Shown one piece after another: positions 1-64,000 of a stretch of 64,000 nt of DNA. Made by a program: the position numbers and the translations under genes. How positions within the stretch are numbered: position 1 is the first letter of the stretch; every line of letters starts with the position of its first letter. The DNA is from Chloroflexota bacterium (lineage in GTDB: Bacteria; Chloroflexota; Limnocylindria; Limnocylindrales; CSP1-4), in contig JAHBUZ010000006.1 of assembly GCA_019637815.1 (NCBI GenBank), forward strand, positions 1 through 64,000, given 5' to 3'. The notes below the pieces were generated by a model that did no database searches, was not told the DNA's origin, and was given only the letters and a program-made list of their open reading frames with translations.

Positions 1-1001
1 TGCTCAACGAGCCCAACGGCGCTCTCGATGCCGAGCTCTGGAACGCGATGATCGAGCGAGCCGTGGCACGGATCCGCGAGACGGACCCGGACCGGTGGAT
101 CGTGGTGGGCCCCGTGGACTGGAACGCCATCGGCGCCCTACCCAGCCTGGAGCTCCCGGACGACGATCGGCTCGTGCTCACCGTGCACTACTACGACCCG
201 TTCGAGTTCACCCACCAGGGCGCGGACTGGGTGGATCCCTCGCCACCCACCGGCACGACCTGGACGGGCGAGCAACTGACCCCCGCCGGCGGCTGGGCCG
301 ACTGGTCGTGGGACACCGGCCGCGAGTACGGCTCCGACCTTGCCATCACCTATCGGCAGGGCTGGGCCGGCTACTACCTGGAGGCGGGCTCGCCGGTCAC
401 CGGGTACACGGAGCTCGCCGTGCGGACGTCGGCGGACCGGGATCTCATCGTCGTGTGCGGCCCGTTCGACGGTGCACCCCATGCGAGCATCACGACGGTC
501 GCGGGCGTCGAGACGGCCATCCCGCTCGACGCGTGTGGCGGGATGCCGGTCGTGGAGCGGATCGTGCTCCAGAACGGCACGGACAGCGCCCAGGAGCCGT
601 TCGTGGTCGAGACGCTGGAGCTGCGAGGGCCGGACGGGACGCTGCCGCTGCTGGTGACCGAGCGCGAGGCGATCGCGCAGGCGTTCGACCAGGTGGCTGA
701 CGTCGCCGAGCGTGCCGGCGGCATCCCGGTCCTGGTCGGCGAGTTCGGTGCGTTCGAGGCTGGTGACCTTGACTCCCGGGTGCGCTACACGCGCGCCGTG
801 CGGGGGGCCGTCGAGGCACGCGGCTTCGCGTGGACCTACTGGGAGTTCGGCGCGGGCTTCGGTGTGTACGACATCACCACGGACACCTGGCGGCCGGGGC
901 TCCTCGACGCGCTGCTTGGGGGACTGACCCGACGAGGCGGCCCGCCGTGGAGGTCGCCCGCAGCGGGCGGCGTCGGATCACCCACATCGTGGGCAGGGTG
1001 A
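1..1001 (+). CDS. GH5-family glycoside hydrolase, 5' end outside window
   Basis: The reading frame is open from the first complete codon at base 3, so the N-terminal half lies upstream of the window. The first visible residues are LNEPNG, the GH5 motif with the acid/base Glu (codon 9-11). The nucleophile motif GEFG has its Glu at 741-743, followed by the Trp-rich WTYWEF end of a (beta/alpha)8 barrel. Between them, at about 340-660, is an insert of roughly 100 residues that does not look like barrel sequence and may be a small beta-rich domain. Family knowledge: GH5 enzymes cleave beta-glucans or beta-mannans with retention. Substrate and signal peptide cannot be judged here. Confidence 0.82.
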   Translation, partial: LNEPNGALDAELWNAMIERAVARIRETDPDRWIVVGPVDWNAIGALPSLELPDDDRLVLTVHYYDPFEFTHQGADWVDPSPPTGTTWTGEQLTPAGGWADWSWDTGREYGSDLAITYRQGWAGYYLEAGSPVTGYTELAVRTSADRDLIVVCGPFDGAPHASITTVAGVETAIPLDACGGMPVVERIVLQNGTDSAQEPFVVETLELRGPDGTLPLLVTEREAIAQAFDQVADVAERAGGIPVLVGEFGAFEAGDLDSRVRYTRAVRGAVEARGFAWTYWEFGAGFGVYDITTDTWRPGLLDALLGGLTRRGGPPWRSPAAGGVGSPTSWAG

Positions 1002-1030
1002 TGTCGCTGGCGCGATTCGCGGGGTGGGTC

Positions 1031-1036
1031 TACACT
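1031..1036 (+). promoter_or_regulatory. Candidate -10 box of tRNA-fMet
   Basis: TACACT fits the TANNNT pattern seen before several genes in this window. It ends 5 nt before the mature tRNA 5' end. I see no convincing -35 hexamer 16-18 nt upstream. Confidence 0.45.
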
Positions 1037-1041
1037 ACGCG

Positions 1042-1116
1042 TGCGGGGTGGAGCAGCGGCAGCTCGTCGGGCTCATAACCCGAAGGTCGGCGGTTCGAAT
1101 CCGCCCCCCGCAACCA
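1042..1116 (+). tRNA. Initiator tRNA-fMet (CAU)
   Basis: Full cloverleaf: acceptor TGCGGGG/CCCCGCA, D arm GAGC/GCTC, anticodon arm TCGGG-CTCATAA-CCCGA and T arm GGCGG/CCGCC, with CCA encoded at 1114-1116. The three consecutive G:C pairs next to the CAT anticodon loop are the bacterial initiator hallmark. Position 1:72 is T:A, a weak pair instead of the C-A mismatch of E. coli tRNA-fMet. A TACACT box at 1031-1036 lies 5 nt before the first tRNA base, so the 5' leader must be very short. Confidence 0.96.
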
Positions 1117-1217
1117 AAGATCCCTGACTTGACGGCCCCGTGGATCCCGCCTCCCGGGGTCGTTCCCTTTTCCCGGATCGGTGTGACGCCCTCGATGGAC
1201 GTGGCGCCCGCGCCTGG

Positions 1218-2099
1218 TCAGTCGATCCGCTTCCGGAACCAGTGGTCCGCGTATGGCTCGTGGTGATAGGGCGCGGTCTCCTCGTAGCCCGCCGCGCGAT
1301 ACATCGCGATGGCCTCCACCAACGCCCGGTTGGTGTCCAGGCGGACGACCCGTGCGCCCATCTCCCGTGCGTGGCGCTCCAGCGCATCCAGCAGCCGGCG
1401 CCCCAGGCCGAGGCCGCGGACCCGCTGTTCGAGCCACACGCGCTTGACCTCCATGGTGCCGTCCGGGAGGCGCCGCAGCGCGCCGCACCCCACCGCGTCA
1501 CCGGCCACACGCACGAGGAGCACCCGACCGTCCGGGTCGTCCAGCTCGTGCGGATCGGGCATCGAGCTGCGGGCCGGCTCGAACCCCTCGTCGAAGCGTC
1601 GGTCGAGCTCCGCGGCGTATCGCTCGAAGCAGCGTCGCACCTCGGGATGGGTGACGGGCGCCCGCTCGATGGTCGTGCGCGCCGCGACGAGGAGCCGCTC
1701 CACCTCGCGCATCGCGCTGACGAGTCGGTCACGCTGCGTCGCGTCGAGCGGCGTGAGGAGCGAGCGTGCCATGTCATCCGATCGCCGGTCCAGCTCGCGG
1801 CACTCGGCATCGCCCGCAGGTGTCCGCTCCACTCGCCGGACGCGCGCGTCCGCGGGATCGACCGTGACGCGTACGAGATCCGCTCGCTCCAGCGCACGCA
1901 GCAGTCGACTCACGTAGCCGGCATCCAGGCCCAGCCGCTGTCGGAGCTCCCGCACCGAGATACCGCGCTCGCCGATCTCCCACAGCAGTCGCGCCTCCCC
2001 GAGCGGGCGCGCGCGGCCCAGGAACCGGTCGTCGAGCGCGCCGATCACCTCGGTCACGGTCCGGTCGAAGGAGCGGATGCGAGCGACCTGCGTGTCCAT
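1218..2099 (-). CDS. MarR-type HTH / GNAT acetyltransferase fusion
   Basis: 293 aa. The N-terminal about 140 residues form a MarR-like winged helix (ISVRELRQRLGLDAGYVSRLLRALERADLV, then a wing rich in D/R). The C-terminal half is a GNAT domain with the acetyl-CoA motif VRGLGLGRRLL and the typical NRALVEAIAMYRAAGYEE end. Such fusions are a known family whose acetyl acceptor is usually unknown. The start is at 2099, preceded by TAAGGT (2106-2111) with a 6-nt gap, which suggests a leaderless message. That box sits inside a TGAC-N4-GTCA palindrome, a likely autoregulatory site. It is monocistronic and converges on the tRNA gene. Confidence 0.85.
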   Translation of the reverse strand: MDTQVARIRSFDRTVTEVIGALDDRFLGRARPLGEARLLWEIGERGISVRELRQRLGLDAGYVSRLLRALERADLVRVTVDPADARVRRVERTPAGDAECRELDRRSDDMARSLLTPLDATQRDRLVSAMREVERLLVAARTTIERAPVTHPEVRRCFERYAAELDRRFDEGFEPARSSMPDPHELDDPDGRVLLVRVAGDAVGCGALRRLPDGTMEVKRVWLEQRVRGLGLGRRLLDALERHAREMGARVVRLDTNRALVEAIAMYRAAGYEETAPYHHEPYADHWFRKRID

Positions 2100-2101
2100 C
2101 C

Positions 2102-2115
2102 TTTGACCTTAGTCA
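2102..2115 (-). promoter_or_regulatory. MarR-type operator overlapping -10 box
   Basis: On the minus strand the core TGACTAAGGTCA is a TGAC-N4-GTCA palindrome that contains the TAAGGT candidate -10 box. Its position just upstream of the MarR-GNAT start supports autorepression. This is inferred from symmetry and position only. Confidence 0.45.
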
Positions 2116-2183
2116 GAGGATGGTGGCCCGTCAAGGACCCGCGAGGGTCGCCGTTGGGCCGGCAGAGCGCGCCGTCGGTCGGA

Positions 2184-2227
2184 CCCGCGAGCCGCCGGGC
2201 CGCGCCACGCCCGCGAGCCGCCGGGCC
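2184..2227. repeat. Two perfect 18-bp direct repeats
   Basis: CCCGCGAGCCGCCGGGCC occurs at 2184-2201 and 2210-2227 (26-bp period) in the intergenic stretch between the MarR-GNAT gene and the kinase gene. No coding potential is evident and no function is assigned. Confidence 0.6.
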
Positions 2228-2282
2228 ACGCCCGGGAGCAGACCGCCCACGTCCCGGGATCCGACCGTGTCAGGTCCGGGGA

Positions 2283-2873
2283 TCAGGTCTCGCGTGCCGC
2301 CAGCCAGTCGAGGATCCGGTCGGCCACCGCGTCGGGGTCCAGGTCGTCGACATCCACGATGAGGTCCGCGGCGCGCTGATAGGCCACTGCTCGTGCCTCC
2401 GCCTGACGGGTCAGCCACGCGAGGTCCGTGGCCTCCGCACGACGACCGGCACCCGAGCCGATGCGTGCCCGGAGCGTCTCGGGTCGTGCTCGCAGCCAGA
2501 CCACGGCCACGTCATCCCCGAGCGCGGTCAGCGCGTTCGGGTCCTCCACGATGGCGGCCGCGGCGCCCACGATCGACGGCGTCGGCAGGCGCAGCGCATC
2601 CAGGAGGGCACGGCTCTCGAGCGTATGGAGTGCTGCCTCACCGTCCGTGGCCCGGATCTCGGCCGGCTCACGGCCGCTCATCGCGCGCACCAGCTCGTCG
2701 TTGTCCCGATAGCGACCACCACCGCGTGCCGCGAGCAGCCGGCCGACCGTGGTCTTGCCGGACCCCATCATGCCCAGCAGCACCACGCGGGCATCGGGTG
2801 CCACGGGCGCGGCCGGTCCCGGGGTCACCCCGCTGGATGGGTCGGTGCTGGCGGTGTCGGATCGCTGCTGCAT
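2283..2873 (-). CDS. Shikimate kinase-like P-loop kinase
   Basis: 196 aa from the ATG at 2873. Walker A is GMMGSGKTTVGRLLA and is followed by a short RDNDELVR segment where shikimate kinases carry the substrate-binding DTD motif; the LID-region arginines and the C-terminal adenine-binding region are also recognisable. It probably phosphorylates shikimate or a related small hydroxylated acid. An upstream in-frame GTG at 2924 exists, but it lies inside a strong hairpin (2902-2933) that looks like the terminator of the preceding gene, so the shorter start is preferred. No other aro gene is in the window, so the substrate stays uncertain. Confidence 0.7.
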   Translation of the reverse strand: MQQRSDTASTDPSSGVTPGPAAPVAPDARVVLLGMMGSGKTTVGRLLAARGGGRYRDNDELVRAMSGREPAEIRATDGEAALHTLESRALLDALRLPTPSIVGAAAAIVEDPNALTALGDDVAVVWLRARPETLRARIGSGAGRRAEATDLAWLTRQAEARAVAYQRAADLIVDVDDLDPDAVADRILDWLAARET

Positions 2874-2901
2874 GCGCTCGGGTCGTGGTCCTGTACGTGA
2901 T

Positions 2902-2933
2902 GGAGGCCGGACGGCGATCGCCACCCGGCCTCC
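2902..2933 (-). terminator. Hairpin after CUT1 binding-protein gene
   Basis: GGAGGCCGG (2902-2910) and CCGGCCTCC (2925-2933) form a perfect 9-bp stem with a 14-nt loop, 22 nt past the stop of the binding-protein gene. There is no U-tract. It may end transcription or protect the mRNA 3' end. Confidence 0.6.
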
Positions 2934-2955
2934 GATCGATCCCGAAGGGTACCGC

Positions 2956-4248
2956 CTATGGCGCGGGGCACGCCCCGGTGCTGACGCACGCCTCGGCGAT
3001 CGCGGTCTGGGTGGCCGCGACGTCCCGCGACGTCACGAACACGTTGACGGCGTCCGTGAACGGCGTCAGGAACGCCGGGATGGTCGCCGGCCCGTTGGCC
3101 TGGCTGGGCACGAGCTCGAGGTTGCCGAAGTCCACCATGGCTGCCTGGGAGTACGCGTCATACAGGCTGGTGTCGGCATCCACGCGCGCGGGGATGGAGC
3201 CCTTCTTGGGGTTGAAGGCGTCCTGGCCCTCGACCGAGGCGAGCGTGTCCAGCCACGCGATGGCGTTGTCCTGGTTCTGGATGTCCAGCGGGATCGCGAA
3301 CGAGTCCGTGACCACCGTGAACGTCCCCTCGGTGCCGGGCACGGGTGACCAGCCGAAGTCGGAGCCGGGCGCCCAGCCGTTGGCCGTGAAGTAGCCCTTC
3401 GCCCAGTCGCCCATGACGTTGAACGCGGCACTGCCATCGAGCACCTTGCCCGCGGCCTGGTCCCACGTGAGCGTGGCATGGTCGTCGTTGACGTAGTCGA
3501 GCACCCGACCGAAGGTGGTCAGGGCGTCCGTGACGCGGGAGTCGGTCCAGGGCACGGTGCCGGCCCAGATGCCCCGGTAGTCCTCGGCGCCGAGATGGCT
3601 GAGCAGGATCTGCTCGAACAGGTTGACGTCCTCCCACTTGTCGATGTCGCCGAGGGCGAGTGGGGTGACGCCGGCTGCCTTGAGCGTGTCGGCGGCCGCG
3701 AAGAACGCGTCCCAGTCCGCGGGCGCTTCGATGCCGTGCTCCGCGAGCACCGCCGCGTTGTTCCAGAGGACGCCGTTGCGATGCACGCCCACGGGCACGG
3801 AGTAGGGCGCACCCTCGTAGCTGACGAGGTCGATGATGCCCTGCGGGAACTTGTCGCCCAGGTCGCGCTCCACGTAGAAGTCGGCGAGCGACTGGGTGAA
3901 GCCCGTCGTGACCCACGTGTCGATGAGCTCGGCGCCACCGTGGATCTGGAACGTGTCGGGCGGGTTGCCGCCGGTCATCCGGGTGGCGAGCACCGCGTTG
4001 GCGTTCGAGCCGGCACCGCCGGCGACGACCGCGTTGATGACCTCGATGCCCGGGTGCTGCTGCGCGAACACCTCCTGGATGGCAGCGAGGCCATCCGCCT
4101 CGCCACCGGCCGTCCAGTACGTGAAGATCTCCACCTGGCCACTGCCGGGTGACTGGGCGAGCACGCCGGTGCCCGCCGTGATGATGCCCGCCGCCGCGAG
4201 CGCCGCCACGCCCATCCCGCGGACGTGTGTTCCGAACCGCTGACCCAT
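2956..4248 (-). CDS. CUT1 sugar ABC transporter substrate-binding protein
   Basis: 430 aa with a Sec signal peptide (GMGVAALAAAGIITAGTGVLA-Q). The mature part begins EIFTYWTAGGEADGL and contains GGNPPDTFQIHGG, typical of glucose/mannose-type periplasmic binding proteins of the CUT1 family. The ATG at 4248 has a strong GAGGAG-type ribosome binding site; the frame stays open further upstream, but that part is not protein-like. It is divergent from a GntR regulator and two permeases that should complete the importer. A hairpin follows its stop. No ATPase gene is adjacent. Ligand inferred as a hexose or short glucoside; not proven. Confidence 0.88.
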   Translation of the reverse strand: MGQRFGTHVRGMGVAALAAAGIITAGTGVLAQSPGSGQVEIFTYWTAGGEADGLAAIQEVFAQQHPGIEVINAVVAGGAGSNANAVLATRMTGGNPPDTFQIHGGAELIDTWVTTGFTQSLADFYVERDLGDKFPQGIIDLVSYEGAPYSVPVGVHRNGVLWNNAAVLAEHGIEAPADWDAFFAAADTLKAAGVTPLALGDIDKWEDVNLFEQILLSHLGAEDYRGIWAGTVPWTDSRVTDALTTFGRVLDYVNDDHATLTWDQAAGKVLDGSAAFNVMGDWAKGYFTANGWAPGSDFGWSPVPGTEGTFTVVTDSFAIPLDIQNQDNAIAWLDTLASVEGQDAFNPKKGSIPARVDADTSLYDAYSQAAMVDFGNLELVPSQANGPATIPAFLTPFTDAVNVFVTSRDVAATQTAIAEACVSTGACPAP

Positions 4249-4285
4249 GTGTCGCTCCTGCTCCTCTGGCCTGGGAGTTGCTGGC

Positions 4286-4297
4286 CTTACCGGTAAG
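4286..4297. promoter_or_regulatory. GntR-type operator palindrome
   Basis: CTTACCGGTAAG is a perfect 12-bp palindrome in the short intergenic region between the binding-protein gene and the gntR start. Its place allows control of both directions. The TACACT box at 4312-4317 lies 7 nt before the gntR ATG and would be the -10. Confidence 0.55.
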
Positions 4298-4311
4298 ACC
4301 GGCAATACCAG

Positions 4312-4317
4312 TACACT
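4312..4317 (+). promoter_or_regulatory. -10 box of gntR-permease operon
   Basis: TACACT ends 7 nt before the ATG at 4325, so transcription should begin at or next to the start codon (leaderless). No ribosome binding site is seen before that ATG. Confidence 0.5.
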
Positions 4318-4324
4318 AGCGGCC

Positions 4325-5188
4325 ATGTCAATGCGTACCCGACCGGCCGTGCAGGTCCCGCCCGCGCGCCCGCCGATCCCCGCCGTCCCGGCCGGCCGCG
4401 CGACGGCCGGACCGCCGAGCGCCGATGGCGTCGTGCGCGCGATGTCCGACGAGATCATGTCGGGCGCGCTCGAGGAGGGGGACCGCCTGCCCTCGGAGCG
4501 GGACCTGGCGTCGCGGTTCGGGGTCGGGCGTCCGCTCATCCGGGAGGCGCTCCGCACCCTCGCGGAGCTGGGCCTCATCGAGACCGTGCCCGCGAGGGGC
4601 ACCTTCGTACGAGCCGGACACGACGTGCGCGGCAATCGGCAGGCGGCCATCGCGATGCGTCGTCGGGGCGTGACCGCCCATGAGCTGTCCGAGGCGCGCC
4701 TGATGCTCGAGACCGCGACCGCCGCCCAGGCGGCCCAGCGCGCCGAGCCCGGCGATATCACGGACCTGGAGACGATCCTCGATGCGCTCGAGCATGCGAC
4801 GGGCGTCGCCCACGTGGAGCTGGACCTCGCCTTCCACCTGGGCATCGCGAGCGCGGCCCACAACCCGGTCATCGAGATGATGCTGGAGTCCATCGCGGTG
4901 CCCACCGCGGCGCTCATGTTCCGGAGCGTCCGCGATCCACGGGTGATGGAGCGCAGCCAGCCCTACCATCGCATCGCGCTCGACGCCATCCGGGCGCACG
5001 ATCCCTCCGCGGCGTCGGAGGCGATCCGGGCCCACCTCACGGTGGCCCAGGAGCTGTACGGTCCGGACTACGAGCGGAGCGTCGATGAGCTCGCCCGCCA
5101 GGCCCTCGCCCAGCTGGGTGCGCGGACGGGCCTCGACGACCTCGTGGACCGGGTGCTGGGCGGCCGACTCGCATCACGCACGACATGA
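4325..5188 (+). CDS. GntR/FadR-family regulator (FCD domain)
   Basis: 287 aa. The winged helix covers about residues 35-100 (GDRLPSERDLASRFGVGRPLIREALRTLAELGLI). An all-helical FCD ligand domain follows, with the D...H...H pattern in ELDLAFHLGIA and the C-terminal HRIALDAIRAHD segment. FCD regulators usually sense organic acids or sugars and repress neighbouring catabolic genes. It is the first gene of an operon with two CUT1 permeases (4-base ATGA overlap), so it likely controls the sugar importer through the 4286-4297 palindrome. The ATG at 4325 was chosen because of the TACACT box 7 nt upstream. Confidence 0.87.
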   Translation: MSMRTRPAVQVPPARPPIPAVPAGRATAGPPSADGVVRAMSDEIMSGALEEGDRLPSERDLASRFGVGRPLIREALRTLAELGLIETVPARGTFVRAGHDVRGNRQAAIAMRRRGVTAHELSEARLMLETATAAQAAQRAEPGDITDLETILDALEHATGVAHVELDLAFHLGIASAAHNPVIEMMLESIAVPTAALMFRSVRDPRVMERSQPYHRIALDAIRAHDPSAASEAIRAHLTVAQELYGPDYERSVDELARQALAQLGARTGLDDLVDRVLGGRLASRTT

Positions 5189-6153
5189 TCCGACGACAGC
5201 AGCTGTGGGCCGGCATCGTGCTGGTGCCGGCGCTCCTGTCCTCGGCCCTGTTCGTGTACGGCTTCATCGCGTGGACCAGCTACGCCTCGCTCACCGACTG
5301 GAACACCATCCGGCGCGTCTCGGGGTTCCTGCCGCCCGCGCCCTACCTCGGCCTCGACAACTACCAGGCGGTCTTCGCGACGCCCCGGTTCTGGACCAAC
5401 GACGTGTTCGCCAACCTGGTGTTCACGGTCGTGTTCGTGGGTGGCTGCATCCTCGTGGGCCTGCTGCTGGCCATCCTCATCGACCAGCACATCCGCGCCG
5501 AGTCGGTGTTCCGGAGCATCTTCCTGTTCCCCATGGCGCTCTCGTTCGTGGTCACGGGGACGGTCTGGGCGTGGATCCTCAATCCCGTCGAGGGGGTCAA
5601 CGTGCTCCTCGACGGCGTGGGCATCGGCGGTATCCGGGAGACGCTCCTGGGCATCGGTGTGCTGCAACCGCTGTGGCACACGCTCGATGCGCTGCGCGTG
5701 GATCTCATGCGACCGGGCCTCACCGCGGACCCGCGAGCGGTCGTGGGCGCGGTGGCGCTCGCCGCGATCTGGCAGATGTCCGGGTTCGTGATGGCGCTCT
5801 ATCTGGCCGGCTTGCGGGGTGTCTCCGATGAGCTGCGTGAGGCGGGTCGGGTCGATGGGGCGTCGGAGGTCGCCATCTATCGGCGCATCGTCATCCCGCT
5901 CCTGCGGCCCATCACCGTGAGCGCGATGGTGCTCCTGGGCTATGTCTCGCTCAAGATGTTCGACCTGGTGTTCGTGCTCACGCGGGGTGGTCCGGCCCTC
6001 GCCAGCGACCTGCCCTCGATCTTCATGTACGAGACCACCTTCCGGGGCAACCAGTGGGCGCGGGGTGCCGCGGTGGCCGTGCTGATGCTCATCGCATCGG
6101 CGGTCGTCGTGGTGCCCTACCTGCGGTCCGAGCTGCGACGGCGGACCACGTGA
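5185..6153 (+). CDS. CUT1 sugar ABC transporter permease (MalF-like)
   Basis: 322 aa with six hydrophobic segments and the EAA loop EAGRVDGASEVAIYRRIVIPLLRP that docks the ATPase. It overlaps gntR by ATGA and the next permease by GTGA. It should form the channel with the downstream permease and the binding protein at 2956-4248. The N-terminal segment (WAGIVLVPALLSSALFVYG) is typical of the first CUT1 permease of an operon. Confidence 0.88.
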   Translation: MIRRQQLWAGIVLVPALLSSALFVYGFIAWTSYASLTDWNTIRRVSGFLPPAPYLGLDNYQAVFATPRFWTNDVFANLVFTVVFVGGCILVGLLLAILIDQHIRAESVFRSIFLFPMALSFVVTGTVWAWILNPVEGVNVLLDGVGIGGIRETLLGIGVLQPLWHTLDALRVDLMRPGLTADPRAVVGAVALAAIWQMSGFVMALYLAGLRGVSDELREAGRVDGASEVAIYRRIVIPLLRPITVSAMVLLGYVSLKMFDLVFVLTRGGPALASDLPSIFMYETTFRGNQWARGAAVAVLMLIASAVVVVPYLRSELRRRTT

Positions 6154-7058
6154 CGGCGGACCCCATGACGACGCTCGCACCTGCTCGTGGCAGGGCGCCC
6201 GGACCGACCCACCGCCGACGGCCGACCGGTCGGCGCGTCGCGTTGTACGTGCTGCTCATCGGGCTCGCGGCGCTGTACCTGCTGCCGGTCTACGTGGTCC
6301 TCGTGGGCAGCCTCAAGACGCTGCCGGAGGTCAACACGACGAGCATCTGGACGCTTCCCGCGCAGCTGGACCTGGGCGCGTGGGGATCGGCGCTCACGCC
6401 GCCCCTCCAGAACGCCGGTGGCATCGCGCCGGGGCTGGTCAACAGCCTCGTGATGACCATCCCGGCGGTCATCGTGTCGTCCATCTGGGGCGCCATCAAC
6501 GGCTACGCCCTGAGCGCGTGGCGCTTCCGGGGCTCGGAGCTGCTGTTCGGGCTCATCCTGTTCGGGCTGTTCATCCCGTACCAGGCGATCCTCATCCCGC
6601 TGCTCACGAGCCTCCAGGTGATGCGCCTCTACGACTCGCTGGCCGGGCTGGCGCTCGTCCACGTGATCTACGGCCTGCCCATCACCACGCTCATCTTCCG
6701 CAACTTCTACGCCGCGATCCCGTCCGAGCTGTTCGATGCGGCGCGCGTGGATGGCGGCGGCTTCTGGGCCATCTTCCGGCGTGTATACCTGCCCCTGTCG
6801 ATCCCCGGCTTCGTGGTCGTGGGCATCTGGCAGTTCACGTCCATCTGGAACGAGTTCCTGTTCGCGGTGACGCTCACCAGCTCGCCCCGGTCACAACCGG
6901 TGACCGTGTCGCTCCAGAACCTCGCGGGCAGCTTCGCGGCGCAGTACAACGTCCAGATGGCGGGCGCGCTGATGACCGCCCTGCCGACGCTCATCGTGTT
7001 CATCCTGCTCGGCCGCTACTTCGTGCGCGGCCTGCTCGCGGGTTCGCTCAAGGGGTAG
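6150..7058 (+). CDS. CUT1 sugar ABC transporter permease (MalG-like)
   Basis: 302 aa from the GTG that overlaps the previous stop (GTGA); an ATG at 6165 is the alternative. It has six membrane segments, the EAA motif [26 protein letters not shown], and the C-terminal [15 protein letters not shown] ending seen in MalG-type permeases. It ends the operon and converges on the XylG-type gene, with a small hairpin between them. No ATPase follows, so a shared MsmK/MalK-type ATPase elsewhere is inferred. Confidence 0.88.
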
Positions 7059-7070
7059 CCCGATCCACGT

Positions 7071-7086
7071 GGCCGCCGTGGCGGCC
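7071..7086. terminator. Possible bidirectional terminator hairpin
   Basis: GGCCGCC-GT-GGCGGCC sits between two convergent transport genes (stops at 7058 and 7089). With realistic loop closure it gives a 6-bp GC stem and a 4-nt loop. Confidence 0.4.
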
Positions 7087-7088
7087 GG

Positions 7089-7910
7089 TCAGTGGAGCTG
7101 CTCCTCCTCCTGGCTGGTGAGGGCGCCGGGCAGCTTGCCCATGATGATCATGCCCAGGACCTCGTCCTTGGTCACGGCGTCCTTGTCCACGGTCCCCACG
7201 AGCTTGCCCTGGAGCATGACCGAGATGCGGTCCGCGAGGTCGAACACGTCGTGGATGTCGTGGCTGATGAGGAAGATGCCCAGACCCTCCCGCTTCAGCT
7301 GCGTGATGAGGTCGCGCACCTGCGCCGTCTCGGCGGGACCCAGCGCGGCCGTCGGCTCGTCCATGATGAGGATGCGTGCGTCGAAGTGGACCGCGCGCGC
7401 GATGGCCACGGACTGCCGCTGGCCGCCCGAGAGGGACTTCACGGGCACCTTGAAGTTCTTGAAGCGCGGGTTCAGCCGGCTGATGACGCCCCGGGTCGCC
7501 GCCTCCATGGCCACGTCATCGAGCGCACCCGTGCGGGTCCGCAGCTCCCGGCCCAGGAACAGGTTCGCCGCTGCATCGAGGTTGTCCGCGAGCGCCAGCG
7601 TCTGGTAGATGGTCTCGATGCCGTAGGCGCGCGCGTCCCGGGGGTTGTGGATGGTCACGGGCTCACCGTTGACCAGGATCTGTCCCGAATCGGCCGGGCG
7701 AGCACCGGACAGGGTCCGGATGAGGGTCGACTTGCCGGCGCCGTTGCCGCCGACGAGCCCCACGACCTCGCCCGGGTACAGGTCCACGCTCACGCCATCG
7801 ACGGCATGCACACCGCCGAACGAGACCCGGATGTCGCGCATCTCCACGAGGGGCCGCCGCTCCTCGACGGGCGTGGCCGGGGCGACGGCTGCTGTCTGTG
7901 TCACGTCCAT
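7089..7910 (-). CDS. CUT2 sugar ABC transporter ATPase, single-domain (XylG/FrcA-like)
   Basis: 273 aa. Walker [10 protein letters not shown] at about residues 54-62, signature [14 protein letters not shown], Walker [14 protein letters not shown], switch His in LISHD. CUT2 ATPases such as XylG and RbsA usually have two fused ATPase domains (about 500 aa); this has one and resembles the FrcA/single-domain type, which would work as a homodimer. It follows the permease gene by one base and belongs to the xylF-xylH-ATPase operon. Substrate inferred as a pentose from the XylF-like binding protein. Confidence 0.87.
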
Positions 7911-7911
7911 C

Positions 7912-9252
7912 TCAGGTCGAGCGCCTCCGCAGGATGGTATCGACCGCCACGGCGAACACGAGCACGCTGCCCGCGGCCACGTCCTGGATGGGCGCGTCCA
8001 CGCGCATCAGGACCATGCCCGACTGGAGCGACTGCATCACGAGCGCACCCAGCACCGCCCCGGGCACCGTGCCGATGCCGCCCGCGAACGAGGTGCCGCC
8101 GATGACCGCCGCCGCGATGACCGACAGCTCCGCGAGCGTGCCCAGGCTGCTCGGGCCCGCGTTGAGACGGGCGATCTGGACGGCCGCCGCGATGGCGCAC
8201 AGCACGCCCATCAGCGCGAACGACAGCAGGATGGTGCGCCGCGTGTTGATGCCGCCCAGCTCGGCCGCGTCCGGGTTGCCACCGATGGCGAACACGTACC
8301 GCCCGAAGCGCCGTCGCGTGGCGATGTAGGTCATCACGATCGCGACACCGATGGCGATGATGACCGGGTAGGCGATGCCGAACGGGATCTGGAGCGTCCC
8401 CTCCTCGGGCCACGGGATGTCGTTCCTGAGCGCGTATGCCCGCGCGAGGTTCTCCGGCAGGAAGTAGCTGTTGGCGACCCAGCAGGCGATGATCACCACC
8501 GCGCAGCCCGCCACGCCGATGGCGGCATCCGCCCACAGCGGGCGTGCCTCGAAGCCCACCCGACGCCGCTGGCGCCGACTGTTGGCGAGGAGCAGCACGA
8601 TCGCGACACACGCGACGCCCGCGATGATCCAGGTGGTGGTCTCACCGACCGCGCCGTCCGCGCCGCCGCCCAGCTTGCGGAACGTGGTGTCCATGGGCGC
8701 GACGGTCTGGCCGGATGCGAGCGCCCAGGCAAGGCCGCGCCAGACCAGCAGTCCACCGAGGGTGACGATGAACGCGGGCACGCCGATGTACGCCACGAGG
8801 AAGCCGTGGAACGCACCGATGAGCGCGCCGACCAGCAACCCGACGGCCAGCGTGATGGGCAGCGTCAGCGGATTCTCGAGACCGAGGCCCAGGTCGTTGG
8901 GCAGGATGCGCGCCTGGAGCAGCGCCATGCCGATGCCCACGAAGCCCATCACCGACCCGACCGAGAGGTCGATGTTGCGGGACACGATGATGAGCACCAT
9001 GCCCGTGGCCATGATGGCCACCACGGACGTCTGGACCGACAGGTTCCACAGGTTCTGGGCCGTGATGAAGCGGCCACCCGTGGCCACGTGGAACACGACC
9101 CAGATGATGACGAGCGCCCCGACCATGCCCAGCAGTCGCGTGTCGATGCCGAGCGAGGCGAAGCCCGCGCGCCGGGTGCCACCGGGCTCTGTCCCGGTGA
9201 CCGGAGCGGGCGTGGTGGGCTCCACGAGGGTGCCCTCGGTGGGAGTGGACAT
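7912..9252 (-). CDS. xylH: CUT2 sugar ABC transporter permease (XylH-like)
   Basis: 446 aa. About a dozen hydrophobic segments in the branched-chain/ribose permease fold, with the characteristic [34 protein letters not shown] and [17 protein letters not shown] motifs. Its length matches XylH rather than the shorter RbsC. It lies between the binding protein gene and the ATPase gene, all on the minus strand. A strong GC hairpin at 9270-9303 separates it from the binding protein gene and may lower its expression relative to xylF. Confidence 0.88.
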
Positions 9253-9269
9253 CAGGGGATGATGTGACA

Positions 9270-9303
9270 GCGCCCCGGGGCCGCGTCTGCGGACCCGGGG
9301 CGC
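9270..9303 (-). terminator. Stable hairpin between xylF and xylH
   Basis: GCGCCCCGGG (9270-9279) pairs perfectly with CCCGGGGCGC (9294-9303): 10-bp stem, 14-nt loop, 26 nt past the xylF stop and 17 nt before xylH. Such hairpins often give high binding-protein to permease ratios by partial termination or 3' protection; that role is inferred. Confidence 0.6.
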
Positions 9304-9329
9304 CTCGTCGTCAGTGGCTGGTCAGCCCG

Positions 9330-10394
9330 TCAGGGGCAGACGCTGACGGTCCCGGCCGGGACGCCCTGGCAGAGCGCCTCGGTCGTGATCCAGCCGGCAT
9401 CCACGACCTCGTTCAGGTTGGCCTGGGTGATCGGGTTCGGCGCGAGCAGGATGGAGCTCACCGTGACGCCGTCCGGCGTGGTGAACGGGGCCGCGCCCTC
9501 CACCGCGTCGACCGCGGTGCCGCCGGCGAGCTGGACCGCGATGCGGCCGGCTGCGTCACCCAGCTGGCGGGCGTCCTTCCAGACCGACACGGTCTGGGTG
9601 CCCAGGGCGACCCGGTTGAGGGCAGCCTGGTCGCCGTCCTGGCCGGACACCGCCACCTGGCCCGCGAGACCGACGGCCTCGAGCGCCGCGATGGCACCAC
9701 CGGCGGTGCCGTCGTTGGACGCCACCACGGCCTGCACGTCGTTGTTGTTGAGGGTCAGGAACTGCTCCATGTTGGTCTGGGCGACCTCAGGCTTCCAGTC
9801 GTCCGTGTAGGACTCGCCGACGTTCACGATGGCGCCGGAGTCGATGGCGGCCTGGAGGACCTCCTGCTGGCCCTGGCGGAGGAAGTCCGCGTTCGGGTCG
9901 GCGGAGTTGCCCTTGATGAACACGTAGTTGCCCGCGGGGACCTGCTCGAACACCGCGGCTGCCTGCAGACGACCGACCTCGACGTTGTCGAAGGTCAGGT
10001 AGAACGCACCCGCATCCGAGATGAGCCGGTCATAGCCCACGACCGGGATCCCCTGGGCCACGGCGCTCTGGACCGCGGGCAGGATGGCCAGGTTGTCCTG
10101 GGCCAGGATGATGAGCGCGTCCGCGCCCTGCGAGATCAGGTTCTCGACGTCAGCGAGCTGCTGCTCCGCCGACGAGCCTGCGTCCGCAGAGATGTACTCG
10201 GCGCCGAGCTCCGTGAGGGCCGCCTTGATGGCCGGCTCATCCCACTTCGCCCAGCGCTCCTCGTTGTAGTTGTTCCACGACACACCGACCGTCAGGCCGT
10301 CGTCCTGTGCACCAACGGTGCCCGGCACCATCGCCACGCCGAGCGCGAGCGCGATGACACCGACGCCGACCCGGCGTCGCTTGTACGTGTGCAT
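9330..10394 (-). CDS. xylF: Xylose-type ABC transporter substrate-binding protein
   Basis: 354 aa with a Sec signal peptide ending GTVGA-Q. The mature chain starts [27 protein letters not shown], a XylF signature. Ligand-site segments [33 protein letters not shown] and [14 protein letters not shown] are present. It binds a sugar, most likely D-xylose, outside the membrane. The gene has a GGAGGAGGT ribosome binding site, a good promoter (10443-10471) and heads the operon. A xylose isomerase gene at 30220 supports xylose as substrate. Confidence 0.88.
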
Positions 10395-10442
10395 CCGAGA
10401 CCTCCTCCAGGGATCCGTGACTGGATATCCCCCCGACCAAGG

Positions 10443-10471
10443 ATTACCGCACGTTGCCGACGGGGTGTCAA
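10443..10471 (-). promoter_or_regulatory. xylF promoter
   Basis: Minus strand: -35 TTGACA (10471 to 10466), 17-nt spacer, then GGTAAT (10448 to 10443) as -10; TAATCC with a 19-nt spacer is the alternative. It leaves a leader of roughly 40 nt carrying the GGAGGAGGT ribosome binding site. Confidence 0.6.
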
Positions 10472-10610
10472 GTCAGGCACGATCGGGACACGTCTCGGCG
10501 CCGCGGACCGCTCCCGACCTGGGCGCGTTCCCCGATGCCGCACGGACCCCTCGGTCGTGAGCTCGTGCAGCACCGGGTGTCCCCTGGAGGGTCGTTCTCC
10601 GGCGCCCCGA

Positions 10611-11510
10611 TCAGCGGGGTGGCAGCACCGGCTTGAGGCGGTACTGGAGGGTCTGGACCTCCCGCTGGCCACGGACCAGGACCTCCAGCTGCCGACAGGC
10701 GAGGGCGCCCTTGGCCCATGCCGGGCGCGCCTTCCAGCTGACGGTGTAGGTGTCGGTGACATCGTCGTAGTCGAGCTTGCCGCCGAAGGGCCGGGTCAGG
10801 AACGTGGTGCCCTTGACGACCTTGGTGGTGCCGCACTTGACGCGCGTGGTCTTGGGGAAGCCGCCCTTGAGCACACCGAGACCGTAGTCGCCACCGAGCC
10901 GGAAGCTCGCCTTGACCGTGGCGCCCGCGTTGGGACGCAGCGCCTTGCCGGGAGCCGGAGCATCCACCCACTCGAAGTCGCTGGGTGCCATGTACGTCCG
11001 GAAGGCAAGGTCGTCATCGGGCTCCAGGAGATCATCGCCGATGGTCACGATGAGGTCACCCCCCGGGTATACATCGAAGGATCCGGTGCCCACGACGACA
11101 GGCCCCACGTCGCGCCGCAGCAGGAACAAGTATCGCTCGCCGGCCACGAGGTGGAGCGGGCCGACCGGGACACGGATCCAGCCATCGGCGCTCGTGCCGA
11201 TGGTCTTCGGGGACAGCAACAGGTCCCCCGGCAGCGAACCCTCCACATCCCGGACCTCGAGCACGGCACCCTTGAGGGAGTACCCCGGCCAGACGTACAG
11301 CCCGATGGCCACCAGGTCACCGGTCAGGCCCGCCGTGAACGTCTGGCCGATCCGAGAGTCGGGGAAGCCCGGCCCCTCCCAGCCGGCCTGGAGCGACGCC
11401 TCCTCCTGCGACTGGTCGATGACCGAGAACGCGGCCGAGGCCGCCGGCACGACCGAGGCCCCAAGGGCCAGGGCGAGGGTGAGTGACAGCGCAGCACGGC
11501 GCATGGGCAT
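10611..11510 (-). CDS. Secreted PxKF-domain protein, function unknown
   Basis: 299 aa. Clear signal peptide (RRAALSLTLALALGASVVPAASA-A). Residues about 30-180 are beta-rich without a named family match. The last about 110 residues look like the PxKF domain: ATVKASFRLGGDYGLGVLKGG, LDYDDVTDTYTVSWKARPAWAKGALACRQLEV. PxKF domains are found in exported proteins of Chloroflexota and Actinobacteria, with no known activity. It lies downstream of the oxidase operon in the same direction, but the hairpin at 11566-11582 suggests separate transcription. Confidence 0.75.
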   Translation of the reverse strand: MPMRRAALSLTLALALGASVVPAASAAFSVIDQSQEEASLQAGWEGPGFPDSRIGQTFTAGLTGDLVAIGLYVWPGYSLKGAVLEVRDVEGSLPGDLLLSPKTIGTSADGWIRVPVGPLHLVAGERYLFLLRRDVGPVVVGTGSFDVYPGGDLIVTIGDDLLEPDDDLAFRTYMAPSDFEWVDAPAPGKALRPNAGATVKASFRLGGDYGLGVLKGGFPKTTRVKCGTTKVVKGTTFLTRPFGGKLDYDDVTDTYTVSWKARPAWAKGALACRQLEVLVRGQREVQTLQYRLKPVLPPR

Positions 11511-11565
11511 CCTCCCCGTCCGATATCGTGACCCCGCCGGTACCTCCCGCCAGAGTGTCGGACGC

Positions 11566-11582
11566 CGTGGGAGTATCCCACG
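11566..11582 (-). terminator. Hairpin after oxidase operon
   Basis: CGTGGGA-GTA-TCCCACG is a perfect 7-bp stem with a 3-nt loop, 28 nt beyond the stop of the M24-like gene. It could end the seven-gene oxidase transcript, or act as an operator for the next gene. Confidence 0.45.
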
Positions 11583-11610
11583 CGCCCGAGCGCCCGGACA
11601 CGCCCGAGCG

Positions 11611-12981
11611 TCAGGCGTCCGCGAAGGTCAGGAAGGTGTCCGGTCGGAGCAGGAACGGCGGCAGGCAGGCCGGGATGTTGGAGAGTGGCAGTACCTCGGG
11701 AGCGAGCGGGATGCCGAGTCGCTCGTCCATGAACGTGCGACGCGCCTGGATGCGCGTCCATGCCTCCGGATAGCGTGCCGCCAGCTCGTCGCGGAGTGGC
11801 TCGTCCGCAAGGGCGATGCCCTCCTCGATGTTGCTCGTGAAGTACTCGGTGCCGGTCGCGGGGATGATGTCGACCTGCATCACCATGCCCGAGCGGAGCG
11901 GCGCCTGCGACCCCGGCGAGATCGGGCTCGCGACCCACTCATCGAGGTGGAGCAGGTGGCCCGGGTTGAGGAAGATGCCGAAGAACGGGTCGCCGAGCCG
12001 CTCATCGATGATCGCCTGGAGCGCGCCACCCGGCAGCCCCAGTCGGAGCGCCCGATACCACGCGGCGACCGCCTCGAAGTAGGGCCGCACCAGCCGCTCG
12101 ACATAGTCCCGGATGCCAGCCGGCAACCCCGCTGCGTCCTCGGTGACGAAGCCGGCACGACACGTGAGCCCGCCCCAGATGCCGAAGGCGCTCGTGAGCG
12201 GGTCGCCCGCCTCGATGACCCGGTCGGTGGGGCCCAGGAGCCCGAACCGGGCCCGAGGACCGGCGGACAGCATCGTGTGACACGACAGCGGCGCACCGTC
12301 CCAGCGCAGCAGGCGCGCCGCCTCCTGTTCGGTCATGCCCGGCCGCAGGCCTTCGAGCAGCCCGCGGATGCCGTTCGAGGTCTGGCAGGCGGCATGCTCG
12401 AAGACCGCGATCTGGTCCGCGTCGTTGGTGGTGCGGAGGCCGTCCGTGGCATCGATGAGCAGGCCGGTGACGTTGCGCACGCTGCCCGTCGGCCCCACGA
12501 GGGCACGGATCCGGTCGACGAGATAGGACGGCGCGTCGCTCCATGCGGGGTCGCGGTAGGTCTTCCAGCCGATGATGCCGACGCGGGCGCCGGGCACGAT
12601 GCCCTCGTCGCCGAGGATGGCGTCGAGGTCGCGTGGCTGGTCCGGCAGGCTCAGGTCCTGGACGAGATGTCGCCGCATGGGGAGGGGTGCCGCGCCGGCC
12701 AGGCCCCAGCACTCGTTGCCGACCAGGATCGCGGGCTCGTCATCACCACCCGCGATGAGCACCGCTTCCTCGAACCGCGGATCGAACCCGGTGAGGAAGC
12801 GCAGGTTGGGGCTGTGCTCGCGGTCGGCGTACACGACGAGCCGGTCGAGGCCCTGTGCGCGTGCCCGTGCCATGAGCGTCGCGAGCCGGGACGCGTAGGT
12901 CGAATCCGGGAGCTGTGGCATCGACGTGGGCATCCCGAAGTCCGGGAGGCCGATCCGCGTGAGGCGTGCGTGGCTGGTCAT
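11611..12981 (-). CDS. M24 (pita-bread fold) aminopeptidase-like protein, ligands degenerate
   Basis: 456 aa. An N-terminal creatinase/prolidase-like domain (SPNLRFLTGFDPRFEEAVLI) is followed by a C-terminal M24-like domain with NPGHLLHLDEW and SGMVMQVDIIP. Active M24 peptidases bind two metals through Asp, Asp, His, Glu, Glu. The region expected to hold the two Asp (TSAFGIWGGLTCRAGF) has none, and the usual TIEP Glu is Asp, so metallopeptidase activity is doubtful; creatinase-type chemistry without metal, or a non-enzymatic role, is possible. The start overlaps the TlpA stop (ATGA), placing it last in the oxidase operon. Confidence 0.7.
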   Translation of the reverse strand: MTSHARLTRIGLPDFGMPTSMPQLPDSTYASRLATLMARARAQGLDRLVVYADREHSPNLRFLTGFDPRFEEAVLIAGGDDEPAILVGNECWGLAGAAPLPMRRHLVQDLSLPDQPRDLDAILGDEGIVPGARVGIIGWKTYRDPAWSDAPSYLVDRIRALVGPTGSVRNVTGLLIDATDGLRTTNDADQIAVFEHAACQTSNGIRGLLEGLRPGMTEQEAARLLRWDGAPLSCHTMLSAGPRARFGLLGPTDRVIEAGDPLTSAFGIWGGLTCRAGFVTEDAAGLPAGIRDYVERLVRPYFEAVAAWYRALRLGLPGGALQAIIDERLGDPFFGIFLNPGHLLHLDEWVASPISPGSQAPLRSGMVMQVDIIPATGTEYFTSNIEEGIALADEPLRDELAARYPEAWTRIQARRTFMDERLGIPLAPEVLPLSNIPACLPPFLLRPDTFLTFADA

Positions 12982-13718
12982 GTGGTCGCTCCGTGACGTG
13001 TGCCGCTCGTCGAGCCCTGGTCCGTGGGGCCCTGATCGGTCTGGTCCGGGCCCGTCGCACCGGGCGTCGCCGGCAGGATCCTCGACAGCCCGAACGCCAG
13101 GCCGGACGCGTTGAACGGGCCGATGTTCACCCAGCGCACGACCCCGTCGGCGTCGATGAAGTAGGTCTGCGGCACCCCGACACCCAGGTAGTCCCGCCAG
13201 GCCGCCTCGTCGGGATCCATGAGCATCGGCCAGGTCGCGCCTTCGGACGCCGCGAAGGCACGTGCGGACTCCGCCCCGTCGCGCCGGATGATGCCCACCA
13301 CCGCGAGCTCGCCCCGATGCTCGCCGTAGGCACCGACGAGCATCGGGAACTCCTCGCGGCAGGGTACGCACCAGCTCGCCCAGAAGTTGACGATGAGCGG
13401 CGTCCCCCGGAAGTCGGCCAGGCTGACGACCGTGCCATCGAGATCGGTGAGGGTGAACGCGGGCGCGGGCTTGCCCATGAGCGGCGAGCCGCCCACCGTG
13501 ACCCCCGATGGCTCTGCGCTCGCGCCGGGTGGGGGCGTGCCACCGGGTGTCGAGCCGAGCGGCACCACGAGCAGGATCGCGACCACCGCGAGGATGCCCA
13601 TGATCGCCACGACGCGCCACGGCGGACGACCACCGGCCCGACCTGCCGGGGGCGTCGGTGGGGATGCGTGCCCGCTGGGTGTCGGTTCGGAGGGAGGTCC
13701 GGTCGTGGAGCGATCCAC
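12978..13718 (-). CDS. Membrane-anchored TlpA/ResA-type thioredoxin
   Basis: 246 aa from a GTG 19 nt after the upstream stop. Membrane anchor at about 35-54, Pro/Gly-rich linker to 75, then a thioredoxin fold with the redox site W116-C117-V118-P119-C120 and the cis-Pro region [14 protein letters not shown]. It sits outside the membrane and probably reduces disulfides for copper insertion into, or cysteine maintenance of, the oxidase CuA/cupredoxin sites. That fits its place between the cupredoxin-fused subunit and the M24-like gene. The tail is rich in Gln/Thr/Gly and looks unstructured. Confidence 0.85.
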
Positions 13719-13737
13719 GGTGAGGCGAGCCGCCCCG

Positions 13738-14862
13738 TCAGGGGGCCGGGGGCGGCGGCGGTCCCTCCCGGACCAGGACCGTGCCCACCATCGGTGGGTG
13801 GATGGTGCACACGAAGGGGTACTCGCCCGCGGCGAGGGGCGGCAGCTGGTAATCGATCGTGGCAGGCCCGGTGATCTGCTCGCCCTGGAACAGGAACACA
13901 CCGGCGTCCGCCGGATCCTCGATGGCGACGTCGTGGGGCACCCCGGCCTGGAGGTTCTCGAACGTCAGCGTCACCGGCGTGTCCGCGGGGATGACGATGC
14001 GGCCCTGGTCGAAGTGCGTGGCAGCGGTCGCGGACAGGTATGGCGTCATCGTGACGGGCGGGCCGCCCTCCTCGGCGGTCTGCTCGGGGATGAACGTGAG
14101 CAGCCACGGGGCGAGCGTCAGCAGCACGGCCGCGACACCGATGGCGCCGAACAGGGGAGCCGCCCAACCGGGGAACACGCGCACCGGGTCCCGTTCGATG
14201 TAGCCGTGGCCACCGGTCTCGACATCCGCCAGCTCCCGGTTGGCATCCCGATACCAGCCGATCGCGGCGGCGGCGCCCATGCACAACCCGCCGATGAGCA
14301 ACAGCGGGCCCAGCACCAGGCCGAGGAACATGAACACCAGGCCGATGGGAGCGAGGAACGGCCAGGCGCTCGGGCCGGGCAGGTGGACGCCCTCGGGGAT
14401 GACCAGCTCCGCCGGCTCACCCGCGGTCAGGGCGGCGACGGGTGCGCTGTGCCCATGCGCGTCGATCGCGTCGTACTCCTGGTTGGCGTCGCGATACCAG
14501 CCGAGCGCTGCCGCGGCCGCGATGACGCCACCCACGAGCGCGAGCGGGATGTGGATGAACGAGCTCTCGCCGCCACCGATGGCCAGCGCCACGAACACCA
14601 GGAACAGACCGATGGGTGCGATGAACGGCCAGATGGATGGCGGCGGCAGGTGGACGCCGTCAGGGACCGGCCCCGCCGGCAGGGGGGCGGGCACCCGGGA
14701 GCGGTTGAGCGCCGCGTTCCGCCGCCACATCCAGGCGATGCCCAGGATGGCGAGCGGCAGCAGCCCGAACAGCAGCAGCAGCGGGATGTACTGGAGCAGC
14801 GTCTCCCAGGCCGGGGTGACGAACCGGCTCAGGAGGTCGAGGACCTGATCCCAGGGATCCAT
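13738..14862 (-). CDS. Tandem cytochrome oxidase subunit IV-like protein fused to cupredoxin
   Basis: 374 aa. After an N-terminal membrane segment come two homologous repeats, each GVHLPxPSxWPFxAPIGL, two membrane helices and a GWYRDAN end, like the small subunit IV of actinobacterial-type aa3 oxidases. Another helix precedes a C-terminal cupredoxin (about 280-365). Its type 1 copper ligands appear as His310, Cys352, His355 and Met358 (C-X2-H-X2-M, amicyanin-like). The gene lies within the oxidase operon. Inferred: an accessory subunit that carries a blue-copper electron entry site outside the membrane. A partner structure was not found in memory. Confidence 0.78.
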
Positions 14863-14897
14863 GCGATCGTGTCAGCCGCGCGTGGGTGTACCGATGC

Positions 14898-15077
14898 TCA
14901 CAGGTCGCGTGAGCCCTTGACCATCACCGCGAACCCGAAGGCCATGGCCACGCCCGTGAGCAGGAGCATGACCGCGCCGGCCAGGTCGATGGTCTCGCCG
15001 GTTCCCTGGACCACGAGGTAGAGACCGCCCACGAAGATGAAGAACGCGCCGAGGAGCAGGGTGCGTCGCCAGTCCAC
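14898..15077 (-). CDS. Small two-helix membrane protein in oxidase operon
   Basis: 59 aa from a GTG ([18 protein letters not shown]...). Two hydrophobic helices (about 7-25 and 32-52) are joined by a short QGTGETIDL turn, and the chain ends in KGSRDL. It starts 9 nt after the ctaE stop and precedes the subunit IV-like gene, so it is very likely cotranslated. Small membrane subunits of this size often accompany heme-copper oxidases. No specific family is recognised. Confidence 0.75.
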
Positions 15078-15086
15078 GTCGGTCTC

Positions 15087-15731
15087 CTACCGCAGCACGT
15101 AGATGGTCAGGAACAGGAAGATCCAGACCACGTCCACGAAGTGCCAGTAATAGTGGACCGCCTCCACCGCGACGTGGTGCTCCTTGGAGAACTGGCCGCG
15201 GAGGCCGCGTGCCAGGACCACCGCGATGCCCACGATACCGCCCAGCACGTGGGCGCCGTGGAAGCCGGTCATGACATAGAACAGGGACCCGTACACGCCG
15301 CTGTTGACGCCGAAGTCGTCGTGGCTCACGAGCGTGTAGTACTCGTACATCATGAGCCCCAGGAAGGTGACGCCCAGGATGAGGGTCAGCATGAGCGCCC
15401 GGTTCATGCCCGTCCGGTCACCCTTGCGGATGCGGCTCGTCGCCCACTGCATCGTGAACGAGCTGGCCACGAGGATGATCGTGATGAGCACCGAGATGCC
15501 GAGGCCGAACAGGCCGGATCCCTGCCAGCTGATGAACTCGGTGCCTTCCGGTGGCCACACCGGCGCGGTCGCGCGGACGTTGAAGTAGACGCCGAACAGG
15601 GCCGCGAAGAACATGATCTCGCTGGCGATGAACAGCAGCATCCCCAGCAGGGCGGGATCCATGCCCCGGCGGTGATGCGCCTCGGGCGTCTCCGGGCCGT
15701 GACCGGTCACGGGTTCCATGGCGGTGCTCAT
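15087..15731 (-). CDS. ctaE: Cytochrome c oxidase subunit III
   Basis: 214 aa with five membrane helices. Family segments include GMLLFIASEIMFFAALFGVYFN, FTMQWATSRIRKGD, TGFHGAHVLGGI and VEAVHYYWHFVDVVWIFLFLTIYVLR. The length matches the short five-helix CtaE of bacterial caa3-type oxidases. The ATG at 15731 overlaps the ctaD stop. It stabilises subunit I in the aa3 complex. Confidence 0.94.
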   Translation of the reverse strand: MSTAMEPVTGHGPETPEAHHRRGMDPALLGMLLFIASEIMFFAALFGVYFNVRATAPVWPPEGTEFISWQGSGLFGLGISVLITIILVASSFTMQWATSRIRKGDRTGMNRALMLTLILGVTFLGLMMYEYYTLVSHDDFGVNSGVYGSLFYVMTGFHGAHVLGGIVGIAVVLARGLRGQFSKEHHVAVEAVHYYWHFVDVVWIFLFLTIYVLR

Positions 15732-17374
15732 TCGGCGGTCCCCGCAGGCAGGGCCGGTGCAGCGGCGATGGGCGCGTGGCCTCCACCACCATGCTTCAGA
15801 TCGAACACCGGACGCTCCGAGTGGATGGGTGGCAGATGGTCGAAGTTGTAGACCGGTGGCGGGCTGGTCGTGGCCCACTCCAGGGTGTAGCCATCCCACG
15901 GGTCATCACCCGCGTTCACCGGCCCGCGCAGCGTGGCGAACACGTTCCACATGAACGGCAGCACGGACGCGGCGATGAAGAACGCGCCGATGGTGGACAG
16001 GAGGTTGAGCTCCGACCAGCCGGCGTTCGCGGAGTAGTCCGCGACCCGCCGGATCATGCCGTCCAGGCCCAGCATGTGCTGGGGGAAGAAGGTCAGGTTG
16101 GTGCCGATGAACAGCAGCCAGAACTGGACCTTCCCGGAGCGCTCGTTGAGGCGTCGACCGGTCATCTTGGGGAACCAGTAGAAGAGCGCCGCGAAGATCG
16201 AGAACATCGCGCCCGCCACGAGGACGTAGTGGATGTGCGAGACGACCCAGTAGGTGTCCTGGACCATGAAGTCGAAGGGCACGACGGCGAGGAACGCGCC
16301 GTCCAGGCCGCCGATGAGGAACAGCGCGATGAAGCCGCAGGCGTACAGCATCGGCGTGTCGAAGGTCAGCTTGCCGCGCCACATGGTGGCCAGCCAGTTG
16401 AAGAACTTGATGCCTGTGGGTACCGCGATCAGGAACGTGAAGAAGCTGAAGAAGGGCAGGTAGACCGCACCCGTCGTGAACATGTGGTGCGCCCACACGG
16501 TGAAGCCGAGCGCGCCGATGGAGGCCGTCGCGAACACGAACGCGCGATAGCCGAACAGCGGTTTGCGCGAGAACACCGGGAGGATCTCACTGATGATGCC
16601 GAACGCCGGCAGGATCAGGATGTACACCTCCGGGTGGCCGAAGAACCAGAACACGTGCTGCCACAGGATGGGGTTGCCACCCAGGGAGGGCTCGAAGAAG
16701 CCGCCGCCGTAGTTGCGGTCGATGAAGATCATCACGAGGCCCGCGGTGACGACCGGCACGGAGAACAGCAGCAGGACCGCCGTCACCAGCTGCGCCCAGC
16801 AGAACATGGGCATCCGCAGCAGGGTCATGCCCGGGGCGCGCAGTCGGAAGATGGTCACCAGGAAGTTGATGGAGCCGAGGATGGACGAGATGCCGGTCAT
16901 GATCAGGCCGAGCACCATCAGGTCCACGCCCGTCTCCGGCTGGCGCGTCGAGAGCGGTGCGTAGAGCGTCCAGCCCGTGGGCGAGCCGCCGAACAGGAAC
17001 GACATCTCGATGATGATCGCGCCGCCCAGGAAGACCCAGAACGAGAGCGCGTTCACGCGCGGGAAGGCCATGTCCGCCGCGCCCACCTGGATGGGCACGA
17101 TGTAGTTGCCGAGGCCCGTGAACATCGGCATCACGAACAGGAAGATCATGTTGATGGCGTGGAGGCCGAAGACGCTGTTGTACTGCTCGGCCGTCACGAA
17201 CTGGAGACCGGGCGCCGCGAGCTCGGTCCGGATCACCAGGGCCAGGATGCCGCCGATGAGGAAGCACACGAAGGCCGTGACCATGTACATGATCCCGATC
17301 TTCTTGTGGTCCACCGTGGTGATCCACTCGTAGATCCATGAGCGGCGGTAGGTCGGGGCGTGCGGGTGTGCCAT
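15728..17374 (-). CDS. ctaD: Cytochrome c oxidase subunit I
   Basis: 548 aa, 12 or more helices. Heme and copper ligands are visible: the low-spin heme His in GLHAINMIF, CuB His and cross-linked Tyr in GHPEVYILILP, the His pair in WAHHMFTTG and the heme His pair in VVSHIHYVLVAG. GHPEVY with the preceding Glu-type D-channel layout places it in the A-type heme-copper oxidases. It reduces O2 to water and pumps protons. The start ATG at 17374 has a GAGG ribosome binding site and is 11 nt after the ctaC stop. Confidence 0.96.
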   Translation of the reverse strand: MAHPHAPTYRRSWIYEWITTVDHKKIGIMYMVTAFVCFLIGGILALVIRTELAAPGLQFVTAEQYNSVFGLHAINMIFLFVMPMFTGLGNYIVPIQVGAADMAFPRVNALSFWVFLGGAIIIEMSFLFGGSPTGWTLYAPLSTRQPETGVDLMVLGLIMTGISSILGSINFLVTIFRLRAPGMTLLRMPMFCWAQLVTAVLLLFSVPVVTAGLVMIFIDRNYGGGFFEPSLGGNPILWQHVFWFFGHPEVYILILPAFGIISEILPVFSRKPLFGYRAFVFATASIGALGFTVWAHHMFTTGAVYLPFFSFFTFLIAVPTGIKFFNWLATMWRGKLTFDTPMLYACGFIALFLIGGLDGAFLAVVPFDFMVQDTYWVVSHIHYVLVAGAMFSIFAALFYWFPKMTGRRLNERSGKVQFWLLFIGTNLTFFPQHMLGLDGMIRRVADYSANAGWSELNLLSTIGAFFIAASVLPFMWNVFATLRGPVNAGDDPWDGYTLEWATTSPPPVYNFDHLPPIHSERPVFDLKHGGGGHAPIAAAPALPAGTAE

Positions 17375-17385
17375 CTGAGCCTCGC

Positions 17386-18504
17386 CTACTGGAGCGTGAG
17401 CGTGCCGGTCATGTTGGCGTGCACGCTGCAATAGAAGGTATACGCACCGGCCGGCATGGGCGGTGTCGTGTAGACCGCCTTCTGGCCGGGACCCGCGATG
17501 GGCAGACCGATCCAGTCCGAGCCGTCGGGGTTCGCGCCCCGGATGGCGACGTTGTGGGGCGCCTCAGGGTCGGGGTTGTCCAGCTGGATGGTCAGGGGTG
17601 TGTCTGCGAGACCCGTGAGCTCGGTCGGCTCGTAGCCCGCGGCCGTGCTGATGGAGGTCACCTGGAGCACCGAGCCCGCGGGCCCGCCACTGGGCAGGGG
17701 CGGCGGCGTCTGGCGTGCCTTCTCCTGCTCGTCCGCGACCCACTGGTCATACGTCGCGCGGTCGACCGCGCGGACCGTGAAGTACATCGCGTCATGGGCG
17801 AGGCCACAGAACTCCGCGCACTGGCCGCCGAAGGTACCTTCCTCCTCGATCGTCACCTCGAACTGGTTGACGCGACCGGGCACCAGGTCCAGCTTGCGGA
17901 AGAACTGGGGGACGTAGAACGAGTGGATGACGTCCAGGGCATGGAGTCGGATGAGGATGGACTCGTTGATGGGCACCACCATCTCGGGTCCCTCGCTGCC
18001 GGCGCCCGTGAAGGAGAGCTGCTCGGCGGGGTAGTCGAACGTCCACTGCCACTGGAAGCCCGTGACGTCCACCGTGACCGCGGGTTCATCCGAGGTGGCC
18101 TCGACATCCATGAGGACCGAGGTGGAGACGATGAACAGGATGGTCACGATGAGCGCGGGGATGGCCGTCCAGACCACCTCCAGGAGGTTGTTGCCGTGGG
18201 TCTGGCTGGGCAGCACGTCGTCGCCCTTCCGACGCCGGAAGCGCAGCGCGATGACCAGCAGCAGGCCCTCCACGAGCACGAACACCGCGACCGCGATGAC
18301 GAAGATCGGCAGATAGAGGTCCGCAGCAGCACGGCCCTGCTCCGTGACGACCTGGCCGGGCAGCAGACCCGGGACGGCGCTGTCGCTGGTGGGCCGGTCA
18401 TCGGTGCGGGTGGCACAGGCGGCGAGAAGGAGCGCTGCCAGGACCGCGACCCCGATCACCGATGATCGTCGGAGCGCGGTGCGGACAGCTCTGGTGACGC
18501 GCAA
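17386..18504 (-). CDS. ctaC: Cytochrome c oxidase subunit II with C-terminal cupredoxin
   Basis: 372 aa from a TTG start with GGGAGG just upstream; an internal GTG is the alternative. Lipobox LLLAAC, two membrane helices, then the CuA domain: His194, Cys229, Glu231, Cys233, His237, Met240. Where caa3 oxidases carry a cytochrome c domain, this has a second cupredoxin (about 270-372) with type 1 copper ligands His317, Cys359, His362, Met365 (C-X2-H-X2-M). No CXXCH heme site is present. It is the first gene of the operon and divergent from ctaG. The copper domain probably relays electrons to CuA. Confidence 0.92.
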   Translation of the reverse strand: MRVTRAVRTALRRSSVIGVAVLAALLLAACATRTDDRPTSDSAVPGLLPGQVVTEQGRAAADLYLPIFVIAVAVFVLVEGLLLVIALRFRRRKGDDVLPSQTHGNNLLEVVWTAIPALIVTILFIVSTSVLMDVEATSDEPAVTVDVTGFQWQWTFDYPAEQLSFTGAGSEGPEMVVPINESILIRLHALDVIHSFYVPQFFRKLDLVPGRVNQFEVTIEEEGTFGGQCAEFCGLAHDAMYFTVRAVDRATYDQWVADEQEKARQTPPPLPSGGPAGSVLQVTSISTAAGYEPTELTGLADTPLTIQLDNPDPEAPHNVAIRGANPDGSDWIGLPIAGPGQKAVYTTPPMPAGAYTFYCSVHANMTGTLTLQ

Positions 18505-18546
18505 GTGCCTCCCTCGTGACTTCCATGCTGGGTTCAGGGACCGGCC

Positions 18547-18552
18547 TATGAT
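18547..18552 (+). promoter_or_regulatory. -10 box of ctaG
   Basis: TATGAT ends 8 nt before the ATG at 18561 (5 nt before an in-frame GTG at 18558). The message would be leaderless or nearly so; no ribosome binding site is seen. Confidence 0.55.
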
Positions 18553-18560
18553 ACGGGGTG

Positions 18561-19739
18561 ATGACCCGTCTCGTGGGGTCGCGGAGGGTGGTGTCGGCCC
18601 TGGCCGCGGCGGCACTGCCCCTGTCGCTGCCCGCCGTGGCGTCCGCCCACGGCGTCGTGGACGAGCCCCCGGACATCGGCATGGTGCTCACCGGCTGGTC
18701 GTTCGGCATCGAGGTCTGGCTGCCGCTGTTGCTGGCGGCGTGGGGCTATCTGGTGCTCGTCCGGTCGGTCGATCGGGCGCATCCCGCGAACCCCGTGCCG
18801 CGTCGGCGGGTGTGGTGCTGGCTGGCTGGCCTCGGCGTGCTGCTGGTGGCCACCGAGTCCGTCATCGGCCGATACGACACCACGCTGTTCACGTTCCACA
18901 TGGTCCAGCACCTGCTGCTGACCATGGTGGCGGCACCGCTGCTGCTGCTGGGCGCACCCGTGACGCTGCTGCTGCGTGCGGCGACCCCCGAGGTGCGCCG
19001 TCGCTGGATCCTGCCCGTGCTCCACTCGCGGGTCGTGAAGACGCTGGGTCATCCGTTCGTGGCGTGGACCCAGTTCGCGGTGGTCATGTGGGCGAGCCAC
19101 TTCACGCCCCTGTTCGATGCCGCGCTCGAGGACCCCATCATCCACCTCCTGGAGCACGCGCTGTACCTGGGCTCCGCGCTGCTGTTCTGGTGGCCCGTGG
19201 TGGGCGTCGATCCCGCACCGCGCCGGCTGTCGTACCCCATGCGCATCGGGTACGTCCTCGTGGGGATGCCCTTCAGCTCGTTCCTGGGGCTCGCCATCTA
19301 CTCCGCGACGAACCCGCTGTACGAGCACTACGCCACGATCGAGCGGGACTGGGGACAGTCGCCGCTCGTGGACCAGCAATGGGCCGGCGGCATCATGTGG
19401 GCCGGTGGGGACGCCGCGTTCCTGGTGGCGATGGTCCTCATGATCGCGGCGTGGCTGCGCGCCGAGGAGGCCGAGGGGAGGCGGGTGGACGCCATCCTCG
19501 CCCGCGAACGCGCTGCGGGGCAGGCAGCGCCGGCGGTGGGGGGCGTGTCTGCACCTGGGAGAGTGCCGGCGGCCGAGGGAGTGCCGGCGGCCGGGGAAGT
19601 GGCGGCGGCCGGGGAAGTGGCGGGAGCAGTACTCGCAGCCGGCGTAGTGCCCGCGGCCGAGGGAGTGCCGACCGTGCCGGCGCGGGACGTGCCGGCACAG
19701 CCCAGGGAGCGGGCGGAGCGAGGGCCGGACGCAGCCTGA
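18561..19739 (+). CDS. ctaG: CtaG-type cytochrome oxidase assembly protein
   Basis: 392 aa. N-terminal signal or first helix, then about seven membrane helices with caa3_CtaG signatures: FTFHMVQHLLLTMVAAPLLLLGAP, FAVVMWASHFTPLFDAALE, HLLEHALYLGSALLFWWPV. The paired His residues are candidates for copper handling. The last about 90 residues are low complexity, with degenerate VPAAEGVPAAGEVAAAGEV units that look like slipped repeats and are probably cytoplasmic and disordered. It is divergent from ctaC; a GTG at 18558 is a possible start. Confidence 0.88.
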   Translation: MTRLVGSRRVVSALAAAALPLSLPAVASAHGVVDEPPDIGMVLTGWSFGIEVWLPLLLAAWGYLVLVRSVDRAHPANPVPRRRVWCWLAGLGVLLVATESVIGRYDTTLFTFHMVQHLLLTMVAAPLLLLGAPVTLLLRAATPEVRRRWILPVLHSRVVKTLGHPFVAWTQFAVVMWASHFTPLFDAALEDPIIHLLEHALYLGSALLFWWPVVGVDPAPRRLSYPMRIGYVLVGMPFSSFLGLAIYSATNPLYEHYATIERDWGQSPLVDQQWAGGIMWAGGDAAFLVAMVLMIAAWLRAEEAEGRRVDAILARERAAGQAAPAVGGVSAPGRVPAAEGVPAAGEVAAAGEVAGAVLAAGVVPAAEGVPTVPARDVPAQPRERAERGPDAA

Positions 19740-19801
19740 CGGCCGGACGCAGGCTGACGGCCGTGCCCGTGTCGGCTGTGTCGGCCCGATCCGCCGCGAC
19801 T

Positions 19802-19968
19802 CCTTGCCGATCGATCCGACTGGCTGACCACGAGACGGATGCACTCGGATCCGTCACCCAAGCCACGCTCAGGTGGATCGCCGATCGCTCGACCAGTGGG
19901 GCAGCTGGCATGGAAGTGGTCCCGGTGGAGCGGCAGGTGCTCGACCAGTGGGGCAGGTGGCATGGAAT
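19802..19968. mobile_element. MITE-like intergenic element, copy A
   Basis: About 167 bp running CCTTGCC ... GGCATGGAAT, with the same ends and internal blocks as the reverse complement of 27782-27951. Shared blocks include ACTGGCTGACCACGAG (19819-19834) and CGCCGATCGCTCGACCAG (19879-19896). In this copy a 29-bp segment is duplicated (19887-19915 and 19939-19967, one mismatch, 52-bp period). It fills the gap between convergent ctaG and the lipoprotein gene. It has no gene of its own, so it would need a transposase in trans, or may be a REP/BIME-like structure. Confidence 0.65.
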
Positions 19969-20016
19969 AGCAGGGCGCCGGAGCACCCGCGGTCCACGGG
20001 CCGCCGACCCCTTCCC

Positions 20017-20391
20017 TCAGCGGCTGGTCGGTGCGTCCTGGAGCTTCACGACCTGGTTGACCCCGTCCACCACCCGGTAGGTGACCATCACGGGCTCCGC
20101 GAGCGCGAGATGCTCGCGAAGGTGCTGGATGGGGAAGCCGTCGTCCTCGTATCGGGTGCCGACGGTCGAGAAGGTGAGCGTCCGGCCATCGGGCGTGCGC
20201 AGTCGGAACCCGTCGATGGAGGTCAGCGAGGTCGACTGGACATCGACCACCAGCCCGGTCTCGGTGGACAGGGTCGGCTCGCAGGCCGTCACGCTCACCA
20301 CGCTCACACCGAGGACCAGCGCCACGAGCAGCGCTCGCACGGACCGCGGATCCCACGCGGGCCGACGCAGCGGTACCCGCACCATCCTCAC
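20017..20391 (-). CDS. Small lipoprotein, function unknown
   Basis: 124 aa. Signal sequence with lipobox SVTAC at about residue 37, then a compact beta-rich domain (LSTETGLVVDVQSTSLTSIDGFRLRTPDGRTLTFS...) that resembles a small OB or Dodecin-like barrel, without a certain family. The GTG start overlaps the ctaA-ctaB stop (GTGA), so it is coupled to heme A synthesis. A role in heme or copper delivery to the oxidase is possible but not shown. Confidence 0.75.
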   Translation of the reverse strand: MRMVRVPLRRPAWDPRSVRALLVALVLGVSVVSVTACEPTLSTETGLVVDVQSTSLTSIDGFRLRTPDGRTLTFSTVGTRYEDDGFPIQHLREHLALAEPVMVTYRVVDGVNQVVKLQDAPTSR

Positions 20392-22286
20392 GCCAGGGGC
20401 ACGAACACCGCCACGTCCAGCACGATGAGCGCGAACAGCCCGGTGAGGTACGTGATGGAGTACTTGTAGAGCCGGACCGCCCTGGCGTCCGTGCCCTCAC
20501 GCCACATCAGGAACGCCTGCGCCAGGAACAGCGCCCCCAGCACGAGGGTGCCGGCCAGGAACACGAGTCCCATGTGCGCGACCGCGAAGAACACGAGCGT
20601 GACGGCCACCATGAGCACGGAGTAGAGCGCGATCTGGCGGGTCGTCTCGGCCACGCCGTGGGTCACGGGGAGCATCGGCACGTTGGCCGCCGCGTAGTCG
20701 CCCCGGATGCGCAGCGAGAGCGCCCAGAAGTGGGGCGGTGTCCAGTAGAAGACGATCGCGAACAGGAGCAGCGCGGGCAGGGTGATGTCACCCGTCACCG
20801 CCGCCCAGCCGATGACCGGCGGCAACGCCCCCGCGGCCCCGCCGAGGACGATGTTCTGGGGCGTCGATCGCTTGAGCAACATCGTGTATACGACCACGTA
20901 GAACGCGATGGCGAGCAGGGTCAGGAACGCCGCGACCAGGTTCGTGGTCACGGCCAGCAGCGCGAAGCTGACGACGGTGAGCACGAGGCCGAACATGAGC
21001 GCGTCCTCTGGCGCGACCTGGTGGGCGGGCAGCGGTCGTCGCCGGGTGCGCACCATGATCTCGTCGATGTCGCGGTCGAGATAGCAGTTGATGGCGTTCG
21101 CGGCACCCGCGGCGAGCGAGCCACCGACGAGCGTCCAGACGGACAGCCACAGGAACTCGAGCGGGTCCATGCCCCGCACCGTGGACCAGGCGAGGACCAT
21201 CGCGGGCAGCGTCGTGACCAGCAGCAGCTCGATGATGCGCGGCTTGGTGAGCGCGACATATGCGTCCACCCGCTCGCGCAGGGTCGGTGGCGCCAGTGGC
21301 ACGCCCGGCGCGCGGTCGCGCGTAATGGTATCCGAGCCGTCCGTGGGATCGGCCAGGTCCGCGGCGCGTGCCGCGTACCAGGCGATGCACGTGGCGGCGA
21401 CCAGCAGCCCCCAGATCGCCGCGCCGAGCGTCAGGTGGAGCGACACGACCCAGGCCGCGAGGGTCGCCCAGATCTGCATCGCGCCCACGATCACCTGGAT
21501 GGCATACAGCGCGGCGGCCGTGCCCACGAGCCCCAGGACCCGTGGCCCGCCGGGGATGGACGACTCCGCGCCCGGCCGCGTCCGACGCCACAGGACGATG
21601 GTCGTGACGAGCACGATGACGCCCACGATGGCGGCGACGACACGATGCGCGAAGTGGGCCATCTCGGCCGGGAAGTTGCCGCTCGAGGTATCGAAGGTCG
21701 GGATGACCTGGCCGCCGAACAGTGGCCAGTCGGGATAGGCGAGAGCGCCGTTGACCGCGGTCACATGCGACCCGAACAGGAGCACCGCGAACACGGTGAG
21801 GGCGCTGAAGCCGATGAGCAGGGTCAGCCGCTGGCTCGCGCCATGCCGTGGCAACGCGGCGGGATAGCCGGCGCGCACGTACAGGAAGATGGTCACCGCG
21901 AACAGGATCATGGCCGCCGTCAGGTGCGCCGTGACCGACTCACCGGAGTTGTTGTGGGCCACGGTGATCATGCCCAGCCACGCCTGGAAGCCCGTGAGCA
22001 GCAGGGCCGCCACCGAGCCCACGGTGATGGCCCGTGTCGCCCGCTGCGACGCGAACGCCTCGATGACGAGGGCGAGGATGACGAAGCCGATGACCACGCC
22101 CCACCAGCGGTGGATCGATTCCAGCCACGCGGCGGTGTCCCCGAGCGGCGGGATGATCTGACCGTGGCAGAGCGGCCAGTCCGGGCAGCCCATGCCGGAG
22201 CCGGTGCTCCGCACGATGACCCCGATGACGACCATCACGAAGGTCGACAGGACGGCCAGGAGCGCGATTCGCTGGTAGCGGGACAT
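20388..22286 (-). CDS. Fused heme A synthase / protoheme IX farnesyltransferase
   Basis: 632 aa from the ATG at 22286 with AAGGA upstream (an ATG at 22376 is possible). The N-terminal half is CtaA: eight helices with conserved His in SIHRWWGV, TAHLTAAM, FAHRVVAAIVG and SLHLTLGAAI, and the CPDWPLCHG cysteine pair. The C-terminal half is CtaB: TKPRIIELLLVTTLPAM, the prenyl diphosphate motif NAINCYLDRDIDEIMVRT and FYWTPPHFWALSLRIRGDY. One polypeptide would convert heme B to heme O and then heme A, supplying the neighbouring aa3-type oxidase. Confidence 0.93.
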   Translation of the reverse strand: MSRYQRIALLAVLSTFVMVVIGVIVRSTGSGMGCPDWPLCHGQIIPPLGDTAAWLESIHRWWGVVIGFVILALVIEAFASQRATRAITVGSVAALLLTGFQAWLGMITVAHNNSGESVTAHLTAAMILFAVTIFLYVRAGYPAALPRHGASQRLTLLIGFSALTVFAVLLFGSHVTAVNGALAYPDWPLFGGQVIPTFDTSSGNFPAEMAHFAHRVVAAIVGVIVLVTTIVLWRRTRPGAESSIPGGPRVLGLVGTAAALYAIQVIVGAMQIWATLAAWVVSLHLTLGAAIWGLLVAATCIAWYAARAADLADPTDGSDTITRDRAPGVPLAPPTLRERVDAYVALTKPRIIELLLVTTLPAMVLAWSTVRGMDPLEFLWLSVWTLVGGSLAAGAANAINCYLDRDIDEIMVRTRRRPLPAHQVAPEDALMFGLVLTVVSFALLAVTTNLVAAFLTLLAIAFYVVVYTMLLKRSTPQNIVLGGAAGALPPVIGWAAVTGDITLPALLLFAIVFYWTPPHFWALSLRIRGDYAAANVPMLPVTHGVAETTRQIALYSVLMVAVTLVFFAVAHMGLVFLAGTLVLGALFLAQAFLMWREGTDARAVRLYKYSITYLTGLFALIVLDVAVFVPLA

Positions 22287-22416
22287 GGATCCTTCGAGGC
22301 TCGGGTCCGGTCGGCCGGACGATGTCGCACGCGCGAGGTCGGGCGTCCCCGTCAGGGGTTCGCGATCGTGCGTCACGATCCTACTACCAGCCGCTGCCGG
22401 TCGGGGCGCGGCGGGG

Positions 22417-22422
22417 TATCGT
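22417..22422 (+). promoter_or_regulatory. -10 box of thioredoxin-like gene
   Basis: TATCGT ends 7 nt before the ATG at 22430; leaderless start expected. Confidence 0.45.
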
Positions 22423-22429
22423 GACGTCG

Positions 22430-23419
22430 ATGGACCTCCGACGCCGCTCGCTCACCCTCATGGGCATCCTCACCCTGGCCACGGGCACCCTGGCTGCGCC
22501 CGTCGGTGCCCAGGACACACCACCCTCGGCTGCCCCCGAATGCGGTCCGCCGAGCAGCGATGGCAACTACGAGGGCTGGCCGGGCCTGGGCAGCGTGTCC
22601 GCGACCGGTGACCTGCTGCCGCTCATCGTGAGCACCCAGACCGTGGCGGGCCCGCCGGCGCGCTTCCTGTACTCCATCGCGGATCCCGCGAGCCAGGCGC
22701 CGCTCGCGGCTGCGGACGTGATCACCCAGGTGCGCTTCTACGCCCTGGCACGGGACCCATCGGCACCGGGCGAGGCGCTCACCGGGTCGTTCATCGACTC
22801 CGGCAACGGGCTTGGCCTGTACCACGTGACCGCCGACTTCGACTGCTGGGGCGACTGGGGCATGGAGCTCGCCGCCGGGCTGCCGTCCGGACCCGTGACG
22901 ACGCGCGCCATCTTCAGCGTCCTGCCGTACGGCTCCGTGCCCGCGATCGGGGCACCGGCGCCACGCTCGGAGACCCCCACGGCCACCACGCCGGAGGGTA
23001 TCGCGGCGATCTCCACCGATACCGCACCGGACCCCGACCTCTATCGACTGAGCATCGCCCAGGCGGTGGGCTCCGGGCGACCCGCCATGATCGTGTTCTC
23101 GACACCGCAGTTCTGCGCCACGGCGACGTGTGGCCCGACCCTGGACATCGTCAAGACGGTCGCCGCGGACTACAAGGACCGGGTCGACTTCATCCACGTG
23201 GAGCCGTACCAGCTCCAGCAGACCGAGGCCGGGCTCCAGCCGCTGCTGAGCGCCAGCGGCGGTCTCCAGGTGGTGCAGGCAGCGCTCGACTACGGGCTGC
23301 CGACCGAGCCGTACCAGTTCGTGGTGGACGGGGAGGGCATCGTGCGGGCCCAGTTCCAGGGCATCGCGAGCCAGGACGAGATCCGTCAGGCTCTGGACGC
23401 GGCGCTGGGCGCGCGCTGA
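22430..23419 (+). CDS. Exported thioredoxin-like protein
   Basis: 329 aa. Signal peptide (LTLMGILTLATGTLAAPVGA-Q), an N-terminal beta-sandwich-like region (about 30-190), then a thioredoxin-like domain at about 205-328 with MIVFSTPQFCATATCGPTLDIVK. The cysteines are spaced C-X4-C rather than the thioredoxin CXXC, and a cis-Pro-like GLPTEPYQFVVDGEG follows. The spacing could suit copper binding or slow disulfide chemistry, in line with its place beside the oxidase genes; this is inference. Confidence 0.78.
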   Translation: MDLRRRSLTLMGILTLATGTLAAPVGAQDTPPSAAPECGPPSSDGNYEGWPGLGSVSATGDLLPLIVSTQTVAGPPARFLYSIADPASQAPLAAADVITQVRFYALARDPSAPGEALTGSFIDSGNGLGLYHVTADFDCWGDWGMELAAGLPSGPVTTRAIFSVLPYGSVPAIGAPAPRSETPTATTPEGIAAISTDTAPDPDLYRLSIAQAVGSGRPAMIVFSTPQFCATATCGPTLDIVKTVAADYKDRVDFIHVEPYQLQQTEAGLQPLLSASGGLQVVQAALDYGLPTEPYQFVVDGEGIVRAQFQGIASQDEIRQALDAALGAR

Positions 23420-23556
23420 CGCGCGCCGATGCCGGCGTTGTCACTGCGCGCGGCGCTCACGCACCCTGAGGTGCGCTTCGCTGTCGTGCTCGCTCCGCCT
23501 TGGCCTCGACACGCCTCAGCTCGCGCCGGGTCGTGGCACGAGCGTCAGCGAGCGGG

Positions 23557-24297
23557 TCAGACCCCCTTCGTGCCCGTCGAGCCGGGGGCGACCAGGGGCT
23601 CGCCGGCTGCACACGCCGGGCAGGTCGCGGACCCGGCCTCATAGGTCGGCACGTCGAGGGTCCACAGCGAGCGGACCGGTGTGACCCGGCCGGTCGTCTC
23701 CGCGCGCACCTCGGTCATGCCGCCGGACCGGTCGACGATGACGCCGGCGAGGACCAGCTCACCCGGGGTCGCCTCGATGGCGGGCAGCATCGCCAGCAGT
23801 GACCCGCCCGTGGTCAGGATGTCGTCCACCAGGAACACGCGCTCGCCGGGAGCGATGGTGAAGCCGCGGCGGAACTCGCGGTGGGAGGCGTCGTCGGCGT
23901 CGCGCACCTCCTCCGCGAAGATGCCCCGCACGCCCAGTTGTCGGGCGACCTCGAAGGCGAGCAGGACGCCCCCGGTCGTGGGCCCGACCACGACATCGAC
24001 GGTCGGCCGCCCGCCCGGGTCACGGACAATGTCCGCGAGGAAGCCGCACAGCTCCACGACCGCGTCCGGGTACTGCAGCACCTGGAACTTCTCGAGATAG
24101 CGGTCGCCGTGGCGGCCGCTCTTCAGCAGGAAGTGGCCGTCACGCAGGGCGCCGGAGGCGCGGAACAGGGCCTCGGTGCGCGCGGCGATGCGCGCGGCGT
24201 CGGCGGCGGTGCCGCTCCCCGCGGCCTCGGCACTCCCCGGAGACGCGGCGCTCCCCGGTGATGTGCCACCTCCGGCACCCGTGATGTCATCACTCAT
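23557..24297 (-). CDS. pyrE: Orotate phosphoribosyltransferase
   Basis: 246 aa. PRPP-binding motif VFLVDDILTTGGSLLA, plus the GHFLLKSGRHGDRYLEKF start typical of OPRTase. It has an extended N-terminus rich in Gly/Ser/Ala and a C-terminal tail with CPACAAGEPLV, a CXXC that may bind zinc. The ATG overlaps the pyrD stop (ATGA). It converts orotate and PRPP into OMP. Confidence 0.93.
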   Translation of the reverse strand: MSDDITGAGGGTSPGSAASPGSAEAAGSGTAADAARIAARTEALFRASGALRDGHFLLKSGRHGDRYLEKFQVLQYPDAVVELCGFLADIVRDPGGRPTVDVVVGPTTGGVLLAFEVARQLGVRGIFAEEVRDADDASHREFRRGFTIAPGERVFLVDDILTTGGSLLAMLPAIEATPGELVLAGVIVDRSGGMTEVRAETTGRVTPVRSLWTLDVPTYEAGSATCPACAAGEPLVAPGSTGTKGV

Positions 24298-25412
24298 GGT
24301 CGGTACTCCACGCCCTTCACGCTCGGTCGGTCGCGCCGCGTGGGCAGCGCCGCACCCACGATCTCGCGGGGCGACGCGATACCGCGTGTGGCACACCACT
24401 CGTCCAGCTCGTCGATGAGGCGCACGGGCAGCACCGGGTCCGCGAACAGCGCCGTGCCCACCTGCACCGCGCAGGCGCCCGCCATCAGGAAGTCGAGCAC
24501 GTCCTCCAGCGACCCCACGCCACCGATGGCCACGATCGGGATGTCCACGACCTGGGCCACCTCGTAGACCACGCGCAGCGCGACGGGCTTGAGGGCCGGC
24601 CCGGACAACCCGCCATAGGTGTTGCCGAGGAAGGGCTTGCGGGCGTGCCGATCGATGGCCATGCCGGACAGGGTGTTGACCGCGCAGATGGCATCGGCGC
24701 CGGCATCCTCGATGGCTGTGGCGATGGCGCGCACATCGGCCGCGGAGGGCGACAGCTTGACCAGCAAGGGCAGGTCCGTCGCGCGGCGCACGGCCCGGGT
24801 CACCTCGCCCGCCGCACCCGCGTCCAGCGCGAACTGGAGGCCCCCCTTGCCCACGTTGGGGCAGCTGATGTTGAGCTCGATGCCCGCCACCCCCGGCTGG
24901 CCGTCCAGCTTCCGGGCGACCGCGACATAGTCCTCGACCGATTCGCCCGCGACGTTGACGATGACGGGCACCTGCCAGCGGACCCACTGGTCGGCGTACT
25001 TCTCCAGCACGGCCTCCACCCCCGGGTTCTGGAGGCCGATGGAGTTGAGCATCCCGGCCGGCGTCTCGGTCACCCGCGGGGGCGGGTTGCCGACGCGTGG
25101 CTTGAGGGTGGTGCCCTTGCAGCAGATCGCGCCGAGTCGATCGACATCCACGACTTCGCCGTACTCGACGCCGTACCCGAACGTGCCGGACGCGACCAGC
25201 AGCGGGTTGCGGAGCACCAGGGCGCCGGGTCGGGACGGGGCCAGGTCGACCGACAGATCGACCTCGACGGCCGGCGTGGGGTCGGTCACCGGTGTCGACG
25301 CCGGTCGGGGCACGGCTGCCGAGGCGGGCCGCGGCGTCTTGCTCCGAGCGCGGGGCGTCCGCGGCAGGGCACTGGTGTCCCGGTCGGTGACCACGCTGCG
25401 CTTGCGTCTCAT
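24294..25412 (-). CDS. pyrD: Dihydroorotate dehydrogenase, class 1B catalytic subunit
   Basis: 372 aa. FMN barrel with NPLLVASGTFGYGVEY, TLKPRVGNPPPRV, NSIGLQNPG, the catalytic cysteine in ELNISCPNVGKGG and FMN phosphate motifs AIGGVGSLEDVLDFLMAGACAVQVGTALF. A cysteine as base marks class 1, and the adjacent pyrK marks class 1B (NAD-linked). An N-terminal extension of about 55 residues is low complexity. It starts 10 nt after pyrK. Confidence 0.94.
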   Translation of the reverse strand: MRRKRSVVTDRDTSALPRTPRARSKTPRPASAAVPRPASTPVTDPTPAVEVDLSVDLAPSRPGALVLRNPLLVASGTFGYGVEYGEVVDVDRLGAICCKGTTLKPRVGNPPPRVTETPAGMLNSIGLQNPGVEAVLEKYADQWVRWQVPVIVNVAGESVEDYVAVARKLDGQPGVAGIELNISCPNVGKGGLQFALDAGAAGEVTRAVRRATDLPLLVKLSPSAADVRAIATAIEDAGADAICAVNTLSGMAIDRHARKPFLGNTYGGLSGPALKPVALRVVYEVAQVVDIPIVAIGGVGSLEDVLDFLMAGACAVQVGTALFADPVLPVRLIDELDEWCATRGIASPREIVGAALPTRRDRPSVKGVEYRP

Positions 25413-25422
25413 ACGGCTCCCG

Positions 25423-26277
25423 TCATGCCGACTCCGGCCACGCGATCTCATCGGGCGCGAACACGGGGCCCTCGCGGCACACCCGCTGGGGACCCTCGAC
25501 CCCCATCACGACACAGCCGAGACAGGCGCCCACCGCGCAGCCCATGGTCTGCTCCATCGAGACCTGGAGCCACGATGCCCGACGTGCCTGGGCGGAGCCG
25601 AGCGGCGCCGCACGCACGCCACCCTTGCGACCCAGGCGCGCCACGCCCAGCCGACCGTCCCGCCCGCGTGCCAGTCGCGCGAGCGCCGCGAGCATCGGCT
25701 CGGGCCCGCACGCGAACGCCTGGTCGGCCCATGCCTCGTACCCGGTGACGAGGTCGGTCACCCGGCCGTGATGGCCGAGGCTGCCGTCATCGGTCGCCAC
25801 GACGTACTCCACCTCATCCGGCAGCAGGCTGGAGGGGTAGACCTCGGCCGCGGTCGCGGCACCGAACACCACGACCACCTGGCGACCGGTCGCGATCGCC
25901 TCATCCACGAGGCAGCGCACGCCCGCCATGCCCAGGCCGCCCGCGATGAGCAGCAGGTGCCGGCTCCGTGGGTCGATCTCGAAGCCCCGGCCCAGCGGTC
26001 CGAGCATGCCCACGCTGTCGCCGGGATGCATCCGGGCGAGCAGGTCGGTGCCCTTGCCGGTCACCCGGAAGTGGATGGTGACCTCGCCCGTGATGCGGTC
26101 GATGGTGTTGAGGCTGAACGGCCGACGGAGCACGAGACCGCTCCAGTCGGGCGTCCGAACGTGCACGAACTGGCCGGGCGCGGCACCCGTCGCGAGCCAC
26201 GGCGCGCGATATCCCTGGAGCCACTGGCCCGGCAGGATCTCGCGGCCATGCAGCAGCTCGGCATCGAACAGGCGCAT
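25423..26277 (-). CDS. pyrK: Dihydroorotate dehydrogenase electron transfer subunit
   Basis: 284 aa. FAD domain with RRPFSLNTID, NAD domain LLLIAGGLGMAGVRCLV, and a 2Fe-2S cluster region near the C-terminus: MEQTMGCAVGACLGCVVMG with a later VCREGPVF cysteine. It passes electrons from PyrD FMN to NAD+. The ATG at 26277 was chosen for a full-length protein; in-frame GTG codons exist upstream. Confidence 0.93.
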   Translation of the reverse strand: MRLFDAELLHGREILPGQWLQGYRAPWLATGAAPGQFVHVRTPDWSGLVLRRPFSLNTIDRITGEVTIHFRVTGKGTDLLARMHPGDSVGMLGPLGRGFEIDPRSRHLLLIAGGLGMAGVRCLVDEAIATGRQVVVVFGAATAAEVYPSSLLPDEVEYVVATDDGSLGHHGRVTDLVTGYEAWADQAFACGPEPMLAALARLARGRDGRLGVARLGRKGGVRAAPLGSAQARRASWLQVSMEQTMGCAVGACLGCVVMGVEGPQRVCREGPVFAPDEIAWPESA

Positions 26278-26333
26278 CCCGCCGGTCCCCGGTGGTGGGG
26301 CTGGATCGATCGAGGGTCCGACCGGTGCCGTGG

Positions 26334-27212
26334 TCAGGCCTCCTCGTCCTCCTCGCCGAAGTCGGGGTCGACGTTCGGGAACTGCTCGGCGAGCGTCTCG
26401 GCAAGATTGCCGAAGAGGTCCGTCGGGTCGTAGTACTGGACCAGGTCCTCCGGGCCCTGGAGCGGCTTCCACTGGCCGTCCGCGACCTCGTCACCCTCCG
26501 GCTCGGGGATGACCTCCGCCTCGAACGAGCCCTGGCTCTTGAACCAGACGCGCTCGTCTTCGTCGTCGAGGATGAGCAGGTCGCCGAGCACGCCGGACAG
26601 CGGCTCGGATGCGATCTCGAACTGCTCCACGAGGCGCGCCTCGGAGAGCTGGCTGCGTGACTGGAACGTGAGCGCGAGGTCATACAGCCGACGCGCGGCC
26701 TCCGCCGGGTCGGACGGCGGTGCCTCATCCTGATCCTGCTGGGCAGCCCAGTCGTCCGCAGCGCCGATGTACGGGTCGTCCCCGCCGATGCCGACGCCGA
26801 CCGCCTCCTCGGGCGAGATGCCGGCCTCATCGAGCAGGTCATCCGCGGCCGTCGGCTGGTCCGGCAGGCCACCCTGCTCCCGGGCTGCCTCCGCGAACCA
26901 GGCGTAGATCTCGGACGGGTTGTAGATCTCGATGAGCTCCGATGGGCTCTCGATGATCTCCGTCTCCGTGCGCCACTCCCCGGTCTCGGGGTCCTGCATC
27001 CGGGTGCGGGATCGGAACGTGAGGTCCGGCGCGATCGAGAGGTAGTCCGGATCCTCATCGAGCAGCACCATGCCGCCCACCTCGGTGATGCGGCCGCGGT
27101 TGGAATCGAGGAAGCGGATGAGCTGCTCGGCGGCGTCGTTGAGGAACGAGACGCGCTCCTGTGCGGCTTCGGTGGCGATCTCACCAAGGATGCCGGGTCG
27201 CGGTTCGGTCAT
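26334..27212 (-). CDS. Acidic protein with internal duplication, function unknown
   Basis: 292 aa, very rich in Asp/Glu, no signal or membrane segment. Two halves align: GGMVLLDEDPDYLSIAPDLTF ... GEWRTETEIIESPSELIEIYNPSEIYAWFAEAAREQ (about 45-125) and GDLLILDDEDERVWFKSQGSF ... GQWKPLQGPEDLVQYYDPTDLFGNLAETLAEQF (about 208-280). The linker between them is low complexity. Strong ribosome binding site GGAGGGAGG. It starts the unit that runs into pyrK-pyrD-pyrE, 56 nt ahead. No family is recognised. Confidence 0.75.
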   Translation of the reverse strand: MTEPRPGILGEIATEAAQERVSFLNDAAEQLIRFLDSNRGRITEVGGMVLLDEDPDYLSIAPDLTFRSRTRMQDPETGEWRTETEIIESPSELIEIYNPSEIYAWFAEAAREQGGLPDQPTAADDLLDEAGISPEEAVGVGIGGDDPYIGAADDWAAQQDQDEAPPSDPAEAARRLYDLALTFQSRSQLSEARLVEQFEIASEPLSGVLGDLLILDDEDERVWFKSQGSFEAEVIPEPEGDEVADGQWKPLQGPEDLVQYYDPTDLFGNLAETLAEQFPNVDPDFGEEDEEA

Positions 27213-27233
27213 GGGGTGGCCCTCCCTCCGTCA

Positions 27234-27247
27234 GCGGTCCGGACCGC
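27234..27247. promoter_or_regulatory. 14-bp perfect palindrome upstream of acidic protein gene
   Basis: GCGGTCCGGACCGC lies 21 bp before the start codon at 27212. It could be an operator or a small RNA hairpin next to the ribosome binding site. Nothing else supports either use. Confidence 0.3.
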
Positions 27248-27333
27248 CGTCTGCGTCGAGTCTTGCGTCGGATGCTGATGGCGTCGCTCGCCGGTCGTCG
27301 CCCCCACGGGGCGCGGCAGGCGGACGATGGTGC

Positions 27334-27660
27334 TCACGGGTGGAACTCCAGGTCGGGTCCCATCCGCTCGCGCAGGAACATGGCGTGGTGGCGCTCGAAC
27401 ATCCATTCGCCGGCCCGATGGCCGATGGCGCGCGAGCGTGGATCCCCCTCCAGCTTGTCGATGGTGGAGTAGTCAGGGAGCTCCAGCAGGATGACATTGT
27501 CGAAGTCCCAGCCGTACGCCACGTTGTACCAGCCCAGGAAGCGCATCCCGAAGTCCTTCTCGTAGCGGTCCACCTGCTTGGGGAACAGCGTCTTCATGAA
27601 GAACTTGAAGAACGGGTCACGACCACGACGCACGGTGAAGAACGTCGCCAGGACAGGCAC
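27334..27660 (-). CDS. Small conserved-looking protein, possibly dimeric alpha/beta barrel
   Basis: 108 aa from a GTG at 27660 with an upstream GGAGG. Sequence MPVLATFFTVRRGRDPFFKF..., FGMRFLGWYNVAYGWDFDNVILLELPDYSTIDKLE, ends ERMGPDLEFHP. The layout of strands and helices resembles NIPSNAP/Dabb-type ferredoxin-like domains, but no motif makes this sure. The longer open frame upstream runs into MITE copy B and is not protein-like. Confidence 0.6.
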   Translation of the reverse strand: MPVLATFFTVRRGRDPFFKFFMKTLFPKQVDRYEKDFGMRFLGWYNVAYGWDFDNVILLELPDYSTIDKLEGDPRSRAIGHRAGEWMFERHHAMFLRERMGPDLEFHP

Positions 27661-27781
27661 GGTCTCAGGAGACCTCCGATAGGGTGGCGGGGCGATGGGC
27701 CTGCGCATTGTCGCACGGTCCGGTGTGGCCGCCCGCCGGCGTCGGGCGCTCGCCGATGGGTGCGGTGTTCGGCGTCGGTCC

Positions 27782-27951
27782 ATTCCATGCCGATTGACCG
27801 AACTGGCTGACCACGGGCCGGGTCGCTGGGGGAACTTCCTGGCCAGAAGGTCCCGCTGGTCGAGCGATCGGCGACCGCTCCGAGCGTGGAGCCGAAGGTT
27901 GGGTCCGTGGTCCTGCGGCTCGTGGTCGGCCAGTCGAACCGACTGGCAAGG
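27782..27951. mobile_element. MITE-like intergenic element, copy B
   Basis: 170 bp, inverted relative to copy A at 19802-19968. Ends are ATTCCATGCC and GGCAAGG on the plus strand. Imperfect terminal inverted repeats are ACTGGCTGACCACGGGCCG (27802-27820) and CGGCTCGTGGTCGGCCAGT (27916-27934). The internal block CTGGTCGAGCGATCGGCG (27856-27873) matches copy A exactly in reverse. It takes up half of the 27661-28019 intergenic gap; no other feature is seen in the gap. Confidence 0.65.
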
Positions 27952-28019
27952 TATCCACCGCCACGCCGTCACCGCGCGACAGGGTGCCTCGGGCAGGTGG
28001 GTATCGAGCGCCGCCGCGA

Positions 28020-28661
28020 TCAGTCTCTGTGCGGGTCAGGTGCGGGCGGTCGCGTGTCCTCGTCGGACAGGGTGTCGGTGGCCGGGTCGGTATCGCGGGC
28101 CTCGCTGGTCGTGGTCGGTGGCGCCGCGTCATCCTCCAGCATGCCCACGGTGCGTCGCGCGGTCGGTGAGCGGGGCACGCGACGGGTGCGTCGGTCGGCG
28201 GCGACGAGACGCATCAGGAAGATGACGGTCTGGCCGGCGAACAGCAGCAGGACCAGGGTGATGATGAGCATCGCCGCACTCAGCCATTCGGGCCACGCCC
28301 ACATCACGGAGAGGGGCGTCAGCACGAGCAGCGTGCCCAGCACGATCATCTGGAACCAGAAGCAGCCGAGGCCGGGGCCGCGGTCCGCCTCGAGCGGCTC
28401 GCCCTTGTAGAGCGGGGTCTCACCCTGGGTCGCGCGGGGAGTGCGCGCCGCGGTCTGCGGTGCGGCTTGCGGGGAAGCCTCGGCCGCCGACCCGAGCGCG
28501 TCCCCCCCCGCCGCCGCAGCCGATGGATCCGGCGCGTCCGCCGACCCGGGCACGTCCGGGGTCTCCGGCACGTCCCCGGACTCGCCCGCGACCGGCGACT
28601 CCGACACGCCCCCCGACGCGGGCACATCCTCCGGCCGTTCCACCGACCCTGGCTCGCTCAT
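28020..28661 (-). CDS. Membrane protein with long disordered N-terminus
   Basis: 213 aa. Residues 1-80 are Pro/Ala/Gly/Asp-rich with degenerate VPETPDVPGSADAPDPS units. A short GETPLYKGEPLEADRGPGLGCFWFQ segment leads into two membrane helices (about 105-150). The tail is basic (RLVAADRRTRRVPRS) then acidic. The ATG overlaps the oxidoreductase stop (ATGA). No family is recognised. Confidence 0.65.
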   Translation of the reverse strand: MSEPGSVERPEDVPASGGVSESPVAGESGDVPETPDVPGSADAPDPSAAAAGGDALGSAAEASPQAAPQTAARTPRATQGETPLYKGEPLEADRGPGLGCFWFQMIVLGTLLVLTPLSVMWAWPEWLSAAMLIITLVLLLFAGQTVIFLMRLVAADRRTRRVPRSPTARRTVGMLEDDAAPPTTTSEARDTDPATDTLSDEDTRPPAPDPHRD

Positions 28662-30007
28662 CGTGACCCGCCGAGGAACCGGGGTCCGTTCCGCTTCCAC
28701 CAGTCACCGGCGCGGAACACCTCCCCCACGGCAGGCAGGAACCAGGGGTTGCCCCGATAGACGCCGCCCCAGCCGGGCGCCGCCGGGAAGGGGGTCCGCT
28801 CGAACGCCAGGGGCTCGTCGGCCACTTCCGTCGATCGACCCAGCAGCCGGCCCATGCGCAATCCGAACATCGTGCCCAGGGTGACACCCGTCCCGCAGTA
28901 GCCCATCGCGTAGTGGATCCCGTCGTGCTCGCCCAGGTGGGGCAGTCGGTCGAACGTGAAGCCGACGTTACCGCCCCACGCGTGGGTGATGGCCAGGCCA
29001 CCCGCCTGGGGATACACCTGGAGCATCGCGGTCCGCAGGATGCGTGCCGTCTCCGCCACCGACGTCGGTCGGAACGAGGCGCGCCCACCGAAGATGAGTC
29101 GTCGCTCGGCGTTCACGTGCCAATAGAACAGGAACGACTTGGTGTCGAAGGACACCCGGCCGCGCGGGCTGATGCTCGCCGCCACGCTCTCGCTCATGGG
29201 CTCCGTCGCGATGATGTAGCTGCCGATGGGCAGCAGCCGCCGCTGGATCCAGGGCACCGTACCGTCGGTGTAGCCGTTGGTCGCGATGAGCACGGCGCCC
29301 GCCCGCACGATGCCGCGTGCCGTCCGCACGATCCGCTCCGGACCGGCCACGTCGATGCCCAGGGCGCGGGTCCGGACGTGCACATCCACCCCTGCCGCGA
29401 GGACCGCCCCGCCGAGGCCGGCCATGTACTTCGCGGGGTTCACCATGCCCGACTCCTCGACGATCATGGCACCCGGATAGAAGCTCGAGCCGAGCTCCTG
29501 GCGCACATCGCCGCCGCGCACCATCCGACCCGTGAGCCCGACCGAGGTCAGCTCCGCGAGCTCCTCCTCGAGACCGCCGAGGTGGCTCGCGGACCATGCC
29601 GCGACGCCCATGCCGCAGCGCCGATAGTCGGCCGCGAAGCCCTCCTCGGTGATGAACCGCTCGGCCGTGAAGAAGGCCTGGACGCCGTCCCGGAACAGCT
29701 CTCCGCCGAGCCGCTCCCCGAACCGCCGCTGGAGTGCCGCACGTCCCCACTGGAGCCCGGGATGGACGATGCCCCCGTTGCGCGAGCTGGCGCCCCAGCC
29801 GAGCGTGTTCGCCTCCAGGAGCACGACCCGGGCGCCGCTGCGGGCGAGCTGGAGCGCCGCCGTGCAGCCGGTGTACCCGCCACCCACGATGACCACGTCC
29901 GCGCGCTCGGGCAGCGGATGGTCGGCCGGCTCCGTGATGGGTGCGACGGTCGTGTGCCAGTAGGGGGTCGGCTCGAAGCCGGGGCTCGGTGAGGTGGGCG
30001 TCTCCAT
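28658..30007 (-). CDS. FAD-dependent amine/amino acid oxidase (DAO family)
   Basis: 449 aa. N-terminal dinucleotide motif DVVIVGGGYTGCTAALQLA, then LLEANTLGWGASSRNGGIVHPGLQWG, where the SSRNGG segment is typical of DadA/PuuB-like DAO enzymes. C-terminal motifs HAWGGNVGFTFDRLPHLGEHDGIHYAMGYCGTGVT complete the FAD site. It probably oxidises an amine such as an N-methyl amino acid or gamma-glutamylputrescine. TACCAT 8 nt before the ATG suggests a leaderless start. Confidence 0.88.
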   Translation of the reverse strand: METPTSPSPGFEPTPYWHTTVAPITEPADHPLPERADVVIVGGGYTGCTAALQLARSGARVVLLEANTLGWGASSRNGGIVHPGLQWGRAALQRRFGERLGGELFRDGVQAFFTAERFITEEGFAADYRRCGMGVAAWSASHLGGLEEELAELTSVGLTGRMVRGGDVRQELGSSFYPGAMIVEESGMVNPAKYMAGLGGAVLAAGVDVHVRTRALGIDVAGPERIVRTARGIVRAGAVLIATNGYTDGTVPWIQRRLLPIGSYIIATEPMSESVAASISPRGRVSFDTKSFLFYWHVNAERRLIFGGRASFRPTSVAETARILRTAMLQVYPQAGGLAITHAWGGNVGFTFDRLPHLGEHDGIHYAMGYCGTGVTLGTMFGLRMGRLLGRSTEVADEPLAFERTPFPAAPGWGGVYRGNPWFLPAVGEVFRAGDWWKRNGPRFLGGSR

Positions 30008-30132
30008 CGATGTCGATGGTACCGGGATGGCGGGGCGGTGCCGTGTCGGCGCGGGTGGCCGGCACCGGCTCGAGGGTCGATGATGGGGGTGATCGCCTGG
30101 CGGTCGATGGACGCGGGCCGTCACGCTCGCAC

Positions 30133-30147
30133 GAAAGCGCTTACAGT
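30133..30147 (+). promoter_or_regulatory. LacI/cre-like operator and -10 of xylA
   Basis: CGAAAGCGCTTACA (30132-30145) matches the CcpA/LacI-family cre-type palindrome closely; core AAGCGCTT at 30135-30142. TACAGT (30142-30147) overlaps it and can be the -10, giving a leader of about 65 nt before the xylA ribosome binding site. Confidence 0.5.
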
Positions 30148-30219
30148 CGTCTCGGCGGATGATCGATGGCGGACCATGCGGAGGGGAGCCGCGTGGTGGG
30201 CGGATGAGAGAGGAGCACC

Positions 30220-31560
30220 ATGAGCGAGCCGTTCTTCACCGAGGTCCAGGGCCCCATCGGGTTCGGTGGCCTGGACTCGACCGACCCCCTGACGTTCAAG
30301 GTCTACCAGCCCGACCGGGTGGTCCTCGGCCGGCGGATGGTCGACTGGCTGCGGCCCGGCGTGTGCGTCTGGCACTCGTTCTCGTGGGACGGGCGGGACA
30401 TGTTCGGCATCGGCACGCTCGACCGGCCGTGGCTCGCCGACCCGGACGAGATGCGCGGTGCGCGGACCCGGCTCGCCGTCGCGTTCGAGTTCTTCAGCAA
30501 GCTCGGCACGCCCTACTACTGCTTCCACGACCGGGACGTGGCGCCGGAGGGGGACAGCTTCGCGACCTTCGCGGCCAACCTCGACGCCATCGTCGACGAG
30601 GCGCTCGGCTACCAGGAGCGCACCGGCGTCCAGCTCCTGTGGGGCACCGCGAACCTGTTCACGCATCCGCGATACCAGGCCGGTGCCGCCACGAACCCCG
30701 ATCCCGCGGTGTTCGCGTACGCGGCCGCGCAGGTCACCCACATGCTGGAGGTCACCAAGCGCCTCGGTGGCGAGAACTACGTCCTGTGGGGCGGCCGCGA
30801 GGGGTATGACACGCTCCTTAACACGGACCTGCGGCGCGAGGGTGAGCAGCTGGCACGCTTCCTGCATCTCGTCGCGGAGCACAAGGCGCGCATCGGCTTC
30901 ACGGGGCAGCTGCTCATCGAGCCCAAGCCGATGGAGCCCACCAAGCACCAGTACGACTATGACTCCACCGTGGTCCACGGCTTCCTCGTGCGCCACGGCC
31001 TGGACGGTGAGTACAAGGTCAACATCGAGGCGAACCACGCGACGCTGGCGGGGCACTCGTTCCACCACGAGGTCGCGTACGCGGCGGCCCACGGCATGCT
31101 CGGCAGCATCGATGCCAACCGGGGCGACCCCCAGAACGGCTGGGACACGGACCAGTTCCCGATCTCCGTGGATGACCTCGTGATGCCCATCTACGAGATC
31201 ATCCGGGCGGGTGGCCTGGGGACCGGCGGCTTCAACTTCGACGCCAAGCTGCGACGCCAGAGCAGCGACCGGACCGACCTGTTCCACGCTCACATCAGCG
31301 GGCTCGACACGCTCGCCCAGGCGCTGCTCGCGGCGGCCGACCTGGTGGAGCGCGGCGAGCTCGCGGTGCTCAAGGACGCGCGCTATGCGGGCTGGGATGG
31401 TGAGCTGGGTCAGGCGATCCTGGGTGGCTCGGCGAGTCTGCCCGATCTCGCGGCACGCGTGGCGTCCGGGGAGGTCGACCCACGGCCGGTGAGCGGCAGC
31501 CAGGAGCGGCTGGAGGGCCTGGTCAACCAGTCCGTCTGGCGCGCGAACCGCGGCGCCTGA
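30220..31560 (+). CDS. xylA: Xylose isomerase
   Basis: 446 aa, class II length. Motifs: catalytic His in [22 protein letters not shown], the metal Glu in [37 protein letters not shown], the metal-site [20 protein letters not shown] and [15 protein letters not shown]. It converts D-xylose to D-xylulose. Ribosome binding site GAGAGGAG. A cre-like operator lies upstream. No xylB kinase is adjacent; the XylFHG-type importer is 20 kb away. Confidence 0.96.
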
Positions 31561-31589
31561 CCACGCGACGCGGCGCGGGGGAGGGCGTG

Positions 31590-32303
31590 ATGCACCGGAC
31601 CGCGCTCGCGATCCGGCACGTCGCGTTCGAGGACCTGGGGCTACTCGAGCCGCTGCTCGCCGCGCGTGGCTACGAGGTCTCATACCTCGAGGCCGGCGTG
31701 GAGCCGATGACATCGGACGTGGTCGTCGAGCCGGATGTGCTCGTCGTCCTCGGTGGGCCGATCGGCGTCTACGAGACCGTCGCATATCCATTCCTCGTCG
31801 CCGAGATCGAGGCGATCGCGGCTCGTCTGCGAGCCGGTCGACCGACGCTGGGCATCTGTCTCGGCGCGCAGCTCATCGCCCGGGCCCTGGGTGCGGAGGT
31901 GGCCGCGACCGGGCGGCAGGAGATCGGCTACGCGCCGCTGACGCTCACCGATGACGGGCGCGTGTCGGCGCTGGCACCGCTCGATGGCATCCCGGTGCTG
32001 CACTGGCATGGCGACGCGTTCGCCATCCCCGCCGGTGCGCGGCGGCTGGCCGAGACGCCGGGCTTCCCGAACCAGGCGTTCGATATCGGCGACGCCGTCC
32101 TCGGGCTCCAGTTCCATATCGAGGCGGACCACACCCGGATCGAGCGATGGCTCATCGGCCATGCCCATGAGCTCGCGACCGCGGGCATCGACCGGGCCCG
32201 CATCCGCGCCGATGCGGCAGCGGTCGGTCCGGCCCTCGCGGAGCGAGCCCGCGCCACGCTCGGTGCATGGCTCGACCGCGTCTCGCCAGGGACGGAGACC
32301 TGA
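31590..32303 (+). CDS. Class I glutamine amidotransferase
   Basis: 237 aa. Nucleophile elbow LGICLGAQLIARALGA with the catalytic Cys, and LQFHIEAD with His and Glu complete the triad. GuaA-like stand-alone GATase proteins of this kind (with VLGGPIGVYE) hydrolyse glutamine or gamma-glutamyl substrates. A GTG at 31587 directly precedes the ATG. It is 29 bp after xylA and may be cotranscribed. Confidence 0.85.
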   Translation: MHRTALAIRHVAFEDLGLLEPLLAARGYEVSYLEAGVEPMTSDVVVEPDVLVVLGGPIGVYETVAYPFLVAEIEAIAARLRAGRPTLGICLGAQLIARALGAEVAATGRQEIGYAPLTLTDDGRVSALAPLDGIPVLHWHGDAFAIPAGARRLAETPGFPNQAFDIGDAVLGLQFHIEADHTRIERWLIGHAHELATAGIDRARIRADAAAVGPALAERARATLGAWLDRVSPGTET

Positions 32304-32315
32304 CCGGGGCGTCGC

Positions 32316-32678
32316 CTACTCCTCCCGTGCCTCGTCGGGATCCAGGTGCCGACGAGGGTCCATGGCGTCATGCAGGACGCGCACGATCTCGATGACGTCG
32401 CCGTCCACGCGGTAGATCAGGATGTGCCTTGGTTGGCGCACTGCGCGACCCGTGGAGTGGTGACGACTCCCGCGCAGGTGCCAGGAGCGGATCCCCTCGC
32501 CCAGCTCTGGTCGCGCCACATGGCCGATGCGAGTCGGGTCCTCCGTGACGTCGAGGAACGCTGCGACGAGGAGGGCGATGTATCGGCGCCGACTCTCGCG
32601 CCCGAACCGAGCCTCGCTCCACGAGGCGATACTCTCGATGTCGGCTTCGGCTTCACGCGTGAGCCGGTATCTCGCCAT
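32316..32678 (-). CDS. ParE/RelE-family toxin
   Basis: 120 aa. ParE pattern: MARYRLTREAEADIESIASWSEARFG at the start, DPTRIGHVARPELGEGIRSWHLRGSRHH, then HILIYRVDGDVIEIVRVLHDAMDPRRHL. ParE toxins block gyrase; RelE types cleave mRNA. The start shares one base with the antitoxin stop (TGATG). Confidence 0.85.
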   Translation of the reverse strand: MARYRLTREAEADIESIASWSEARFGRESRRRYIALLVAAFLDVTEDPTRIGHVARPELGEGIRSWHLRGSRHHSTGRAVRQPRHILIYRVDGDVIEIVRVLHDAMDPRRHLDPDEAREE

Positions 32679-32965
32679 CAGGCTGAGGCGACACGGGTAG
32701 CAGCGCGTTCTCCGAGCATGGTGAGGTAGTCCTCGAGCTCATCGCGTTCGAGCTCCACGTATCGGCCGACATCCAGGTCGTCCAGGCCGACCTGGACCGC
32801 GGCACGTAGCGCCTCGAGCTCGGCTTCGTTCCGCAGCGTCTGCTGCTCGACCAGCCGGAGTCCTTCGCGCAGGACCTCGCTGGCGTTCTGATAGCGACCC
32901 GATCCCACGAGCGTCTCGATCAGGTCCTGCTGATGCTGGGTGAGCACCACGTTGCGCGTCGGCAT
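32678..32965 (-). CDS. ParD-type antitoxin
   Basis: 95 aa. Ribbon-helix-helix N-terminus (NVVLTQHQQDLIETLVGSGRYQNASEVLREGLRLVE), then a toxin-binding tail rich in acidic residues. Ribosome binding site GGAGGAAC. A perfect inverted repeat overlapping the promoter (32994-33011) is the expected autoregulation site. Confidence 0.88.
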   Translation of the reverse strand: MPTRNVVLTQHQQDLIETLVGSGRYQNASEVLREGLRLVEQQTLRNEAELEALRAAVQVGLDDLDVGRYVELERDELEDYLTMLGERAATRVASA

Positions 32966-32993
32966 GTCGGTTCCTCCGCGGATGGGCCAAGGC

Positions 32994-33014
32994 ACTGCCA
33001 AGATTGGCAGTATA
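32994..33014 (-). promoter_or_regulatory. ParD operator with -10 box
   Basis: ACTGCCAA-GA-TTGGCAGT is a perfect 8-bp inverted repeat. Its outer edge overlaps TATACT on the minus strand (33014 to 33009), a good -10 for parDE, so binding would block transcription. Confidence 0.65.
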
Positions 33015-33029
33015 TGCCACTGTGGTCGG

Positions 33030-34550
33030 TCAGTCGCCGGTGGGGTCGCTCCAGGCGAGACGGCCGCGCGCGATGGTGAGCAGCACCTCGCCGGGCAGCG
33101 AGCGGCCGAGCAGTGGCGTGTTGTGGCTCCGCGACCGGAGCGAGGATGCCTCCACGGTCCAGCGAGCCGACCGGTCGAACACCACGAGGTTCGCCTCCGC
33201 GCCGACGCGGATGGCCGGCTCCGGCAGATCGAGCCGACCGGCGTCGAGCGCACGCCAGGGTCCGAGCGAGAGCGCCCGGATCGCGCGCACGAGCCCGAGA
33301 CGTCCTGCGTCGACGGCCTCCAGCACGAGCCCCAGCACGGTCTCGATGCCGCTCATCCCGGCCGCGGCCTCGCCGAAGGGCCGCTCGACGTCCACGGCAC
33401 GCGCCGGCGTGTGGTCGCTCGTGATGGCATCGAGCGTGCCGTCCTCGAGGGCTGCCAGCAGCGCGATGGCATCGTCCGGACCACGGAGCGGAGGCGCCGT
33501 CCGTGTCGAGGGGTGATAGGGCGGCGCATCCCCGGCCCGCGCACCCGCCCATGGCGCTGCGGCCGCCTCCCAGGACCAGCGTCGATCGCCGCCGACCCAG
33601 CCGTCGTGGAGCGCGAGGTGGGCCGCGGAGACGTCACATGTGACACGCAGGCCCTCCGACCGGGCGCCGCGCACCGCGTCCAGCGACCCGGCCGTCGTGA
33701 GATGCGCCAGGTGGAGATGGGGTCGCACGTCCGGTGGCGCCTCCGCGGAGACCTGGCGGAGCACCGCGATGGCTCGACCGACCGCGCTCACCTCCGCCGC
33801 CGTGGACGCGCCGCGCAACCCCAGGATGGTCGCCGGGAGCCCCTCGTTCGCCTCCGCGCCCGCGGTCAGTGACGGTTCGTCCGGATGCACCACCACGGGC
33901 ATGCCCAGGCCACCCGCCTCGGTGAGTGCCGCGCGGAGCATGCCCGGGTCGACGGTCGCGTCCGGCAGGTCGCCGAACCCCACGACCCCGGCCGTGGCGA
34001 GCGAGGACATGGGCGCCACCACGCGGCCCTCGCGACCCACCGTGAGCGCACCCCATGGCCGTGTGCGGACCGGCGATGGCGTGGCCGCACCGGCCGCGAG
34101 CACCCGCTGGACGACCTCCGGACGATCGACCGGTGGTCGGGTGTCCGACATGGTCGCCACGAAGCCGTAGCCACCATGGGCTGCTGCCACGAGGCCGGTG
34201 GCGAACGACTCCGCTTCCTCGCCACCCGGCTCCCGGATGTGGGCACGCAGATCCACGAACGCGGGTGCGACGACGACACTCGGCGCGGAGCCGCCACCCG
34301 ACCCGGAGCCGCCACTCGACCCGGAGCCGCCGCCCTGCCCGGATGCGCCACGCGCCCCCGACGACCCGCCCGAGCCCGACGCCCAGGTGACCTCGGCGAT
34401 CCGACCGTCCTCGACCACGATCGACCCGACCCCCGACCGACCCGACAGCGGGTCGACGAGCAGCGCGTCGGTGATGACCAGGTGGTCGATGACGCCACCC
34501 GGCACGAGGCCGTCCGGCTCGGATCCGGCCAGCTCCAGTGGGCCGCTCAC
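33030..34550 (-). CDS. Dihydroorotase-like protein, active site degenerate
   Basis: 506 aa. Class I dihydroorotase fold in a pyrR-pyrB operon. The metal motif is VDLRAHIREPG, with Arg102 where DLHxH needs His; His104 remains. The substrate Asn motif MPNT reads MSDT, and DHAPH reads DHTPA. The Asp in GFGDLPD, His in VVHPDEPS, His in AHLTTAGS and Asp in SDHTPA are kept. A Gly/Ser-rich insert fills 57-90. It may be an inactive PyrC-like partner of aspartate carbamoyltransferase, as in other bacteria, or an enzyme with a changed metal site. Confidence 0.8.
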   Translation of the reverse strand: MSGPLELAGSEPDGLVPGGVIDHLVITDALLVDPLSGRSGVGSIVVEDGRIAEVTWASGSGGSSGARGASGQGGGSGSSGGSGSGGGSAPSVVVAPAFVDLRAHIREPGGEEAESFATGLVAAAHGGYGFVATMSDTRPPVDRPEVVQRVLAAGAATPSPVRTRPWGALTVGREGRVVAPMSSLATAGVVGFGDLPDATVDPGMLRAALTEAGGLGMPVVVHPDEPSLTAGAEANEGLPATILGLRGASTAAEVSAVGRAIAVLRQVSAEAPPDVRPHLHLAHLTTAGSLDAVRGARSEGLRVTCDVSAAHLALHDGWVGGDRRWSWEAAAAPWAGARAGDAPPYHPSTRTAPPLRGPDDAIALLAALEDGTLDAITSDHTPARAVDVERPFGEAAAGMSGIETVLGLVLEAVDAGRLGLVRAIRALSLGPWRALDAGRLDLPEPAIRVGAEANLVVFDRSARWTVEASSLRSRSHNTPLLGRSLPGEVLLTIARGRLAWSDPTGD

Positions 34551-35566
34551 GCCACACGCTCCGCGAGGAGTGCCATCGCCGCCATCCGCACCGGCACCCC
34601 GTTCGCGACCTGGCGGGTGATGACCGAGCGTGGTCCGGCCACCACGTCCGGCGGCAGCTCGACACCCTCGTTGACGGGGCCCGGGTGCATCACGATCGCG
34701 TCCGGTGCATGTCGTGCGAGCCGCTCCTCCGTGAGCCCCCAGCGTGCCGCGTATGCCGCTTCCGATGGTGCGCCCGCGCCCTCCAGCCGCTCCCGCTGGA
34801 CACGCAGCGCCATCACGGCTGCGGCACCCTCGATGCCCCGCACCAGGTCCCCGGTCACGGTCAGCTTCCGATCACCGGGGAGCGCCCGCGCCCACGCATC
34901 GAAGCCGCGCAGGAACACGGCGGGCCCCGTGATCCAGAGGTCCACGCCCCAGCAGGTGAGCGCCCAGATGTCCGAGCGCGCCACCCGCGAGTGGAGCACG
35001 TCCCCCACGATGCACACCTTGGCGCCCGCCAGCCGCTCCGCGCCCAGCACCTGGCGGAGCGTGTAGAGGTCGAGCAACGCCTGTGACGGATGCGCGTGCC
35101 AGCCGTCCCCCGCGTTGAGCACAGGTCCGCTGAAGTGCTCCGAGGCGAGCTGTGGCGCGCCGCTCCGGGCATGCCGCACGACCAGCATCCGGGCACCCAG
35201 CGCCTCGAGGGTGCGCACGGTGTCGATGAGCGATTCGCCCTTGGCGAGGGAGCTGCTCTCCGCGTCCAGCGACACCGGGTCCCCGCCGAGTGCCCGCGCC
35301 GCGAGCTCGAAGCTCACCCGCGTACGTGTCGACGGCTCCGCGAACAGGGTCGCGACCGTCCTGCCGGCGAGGGGTCGCGGCGGGTCCGCGGCTCGGCGGT
35401 CGGCCATCGTGTCGGCCAGGTCGAGCACAGTCCGGAGCTCGTCGCGGGACAGGGTGTCCACGTCCAGGAGATGCGGATGACGCCACGCGGTCCGTGAGGA
35501 CGGCCCGTCCACGGCGCCCTGGACGCCGACGCCCGATCCGCTCCCCGCGACGCCCGATCCGCTCAC
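34547..35566 (-). CDS. pyrB: Aspartate carbamoyltransferase catalytic subunit
   Basis: 339 aa. Carbamoyl phosphate motif [13 protein letters not shown], the 80s-loop-like [30 protein letters not shown], and aspartate-site [12 protein letters not shown]. No pyrI regulatory gene is adjacent. It overlaps pyrR and the pyrC-like gene by 4 bases each, so a tight complex with the PyrC-like protein is plausible. A short Gly/Ser-rich N-terminal extension precedes the first helix. Confidence 0.94.
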
Positions 35567-36147
35567 GCGACGCCGACCGGGACCTCGCGTCGCTCGATGA
35601 CCACCTCATCCCGCTCGTCCACCTCCTGGACCATCACGTGGACCACCTCGTCCCGCGAGGTGGGCACGTTCTTGCCCACGTGGTCGGCGCGGATGGGCAG
35701 CTCCCGGTGGCCTCGATCGACGAGCACCGCGAGTCGGACCGCGGCCGGCCGCCCCTGGTCCACGAGCGCATCCATGGCCGCACGGATGGTGCGACCCGTG
35801 TACAGCACGTCATCCACGATGACGATGGTGGTCGCCGCGGGATCGAAGGGCAGGGTCGTACCACGCAGACGAGGCGCACGCTCCGACGAGGCACGATCAT
35901 CACGGTGGAAGGTGATGTCGAGGCTGCCCACCGGTAGTCGGACACCCTCGTTCGCCTCGATGATGCCCGCGATGCGATGGGCGAGCGGCACACCGCGTCG
36001 CTCGATGCCCACGAGCGCGAGGTCATCCGTCCCGCCGTGCTTCTCGACGATCTCATGGCCGATGCGGACGAGGGCGCGCCGTACCTCGTCGCTGGTCATG
36101 ATCCGACGACCGACGGGCTCCGCCTGGTCGCGTGGCAGCTCTGTCAC
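35563..36147 (-). CDS. pyrR: Bifunctional PyrR regulator / uracil phosphoribosyltransferase
   Basis: 194 aa from a GTG. PRPP motif [18 protein letters not shown], and PyrR-specific segments [27 protein letters not shown] and [24 protein letters not shown]. PyrR binds leader RNA in response to UMP. A PyrR-type loop motif overlaps the ribosome binding site of this gene, so it probably represses its own translation and that of pyrB and the pyrC-like gene. Confidence 0.93.
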
Positions 36148-36159
36148 GGGATGTGGTCA

Positions 36160-36173
36160 CTCCTCGCCGGACT
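36160..36173 (-). promoter_or_regulatory. PyrR RNA-binding loop overlapping the pyrR RBS
   Basis: The minus-strand RNA reads AGUCCGGCGAGGAG, matching the first 12 positions of the PyrR loop consensus ARUCCNGNGAGGYU. The GAGGAG ribosome binding site (36165 to 36160) is inside it, 12 nt before the GTG start. GGUC upstream and GACC downstream can close a stem. TATCCT (36207 to 36202) is a candidate -10, giving a leader of about 48 nt. This layout suggests translational repression rather than attenuation. Confidence 0.6.
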
Positions 36174-36259
36174 CGCGGGACCGGTCCATGGGGTCACGGC
36201 GAGGATAGCCGAATGCGCTGTCGATCGGCCGTCGGGTCCGTCGACCCGACGGGTCGAGG

Positions 36260-37426
36260 TCAGGGCGTCAGCTCGACGTCGGCCCACCACTGGTACACGT
36301 CGGCGTAGCCGTCGATGTGCGAGATGCCGGTGCCCAGCACCAGCCAGGGATGGTCGGTCCACAGGAAGCGGAGTCCGGTCCCATTGGGGTCCGGGAAGCA
36401 GGCTAGCCAGCCGGTGTAGTCGAGGACGGTCTGGTCGACCCCGACATGGGAGGCGGTGTCCGTACAGCTGGTTCCCGTGGTCGTGGCCCCCGCGCGCGCG
36501 GCATCGAACGCGGCCTGGAGGGCCGTCCGGTTCGTGTACTGGACGAGCTCCGCCTCGCGCATGTCACCCGTGAGCGCACAGGTGACACGGTCGACCTGTC
36601 CTGCTGCGCGGTCGGGTTCGGCGGCCGCGCAGGCGTCTCGCATGGCCTCCGGCAGCCGGTCCACCAGGCGGGCGGACGCCGGCAGCGCCGACCGGCGGAC
36701 CTGGAGCTCGCTGCCGGTCCGGATGTCCAGCACGTCGAAGGCTGTCTCGGTCGGATCGTCGGTCGAGTCCACGATGATGCCCACGGTGTAGAACGGCCCC
36801 AGCACGTCCGCATCCTCGGGTGATGCATGCGCCACGAGCGTGCCGCGGTGCCAGAGCGCCACCTCCGCCGTGCCATCGTCCGCGATGCCGCACTCGAGCC
36901 GCAGCCGGGTGATGTCCCGGGGCGCCGCGTCGAGGGCGCTCGGCAGCGGCGAACGGACGAGGTCGGTCAGCTGGCTGTCCTGGACCACTCCGAGGAACGC
37001 CTCGGTGTCGGAGATCATGCCGAAGTACAGCGCCGGCGGGTCGGCGATGTCGCCACAGATGAGGCCCGCGCGGCCACCCCCGGTCGGCACCCCGAGGTCC
37101 GTCTCCAGTCCGATGACCGGGAAGGTGTCGTGGAAACGCACGTAGCTCCAGCGCGCGATGTCCGGGCGCCTGATGGTCGCATGGAGCCAGCCATCCCGGT
37201 ACTCGATGGTGTGGCGCTCGTCGGTGGTGGTGCTCCAGGTCGTGCCGTCCTCGAAGGCCTCCTCGTGATACATCGTCCTGGCACCCAGGGAGGTGATCGC
37301 GGAGGTCGGCGCTGCGCTCGGGCTGGCGTCCTGGGCCACGACCGGACCACCCCACGCGGTCACCACGACGCCGATCGAGAGACCGGACGCGATGACCCTC
37401 CTTGCGATGCGCGTCGCGGGATGCAT
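36260..37426 (-). CDS. Secreted protein, function unknown
   Basis: 388 aa. Signal peptide (IARRVIASGLSIGVVVTAWGGPVVA-Q). The middle region (about 45-220) is beta-rich, with HEEAFEDGTTWSTTTDERHTIEYRDGWLHATIRRPDIARWSY, like concanavalin-type sandwich domains of exported proteins. The C-terminal part contains two Cys pairs and LVQYTNRTALQAAFDAAR. It starts 7 nt after the upstream gene stop, same strand. No family is certain. Confidence 0.7.
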   Translation of the reverse strand: MHPATRIARRVIASGLSIGVVVTAWGGPVVAQDASPSAAPTSAITSLGARTMYHEEAFEDGTTWSTTTDERHTIEYRDGWLHATIRRPDIARWSYVRFHDTFPVIGLETDLGVPTGGGRAGLICGDIADPPALYFGMISDTEAFLGVVQDSQLTDLVRSPLPSALDAAPRDITRLRLECGIADDGTAEVALWHRGTLVAHASPEDADVLGPFYTVGIIVDSTDDPTETAFDVLDIRTGSELQVRRSALPASARLVDRLPEAMRDACAAAEPDRAAGQVDRVTCALTGDMREAELVQYTNRTALQAAFDAARAGATTTGTSCTDTASHVGVDQTVLDYTGWLACFPDPNGTGLRFLWTDHPWLVLGTGISHIDGYADVYQWWADVELTP

Positions 37427-37433
37427 GCCCGGG

Positions 37434-38597
37434 TCAGTCGGTGGCTCGATGCGACCGGATGCGCTGCACGGACGGCTGGCTGATGGACTGGTCCCACGCC
37501 TCGATGAGCCGCTGGGCATCGTCGGCCTTGATGAGCCCGGCCACCGTGCGACCGCCGCTGTGGCTGTGCACGCGCGTCCAGCTGGAGCCGCCGTTCGTGG
37601 TCCGGTACGAGAGACCCTTGCCGGTGAGCGTCTCGATGCCCCCGACCTCCACGGCGCCGATCACGGCCCGCGTGCCGTTCACCGCGACGGTCGTGGGCAG
37701 GGCACCGACCTCCGAGGCGTTCGGCAGGTTCCGGAGCGTCTTGGCACCGCCGAACGAGACGCCCTTGTTGGTGCTGCGACGGACCACCAGGTCCGGGCCC
37801 TTGGAGTAGGTGACGAACACCCGTGACCCCGCGGCGCCGATGCGCGGGTTCCGACCGCCGGGAACCGTGGCGATCGTCGAGGTCGTGATCCTGGTCAGGA
37901 CGTTGCCCGGTGCCTGCCCGATCGCGAAGCGCCGCAGCCTCAGCTTGTTCCCGTCGAACCAGGTCACGTACAGCCGGTCGCCGGACGCGGCCACCCCGAG
38001 ACCCCTGCTGGGCGTCCCGGAGCCGATGGAGAAGCCCTGCGCGCCGGGCCCGGACCCGAAGACATCCAGGGCATCACCGGTCGTCCGGACGCGGACCCCC
38101 CAGCCGGAGCTCGTCTGCTGGAAGAACGCCACCACGACCTCGTCGCCGCCGATGCACGTGACGTCGGGCCCGCGGGTCGTCCTGGCGCTCGTGATCCGCT
38201 CGAAGCCGTCCTCACCGCCGGCGAAGGGCCTGGCGTCCACGAGCACGTCGCGGTATCCGGAGATGTACTCGTCCGTGTAGGCGACCGCGGCGCGTCCATC
38301 GCAGATCGCGACCTGTGGCTCCCGGAAGTCCGGGTCGAGCGACGACGCCTGGCTCCAGGTCGCTCCAGCGTCATCGCTCATGGAAAGGACGTAGCCGGTA
38401 GCACCGCCGGCCCGATGCCACGAGGTGATCGCGACCCGTGGGCCGCGACCCGCGAGATCCGTGACCTCGATTTGGTCGCCCGGATCGCCTTCCTCCACCG
38501 TGACGGTGGGCGTGAACGCGGCAGCGCTACCGGCGGAGAGCAGGGTGGCCAGCAGGCCAGCGGGCGCGGCTCGCCGAAGGGTGTGGCAGACAGGCAT
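37434..38597 (-). CDS. Secreted sialidase-like beta-propeller protein
   Basis: 387 aa. Signal peptide, then repeated propeller blades with Asp-box-like units: SMSDDAGATWSQA, RRSTNKGVSFGGAK, YRTTNGGSSWTRV. These are the S-x-D-x-G-x-x-W turns of sialidase/BNR folds. The catalytic arginine triad of sialidases is not evident, so it is probably a binding protein. A TATCCT box near 38680 on the minus strand could drive it. Confidence 0.75.
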   Translation of the reverse strand: MPVCHTLRRAAPAGLLATLLSAGSAAAFTPTVTVEEGDPGDQIEVTDLAGRGPRVAITSWHRAGGATGYVLSMSDDAGATWSQASSLDPDFREPQVAICDGRAAVAYTDEYISGYRDVLVDARPFAGGEDGFERITSARTTRGPDVTCIGGDEVVVAFFQQTSSGWGVRVRTTGDALDVFGSGPGAQGFSIGSGTPSRGLGVAASGDRLYVTWFDGNKLRLRRFAIGQAPGNVLTRITTSTIATVPGGRNPRIGAAGSRVFVTYSKGPDLVVRRSTNKGVSFGGAKTLRNLPNASEVGALPTTVAVNGTRAVIGAVEVGGIETLTGKGLSYRTTNGGSSWTRVHSHSGGRTVAGLIKADDAQRLIEAWDQSISQPSVQRIRSHRATD

Positions 38598-38759
38598 CCG
38601 GGACCTCGGGTGCTGGCCCACGTGGTCGGCCGAACGCTCCCCGCACCGGGCCGAGCGCGGTGGAGCGATCGGCGCAGGATATCAGACGGCTGCAGCGTGT
38701 CGGACGACTGCGGCGCGTCGGTCACCCCAGGCTGGCGGGCACGCTCCTGGATCTCGCAG

Positions 38760-39197
38760 TCACGCGATCCGGCGATCGAGCAGGTGCGCCACGATCGTCA
38801 GCTCCTCGTCCGTCGTCGCTGAGCAGTCCAGGGATCCCAGCGCCTCCGCGATGCGTGTGCGCCGATGGGCCATCACGCGTTCACGGACGGCATGGCCCTG
38901 CTCGGTCAGATGGGCTCGGACCGCGCGATGGTCCCGTTCGTCCATGGCGAGATCCACGAGCCCACGGGCGGCCAGCCTGCGCAGCTGGCGGCTGGTGGCA
39001 GGGACCGTCACGCGGATGCGCCGCGCGACCTCGCTCACGGTCGCGCCATCGGGTCCCTCGCCCAGGACGACCATCACCCGCCACATCGGCAGGGTCAGGT
39101 CCGCGACCGGTGCGGCGTCGTCGAGCGCCTCCACGGTCACGGCCACGCCGAAGATGATGATCGACTCGAGTGCGCGAACGAGCGCAGCGCTGGCCAC
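38760..39197 (-). CDS. MarR-family transcriptional regulator
   Basis: 145 aa from a GTG with GAGGACC upstream. Winged helix ATVSEVARRIRVTVPATSRQLRRLAARGLVDLAMDERDHRAVRAHLTEQG, flanked by dimerisation helices. It is divergent from the sucrose synthesis pair, 213 bp apart, so it may regulate that pair. Confidence 0.88.
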   Translation of the reverse strand: MASAALVRALESIIIFGVAVTVEALDDAAPVADLTLPMWRVMVVLGEGPDGATVSEVARRIRVTVPATSRQLRRLAARGLVDLAMDERDHRAVRAHLTEQGHAVRERVMAHRRTRIAEALGSLDCSATTDEELTIVAHLLDRRIA

Positions 39198-39410
39198 GGA
39201 GGTCCTCTGAGCAGTGGATGGATGGATGGCGCCCGAGCGTACCGCGGTGGACGAGCGATTGCCGGGAGGCTATCATCTACACGGATCGGGACGTCGACCG
39301 ACGAGCGAATCGGCTCCGCCCACCCGCCTTCCCAGGGTCGGTCCCATGGCCGTGTGAGGCCGCCTCGGGTCTGTGTGCGGGTCGGCAGACCCCACAGAGA
39401 AGGGGGTCCG

Positions 39411-40808
39411 ATGACGACCCAGCCACGAGCGGGCGCTCGCCTGCATGCGCCGCGCGCATCCCGGCGCATCCTGCTCATCTCCCTCCACGGCTACGTCGCT
39501 GCCGAGCCGGAGCTCGGCAGGCCCGACACGGGTGGACAGGTGGTCTACGTCCTGAAGCTGGCCGAGTGCCTCGGCCGCATGGGCTTCAAGGTGGACATCC
39601 TGACGCGCCGCTTCGAGGGTCAGCCTGCCACGGACTCCCTGGGTGACCATGTCCGGATCGTGCGCATCCCCGCGGGTGGCGACGGCTTCATCGCCAAGGA
39701 GCGCATGGACGAGGTGGTCCCCGAGTGGGTGGATGGCGCCCTGCGGTTCATCGCGGCGCGCCGGCTCGGCTACCGGTTCGTGAGCTCCCACTACTGGGAC
39801 GCCGGTCTCGCCGGCATGCGCATCGCCCATCACCTGGGCATCCCGCATGTCCACACGCCGCACTCGCTCGGCGCCTGGAAGCGGGACTCGATGTCCGGTG
39901 ACCCCGAGGAGCTGGAGCGGCGCTACCGGCTGACGCATCGCATCACCACGGAGCGGTCGGTGTATCACGACGCGGACCTGGTCATCGCGACCACCCCGCA
40001 GCAGCGCCAGCTGCTGGAAGGCGCCGACTACGCCGTCCCGGCCGACCGGTTGGTCATGGTGCCACCAGGGTATGACGACACGCGGTTCTTCCCGGTCGCG
40101 CCCGCCACCAGGTCCCTCATCAAGGAGGATCTCGGCCTCACGGGTCCCATCGTGCTCGCGCTCGGACGGATGGCACGCAACAAGGGATACGACCTCCTGC
40201 TCCAGGCGATGCCCACGGTCGTCGAGCGGGTCCCGGAGGCTCGCCTCCTGCTCGCGGCCGGCTCGACCGAACCGTCCGAGGGGGAACAGGGGCAGATTGA
40301 CGGGCTGCATGCGCTGGCGGGTGAGCTCGAGGTCGCCGACCGCGTCCTGTTCCACGACCACATCCCCGACGAGGCGCTCGCCGACCACTACCGGGCGGCG
40401 GATGTCTTCGCGCTCAGCAGCCGCTACGAGCCGTTCGGCATGACCGCGGTCGAGTCCATGGCGTGCGGGACCCCGACCGTCGTGACCACCGAGGGCGGGC
40501 TGTGGGAGATGCTCCGTTGGGGTGTGGACGCCCTCTACGCCGACCCGTTCGACCCGGTCGCGTATGGCATGGCCATCGCCAACGTGCTCCGGTACCCGCG
40601 CCTGTCCGCGGAGCTGTCCCGCACCGGCTCGGAGGTCGCACGGGCACGCTTCACCTGGAACGGCATCACCCAGCAGCTCCTGGCGGCGCTCGACCACCGC
40701 GCGGTGCATGCGATCGAGGGATCGACGCTGCCCGATGCGGTCATGATGGCGACGCCGTCCATCCAGCCACAGGTCGGAGGGCTCGCTTGGCACGGCCCGG
40801 CGTCCTGA
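39411..40808 (+). CDS. Sucrose-phosphate synthase-like GT4 glycosyltransferase
   Basis: 465 aa. GT-B fold, GT4 family. The N-terminal LISLHGYVAAEPELGRPDTGGQVVYVLKLAECL and the SSHYWDAGLAG, PHVHTPHSLGAWKRD segments are typical of bacterial sucrose-phosphate synthases; the donor site ends with SRYEPFGMTAVESMACGTPTV (E-X7-E). It transfers glucose from a nucleotide sugar to fructose 6-phosphate. A sucrose-6-phosphatase-like gene overlaps its end. The ATG at 39411 has AAGGGGG upstream; the long open frame before it overlaps the divergent marR gene and is not protein-like. Confidence 0.87.
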   Translation: MTTQPRAGARLHAPRASRRILLISLHGYVAAEPELGRPDTGGQVVYVLKLAECLGRMGFKVDILTRRFEGQPATDSLGDHVRIVRIPAGGDGFIAKERMDEVVPEWVDGALRFIAARRLGYRFVSSHYWDAGLAGMRIAHHLGIPHVHTPHSLGAWKRDSMSGDPEELERRYRLTHRITTERSVYHDADLVIATTPQQRQLLEGADYAVPADRLVMVPPGYDDTRFFPVAPATRSLIKEDLGLTGPIVLALGRMARNKGYDLLLQAMPTVVERVPEARLLLAAGSTEPSEGEQGQIDGLHALAGELEVADRVLFHDHIPDEALADHYRAADVFALSSRYEPFGMTAVESMACGTPTVVTTEGGLWEMLRWGVDALYADPFDPVAYGMAIANVLRYPRLSAELSRTGSEVARARFTWNGITQQLLAALDHRAVHAIEGSTLPDAVMMATPSIQPQVGGLAWHGPAS

Positions 40809-41521
40809 TCTCCGACCTCGACGGGACGCTGTTGGGGGACCCTGCCGCCCTGGGTCGGTTCGCGGCCGTGATGGCCTCCTGGCCGGGCCGCCCCAGGCTG
40901 GTCTACGCGACGGGTCGGACGGCACGGTCGGTGTGGTACGAGGTCGATCACGGCGGGCTTCCGCCGCCGGACGCGATCATCACCGACGTCGGCACCGCCA
41001 TCGCGGGGAGTGACCGGGAACCTTGGCCCGAGTGGCCGACCGTCCGGGCGACCTGGGACGTGACGATGGTCCGTGCGGCGCTTCTCGACCTGCCGGCCCT
41101 CGCACTCCAGCCCGAGGTGGCCCAGACACCCTGGAAGGTGAGCTATCACGCCCCCGGCATGGACCGGGCCGCCCTGCTCCGCGCGGCCCGGACGCTCCGT
41201 CGCGCCGGCATCCGGGGCCGACTGATCTACAGCTCGTGCCGGGACCTCGATGTCCTGCCGCGGGGCGTCGGCAAGGGTCCCGCCGCGCGATACGTGCTCG
41301 CCCGATGGGGCATCGAACCAGGCGACGCGGTGACCGCGGGCGATACCGGCAACGATCGCGACCTGCTCAGGACCGGAGGCGTCGGTATCGTGGTCGGGAA
41401 CGCCCATCCGGAGCTCGCGGCACTCCGTTCACGGGCGGGGAACCGCATCATCCGTGTGACGTCGGGCCATGCCGATGGGGTGCTCGAGGGTCTCTCGCTG
41501 GTCGCGCCTGGGTGGTCATGA
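40787..41521 (+). CDS. Sucrose-6-phosphate phosphatase-like HAD hydrolase
   Basis: 244 aa from a TTG at 40787, with GGAGGG upstream, overlapping the synthase gene by 22 bp. HAD motif I is LISDLDGTLLG (Asp10, Asp12), motif II YATGRT, motif IV AGDTGNDRDLL, and KGPAARYVLARWGIEPGD is the Lys region. The Cof-type cap fits the SPP family. It would hydrolyse sucrose 6-phosphate to sucrose. Partner position and family agree, so the pair is a minimal sucrose operon. Confidence 0.85.
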   Translation: MARPGVLISDLDGTLLGDPAALGRFAAVMASWPGRPRLVYATGRTARSVWYEVDHGGLPPPDAIITDVGTAIAGSDREPWPEWPTVRATWDVTMVRAALLDLPALALQPEVAQTPWKVSYHAPGMDRAALLRAARTLRRAGIRGRLIYSSCRDLDVLPRGVGKGPAARYVLARWGIEPGDAVTAGDTGNDRDLLRTGGVGIVVGNAHPELAALRSRAGNRIIRVTSGHADGVLEGLSLVAPGWS

Positions 41522-41574
41522 TCGCACGCGTGCGCCTGAGGGTAGTGGCCGGCTCGGCAGTGGGAGGGTTGGAC

Positions 41575-41682
41575 ATGGTCGGAATCATCGCCTCGTGCGG
41601 CGCGAGCCCCTCGGGCGGTACCGCGCGTCCCGGTCATGCGCATCGACTCCGAGCGCCACTGTCGCCCGTGACGAGCGCATGA
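41575..41682 (+). CDS. Candidate 35-aa ORF coupled to hydrolase gene
   Basis: ATG with a good GGGAGGG ribosome binding site 6 nt upstream. It encodes MVGIIASCGASPSGGTARP..., ending with TGA overlapping the hydrolase ATG (ATGA). The hydrolase has no ribosome binding site of its own, so this small ORF may serve as a translational coupler or leader. No family; codon bias alone cannot prove it. Confidence 0.4.
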   Translation: MVGIIASCGASPSGGTARPGHAHRLRAPLSPVTSA

Positions 41683-42575
41683 CCCGTCACGTCGCGCCCC
41701 GTCCGGGGGTCTCGATGCGAGTCGACCTCCACCGACCGACTCGGATCGGCCCGTGGCCCTGGATCCTATGGCTCCATGGTGGAGGACTCATCGGCGGTCG
41801 GAGTGACGACCTCCCGGACCTCCAGCGACGAGGCTATCTGGACGCCGGCGTCGCCGTGGCCGCGGTCGACCATCCGTTGGCGCCGGAGGCGAGCCTGACG
41901 GACATCCTACGGGATATCGCCGACGCCTGGAGGTGGCTGTGCGGCACGGAGGCGGCGGATCTGGGCCTCGATCCAGAGCGCGGCGCCGTGGTCGGACACT
42001 CCGCGGGTGGCTATCTCGCACTGCAGGCTGGCCCCCGGCTGGTCCCGCGGCCGCGCGCCATCGTGGCGTGGTACGGCTACGGGGATATCGTGGGGTCGTG
42101 GTACACGACCCCATCCGAACGGTATCGTCGCGAACCGCCCATCGGACGGGCCGAGGCGTTGGCCGTCATCGCCGACACGCCGTTCGACGCGCCCGATCGC
42201 ACGGCCCGCATGCGGTTCTATGTGCACTGCCGCCAGCAGGGAACGTGGGTCCAGGAGGTCGCACGCCTGGACCCGGAGCGGGACGCCGCGGCACTCGGCG
42301 CGCTCTGCCCCGTGCGCCAGGTCACCCAGGGCCATCCGCCCACACTGCTGCTGCACGGCGACGATGATGACGACGTGCCGGTCGAGCAGTCGGTCGCCAT
42401 GGCGGAGGCGCTGGCCGCCGTGGGCGTCGACCGTCACCTCATCCGACTGGCCGGACGCGGCCACGGCTTCGACGCGGACCTGGCCGACCCGGAGGTCCGA
42501 GCGGCGTTCGGGACGTCCCTGGCGTTCCTGGGACGGCACCTCGGCCGCCCCGATGCTCAACCGATGATGAGGTAG
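41679..42575 (+). CDS. Alpha/beta hydrolase (HSL/esterase-like)
   Basis: 298 aa. Oxyanion motif WLHGGGLIGG, nucleophile elbow GHSAGGYLAL, acid Asp region LLLHGDDDDDVPV and His in RGHGF: a full serine hydrolase triad of the hormone-sensitive lipase type. It has no signal peptide. It is downstream of the sucrose pair on the same strand, and its 3' end overlaps the convergent gene by 19 bp. The substrate is unknown. Confidence 0.85.
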   Translation: MTRHVAPRPGVSMRVDLHRPTRIGPWPWILWLHGGGLIGGRSDDLPDLQRRGYLDAGVAVAAVDHPLAPEASLTDILRDIADAWRWLCGTEAADLGLDPERGAVVGHSAGGYLALQAGPRLVPRPRAIVAWYGYGDIVGSWYTTPSERYRREPPIGRAEALAVIADTPFDAPDRTARMRFYVHCRQQGTWVQEVARLDPERDAAALGALCPVRQVTQGHPPTLLLHGDDDDDVPVEQSVAMAEALAAVGVDRHLIRLAGRGHGFDADLADPEVRAAFGTSLAFLGRHLGRPDAQPMMR

Positions 42576-43267
42576 TTCACCGTCACCGACGAGGTGAGGT
42601 TCACGTTCGTCCGGATGGTGATCGTGTTCGCGCTCGTGTCGTAGAGCGCCCACAGCTGTCCGATGGACTTCCGGGGCGTCAGGATGACCAGCGGGTCGCC
42701 CATCAGGTCGATCCCGGGGGAGACCGTCACGAACTTCTTGCCAGCGGGGATGGTCGCCTTGCCGGCCGCCTTGGCGACCTTGATCCGCCCATCCACCTGG
42801 AGCGCCACCCCTGCCTGGTTGCTCGCGGTGCCGCGCACCGCGACGCCGGTGGTCGTGGTGCCCTCGACACCCGCACTCGGGCCACCGAGGCTGCCGCGTG
42901 TCCCGGTGCTCGAGCTGTAGCCATAGACGCCGAAGCCGTTGGCTGCGTCGGTGCGCCCATACACGCCCGACTTCTGGCTGCCTCCTGACCTGCCGGTCAC
43001 ACCGTCACCCCCGGTCGAACGCGTCGCGAGCGCCACGCGCGTCCCCTGGTTCTCGACGTAGAGGGTGGGGCTCGCGTTGCCGGGGCTGGAGAGCTTGGTC
43101 GCGCTCGTGGCGCCCGTATGATCCCCACCCACGGTCATGGTCTGGCCGTTGGCCGCCTGGGCGGCGAGTGGTCGGCCGAGCATCGCTGCGGTCGCTGCAG
43201 CAAGCGCTGCGAACCCGGATCCCAGCAGCCCGCGTCGGGTGATGGCTCGTGTCGCGTCCGTGGTCAT
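42557..43267 (-). CDS. Tat-exported protein with repetitive surface-like region
   Basis: 236 aa. Tat signal ITRRGLLGSGFAALAAATAAMLGRPLAAQA. The mature chain holds Gly/Thr/Ser-rich short repeats (GVYGRTDAANGFGVYGYSSSTGTRGSLGGPSAGVEGTTTTGVAVRGTA), as in trimeric head or tail-fibre-like beta structures, and ends in a small beta domain (TIPAGKKFVTVSPGIDLMGDPLVILTPRKS...). GGGAGG ribosome binding site. It may be a surface or appendage protein; no enzyme motif. Confidence 0.7.
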   Translation of the reverse strand: MTTDATRAITRRGLLGSGFAALAAATAAMLGRPLAAQAANGQTMTVGGDHTGATSATKLSSPGNASPTLYVENQGTRVALATRSTGGDGVTGRSGGSQKSGVYGRTDAANGFGVYGYSSSTGTRGSLGGPSAGVEGTTTTGVAVRGTASNQAGVALQVDGRIKVAKAAGKATIPAGKKFVTVSPGIDLMGDPLVILTPRKSIGQLWALYDTSANTITIRTNVNLTSSVTVNYLIIG

Positions 43268-43367
43268 GGTCGTGTCCTCCCTTGGTGTCCATCTCGGATC
43301 GCCCTCCATCGACGGTCCGGCGGCCGCCCTGGGGGCGCGGGAGGTCGCCGGTGCAGCTACCCCCGTC

Positions 43368-43520
43368 TCATGGCAGCAGGGTCTCCACGCCCGTGATGTC
43401 GTCCGTGGTCGGGTCGACACGTGCCTTCACGGGCTCCACGGCAGCGACCGTGGTCCCGTGCAGCAGCATCGCGCCAGCGACCATGGCTGTGATGATCCGG
43501 CCGCGTATCGCGCGTCTCAT
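43368..43520 (-). CDS. 50-aa secreted peptide
   Basis: MRRAIRGRIITAMVAGAMLLHGTTVAA then VEPVKARVDPTTDDITGVETLLP: a signal peptide followed by a mature part of about 23 residues. The ATG overlaps the amidohydrolase stop (ATGA) and has GGGAGGTCG just upstream. The strong initiation context and coupling argue that it is real. Its role is unknown; a peptide signal or a periplasmic chaperone-like piece are open options. Confidence 0.6.
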   Translation of the reverse strand: MRRAIRGRIITAMVAGAMLLHGTTVAAVEPVKARVDPTTDDITGVETLLP

Positions 43521-44878
43521 GTCCGACCTCCCATCCGTGTCGTGGACCAGCGGGTTCCCCCGGACGTGACCAGCCCCTCGGGCGTGTGCGTCGCCGCCAG
43601 GGGGTACATGGGACCGAACACCTGCTCGGCATTGCCATGCATCAGCGCCGGGACCAGGTCAGCGGCCTCCGCCGGCTCCAGGTACCCGTCCTCCACGAGC
43701 CCCTCGAGCGTCCGTGTCAGCTCCCGTCGGGCGAGCTGCGCGTGCCCCACGATGTTCTCGACGGGGATGTAGTCGCCGCCGAAGCACAGGAGCTTCGAGG
43801 CCGGCAGCGCCGTGAGTGCCCGCCGGAGGAAGTCGCGTGTCGCCACCGGATCGATGATCCACGCCCAGCACAGGTCCGCGACGATGTTCGTCTGGTGCTT
43901 GGCCGCGGCGATGACCTCGCCCTGGTACGGATAGCCGATGTGCATCAGCACGAACGGCGTCGGGAACCGGCGGGCGAGGGTGACCACATCCGCGACGTTG
44001 TCGCGGACGTCCCGCAGATCCATCCGGTCGGTGCCGACATGCAGCCCGGTGTGGACCTTGACCGCGAGGCCGGTATCGGCGGCAAGGCCCAGGCCCGTCG
44101 CGATGATGGCGTCCTCCATGGCACGCCGATCGTCGTCCCGGATGGGCTCACCGCGGATCCAGGCCCGGAACACCGCGTCCGGGACGGGCGCAGGATCGGG
44201 TGACACCGCCAGGGGACGTGCGTAGGCGATGCCCAGCTTGACCGCGCAGGCGCTCCTGCCGAACCGGTCGAAGTAGTCGCCCATGACCTGGCACAGGTCC
44301 GCGAGGCGACCCACCTCGCGGCCGGTCGTCGCCTCCCAGTCCGCGAGGTGTCCGGGAGTCGGCCGAACGAAGTCCGTGAGGCCGATGTCCTGGGGCAGGG
44401 ACTCCGGATCGGCGGTCTCACGGAACGTCCGCTCCAGCGAGTTCACCTGACAGGCCGCGACACCCGCGACGTCCAGCACCGTCCGGTAGAATCCCGGCTG
44501 ACGGAGCCCGGCCATCCGACGGTCGATCTCGGCGACGGTGTCCCGTGCCAGGTCCAGGCCGAACAGCGTCCGGATGGAATCCCGGGCCGCCCGCACGTAG
44601 GTGGAGTTGCGGGTCCGTGCGTACGCCTCCGCCACGGCGTCCCACTTCTCCTCGGGGCCGGCGTCCGGTGACTCGAACACCGCTCGGTCCCGGGGCCCCA
44701 GCCCGGCGCTCACCAAGTCATCCAGGGCGTAGTGCCACAGGAGATACGCCCAGTCATCACATGGGTGGACCCCGGAGCCTTCGACCGGCGGCGCGAGGCG
44801 TGTCGCTTCCTCGGGCAGATGCTCGTGGGTGTCCAGCCAGGGAGTCGCGTCGACGAGGTCGCGGAGATCGCTGCTCAT
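43517..44878 (-). CDS. Amidohydrolase-superfamily metal-dependent hydrolase
   Basis: 453 aa. Metal ligand motif WLDTHEHLPEE (HxH) at the start, Lys in AVKLGIAYARP, His in VKVHTGLH, His in MHIGYPYQG, and the Asp in CFGGDYIPVENIVGH. This layout fits the amidohydrolase_2 group, with a distant likeness to uronate isomerase. It sits between GH13 and the small secreted peptide, with 4-base overlaps. The substrate is probably a sugar-derived acid or lactone, by inference from context. Confidence 0.8.
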   Translation of the reverse strand: MSSDLRDLVDATPWLDTHEHLPEEATRLAPPVEGSGVHPCDDWAYLLWHYALDDLVSAGLGPRDRAVFESPDAGPEEKWDAVAEAYARTRNSTYVRAARDSIRTLFGLDLARDTVAEIDRRMAGLRQPGFYRTVLDVAGVAACQVNSLERTFRETADPESLPQDIGLTDFVRPTPGHLADWEATTGREVGRLADLCQVMGDYFDRFGRSACAVKLGIAYARPLAVSPDPAPVPDAVFRAWIRGEPIRDDDRRAMEDAIIATGLGLAADTGLAVKVHTGLHVGTDRMDLRDVRDNVADVVTLARRFPTPFVLMHIGYPYQGEVIAAAKHQTNIVADLCWAWIIDPVATRDFLRRALTALPASKLLCFGGDYIPVENIVGHAQLARRELTRTLEGLVEDGYLEPAEAADLVPALMHGNAEQVFGPMYPLAATHTPEGLVTSGGTRWSTTRMGGRT

Positions 44879-46473
44879 CGGTCGTCGTCCGTGCGCACGA
44901 CAGCGCCCTCGCAGGCGGACAGCCGGAGCGCGCCATCGACCGACTCTCCCTCGCGGCCGGGCGTCGTCCCGAGCAGGATCCGTCCACACGGAGGCACCCA
45001 GGGCGTGGACACGATGATGTCGTCGATGCCCAGGTTGAGCACCACGGTCAACCGATCGCCGTCCAGGGCGCGGCGGTAGATGAGGACGCCCGGTGGCCCG
45101 TCCAGCAGTCGCAGGTCGCCCTGGCGGAGGGCAGGGGTGGAGCGCCGCAGACGCAGCAGCTGTCGGACCAGCGAGAGCATCGATGCTGGGTCCGCGAGCT
45201 GGGTCTCCACGTTGAGACGCTCGGCCTGGTCCGTGAGCGGGAGCCATGGATATCCCGTGGTGAAGCCCGCGCCCGCACCCGCCACGCTCGGTGGTGCCCA
45301 CGCCATCGGCCCCCGGACGCGGTCGCGATCGTGGATATCCACCACGCGATCGGGAGGCACCACGCTGTCCGGGAGCCCCAGCTCATCCCCCTGGTAGATG
45401 AACGGCGTCCCACGCAGCGTGAGCAACAGCATCTGGATGAGGCGCGCCCGGGCCTCTCCGCGGCCGTCCGTCCCGAATCGCGTGGCGATGCGTCCGTGGT
45501 CGTGGTTGCCAAGGCACCACGTCGGCCAGCCGTCCGGACCGAGTGCTTCCAGGGCGCCCTCGATGGCCGCACGGATGGCAGCCACATCCCACGGGACACG
45601 CAGGAACGTGAAGTCGTGTGCCAGGTGGAGCCGGTCCCCACCTGCCACATACCGGGCCATCCGCCGCTGGTCCAGGACGTACACCTCACCCACGAGCACC
45701 CGGTCCGGGAACTCATCGGTGACCGCGCGGATCGCTCGCAGACGATCGACCACATGGTCCTGGTCCTCGTCGTATCGGCGACCGACGAATCGCGGGTCGG
45801 GCTCCTGCGCCAGCCCCTCGTTGTCCCGGAACAGCCGGTCCTTCGCCAGGCGCTGGGGGACGTCGATGCGGAACCCGTCCACACCCCGGCGGAGCCAGCC
45901 GCGCATCACCTCGCTCATCGCCTCGACCACCTCCGGATGGTCCCAGTCGAGGTCCGGCTGGTCCGGCAGGTACGAGTGCAGATACCACTGCCCCGTCGGC
46001 GGGTCGAACGTCCAGCCGGGCCCCACGCGCGGGAACTGCGACTGCCAGTCGTTGGGCGGCCCGCCGTCCGGCGACCCGTCCCGCCAGACGTACCAGTCGC
46101 GATGTGGGCTCTGGCGGGACGCCCGTGACGACCGGAACCACGGATGCTCCGCCGAGGTGTGGTTGGGCACGAGGTCGATGATCACGCGGAGGCCCAGGCG
46201 ATGGGCCTCGACCAGGAGCGCGTCGAGGTCGGCCACGGTGCCAAAGACCGGGTCGACGTCCGAGTGGTCGCTGATGTCATAGCCGAAGTCGGCCATGGGC
46301 GAGCGGTAGAACGGCGACAGCCAGATGGCATCGAACCCGGTCTCGGCGAGGGACGCGAGATGCGCGATGATGCCCGGCAGGTCACCGACGCCGTCGCCGT
46401 CGCTGTCCGCGAAGCTGCGGGGATAGACCTGGTAGAAGACGGCGTCGCGCCACCAGCGTGTCATGGTGGTCAT
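44875..46473 (-). CDS. GH13 alpha-glucosidase / oligo-1,6-glucosidase
   Basis: 532 aa. (beta/alpha)8 barrel with GH13 regions: DLVPNH, GFRIDVP (nucleophile Asp204), VLVGEVYV (acid/base Glu263), LGNHDH (Asp325). The start MTTMTRWWRDAVFYQVYPRSFADSDGDGVGDLPGI is typical of the GH13 oligo-1,6-glucosidase and alpha-glucosidase subfamilies. No signal peptide, so it acts on imported oligosaccharides. It overlaps the CehA-like gene and the amidohydrolase gene. Confidence 0.92.
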   Translation of the reverse strand: MTTMTRWWRDAVFYQVYPRSFADSDGDGVGDLPGIIAHLASLAETGFDAIWLSPFYRSPMADFGYDISDHSDVDPVFGTVADLDALLVEAHRLGLRVIIDLVPNHTSAEHPWFRSSRASRQSPHRDWYVWRDGSPDGGPPNDWQSQFPRVGPGWTFDPPTGQWYLHSYLPDQPDLDWDHPEVVEAMSEVMRGWLRRGVDGFRIDVPQRLAKDRLFRDNEGLAQEPDPRFVGRRYDEDQDHVVDRLRAIRAVTDEFPDRVLVGEVYVLDQRRMARYVAGGDRLHLAHDFTFLRVPWDVAAIRAAIEGALEALGPDGWPTWCLGNHDHGRIATRFGTDGRGEARARLIQMLLLTLRGTPFIYQGDELGLPDSVVPPDRVVDIHDRDRVRGPMAWAPPSVAGAGAGFTTGYPWLPLTDQAERLNVETQLADPASMLSLVRQLLRLRRSTPALRQGDLRLLDGPPGVLIYRRALDGDRLTVVLNLGIDDIIVSTPWVPPCGRILLGTTPGREGESVDGALRLSACEGAVVRTDDDR

Positions 46474-48983
46474 CGGCCCGTCCCTCGGCGCTCGATCGCC
46501 TCGATGGCCTCCAGGAAGGGCTCCTCCAGCCACGCCTGGTGGTCGGTCCGCCCGTGTGCGTGCGTGACATGCCCGGGCTCGTCATGTGCCGCGGCGGAGC
46601 GCAGGTACTCCACGCTGCCCCCGATGAGCGTCAGCAGGTACTGGTCGGTCCGCGGGTCCCGCAGCCCGTATCGACCCCCGGGCGCCAGGTAGACCGGGCC
46701 CGTATGGGCCATGATCCCGCGCCGCCGCTCATCGTGATGCCGGATCGGCCGATAGCCTGGCCCGCCGGCGCGCAGGGCCAGCCAGCTGGGTCCCTCGACC
46801 CGGACCCGTGCCCGCAGGCGCAGGGAGCGGGCGCCCGCGCGGTCGGTCACCTCGTCGATCACCCTGCCGCGCTCGACGAGCTGGAGGACATGGACGGGGA
46901 ACACCGATGCCACCTCGCCCTCGACGTCCACGGTGGCGCCCACCGGCACGTCCAGCGTGTCGCCGATGTGCCGACCATCCACGGCGAAGCGCAGGAGCGG
47001 ACCGCTGCTGATGAAGGTCCGGCCGCGCTTGATGGCCGACATCCACGCGTCGAATGACAGCGGCTCGCTGTCCTCGAGCCGCGCGAACGTCCGATACAGG
47101 CCGACCGGGATCCCGGAGGACATCTTGTCGGTACCCGCCACCAAGGGCAGTCGGTAGCCGGCGGACAGGTAGCGGTAGTACTCGGCGTGCTCGAAGTCGA
47201 GCTGGTCGAACATCTCGACGGCATCGGCTCGACCGGTCGCGACGAGCGCGGCCGCCTCCCCATTGGGAGTCGGAAAGTGGCTCAGGATGACGCTCGCACC
47301 CTGGGCGTGTGCCGCGTCGGCCCATCGGGCGAGCGTCGTCTCGACCGCGCCGCCGACCTCTGCCTCGCCGGGGCCACCGGTGGACCATGGCGACACAGGC
47401 TCCCTGATGCCCAGCAGGTTGAGATGGCCCAGGATGTGCTGGCGGTTCTCCTGGCCCACCCACACGATGCGTCGACCATCGGCCGACACGAGCGGGCCAC
47501 CCGTGAAGTCCTCGGTGTTCGTGAACAGGTGGCCCCACTGCGCCTGGAGGAGGTTCACGACCGCGAGATCCTCTGCGGCAGCCTCGGTCAGCGCCCCCTG
47601 GGGCGACAGGAAGTGGACGTGGGTGTCGCCGCTGTACCAGCCATCCGCGGCAAGGTCCGACCATCGCCGCATCGTGAGTCGGAGCTCGGTCTGACCGGGC
47701 TCGATGGTGACCCGGGTGCGAAGCGGCTCCACCTCGAACCCGCACGCAGCGTCGACGATGACCTCCCCGCGTGGCAGCCAACCCTCGCATCGGCCGTCGA
47801 TGGCCGCGTAGGTGATCGAGCCCATGCGGACATCGCCGCCGATGTCACCGTTCCAGTCCGGCAGCCCCGAGAAGACCTGCGAGTGGTGGCCATGGGGTGC
47901 CCATCCGTCGCCATCCGGCGACAGGAACGCGATGCGGCAGGGCATCGGACGACCGGTCGACTCGTCCGTCACGGTGACGCGGACCCAGTTGCGGCCAGGG
48001 TCCACCACCTCGATGGAGGGGGCGCCCGGATCCTGACCAGCTGTCCCGACCGAACCCCAGGTCACCGCGGAGCGGGTCATCGAAGGGTGCTCCAGCACCA
48101 CGCGGGCGGATGGGACGGCGGCGATCGCCAGCGTCCATGCGCGCGTCTCGTGGACGGGTGGGGCACCCCAACCCGGGGTGCCGTCGGCCATCCGGCGGTC
48201 AGGCTCGTCCGGCACCGGGCGAGGCCACGTGGCGAGTCCTCGATCGACCGTCAACCGCGGCGGGTCCGTCGCGAGGACCGGATCCGGGAGGACGATGCGG
48301 ATCCGCCGGCCGGGCCGTGGCGTGAGCGGATGCTCACCGAGCGTCCCGATCGTGACGCCGCCCACGACCAGCCGATCCGAGAGAGGCAGCACCTCCATCG
48401 ACCGCAGCGGCACATCTGGCCGCGGATTGGTCCAGGCCCACAGCCACCACCACCTCGGCGGATGCTTGCTCACCTCCGTGCGCCGGAACCCGATCCGCTC
48501 CCATGGGCCCGCGAGGCGCGACTCCAGGACGTCATACCCGTCCGGGACGCACAGGAACGGATAGTGACCCCACGGCAGAGGGAGAGTGCCGACCTCGAAC
48601 CGCTCGCGGACGGGCACGTTCGTGATCACCCCGTCCGCGCTCGTGAAGCGATACTCGGCCAGCGGTCGGCCGACCTCGATCTCCTCGCCCGCCAGCGGAC
48701 CCACGGCCAGGTGCGCGACCAGGACGTCCGTCGCGTGCATGCCGATGGGGATGGACACCGGATCCCGAGCCCCGTCGTGACCCGGGACGAGCAGCGCTGG
48801 GTGAGCAGCCGCCCCGCCACCGATGCGGAACGGGAACCCCCGAAGCACCGCCTCTCCCAGGGGCGGGCCCTCCGCCCGATCCTCCGGGTATGACACCACG
48901 CTGGCCGCGACCCGACGGCACACGGACTCGACCGGTGTCCGGCAGAGCCCACCGATATCGACTGGGTGGTACCCGTCGTGCAT
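46470..48983 (-). CDS. CehA/McbA-type PHP-fold metallohydrolase
   Basis: 837 aa from the ATG at 48983. The C-terminal part starts with DGWYSGDTHVHFLSPQG (metal His455 and His457), and has VIVLSHF-like SVILSHFPTPNG, AVEMFDQLDFEHAEYYRYLSAGYRLPLVAGTDKMS and RGRTFISSGPLLRF, the CehA/McbA pattern. About 450 residues precede it, beta-rich with sugar-binding-like segments. The family includes carbamate and phosphoester hydrolases, but its use in saccharide operons is not established. It heads the minus arm. The open frame extends far upstream over the binding-protein gene; that part is not coding. Confidence 0.83.
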   Translation of the reverse strand: MHDGYHPVDIGGLCRTPVESVCRRVAASVVSYPEDRAEGPPLGEAVLRGFPFRIGGGAAAHPALLVPGHDGARDPVSIPIGMHATDVLVAHLAVGPLAGEEIEVGRPLAEYRFTSADGVITNVPVRERFEVGTLPLPWGHYPFLCVPDGYDVLESRLAGPWERIGFRRTEVSKHPPRWWWLWAWTNPRPDVPLRSMEVLPLSDRLVVGGVTIGTLGEHPLTPRPGRRIRIVLPDPVLATDPPRLTVDRGLATWPRPVPDEPDRRMADGTPGWGAPPVHETRAWTLAIAAVPSARVVLEHPSMTRSAVTWGSVGTAGQDPGAPSIEVVDPGRNWVRVTVTDESTGRPMPCRIAFLSPDGDGWAPHGHHSQVFSGLPDWNGDIGGDVRMGSITYAAIDGRCEGWLPRGEVIVDAACGFEVEPLRTRVTIEPGQTELRLTMRRWSDLAADGWYSGDTHVHFLSPQGALTEAAAEDLAVVNLLQAQWGHLFTNTEDFTGGPLVSADGRRIVWVGQENRQHILGHLNLLGIREPVSPWSTGGPGEAEVGGAVETTLARWADAAHAQGASVILSHFPTPNGEAAALVATGRADAVEMFDQLDFEHAEYYRYLSAGYRLPLVAGTDKMSSGIPVGLYRTFARLEDSEPLSFDAWMSAIKRGRTFISSGPLLRFAVDGRHIGDTLDVPVGATVDVEGEVASVFPVHVLQLVERGRVIDEVTDRAGARSLRLRARVRVEGPSWLALRAGGPGYRPIRHHDERRRGIMAHTGPVYLAPGGRYGLRDPRTDQYLLTLIGGSVEYLRSAAAHDEPGHVTHAHGRTDHQAWLEEPFLEAIEAIERRGTGR

Positions 48984-49027
48984 CCCGCTTCCTTCCATCG
49001 CCGTCGGTGCTTGACGCCAGGCGTAGC

Positions 49028-49060
49028 ATCTGGATGCATTCAGTCTAAATCGTTCCAGAT
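49028..49060. promoter_or_regulatory. LacI-type operator region of the sugar island
   Basis: Between the divergent starts 48983 and 49110. TCTAAATCGTTCCAGA (49044-49059) is a pseudo-palindrome centred on CG, the LacI/GalR form. It lies inside a wider pair ATCTGGA (49028-49034) and TCCAGAT (49054-49060). TTGACG at 49011-49016 with TGCATT at 49035-49040 (18-nt spacer) is a candidate promoter for the plus arm. Confidence 0.55.
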
Positions 49061-49109
49061 GGGTACGGCAAGCCCCATCGAAGGGGCGCGGAGCAGGAAG
49101 GGGTGCGGG

Positions 49110-50402
49110 ATGTCGACACGAACGGGACGGCTCGCGGGAGTGAGCGTGGGGATCATCGCATTGGCCGGGACGGCATCCGGGGCGATGGCCCAGGAGCCGG
49201 TGCAGATGGACTACTGGTACCAGTCCAGCGGACCCGAAGGGCTCGCCATCCACGAGGCCGCCGCCCGCGCCTACACGGATGCGCATCCGGGAGTGTCCAT
49301 CACGGTCACGCCCTACTCGTTCGATGACCTCCAGCGGATCCTGCCCGTGACCCTCGATGGCGGGACCGGGCCGGACGTGGCCTCGATCTCGTGGGGCGCA
49401 CAAGCCGCGGACCTGTTCGCGGCGGCAGGTCATCTCGTGGACCTCACCGATCACGGGGCGGTCTCGGGCTGGCTCGACCGTTACCCTGCCGACCTGCTCG
49501 CGTTCGCGAACCAGGCACTGCCGGGACGCATCTTCGGGGTGCCACCGGAGCAGGCGACCGTTGGTGTCTACTACAACAGCGCGATCTTCGACGACCTGGG
49601 CATCGAGGTCCCCTCCACCTTCGAGGAGTTCGAGGCTGCGCTCGCCACGATCAAGGCCGCGGGGATCACCCCGATCGCGACCGGCGGCGGGGATGCCTGG
49701 CCGCTGGCGCATGTGTGGGAGCAGCTCATCCACACGAACGTCCCGTTCGAGCACCTGACGGCGCTCGAGGTCGACATGGATCCCGACGCGCGGTACGACA
49801 CGCCCGAGATGATCGAGGCCACGGCCAAGCTCCTGGAGTGGTTCGAGCTGGGCTACTTCAATGACGGCATGCTGGGCACCAGCTATCTGGACGCGAACAG
49901 CCTGTTCATCACGGGCCGGGCCGCCATGAACATCGGTGGCACGTGGGCGCAACCAGAGTTCGCGACACAGCCGGAGTTCGAGGCGCGCTTCTTCCCGATG
50001 CCGCGCATGGATGCGGACCTGCCGTGGCACGCGGGTGGCAAGGCGCCATCCGACCTCCTCGTGGTCACGAGCTACGCAGAGGACCAGGAGGCAGCACTGG
50101 CGTTCCTGGACCACATGCTGAGCGAGGAGAACGCTCGTCGCCTGTGGGACGCCGGCAAGTTCGTGACCTACCGGTTCGATGACGTGCCCCCCGCGACCAA
50201 CGCGCTCCAGGCGGACATCTACGACGCCATGCAGCGCACGGGTCCGGGATACTACATGGGCGTGAACTGCGTCGAGGTCAATCGCGGCAACTGGGCGGCG
50301 CTCCAGGGGATGATCGCGGGTGACACCACGCCGGAGGAGACGATGGCGGTCACCCAGGGCATCTACGAGTCCGAGTGCCCCAAGTACCGCTCCGAGGGTT
50401 GA
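49110..50402 (+). CDS. CUT1 sugar ABC transporter substrate-binding protein
   Basis: 430 aa with a signal peptide ending TASGAMA-Q. Family segments: VQMDYWYQSSGPEGLAIHEAA, GTGPDVASISWGAQAADLFA, GVYYNSAIFDDLGIEVPSTFEEFEAAL, AMNIGGTWAQPEF, ENARRLWDAGKF. Ribosome binding site GGAAGGGG. It starts the plus arm with two permeases and LacI. Ligand is likely an oligosaccharide processed by the GH13 enzyme encoded in the minus arm. Confidence 0.9.
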   Translation: MSTRTGRLAGVSVGIIALAGTASGAMAQEPVQMDYWYQSSGPEGLAIHEAAARAYTDAHPGVSITVTPYSFDDLQRILPVTLDGGTGPDVASISWGAQAADLFAAAGHLVDLTDHGAVSGWLDRYPADLLAFANQALPGRIFGVPPEQATVGVYYNSAIFDDLGIEVPSTFEEFEAALATIKAAGITPIATGGGDAWPLAHVWEQLIHTNVPFEHLTALEVDMDPDARYDTPEMIEATAKLLEWFELGYFNDGMLGTSYLDANSLFITGRAAMNIGGTWAQPEFATQPEFEARFFPMPRMDADLPWHAGGKAPSDLLVVTSYAEDQEAALAFLDHMLSEENARRLWDAGKFVTYRFDDVPPATNALQADIYDAMQRTGPGYYMGVNCVEVNRGNWAALQGMIAGDTTPEETMAVTQGIYESECPKYRSEG

Positions 50403-51310
50403 CCACACCTCCCAGCGGCCGTCGCGATGCCGCGGTCCTGCGACTGGACCGTGGCATCGCGCTCCTGTTCCTGGTTCCGGCACTGGTCGCCTATAGCGGC
50501 TTCGTGGTCTGGCCCACGATCCAGCTGGTCATCTACAGCGGCCAGGAGTGGAACGGGGTCCTGCCGCCGGAGCCGGCAGGCCTGGACAACTTCGTCCGGC
50601 TGACCACGGATACGGTGTTCCACCGTGCGCTCACCCACAACGTCCTGTGGATGACGGCCGCCCTCGTGGTCCCGGTGGGTATCGGGCTCCTGCTCGCGCT
50701 GCTCGTCACCCGCGCACCGATCCACGGCCGCTCGTTCTTCCGGCTGGTGCTGTTCCTGCCCCAGGTGCTGAACCCGGTCGCCGTGGCCATCCTGTGGGGC
50801 TGGATGTACGACCCCGCGTCAGGCGCCATCAATCGCCTGCTGGGATCCGTCGGCCTGGGTGGGCTCGCCCATCCCTGGCTCGGGGACCCGGCGACCACCC
50901 TGCCAGCGCTCTTCGTGGCGTGGAGCTGGCTGCACTACGGGTTCGTGATGATCATCCTCATCGCGGCGATCGAGGGGATCGATGAGCAGTACTTCGACAT
51001 GGCACGCATCGACGGCGCAGGGCGGGTCGCCCAGCTGCGTGTCGTGGTCCTGCCCTTCATCCGTGGTCCGCTGGGGGTCGTGGCGCTCATCACCGCCATC
51101 GCGTCGTTCCAGGTGTTCGATCTCGTCTATCTCCTGACCGGCGGCGGGCCGGCCCGGTCCTCGATCGTGCTGCCGCTCCACATGCTCGACCACGCGTTCA
51201 CGTTCCGGAACGTCGGGTACGCGAGCGCCATCGCGGTCGTCATGACCGCAGGGGTCCTGCTCCTGTCGGTCGTCTTCCTTCGGGGCCGTGGTCCCAGCGA
51301 TGCCCGCTGA
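50399..51310 (+). CDS. CUT1 sugar ABC transporter permease
   Basis: 303 aa from a TTG overlapping the previous stop (TTGA); a GTG at 50375 is the alternative. Six helices, EAA loop FDMARIDGAGRVAQLRVVVLPFIRG. Segments TRAPIHGRSFFRLVLFLPQVLNPVAVAILWGWMYDP fit the MalF-like half. Partner of the next permease. Confidence 0.88.
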   Translation: MTTPPSGRRDAAVLRLDRGIALLFLVPALVAYSGFVVWPTIQLVIYSGQEWNGVLPPEPAGLDNFVRLTTDTVFHRALTHNVLWMTAALVVPVGIGLLLALLVTRAPIHGRSFFRLVLFLPQVLNPVAVAILWGWMYDPASGAINRLLGSVGLGGLAHPWLGDPATTLPALFVAWSWLHYGFVMIILIAAIEGIDEQYFDMARIDGAGRVAQLRVVVLPFIRGPLGVVALITAIASFQVFDLVYLLTGGGPARSSIVLPLHMLDHAFTFRNVGYASAIAVVMTAGVLLLSVVFLRGRGPSDAR

Positions 51311-51343
51311 CCGCGACGCGCGCCGACGCCGGGAGGATCGCTG

Positions 51344-52165
51344 ATGCCGTCCGAGGGCCGTCGACTCGTCTGGACGGGTGTTGCCCTTCTGTGCTCGCTG
51401 GCCACGCTCGTGCCGCTCGCCTGGATCGTCGTCACGGCACTCCGGACCAGTCGTGAGGTGGCCTTCGACCCGATCGGCCTGCCGGCGAGTCCCTCGTGGG
51501 ACAACTTCATCGCTGCATGGACGACGGCCGACTTCGGACGCCTGTTCCTCAACAGCACGCTCGTCGCGGTCGGGACGGTGATCGGTGTGCTGTTCCTGGC
51601 CGGCTTGGCCGCGTATGCGTTCGCCCTGCTGCCGCTGCCCGGACGGGCGGGGGCATACGCGCTGTTCGTGGCGGGCCTCATCGTCCCGATCGGTCTTCTC
51701 GTGATCCCGCTCTTCTACCAGCTGCGAGGCATGGGCCTGCTGAATACCCTCTGGGCCCTGATCCTGCCGCAGGTCGCGATCTCGCTGCCGTTCGCGATCG
51801 TGCTCCTGCGGGCGTTCATGGTCGAGATCCCTCGCGAGCTCCTGGAGGCGGCACGCATCGACGGCGCCGGTCGACTGCGGCTCTTCGTGACCATGGTGCT
51901 GCCCCTGATCCGACCGGCGATCCTGGCCATCGTCGTCTTCGACACGATCTGGTCCTGGAACCAGTTCCTGCTCCCGCTGGTCCTGACCCAGGATCCCCGG
52001 GCACACACGCTGCCCCTTGGGCTCTCCTTCTTCATGGGTCGGTATGCCGTCGACTTCCCGAGACTCATGGCGGGTGCGACCATCAGCCTGCTGCCGACCA
52101 TCCTCATCTTCCTGCTCTTCCAGCGACACATGGTCCGCGGCATCACGGCGGGAGCGTTCAAGTGA
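51344..52165 (+). CDS. CUT1 sugar ABC transporter permease
   Basis: 273 aa, six helices, EAA loop LLEAARIDGAGRLRLFVTMVLPLIRPA and the typical tail QRHMVRGITAGAFK. Ribosome binding site GGGAGGATC. It overlaps the LacI gene by GTGA. No ATPase gene follows, as in the first CUT1 system. Confidence 0.9.
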   Translation: MPSEGRRLVWTGVALLCSLATLVPLAWIVVTALRTSREVAFDPIGLPASPSWDNFIAAWTTADFGRLFLNSTLVAVGTVIGVLFLAGLAAYAFALLPLPGRAGAYALFVAGLIVPIGLLVIPLFYQLRGMGLLNTLWALILPQVAISLPFAIVLLRAFMVEIPRELLEAARIDGAGRLRLFVTMVLPLIRPAILAIVVFDTIWSWNQFLLPLVLTQDPRAHTLPLGLSFFMGRYAVDFPRLMAGATISLLPTILIFLLFQRHMVRGITAGAFK

Positions 52166-53295
52166 ACCATCGCGACCGGGTCCGACACCGAGCCCCCGCG
52201 GAGACCGGGGGTCCACCGACCCGGACCGTCACGCTCGACGACATCGCACGGCTCGTGGGCGTGTCGCGGGCCACGGTCTCGAACGCCTACAACCGGCCCG
52301 ATCAGCTCTCGACCGCGCTGCGCGACCGCATCCTGGGAGCTGCCCGTGACCTGGGCTATCCCGGACCGGATCCCGCGGCACGGAGCCTTCGTCGCGGCGT
52401 CGCGGCGTCCGTCGGCGTGGTGCTCACCGAGACGCTGTCCTACGCGTTCTCGGACTCGGCGGCGATCGCGTTCCTGCATGGTCTGACACGGCGACTCGAG
52501 GCGCATGGGCTGTCCGTCCTGCTCATCCCGGCATCACCACGGCGGGACGCAGCAGCCGTTCGAGATGCGATCGTCGACGGGTTCGTGGTCTATTCGATGC
52601 CCGACGACGACCAGCACGTGTCGGCGATCCGGCGACGCAACCTGCCCACGGTCTTCGTCGACCAGCCACGGCAGTCGGGCAGTCCCTTCGTCGGGGTGGA
52701 CAACCTGCCTGCTGCGCGGGAAGCGGCACGGCACCTCGTGGACCTGGGCCATCGTCGCCTCGGGGTCGTTTCCTTCCCGTGTCGATCGGATGGCCATCGC
52801 GGGCTGGCGGATGAGGATCGCCAGGCGAGCCCGACACGGGCGGTCACACGCGATCGACTGGCGGGCTATCGCGCAGCGGCCGAGGCTGCCGGGATCGCCT
52901 GGATCGACGTGCCGGTGGAGGAGCGGCTCCGATCGGACGCCGCGGAGGGCTTCGATGCGGGTATCGCGTTGCTGACGCGACCGGACCCTCCGACCGGGAT
53001 CCTGGCCATGAGCGACCACCTCGCCCTGGGCGTGATCGATGCGGCTGACCACCTGGGCCTCGACGTGCCCGGCGACGTGAGCGTCGTCGGGTTCGACGAC
53101 ATCCCAAGGGCAGCACGCTGGGACCCACCACTCACGACCGTCCAGCAGCCGCTCACGGAGCGGGGCGAGGTCGCCGGCGACCTGCTGCTGGAGGCGCTCC
53201 AGCATCCCGGCAGTGAGGCCCCCACCCGCGTCCTGCCCACCGCACTCGTGCTGCGCGGATCCACCGCCCTCGCACGGACCAGCGATCGGAGGTGA
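52162..53295 (+). CDS. LacI-family transcriptional regulator
   Basis: 377 aa from a GTG. Helix-turn-helix TVTLDDIARLVGVSRATVSNAYNRPDQLS at about 22-50, hinge, then a periplasmic-binding-like domain with GVVLTETLSYAF, PTVFVDQP, GVDNLPAAREAARHLVDLGHRRLGVV and DVSVVGFDDIPRAA. It probably binds the 49028-49060 operator and controls both arms in response to the imported sugar. An insert of about 10 residues after VVSFPCRSDGHRG is unusual. Confidence 0.9.
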   Translation: MNHRDRVRHRAPAETGGPPTRTVTLDDIARLVGVSRATVSNAYNRPDQLSTALRDRILGAARDLGYPGPDPAARSLRRGVAASVGVVLTETLSYAFSDSAAIAFLHGLTRRLEAHGLSVLLIPASPRRDAAAVRDAIVDGFVVYSMPDDDQHVSAIRRRNLPTVFVDQPRQSGSPFVGVDNLPAAREAARHLVDLGHRRLGVVSFPCRSDGHRGLADEDRQASPTRAVTRDRLAGYRAAAEAAGIAWIDVPVEERLRSDAAEGFDAGIALLTRPDPPTGILAMSDHLALGVIDAADHLGLDVPGDVSVVGFDDIPRAARWDPPLTTVQQPLTERGEVAGDLLLEALQHPGSEAPTRVLPTALVLRGSTALARTSDRR

Positions 53296-53298
53296 CCA

Positions 53299-53715
53299 GT
53301 GTCCTTGCTGTTCGTGAACGGGACGCTCATGCGCGGTCTGGCGCTCCATGGGAACCTCGCCGGTGCGACCTTCCTGGGCGAGACGAGCACCGCACCGGTC
53401 TATCGGGTGTTCTCGATCGGCGACCGACACCCTGGCATGTTCCGGGACGATGCGCGCGGAGCATCGGTGATGGGCGAGCTCTATGACCTGCCGCCGGAGG
53501 TGCTCGCACATGTCGAGGCGAGCGAGCCGCCGGGTCTGTATATCGCGGATGTGCAGCTGGCCGACGGCCGGACCGTCCCGGGCGTCCTCTTCCCGCGTGA
53601 GCTGACCCCGGGTCACCAGGAGATCACTGCTTGGGGCGGCTGGCGGGCGTGGGTGAGCCGGCAGGCGCGGCACGCGGACGTGGATGGAAGCGGATCCGAT
53701 CCGTCCATCCGCTGA
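53299..53715 (+). CDS. GGCT-like / allophanate hydrolase C-terminal-like protein
   Basis: 138 aa from a GTG with GGAGGTGA upstream, 3 bp after lacI. FVNGTLMRGLALHGNLAGATFLGETSTAPVYRVFSI...PGMF, then GELYDLPPEVLAHVEASEP and PGVLFPRELTPGHQEITAWGGWRAW. This matches the gamma-glutamylcyclotransferase-like fold also seen at the C-terminus of AtzF-type allophanate hydrolases. The reaction is unknown. It appears to end the island; 53716-53972 shows no feature. Confidence 0.75.
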   Translation: MSLLFVNGTLMRGLALHGNLAGATFLGETSTAPVYRVFSIGDRHPGMFRDDARGASVMGELYDLPPEVLAHVEASEPPGLYIADVQLADGRTVPGVLFPRELTPGHQEITAWGGWRAWVSRQARHADVDGSGSDPSIR

Positions 53716-53972
53716 GGCGTGGCCAGCGAGGGGTGTCCGGGCCGGGTGATGCCATCGACTCGGGCGGACCCACGGACCGCAGTCGGGTGGGCGGGCTCGG
53801 GGACTTGCGGCTCGTTTCGCTCGTGGCATGATCGGAGTGCCCCGTCGTGAGCCCGCGCTGCCCTCCTCGGATGCTTCCGGGGACGGGCGCGGTCGGGCAG
53901 GGATCAGGGGCCGGTCGAGTGGCATCCGCGAGGCGCGCGACCGGTGCCGTGCAGGACGGGGCACCGGTCGCC

Positions 53973-54006
53973 GGATGTCGCCGGTCGCTGGATGTCGCCG
54001 GTCGCT
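53973..54006. repeat. Perfect 17-bp tandem repeat
   Basis: GGATGTCGCCGGTCGCT occurs twice head to tail (53973-53989, 53990-54006), touching the stop of the ABC permease gene. Confidence 0.75.
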
Positions 54007-54806
54007 CAGGTACCGACGTCGCGGCGGTCGAGCCGCACGGTGCCGAGGACGACGATCAACGATGCGCTCAGCAGGAGCACGGCGACGTCAGCGACCTGCA
54101 GGCCATGCACCAGCGGCCGGCCGCCCGAGTAGTAGTGGAACGGGGAGATGTCCCGCATCCAGCCGATGGCGTCGATCGGGGCGGCGAGCGTATTGGCGAA
54201 GTAGCCCCCGACGCCGACGATGGCCACCACCCCCGTCGTGATGGCGCGAGAGCCCGTCGCGGCGCCGACGCCCAGGGCGAGGCCGCCGAACCAGACACCG
54301 AGCACCGCGAGGTGGATCGTCCCGGCGGCGAGGTTGCCGGGTCCGATGGCACCGAGGTCCGCTGGACCGGAGATCGACAGGAGCGCCACGAACAGCACCA
54401 CCGCCAGCACCGCCATCACGACCACGAGGGCACCGAACCGCTCGAGCGCGACGCGCCAGCGTGACACCGGCTGGGCAAGCAGCAGGTCCAGCCGGCCGCC
54501 CTCTTCCTCGCCGGCGATCGCCCGGATGCCGAGCCACGCGGCCAGCAGGATCGTGAGGACCGGTCCGGGGATGCCGAAGGTGGTCGAGCCGAGATACCCG
54601 GCCGGGGTCCCGAGCGCCGTGAACCCGAGCGCCTCCATGAACTCCGGGGCGAACGAGTCCATCGCCTCGGTGAGGTCCGGCGACGACATGGCCGGATAGA
54701 AGCTCGCGTAGAGGACCGCGACCGCGCTCAGGCCGATCATCCAGGCCAGGAGTGCCCGACGTTGTTCCCGGAGGGTCTTGCCGAGGACGCTATGCCGCAC
54801 CGTCAT
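54006..54806 (-). CDS. ABC-2 type transporter permease
   Basis: 266 aa with six membrane helices (starting LLAWMIGLSAVAVLYASFYPAM). GEEEGGRLDLLLAQPVSRWRVALERFG is the cytoplasmic signature of ABC-2 exporters (self-protection or drug efflux). It overlaps the ATPase gene by 17 bp. Regulated probably by the divergent TetR gene. Confidence 0.85.
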   Translation of the reverse strand: MTVRHSVLGKTLREQRRALLAWMIGLSAVAVLYASFYPAMSSPDLTEAMDSFAPEFMEALGFTALGTPAGYLGSTTFGIPGPVLTILLAAWLGIRAIAGEEEGGRLDLLLAQPVSRWRVALERFGALVVVMAVLAVVLFVALLSISGPADLGAIGPGNLAAGTIHLAVLGVWFGGLALGVGAATGSRAITTGVVAIVGVGGYFANTLAAPIDAIGWMRDISPFHYYSGGRPLVHGLQVADVAVLLLSASLIVVLGTVRLDRRDVGT

Positions 54807-55743
54807 CCCCTTCGGGCCGCCGGTAGAAGGCCAGGAAGACCTCGTCGAGCGTGGGTTCCTCGGACAGGATGCTCGCCACCGGATAGCGGGCGATGGCCTT
54901 CAGGAGCGGATCCGCGCGACCCTCCAGGATCCCTCGCACGACCGAACCGTCGACGACCACCCGATCGAGGCCCGGCACGCCCGCGACCACGTCCGCGGGT
55001 ACCTCCACCTCGAAGCGGATCTCGAAGCGGCGGATCGCCCGGGCGCGGACGGTGTCGACACCCTCCACGGCGACCATGCGTCCGTCCCGGACGATGCCCA
55101 CGCGGTGAGCGCTTCGCTGGACCTCGGACAGCACGTGCGAGGACATGAACACCGTCCGTCCCGCCTCGCTGGCCTCACGGACGAGCCCCAGGAAGGTCTC
55201 CTGCACGATCGGGTCGAGTCCGCTCGATGGCTCGTCGAGGATGAGCAGCTCCGGCTCGTGCATGAAGGCCTGGATGAGCCCGACCTTCTGTCGGTTCCCC
55301 TTGGACAGGCTGCGGATGCGTGCATCGAGGTCCAGGTCCAGTCGATCCGCGAGCGTCACGAGACGGTGCTTCGGCACGCCCCCGAGCAATCCCCCGAGGA
55401 AGGTCAGCAGCTCCCGCGAGGACTGACCACCCTCGACGACGAAGTCGCCCGGCAGATACCCGATGCGCCGACGCAGATCGGGACCGGCGACACGAGGCTG
55501 CATCCCCAGCACCTCCACCGTCCCGCTGGTCGGTCGGATGATGTCGAGCAGCAGTCGGATGGTCGTGGTCTTGCCGGCCCCGTTCGGCCCCAGGAACCCG
55601 AAGACCTCGCCTGGATGCACCTCCAGGTCGAGCCCCGCAAGACCACGGCGCTGCCCGTAGCGCTTGGTGAGCCCGTCCGTCCGGATCGCCGGCGTCACCG
55701 ACCGTGCACCGCGTGGGCGGACGTGTCCATGCAGTGGCTCCAT
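54790..55743 (-). CDS. ABC transporter ATP-binding protein
   Basis: 317 aa. Walker A GFLGPNGAGKTTTIRLLL, Q-loop, signature SLSKGNRQKVGLIQA, Walker B LLILDEPSSGLDP, switch His SSHVLSE. The Arg/Asp-rich C-terminal part and EEPTLDEVFLAFY end are typical of CcmA-like exporters. A GTG inside (MEPLHGHVRPRGARSVTPAI...) may be the true start. Divergent from TetR, with a 13-bp inverted repeat between. Confidence 0.87.
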   Translation of the reverse strand: MEPLHGHVRPRGARSVTPAIRTDGLTKRYGQRRGLAGLDLEVHPGEVFGFLGPNGAGKTTTIRLLLDIIRPTSGTVEVLGMQPRVAGPDLRRRIGYLPGDFVVEGGQSSRELLTFLGGLLGGVPKHRLVTLADRLDLDLDARIRSLSKGNRQKVGLIQAFMHEPELLILDEPSSGLDPIVQETFLGLVREASEAGRTVFMSSHVLSEVQRSAHRVGIVRDGRMVAVEGVDTVRARAIRRFEIRFEVEVPADVVAGVPGLDRVVVDGSVVRGILEGRADPLLKAIARYPVASILSEEPTLDEVFLAFYRRPEGDDGAA

Positions 55744-55810
55744 GCCCGGTCCATGGGACGAGTGTGCGGGCGCCCGCCAAGGGGTGGCGACCCTGCAGGC
55801 GCCGGATGCG

Positions 55811-55827
55811 CTCAGATCCGTCTCAAG
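55811..55827. promoter_or_regulatory. TetR-type operator, copy 1
   Basis: CTCAGA-TCCG-TCTCAAG. Its left 13 bases are the exact reverse complement of 55848-55860. It lies upstream of the ABC genes. Confidence 0.55.
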
Positions 55828-55844
55828 TCGCCATCGGACCCGAC

Positions 55845-55860
55845 CTTAGACGGATCTGAG
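55845..55860. promoter_or_regulatory. TetR-type operator, copy 2
   Basis: CTTAGA-CGGA-TCTGAG is a 16-bp palindrome with one wobble pair, in the ABC/TetR intergenic region. The third copy is at 58952-58967. Confidence 0.6.
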
Positions 55861-56040
55861 GCCACGGACCATCCGCTCGGACCACCGCACCTTGGGGCAC
55901 GATGCGACGCTGGTCGGCAGGCCCGCTCGAGTCAGCGCCCGACGAGGCACGGCCACCGGTGCCCATCCCGGGCACGCCACCGACCCGCATCGGGTCGCAG
56001 GAGCCCGACCACACCCCAGATGGATGAGCACGACCGCTCC

Positions 56041-56619
56041 ATGACCACGCGCCGCCCCGGCCGCCCGCGGAGCACCGAGGTCGATGACGCGATCCTCGAC
56101 GCAGCACTCCAGCTCATCGCCGAACGCGGGCTTCGCGAGACGACGACCGAGGCGATCGCCGCCAAGGCGCACGCCGGCAAGGACACCATCTATCGTCGGT
56201 GGCGCCACAAGGATGCGCTGGCCGAGGCGGTCCTGGAACGCGTCGCCGCCACGCGACCCGCGGTCCCGGACACGGGTGTCCTCCGTGACGACCTGGGTGC
56301 GTATCTGGATGCGCTCGAGGCACGGCTGACCGACCCGATCGTGGGGCGCTTCCTGGCGGTGGCCGTGGGTGAGGCCCCCCACCACGCGGGATTCCGGCGG
56401 CTGCTCCGCGACCATCGAGCGGGAGTCGAGCTCGATGTCACCGCGATCCTCCGCGCGGGGACCGACGACACCCACGTCCCAGCCGTCCACCTCGCTGCGC
56501 GGCTCATCGTCTCGACCGTCTATGCCGATCGACTCCTCGGGAGCGGCTCCGGCAGGGCCCGTCCGCGATCGGAGCTCCTCGAGCCGATCCTGCGGTCGCT
56601 CGTCCGATCGTCGTCCTGA
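56041..56619 (+). CDS. TetR-family transcriptional regulator
   Basis: 192 aa. N-terminal helix-turn-helix RPGRPRSTEVDDAILDAALQLIAERGLRETTTEAIAAKAHAGKDTIYRRWRHKDALAEAVLE, then a ligand domain. An ATG at 56020 would add seven residues. Divergent from the ABC exporter; the 16-bp palindromes at 55811-55860 are its likely sites. A third copy of the site at the end of the response-regulator gene suggests it also affects the K+ genes. Confidence 0.9.
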   Translation: MTTRRPGRPRSTEVDDAILDAALQLIAERGLRETTTEAIAAKAHAGKDTIYRRWRHKDALAEAVLERVAATRPAVPDTGVLRDDLGAYLDALEARLTDPIVGRFLAVAVGEAPHHAGFRRLLRDHRAGVELDVTAILRAGTDDTHVPAVHLAARLIVSTVYADRLLGSGSGRARPRSELLEPILRSLVRSSS

Positions 56620-56643
56620 CGCACGCCCTGGATGACGCTGGCC

Positions 56644-56649
56644 TACCAT
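56644..56649 (+). promoter_or_regulatory. -10 box of sensor kinase gene
   Basis: TACCAT ends 6 nt before the ATG at 56656; a TGACGC element is 20 nt farther upstream. Leaderless start expected. Confidence 0.45.
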
Positions 56650-56655
56650 CGCGCG

Positions 56656-58209
56656 ATGTCCCGGGTCGACCCGGGCAGGCTGCTGCGATCCATCGCGATC
56701 ATCGCTCCGGCCCTGCTCGTCGCCACCATGCTCGTCGTCCTGCTCCAGGATGTGCTGGGCGTCGCTCGACCATCCGCGGTCTACCTCCTCGCGGTGGTGG
56801 TGAGCGCCCTGCTCGCCGGCACCGTCGGTGCCATCGCGGCGTCGATCGGGTCCGTCCTGCTCTTCGACTACCTGGTGGTGGAGCCTCGGTGGACGCTCAT
56901 GGTCACCGAGTCGGAGGTCTGGCTCAGCCTGCTCATCCTCCTGTTCGTGGGGATCGTCGTCGGGCATCTCGCCGCGTTGCAGCGGCGGTGGACCGAGACC
57001 GCGCGGACCCGCGAGCGCGAGGCCGCCGTGCTGTTCGAGCTGGGCCACGTCCTGTCGGGTCAACCGACGATCACGGAGGGGATGCGCGCGGTCGTCGGAT
57101 TCCTGGTCGCCGAGACGGGGATGCGCCGGGTGTGGGTCACCCTGGGTGACGGGACATCGGGCGAACGGGCAGCCGTGGACACGGGCGATGGCCCGCGACC
57201 CGTGGCAGGGATGATGCATCAGCTCGTGCGCACGTCGGAGGACGTGGGCCCGGGGTGGCTCCGTGTCCACCAGCCGTGGGTCGGCCCACGCCCGCCGGCC
57301 GGCACCGAGGTGTTCCGGGTGCGTATCGAGTCGGGTGGCGAGAAGCTGGGCTCCATCTGGGCGCTCCGGGACCATCGTTCCGGCGAGCCGGACGCGTCCG
57401 GGACCCGGCTCCTGGCCGCCGCTGCGGACCACCTCGCACAGGCACTCACGCTCGACCATCTGGCCATCGGGACCCAGGCCGGGGAGGTCGCGCTCCAGAG
57501 CGATGCGCTGCGGTCGGCACTCCTCCAGTCCGTGTGCCATGACCTGCGGACACCCCTCGCGACGATCCGGGCGGCTGCCGGCACACTCCGTGGGGTCGGG
57601 TCGCTGTCGCCCGAGGACCGACGGGAGAGCGCCGATGCGATCGATCGCGAGGTCGACCATCTGAACCGCGTCGTCACCAACATGCTCGACCTCGGTCGGA
57701 TCGAGGCGGGAGCCCTCCGTGCCGCATCGGAGATCGTGGAGCTGGACGACATCGTCGGCGGGACGGTCGACCGGCTCGGCGCGCGGCTCGGTGACCGGAC
57801 GGTGCTGGTCCAGCTCGACGTCCAGCCGGTGCGCGTGGACCCGATGCTCCTCGACGGCGCCGTCACCAACGTGCTCGAGAACGTCATCAAGTACACGCCA
57901 CCGGGGACGACCGTGACGATCCGGGCGGAGGTCGTGGATGGTGCGACCGTGCGTCTCGTCATCCAGGACGACGGGCCCGGTGTCCCTGCCCACACCCTGG
58001 ACCGACTGTTCGACCGCTTCTACCGGGTGCCCGGACGGACCACCAACGCTCGCGCAGGGACGGGCATCGGCCTCGCGGTCGCACGGGGCCTGGTGGAGGC
58101 GATGAAGGGCCAGGTCCGGGCTCGTCCTGGGGCCCAGGGAGGGCTCGCGATCGAGCTCGACCTGCCAGCAGCCGCGACATCGTCCGAGGCGGTCGGGTCG
58201 GCGTCATGA
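56656..58209 (+). CDS. KdpD-like sensor histidine kinase lacking the N-terminal KdpD domain
   Basis: 517 aa. Four-helix DUF4118-type membrane region (VYLLAVVVSALLAGTVGAIAASIGSVLLFDYLVVEPRWTL), GAF-like domain at about 125-265, then HisKA with HDLRTPLATIRAA (phospho-His295), and HATPase motifs NVLENVIKYTPPGT, DDGPGVP, GTGIGLAVARGLVEAMKG. This is the C-terminal half of KdpD; the Usp/KdpD N-terminal K+-sensing domain is missing. It overlaps its response regulator by ATGA. No kdpFABC genes are present; the downstream targets are Trk/Ktr-type. Confidence 0.9.
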   Translation: MSRVDPGRLLRSIAIIAPALLVATMLVVLLQDVLGVARPSAVYLLAVVVSALLAGTVGAIAASIGSVLLFDYLVVEPRWTLMVTESEVWLSLLILLFVGIVVGHLAALQRRWTETARTREREAAVLFELGHVLSGQPTITEGMRAVVGFLVAETGMRRVWVTLGDGTSGERAAVDTGDGPRPVAGMMHQLVRTSEDVGPGWLRVHQPWVGPRPPAGTEVFRVRIESGGEKLGSIWALRDHRSGEPDASGTRLLAAAADHLAQALTLDHLAIGTQAGEVALQSDALRSALLQSVCHDLRTPLATIRAAAGTLRGVGSLSPEDRRESADAIDREVDHLNRVVTNMLDLGRIEAGALRAASEIVELDDIVGGTVDRLGARLGDRTVLVQLDVQPVRVDPMLLDGAVTNVLENVIKYTPPGTTVTIRAEVVDGATVRLVIQDDGPGVPAHTLDRLFDRFYRVPGRTTNARAGTGIGLAVARGLVEAMKGQVRARPGAQGGLAIELDLPAAATSSEAVGSAS

Positions 58210-58985
58210 GGCATGGCGACATCCACCCCGAAGGACCCGAGGTGCTCCTCATCGAGGACGACGACGAGACGCGACGGGCGATCGTCCGTGACCTGCGCGC
58301 ACGCGGCTATCACCTCGTGGAGGCGCCGGATGGTCGGACCGCGCTCGAGCGATGGGCGGCGCGACGCCCGGCGGTGGTGCTCCTCGATCTCGGCCTGCCG
58401 GATGTCGACGGGCTCCAGGTCGTCCGACACATCCGGCGTGAGGCGACGACCCCGATCGTCATCCTGTCGGGCCGCTACGAGGAGCGCGAGAAGGTCGATG
58501 CCCTCGACAGCGGCGCGGACGACTACGTCACCAAGCCCTTCGGGGTCGATGAGCTCGATGCCCGATTGCGCGCCGTCCTGCGCCGGGCGGCGGGGCCTGC
58601 AGCGGACCGGACCGGACGGATCGTCGCGGGCTCCCTGGTGCTCGACGTGGCACGCTACGAGGTCCTCGTCGGCGAGCGGCGCGTCGACCTCACCCCGCGC
58701 GAGTTCGAGATCCTCCATGTCCTGCTCTCGCACGCGGGACGGCTCGTGACCAAGGCCCGGCTGCTGCGCGCGGTCTGGGGCACCGCCTACCAGGACGAGG
58801 ACAGCTACGTCTACGTCCACGTCAGCCAGCTCCGGCGCAAGCTCGCCGCGGCGGATCCCGATGGCAGCCTGCGCGAGCTCATCGTGACCGAGCCCGGCGT
58901 GGGCTATCGGATCCGGGAGCCCACGCCGACCGCCGGACCAGACCGCGGGACCATAGACGGATCTAAGGTCGATCCATCCTCCTGA
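58206..58985 (+). CDS. KdpE-like response regulator
   Basis: 259 aa. Receiver domain with EDDD, phospho-Asp61 in VVLLDLGLPD, and TKPFG. OmpR/PhoB-type winged helix LTPREFEILHVLLSHAGRLVTKARLLRAVWGTAYQDEDSYVYVHVSQLRRKL. It ends with DRGTIDGSKVDPSS, whose codons include the third TetR-type operator copy. It likely activates the following potassium uptake genes. Confidence 0.92.
   Translation: MRHGDIHPEGPEVLLIEDDDETRRAIVRDLRARGYHLVEAPDGRTALERWAARRPAVVLLDLGLPDVDGLQVVRHIRREATTPIVILSGRYEEREKVDALDSGADDYVTKPFGVDELDARLRAVLRRAAGPAADRTGRIVAGSLVLDVARYEVLVGERRVDLTPREFEILHVLLSHAGRLVTKARLLRAVWGTAYQDEDSYVYVHVSQLRRKLAAADPDGSLRELIVTEPGVGYRIREPTPTAGPDRGTIDGSKVDPSS
58952..58967. promoter_or_regulatory. TetR-type operator, copy 3
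   Basis: CATAGA-CGGA-TCTAAG, 14 of 16 bases identical to 55845-55860, within the last codons of the response-regulator gene and about 45 bp before the candidate -10 of the potassium uptake genes. Confidence 0.5.
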
Positions 58986-59011
58986 CCCTCGTTCCCGCGT
59001 GGTGTGGCGTG

Positions 59012-59017
59012 TAGCCT
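59012..59017 (+). promoter_or_regulatory. Candidate -10 box upstream of potassium uptake genes
   Basis: TAGCCT is followed after 8 nt by an ATG that opens a 16-codon ORF. No clear -35 element. Confidence 0.35.
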
Positions 59018-59025
59018 TCGCTGCG

Positions 59026-59076
59026 ATGGTCACGGTCGTTCCCGACCGGTCCTCGACGAGTCACGACCGAGCCTGA
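59026..59076 (+). CDS. Candidate 16-aa upstream ORF
   Basis: MVTVVPDRSSTSHDRA, stop TGA 2 nt before the ATG of the potassium transporter gene. Its distance from TAGCCT fits a leaderless leader peptide that would couple translation to the next gene, which lacks a good ribosome binding site. Speculative. Confidence 0.3.
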   Translation: MVTVVPDRSSTSHDRA

Positions 59077-59078
59077 CG

Positions 59079-60506
59079 ATGCGAGTCCAGGGTCAACGCC
59101 CGGGCGACCACCGGGTGCGGGTCGCGCGGCCCCGCGCCGAGACGGTGTGGCTGCCGCCGGTCCGGCGACGTCGTGCCGCACCCCCGCCGGCGCTCGTGCT
59201 CACGCTCTCGTTCCTGGTCCTGATCGCCACCGGGACGATCCTGCTCATCCTGCCGATCTCCAGCGTGGACGGGACCTGGACCCCACCGCTCTCCGCGCTC
59301 TTCACGGCCACGTCCGCCGCATGCGTGACCGGGCTCGTGGTCCTGGACACCGCGAGCCAGTGGAGCGGCTTCGGTCAGCTGGTGATCCTGGCACTCATCC
59401 AGCTGGGTGGCTTCGGCATCATGGCCGGCTCGACGCTGCTGCTGCTGCTCATCTCGGGCCGGCAGCCCGGGCTCCGTGGTCGTGTCCTCGCCCAGGAGAC
59501 GACCGGCTCCGCGCAGCTCGGCGGGGTCGTGGCGGTCATCCGCCGGATGGCATGGTTCGTGGCCGCCGTGGAGCTGGGCGGCGCGGTCGTGCTCACGGTC
59601 GCGTTCGCGTGGCGGGGTGCCGTGGACGACCCGGTCTCGGCGGGCTGGTGGGGCCTGTTCCACGCGGTCTCCGCGTTCAACAACGCGGGCTTCGACCTGG
59701 TCGGCGGCTTCCAGAGCCTGGCGCCGTTCCATGACGACTGGCTGGTGCTCGGGACCATCGGCGTCCTGATCGTGGTGGGTGGCCTGGGGTTCGCCATCGT
59801 CGCGGATGCCGGCACGCATCGTCGCTGGTCGCGATGGGCGCTGGAGACCAAGATCGTCCTTGGCACGACGCTCGCGCTGCTCCTCGGCGGGACACTGGTC
59901 ATCGGCGCTCTCGAGTGGTCGAACCCCGATACCCTGGGTCGCTACGACCCGCTGGTCCGGCCCCTGAACGCCGCGTTCGAGTCGGTCACGTTGCGGACCG
60001 CCGGGTTCAGCGTGCTTCCGACCGGATCGCTCCTCGACCCCACGCTGTTCGTGGTCATGGCCCTGATGTTCATCGGCGGGGCGTCCGGATCGACCGCCGG
60101 CGGGATCAAGGTCAATACGTTCGGGCTGCTGCTGCTGGTCATCCTCTCCACGATCAGGGGGCGGACGATGCCCGTGGCCTTCGGTCGACGCATCTCGAGC
60201 GAGCTCGTCTACCGAGCCATCGCCATCGCGCTCCTCGGTGTCGCCTTCGCCTTCGGCGCGGGCTTCCTGGTCTCGCTCACGACGTCGGCGCCGTTCGTCG
60301 AGGCGCTGTTCGAGGCGATCTCGGCGATCGGCACCGTGGGCGCGAGCACCGGCATCACCCCGACCCTCGAGGCGCCGGCACAGCTCGTCGTCATCGTGGC
60401 GATGTTCGCGGGCCGCCTGGGTCCGCTGACGCTCGTGCTCGCGCTGGCAGCCCGGGCCCGACCACTGCCATACCGCCCCGCGGCGGAATCGATCCGGATC
60501 GGATAG
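59079..60506 (+). CDS. Trk/Ktr-type potassium transporter membrane subunit
   Basis: 475 aa. Four M1-P-M2 repeats, with filter segments TSAACVTGLVVLD, VSAFNNAGFDLVGG, SVTLRTAGFSVLP and ISAIGTVGASTGITP. SGSTAGGIKVNTFGLL is a family motif in the third repeat. The length fits KtrB rather than the longer E. coli TrkH. It imports K+ (or Na+-coupled K+) with the RCK subunit encoded just downstream. Confidence 0.93.
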   Translation: MRVQGQRPGDHRVRVARPRAETVWLPPVRRRRAAPPPALVLTLSFLVLIATGTILLILPISSVDGTWTPPLSALFTATSAACVTGLVVLDTASQWSGFGQLVILALIQLGGFGIMAGSTLLLLLISGRQPGLRGRVLAQETTGSAQLGGVVAVIRRMAWFVAAVELGGAVVLTVAFAWRGAVDDPVSAGWWGLFHAVSAFNNAGFDLVGGFQSLAPFHDDWLVLGTIGVLIVVGGLGFAIVADAGTHRRWSRWALETKIVLGTTLALLLGGTLVIGALEWSNPDTLGRYDPLVRPLNAAFESVTLRTAGFSVLPTGSLLDPTLFVVMALMFIGGASGSTAGGIKVNTFGLLLLVILSTIRGRTMPVAFGRRISSELVYRAIAIALLGVAFAFGAGFLVSLTTSAPFVEALFEAISAIGTVGASTGITPTLEAPAQLVVIVAMFAGRLGPLTLVLALAARARPLPYRPAAESIRIG

Positions 60507-60515
60507 GGAGGAAGC

Positions 60516-61214
60516 ATGGGATCACAGGTGATGGTGGTCGGATTGGGTCGCTTCGGGACGTCGGCCGCGATAGAGCTGGAGGCACTTGGCCACGAGGTCC
60601 TCGCCGTCGACCGGGACGAGACGCTCGTCAGCGAGATCGCACCCCGGGTGACCCACGCGGTGCAGCTCGACGCGACCGACCCGGAGGCGCTCGCAGCGGT
60701 CGGTGCCGGTGACTTCCCGTACGCGATCGTCGCGATCTCGTCGCACGCGGAGGCCTCCATCGTCGCGACCATGGCGCTGCGGGAGGTGGGCGTGGAGACG
60801 ATCGTGGCGAAGGCGGCCACGGAGCTCCAGGGCCGGATCCTCGAGCGGGTCGGCGCCGCGCGCGTGGTGTATCCGGAGCGCGAGACGGGTCTCCGCGTCG
60901 CGCACACCCTCCAGGCACCCCACGTCCTGCACTATCTCGACCTGGCTCCCCGCTACGGCGTGGCCCGGGTGCGACCCTGGTCGGCTGCCGTCGGACGCAC
61001 CGTGGGGGAGCTGGACCTCGGGGTGACGCACCGGCTCAACCTGATCGCCATCCTTCGAGGCACGACCGTGGTCGTGAACCCACATCGCGAGGAGCGCATC
61101 ACGTCGTCCGATGAGCTCCTGCTCCTGGGTCAGGATGAGCAGCTCGCTCGGGTCAGCACACCATCGCAGGCGCGGCAGACCCGGATGACGGAGGGCGGGC
61201 GTCCAGCCCGCTGA
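60516..61214 (+). CDS. Trk/Ktr potassium uptake regulatory subunit (RCK)
   Basis: 232 aa. RCK_N with Rossmann motif VMVVGLGRFGTSAAIELEALGHEVLAVDRDE, then VQLDATDPEALAAVG, and an RCK_C domain (AAVGRTVGELDLGVTHRLNLIAILRGTTVVVNPHREERITSSDELLLLG). It binds ATP/ADP or NAD and gates the membrane subunit encoded 9 bp upstream. Single RCK pair length fits KtrA. Ribosome binding site AGGGAGGAAGC. Confidence 0.94.
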   Translation: MGSQVMVVGLGRFGTSAAIELEALGHEVLAVDRDETLVSEIAPRVTHAVQLDATDPEALAAVGAGDFPYAIVAISSHAEASIVATMALREVGVETIVAKAATELQGRILERVGAARVVYPERETGLRVAHTLQAPHVLHYLDLAPRYGVARVRPWSAAVGRTVGELDLGVTHRLNLIAILRGTTVVVNPHREERITSSDELLLLGQDEQLARVSTPSQARQTRMTEGGRPAR

Positions 61215-61284
61215 TCCCGCTCGTGGTGGCATGCCGCAGGGGCCGCCCAACAGGGCCGACGTGGCCGGCGCGCGGCATCACCGG

Positions 61285-61313
61285 TTGCGGTCGCAGTCGC
61301 GCCCTGCTACCGT
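61285..61313 (+). promoter_or_regulatory. Promoter of secreted-protein gene
   Basis: TTGCGG (61285-61290), 17-nt spacer, TACCGT (61308-61313), about 30 nt ahead of the AGGAG ribosome binding site and ATG at 61351. Confidence 0.5.
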
Positions 61314-61350
61314 CCCGCGATCCAGCAGCCCAGTGCAGGAGCCTATCGTC

Positions 61351-62454
61351 ATGCCCGTCTCCTCCAGCGGACGCCGGCTCGGCCTGTCCGCGATCCTCGC
61401 TGCCGCCGTCCTGGGGCCCGCTGTGGTCACGACCCCGGTCGCCGCCGCGGCAGGCGACCTGATCCTCACGCGCATCGCGATCGGTGAGCGGTGCTGGGTG
61501 GCGAAGAACACGGTCGCGGGTGCGGACATCATGATCGCGCTGCGGAGCGCCACGGGCTCGCTCAAGGGCGAGCACGTCCGGGCCGCCGCACCCGCGGGCG
61601 CCATCAAGGGCTGCTTTCCCGTGCCTATGGTGGCGGGCGATCGCATCCACGTCGCTGTGGACAGCGCGAAGCGCAGCCTCGGCGTCCCGAACCTGCGCAT
61701 CGCGGACATCGCGCGTGTGCCCGACCGGGTGCGGGTCCGCGGTCCCAAGGGCGCGGACGTCAAGGTCGTGGTGTCCAGGTGCCCGCTCGGCACCGCCATG
61801 GGGACGGGCCTCGATCCCGCGGACTGCACGCGACGCCTGACGCGGACCCGGACCCTCGATGGCCAGGGACGAGCCATGGTGGACACCACGTCCAGCCTGG
61901 ACCTGCGGGGTCATGATGTCGTGGAGCTCTCCCGGGAGACCGCCACAGGCGACCGGATCGTGGTGGTGCGCGCCGTCCCCGTGCTCACCGTCCGGCTTCG
62001 CGCCACGCAGGTCACGGGCGTCCTCCTGCCTGGGAGCAGCGCGCGCCTGGAGCTGCGCACCGCGAACCGGACCCTCCGCGGACGTGTGACGCTCCCCGGC
62101 TCCACCGGCGGCGTGACGCGCTCCTGGAAGCTGGACGGGGCGACGATCACGCTCCGACCGGGCCAGCGGGTCGCGGCGTCCAGCGCCAACCCTGGCGGCT
62201 TCATGGATGTGGGCATGGCCGTGCCGGACGGACTGACCGCGGCGAACGCGGCACAGGACCGCGTCAAGGGGGAGTGCCTGCCCGGACGCGCGTACCGCAT
62301 CTCCGGCCCGGGCATCGACGCGATCGCCGCGTCCAGCTCCTCCAACGGCGGCTTCATGGAGGAGGTGCCGGGCCTGGATCCCGGGGACGAGCTGACCCTC
62401 GAATGCCTGACGCGCAGTGGGGACGTGGTGATCGATCGGCTCATCGCCAAGTGA
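61351..62454 (+). CDS. Secreted protein, function unknown
   Basis: 367 aa with a signal peptide (GLSAILAAAVLGPAVVTTPVAAAA). Beta-rich, with KGEHVRAAAPAGAIKGCFPVPMVAGDRIHVAVD and two related GGFM turns: SSANPGGFMDVGMAVPDGL and SSSSNGGFMEEVPGLDPGDELTLECL. Probably Ig-like or adhesin-like surface domains. No enzyme motif. A 9-bp hairpin follows its stop. Confidence 0.7.
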   Translation: MPVSSSGRRLGLSAILAAAVLGPAVVTTPVAAAAGDLILTRIAIGERCWVAKNTVAGADIMIALRSATGSLKGEHVRAAAPAGAIKGCFPVPMVAGDRIHVAVDSAKRSLGVPNLRIADIARVPDRVRVRGPKGADVKVVVSRCPLGTAMGTGLDPADCTRRLTRTRTLDGQGRAMVDTTSSLDLRGHDVVELSRETATGDRIVVVRAVPVLTVRLRATQVTGVLLPGSSARLELRTANRTLRGRVTLPGSTGGVTRSWKLDGATITLRPGQRVAASSANPGGFMDVGMAVPDGLTAANAAQDRVKGECLPGRAYRISGPGIDAIAASSSSNGGFMEEVPGLDPGDELTLECLTRSGDVVIDRLIAK

Positions 62455-62460
62455 GCCGGC

Positions 62461-62482
62461 GGTCGTCCCTCCGGGGACGACC
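62461..62482. terminator. Strong terminator-like hairpin
   Basis: GGTCGTCCC-TCCG-GGGACGACC is a perfect 9-bp stem with a 4-nt loop, 6 nt past the stop of the secreted-protein gene and on the 3' side of nhaA. It can serve both convergent genes. The rest of 62483-62717 shows nothing further. Confidence 0.65.
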
Positions 62483-62717
62483 ACTCCCGCCGATGGGATG
62501 CCGCAGTGCGCTCGGGCCAGCCATCGCATGGCCGCGCGTGCACGCGTCGATGGCCGGGATGCCCCCATGCCTTCCGGGTGGGCCGTCGCGATCCTGGTGA
62601 TGGGCACGTCCGCCGTCGGTCCGCGGCGCGCGGCTCGGCGACCGGGCCTGGGTGCGACTCGGATACGCGGGGTCCCCCGCCACCGAGCCGTGGCGCGCAC
62701 CGGTCGGCGACCGGACC

Positions 62718-63908
62718 TCAGGGACGACGCGTGACCAGCCGCATCGCGATCCAGCCAAGGGTGCCCGCCAGGACCGACGCTGCGAGGATGCCCAGCTTGG
62801 CGCCGTGGTGGCCCGCCTCGTCGAGTGCCGCCAGCTCCGCGATGAACAGGGACATCGTGAAGCCGATGCCCGCGAGGATCCCGAGCGCGCCCATGTGGGC
62901 CCAGGTGGTGCCGTCGGGCAGCCCGCGTCCGGTCACGCGGCTCAGCAGCCACGTCGTGCCCAGGATGCCCACGGGCTTGCCGATGAGCAGCCCGAGGACC
63001 ACGCCGAGCGTCACCGGCTCCACGAGCACCCCGAGGTCACCACTGAGCCGCACCCCGGCGTTGGCGAGCGCGAATACGGGCACGATGACGAACGCCGACC
63101 AGGGATGCAGCAGGTGCTCGAGGCTGATGAGCGGTAAGCGGGTCGGACGCCCGTCGGCCGGACGCTGACCGACCATCGTCGGGATGGTCGCCGCGAGCAG
63201 CACCCCCGCGATCGTCGCGTGGACCCCGGACGCCAGGACGCCGACCCAGAGCGCGACTCCCAGCGCGCCGTACACCAGGAGCGACCGGACGCCGCGCCGG
63301 TTGGCGATGACCAGGAGGACGACGCAGACGACCGCCTCGGCCACGCCGAGCAGCTCGATGGAGCGCGTGTAGAACAGCGCGATGACGAGCACCGCGAGCA
63401 GGTCGTCGACGATCGCGAGCGTGGTCAGGAAGACCTTGATCGATGTCGGCACCCGGGAGCCGACGAGCGCCAGGACGCCGAGCGCGAACGCGATGTCCGT
63501 GGCCATCGGCACGCCCCAGCCGCTCTGGCCGGGTCCGCCCGCGTTGAGCGCGAGGAAGATGATCGCGGGCACGACCGCCCCACCCACCGCCGCCGCGATG
63601 GGCAGCATCGCGGTGCGTGGCTCGCGCAGCTCGCCGAGGACGAGCTCGCGCTTGATCTCGAGGCCCACGACGAGGAAGAAGATGGCCATCAGGCCGTCGT
63701 TCACCCAGTGGCCGAGGGACATGCCCCAGGTCCGGCCATCGACGGTCACGCCGAGGTAGGTGTGCCACAGCGCGTCCCAGTCATCGCCGAGCGGTGAGTT
63801 CGCGATGACCAGCGCCACCACCGCGGCGAGCATCAGGAGCAGCCCGCCGGCGGCCTCCTGCCGCAGGAACGCACGCAGCGGCTCGAGCAGTCGGGTCGAG
63901 CTGGGCAT
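62718..63908 (-). CDS. nhaA: Na+/H+ antiporter NhaA
   Basis: 396 aa, about 12 helices. NhaA motifs: FFLVVGLEIKRELVLGEL, ATDIAFALGVLALVGSRVP and the paired aspartates in LAIVDDLLAV that bind Na+/H+, plus PVFALANAGV. It expels Na+ in exchange for H+. TAGGCT (63920 to 63915) is 6 nt before the ATG, so the message is probably leaderless. With the K+ uptake genes upstream it forms an ion homeostasis group. Confidence 0.95.
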   Translation of the reverse strand: MPSSTRLLEPLRAFLRQEAAGGLLLMLAAVVALVIANSPLGDDWDALWHTYLGVTVDGRTWGMSLGHWVNDGLMAIFFLVVGLEIKRELVLGELREPRTAMLPIAAAVGGAVVPAIIFLALNAGGPGQSGWGVPMATDIAFALGVLALVGSRVPTSIKVFLTTLAIVDDLLAVLVIALFYTRSIELLGVAEAVVCVVLLVIANRRGVRSLLVYGALGVALWVGVLASGVHATIAGVLLAATIPTMVGQRPADGRPTRLPLISLEHLLHPWSAFVIVPVFALANAGVRLSGDLGVLVEPVTLGVVLGLLIGKPVGILGTTWLLSRVTGRGLPDGTTWAHMGALGILAGIGFTMSLFIAELAALDEAGHHGAKLGILAASVLAGTLGWIAMRLVTRRP

Positions 63909-63914
63909 GGCCGT

Positions 63915-63920
63915 AGCCTA
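63915..63920 (-). promoter_or_regulatory. -10 box of nhaA
   Basis: Minus-strand TAGGCT, 6 nt before the start codon; no ribosome binding site is seen. The remainder to 64000 shows no feature. Confidence 0.45.
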
Positions 63921-64000
63921 CCCGAGGGTCACCGCGGTCGCCGACGACTCGACGGGAGACCCCGCGGCCGTCGCGACGGGACCTGGATCAGGCGCTTCGA

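Follow-up and report, generated by a model that had tools for sequence, protein, structure and literature searches.

The 64,000-nucleotide stretch of Chloroflexota DNA analysed here (the window) carries a cytochrome c oxidase gene cluster whose fifth gene encodes a membrane protein with an internal repeat and a C-terminal copper domain, and it raises the question of what such a protein contributes to the enzyme. The cluster lies on the reverse strand and begins with subunit II (17386–18615, a Pfam match; start uncertain), which has its own C-terminal cupredoxin (17395–17646), followed by subunit I (15728–17374; PF00115, E 2.9e-159), whose start is inferred as an ATG within ORF 15728–17431. Next come subunit III (15087–15731, 214 aa), a 59-residue ORF with a GTG start (14898–15077) and the gene in question (13738–14862, 374 aa), here called the two-unit gene. 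A TlpA/ResA-like thiol-disulfide protein follows (12978–13718; PF00578, E 1.6e-25; start inferred as a GTG within ORF 12978–13901). Upstream of the cluster, a CtaG-type oxidase assembly factor is encoded divergently on the forward strand (18558–19739; PF09678, E 8.2e-80). One COX1 gene was detected in this genome, from an assembly that is 87% complete, and the only aa3-type oxidase detected is that of the two-unit gene's own operon, with which its product very probably belongs.

The first-pass annotation had claimed that two copies of a hairpin module stand in tandem in this one chain, ahead of the cupredoxin. Both copies run from GVHLPxPSxWPF through a hairpin to GWYRDAN, at residues 68–128 (unit 1; 14479–14661) and 157–209 (unit 2; 14236–14394), and their local alignment holds 38 identities in 74 columns. 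BLASTP with composition-based statistics gave E 2.5e-18 for this pair. The self-alignment score of 201 stands far above the best scores among 5000 plain shuffles (60; z about 30) and 5000 shuffles preserving the hydrophobic/other pattern (71; z about 23). The self-similarity therefore persists after correction for composition, and chance or composition is ruled out as its cause. At the nucleotide level the two copies agree in 112 of 190 aligned columns. The duplication is certain, and the fusion of the duplicated module to a cupredoxin in the same chain is likewise upheld. The first-pass annotation mentioned neither the small upstream ORF that resembles the remaining half of CtaF nor the spread of the double unit through a lineage.

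An AlphaFold2 model of the whole protein (mean pLDDT 78.3, pTM 0.54, linkers poor) consists of six long helices and then a C-terminal beta domain, in agreement with the five or six helices predicted beforehand. A short helix and the first long helix (residues 3–54; 14701–14856) form a block of uncertain quality, with pLDDT of 45–81. The two hairpins come next, and the last long helix (residues 234–257; 14092–14163) runs into the cupredoxin domain (residues 270–366; 13765–14055; PF13473, E 9.4e-9). Residues 2–56 resemble the start of a small membrane protein of the same genome (L003 1501–1668, contig G000:C22; 39%, E 5e-6), whose gene lies upstream of one that looks cytochrome c biogenesis-like by eye.

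We addressed the identity of the repeated unit with a profile built from 20 units and searched against all PDB chains. At E ≤ 10 this profile matched 24 distinct sequences, every one an oxidase chain (subunit III, subunit I or Thermus I+III), with a best E of 1.7e-7. The matched region comprises helices 1–2 of subunit III, about 50 positions from H-x3-P-S-x-W-P to W-x2-D-x3-E, and thus includes the terminal motif. Profiles of either copy alone, built from 10 sequences each, also reached PDB subunit III chains (first copy, E 6.2e-8; second copy, E 1.5e-6); the first-copy search also gave five rows with E above 1, namely four subunit I chains and one ND2 chain. Helices 3–7 of COX3 are absent from the two-unit chain and are encoded by the separate ORF 15087–15731.

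The module had initially been labelled as subunit IV, and this name stands only in the sense of actinobacterial CtaF (PF12270, Cyt_c_ox_IV) and only for the C-terminal half of CtaF. The C-terminal half of PF12270 matches 15 of the 20 units at E ≤ 10 (best 8.9e-7). The window protein itself scores 13.0 bits, below the Pfam cut-off of 26.9, and no other subunit IV family (for example the COX4_pro types) is among the three Pfam families that it matches at E ≤ 1; the stronger match is to subunit III helices 1–2. Among 61 genomes of relatives PF12270 was present at E ≤ 1e-3 in 39 and above cut-off in 31, some of these in each case being four-helix CtaF genes; the matches on the units fall mostly at profile positions of about 78–126, and some begin from 32. 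According to a review (PMC8361435), CtaF of M. smegmatis provides the counterparts of helices 1 and 2 of subunit III, and a unit that matches both subunit III helices 1–2 and the CtaF C-terminal half is consistent with this. The DUF7541 family (PF24396) matches seven of the 20 units of the window protein and its relatives at E ≤ 10 (best 2.5e-6), and may be another hairpin-bearing oxidase subunit family.

Structural comparison pointed the same way. Modelled alone (pLDDT 76.9), the membrane part gave no Foldseek match at E ≤ 0.001 (best 0.049), and its weak matches at ranks 1–8 were all subunit III or CtaF chains (E 0.049 to 0.69). VIA placed residues 64–138 onto residues 2–75 of subunit III with an rmsd mostly of about 2–3 and a Z of about 7, a middling value for helices that unrelated helical chains equal. 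We take these model-based comparisons as support, not proof. Searches with the whole model by Foldseek and VIA list the copper domain, and the lack of subunit III there proves nothing. It is nearly certain that the unit is the subunit III helix 1–2/CtaF module.

The operon's subunit III has a complementary gap. It aligns to PF00510 only over positions 76–255 of 258, and its sequence begins shortly before that point, making it a short form without helices 1–2. Inspection of the window's subunit I revealed no hairpin at its C-terminal end, and the two unit matches in the genome both fall inside the two-unit protein. Across the phylum, 173 of 301 genomes, the window's own counted, contain a unit match. 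Among the ORFs inspected, L079 and L080 have the unit at the end of subunit I, and L073, L074, L075, L077 and L078 have it as a small single protein. It lies in CtaF-like regions in L033–L036 and L039, and is doubled in the two-unit family and L076. Sister family f4 (L073, L075) and six of the named-genome loci described below have a single-unit gene in the slot of the two-unit gene; in family f3 (L074) it lies between subunits II and III, which is not the same slot. The CtaF-like proteins of L033–L036 and L039 match both halves of PF12270, and in L033 and L036 the gene comes just after a subunit I ORF, in a different oxidase cluster.

In the window, the N- and C-terminal helix pairs of CtaF are not in one chain, the candidates being the ORFs 14898–15077 and 13738–14862. 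The 59-residue ORF has two hydrophobic stretches and resembles CtaF helices 1–2 by profile. In profile–profile comparison, a profile of 18 such small ORFs matched the N-terminal half of the relatives' CtaF-like proteins at 96.9%, and the unit profile matched the C-terminal half at 97.1%, the CtaF reference profile comprising only four sequences; units and small ORFs did not match each other (9.9%). Against the PDB the top match of the small-ORF profile was mycobacterial CtaF, at a weak E of 0.031, with a further CtaF match at 9.4. No Pfam family name was obtained for the window's ORF, and PF12270 was not found for the 18 small ORFs among the matches listed, which span 25 of 34 Pfam families. 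The best support for the small ORF as the other half of CtaF comes from two natural fusions, L157 of Candidatus Aquidulcis (2405–3268) and L158 from a record labelled Actinobacteria bacterium (3745–4617). In each of them, downstream of subunit III, the small domain is followed in a single chain by one unit, then a helix and a cupredoxin. PF12270 covers both halves of L157 (E 1.1e-4) and the C-terminal half only of L158 (E 2.7e-4). Splitting of an ancestral CtaF is thus quite a likely origin for the two neighbouring genes.

The copper domain has the fold and the His-Cys-His-Met ligands of a type-1 (blue) cupredoxin. Its ligands H310, C352, H355 and M358 are kept in all 21 aligned proteins, the window's included. 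The top solved structures were Chloroflexota auracyanins (Z 12.8 and 12.7), with other cupredoxins tied at Z 12; superposition by VIA on auracyanin 6kol gave Z 12.8 and an rmsd of 2.2 over 98 residues. The C-x2-H-x2-M spacing of the ligands is comparable to the amicyanin loop. Four type-1 ligands are typical of electron carriers, not of copper donors, and the simplest reading of the sequence is that the domain may act as an electron carrier.

This bears on an alternative in which the protein is an assembly factor absent from the mature enzyme, its membrane part holding nascent subunit III or I while the cupredoxin and TlpA handle copper for CuA. The neighbouring genes favour this idea, since a TlpA-like gene comes next in all 17 of the family-f1 regions described below and is present in 50 of 65 two-unit loci, CtaG is encoded divergently in the window, and loci of the Aquidulcis type pair the two-unit gene with TlpA in a stretch without any cox gene. 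However, the invariant ligand set is carrier-like rather than donor-like, and the same TlpA slot also follows single-unit genes that have no cupredoxin. We consider an assembly role unlikely.

Subunit II offers a second copper domain in the same operon. Its ORFs carry their own C-terminal cupredoxin in 53 of 60 cases, a figure pooled from overlapping sets in which some genomes are counted twice. Derivation of the two-unit protein's domain from the same operon's subunit II did not emerge from a tree of 116 distinct domains, in which the two kinds interleave. Among subunit II domains, a genome's own was the nearest in 10 of 31 genomes, and in the window it ranked 30 of 31. Exchange between subunit II and the two-unit protein may have occurred in some lineages, and not in the window. 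Elsewhere in the window's genome, a Rieske gene is directly followed by a gene (L193 994–2367, G000:C2) for a cytochrome c that also bears a plastocyanin-like domain, whose score only just reaches the Pfam cut-off.

How far the doubled form extends was evaluated in relatives. Named genomes were first scanned with only the window protein, which confirmed nothing; the two-unit family alignment returned 77 loci, 69 with a two-unit ORF and eight with a single-unit ORF. Their labels are mostly Chloroflexi/Chloroflexota, Candidatus Limnocylindrales or Aquidulcis, the last two belonging to class Candidatus Limnocylindria at NCBI, and the few others (Cellulomonas, Actinobacteria, Thermoflexus) may be mislabelled bins. 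Four of the 69 two-unit loci are of Dehalococcoidia type (L177, L178, L180 and L181, L180 being labelled only Chloroflexota). In the other 65, the small ORF lies upstream in 64 and a cupredoxin follows in the same ORF in 57; of the eight without it, seven are cut by contig ends and one contains unknown bases. Subunit III is found in 48 of these 65 loci within the stretch examined, which is also the scope of the TlpA count above. In six of the eight single-unit loci the unit sits between subunit III and TlpA, and its ORF contains neither the small ORF nor a cupredoxin; the remaining two are the fusions L157 and L158. None of the COX1 or COX3 ORFs in the 77 loci (60 COX3 ORFs) contains a unit.

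The gene order is conserved. The 20 regions compared comprised 17 from family f1 and three from family f2, and the order COX3, small ORF, two-unit gene, TlpA holds in 17 of 17 family-f1 regions and in the window. Subunit I is present in 16 and subunit II in 15 of those 17; the other regions are cut off at a contig end. The three family-f2 regions show no COX1–3, and one of them (L100) also lacks the two-unit gene. A search of 61 genomes gave matches in 56, but many of these are to the cupredoxin alone, and the figure does not measure how common the doubled form is. The two-unit form is common to a lineage and not private to the window, and a private or recent duplication is ruled out by its presence in relatives across two families of the order.

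The history of the duplication was examined in a midpoint-rooted tree of 148 units, retained from 153 extracted after removal of identical or gappy rows. The best split (no support value) places all 63 second units outside Dehalococcoidia on one side and 52 of 64 first units on the other, a score of 115 of 127 against a maximum of 81 in 200 label shuffles. The 12 exceptional first units, the window's included, belong to proteins with W-P in both copies, and may be explained by gene conversion or retention of old features; with these 12 on the wrong side of the split, a single clean duplication event is not provable. In the Dehalococcoidia-type loci the two units stand at the end of a 384–396 aa ORF before subunit II, and cupredoxin is absent from these ORFs. 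Their copies are 59–68% identical to one another, compared with 36–62% for the copies of the remaining proteins; the units of the other family share on average 33%, and at most 47%, identity with copy 1 of L177. To judge from these identities, the Dehalococcoidia-type pair is likely a separate duplication. A tandem hairpin pair also ends the ORF L076 6234–7427 on the reverse strand, just upstream of subunit II, as in those four loci (384–398 aa).

Conservation also bears on whether the second hairpin is a relic, drifting without added function. A 21-sequence alignment does have unequal numbers of invariant columns, six in unit 1 and 10 in unit 2. Against drift, the P, H, P, P, P and W of unit 1 do not vary across ten diverse proteins; unit 1 also matches mitochondrial subunit III better than unit 2 does, and both units are retained in 65 loci. 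A relic is very improbable.

Another reading is that the protein links a supercomplex: one hairpin would bind subunit III of an oxidase and the other a bc-type complex or a second oxidase, with the copper domain as a bridge. The motif residues are kept in both copies, and the review cited above reports that CtaE and CtaF mediate complex III contacts in M. smegmatis (PMC8361435). In Candidatus Aquidulcis WB6_2A_267, the cox genes are accompanied by a single-unit fused gene (L157), and the two-unit gene lies on a different contig (L130). Given this separation, the two-unit protein may not be a permanent part of the oxidase in Candidatus Aquidulcis, and the arrangement may reflect a linker or assembly role. 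L101 and L102, relatives of L130, have a gene for a cytochrome c–cupredoxin in the stretch around the two-unit gene, and L101 also has a Rieske gene, recognised by eye from its motif. However, both copies could pack on one oxidase, and we regard a linker as quite unlikely. A more far-reaching version, also improbable, is a wired respirasome without a mobile carrier. There the doubled hairpin would clamp the oxidase's subunit III together with a bc-type complex or a second oxidase, and electrons would travel from quinol oxidation to oxygen along a fixed relay of copper sites made up of the chain's own cupredoxin, that of subunit II and the cytochrome c–cupredoxin fusion beside the Rieske gene.

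Together these data favour a model, to which we assign a probability of about two in three, where the two-unit protein derives from a split CtaF, with its subunit-III-type hairpin doubled and fused to an auracyanin/amicyanin-like carrier, and serves the aa3-type oxidase of its own operon. The model draws on the duplication, the likeness of each copy to subunit III helices 1–2, the lack of those helices in subunit III, the copper ligands and the conserved operon. A CtaF-type ancestor would have split, its N-terminal helix pair becoming the 59-residue ORF just upstream, and its C-terminal pair, equivalent to subunit III helices 1–2, would have been duplicated in tandem and linked by the last helix to a type-1 copper domain lying outside the membrane. 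At least one hairpin is then likely to pack on the short subunit III, restoring the two missing helices and their lipid cleft, and the small ORF would take the position of CtaF helices 1–2. The last helix would place the copper domain at the outer face near CuA. From there, and with odds somewhat better than even, the tethered cupredoxin may pass electrons from a quinol-oxidising complex to the CuA site in subunit II.

Known systems share parts of this design. Subunit III of mitochondria and Rhodobacter has the same H-x3-P-S-x-W-P start, two helices and W-x2-D-x3-E end as each unit, but in one copy and in a chain with helices 3–7, whereas the window protein has two copies in a separate chain. 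The C-terminal half of actinobacterial CtaF resembles the units and its N-terminal half the small ORF, but CtaF is a single chain that has just one hairpin and lacks a copper domain, where the window has a split, doubled and fused form. The aa3-600 quinol oxidase subunit I and Thermus I+III bear the same hairpin in their C-terminal part with a weaker match (Thermus I+III was not listed as a match for second copies), but there it belongs to the subunit I chain. Auracyanin and amicyanin, which are blue copper electron carriers, share the cupredoxin fold and ligand spacing, but the window's copper domain is anchored behind six predicted membrane helices. In caa3 oxidases the cytochrome c fused to subunit II is a tethered electron donor, a comparable idea; in the window the putative donor is instead a copper domain, present on both subunit II and the CtaF-like chain. 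We found no published description of a doubled, cupredoxin-fused hairpin subunit in the open-access literature searched.

The first two helices of subunit III thus appear as a movable part: besides subunit III itself, they occur terminally in subunit I, stand alone or form part of CtaF, and in the window they are doubled and tied to a copper carrier. Comparing relatives in which one or two copies accompany these oxidase genes offers a route to the function of the helices and their lipid cleft. The analysis also puts forward a candidate identity for a small ORF without a Pfam name, and indicates that a copper-based electron supply may operate in this uncultured class.
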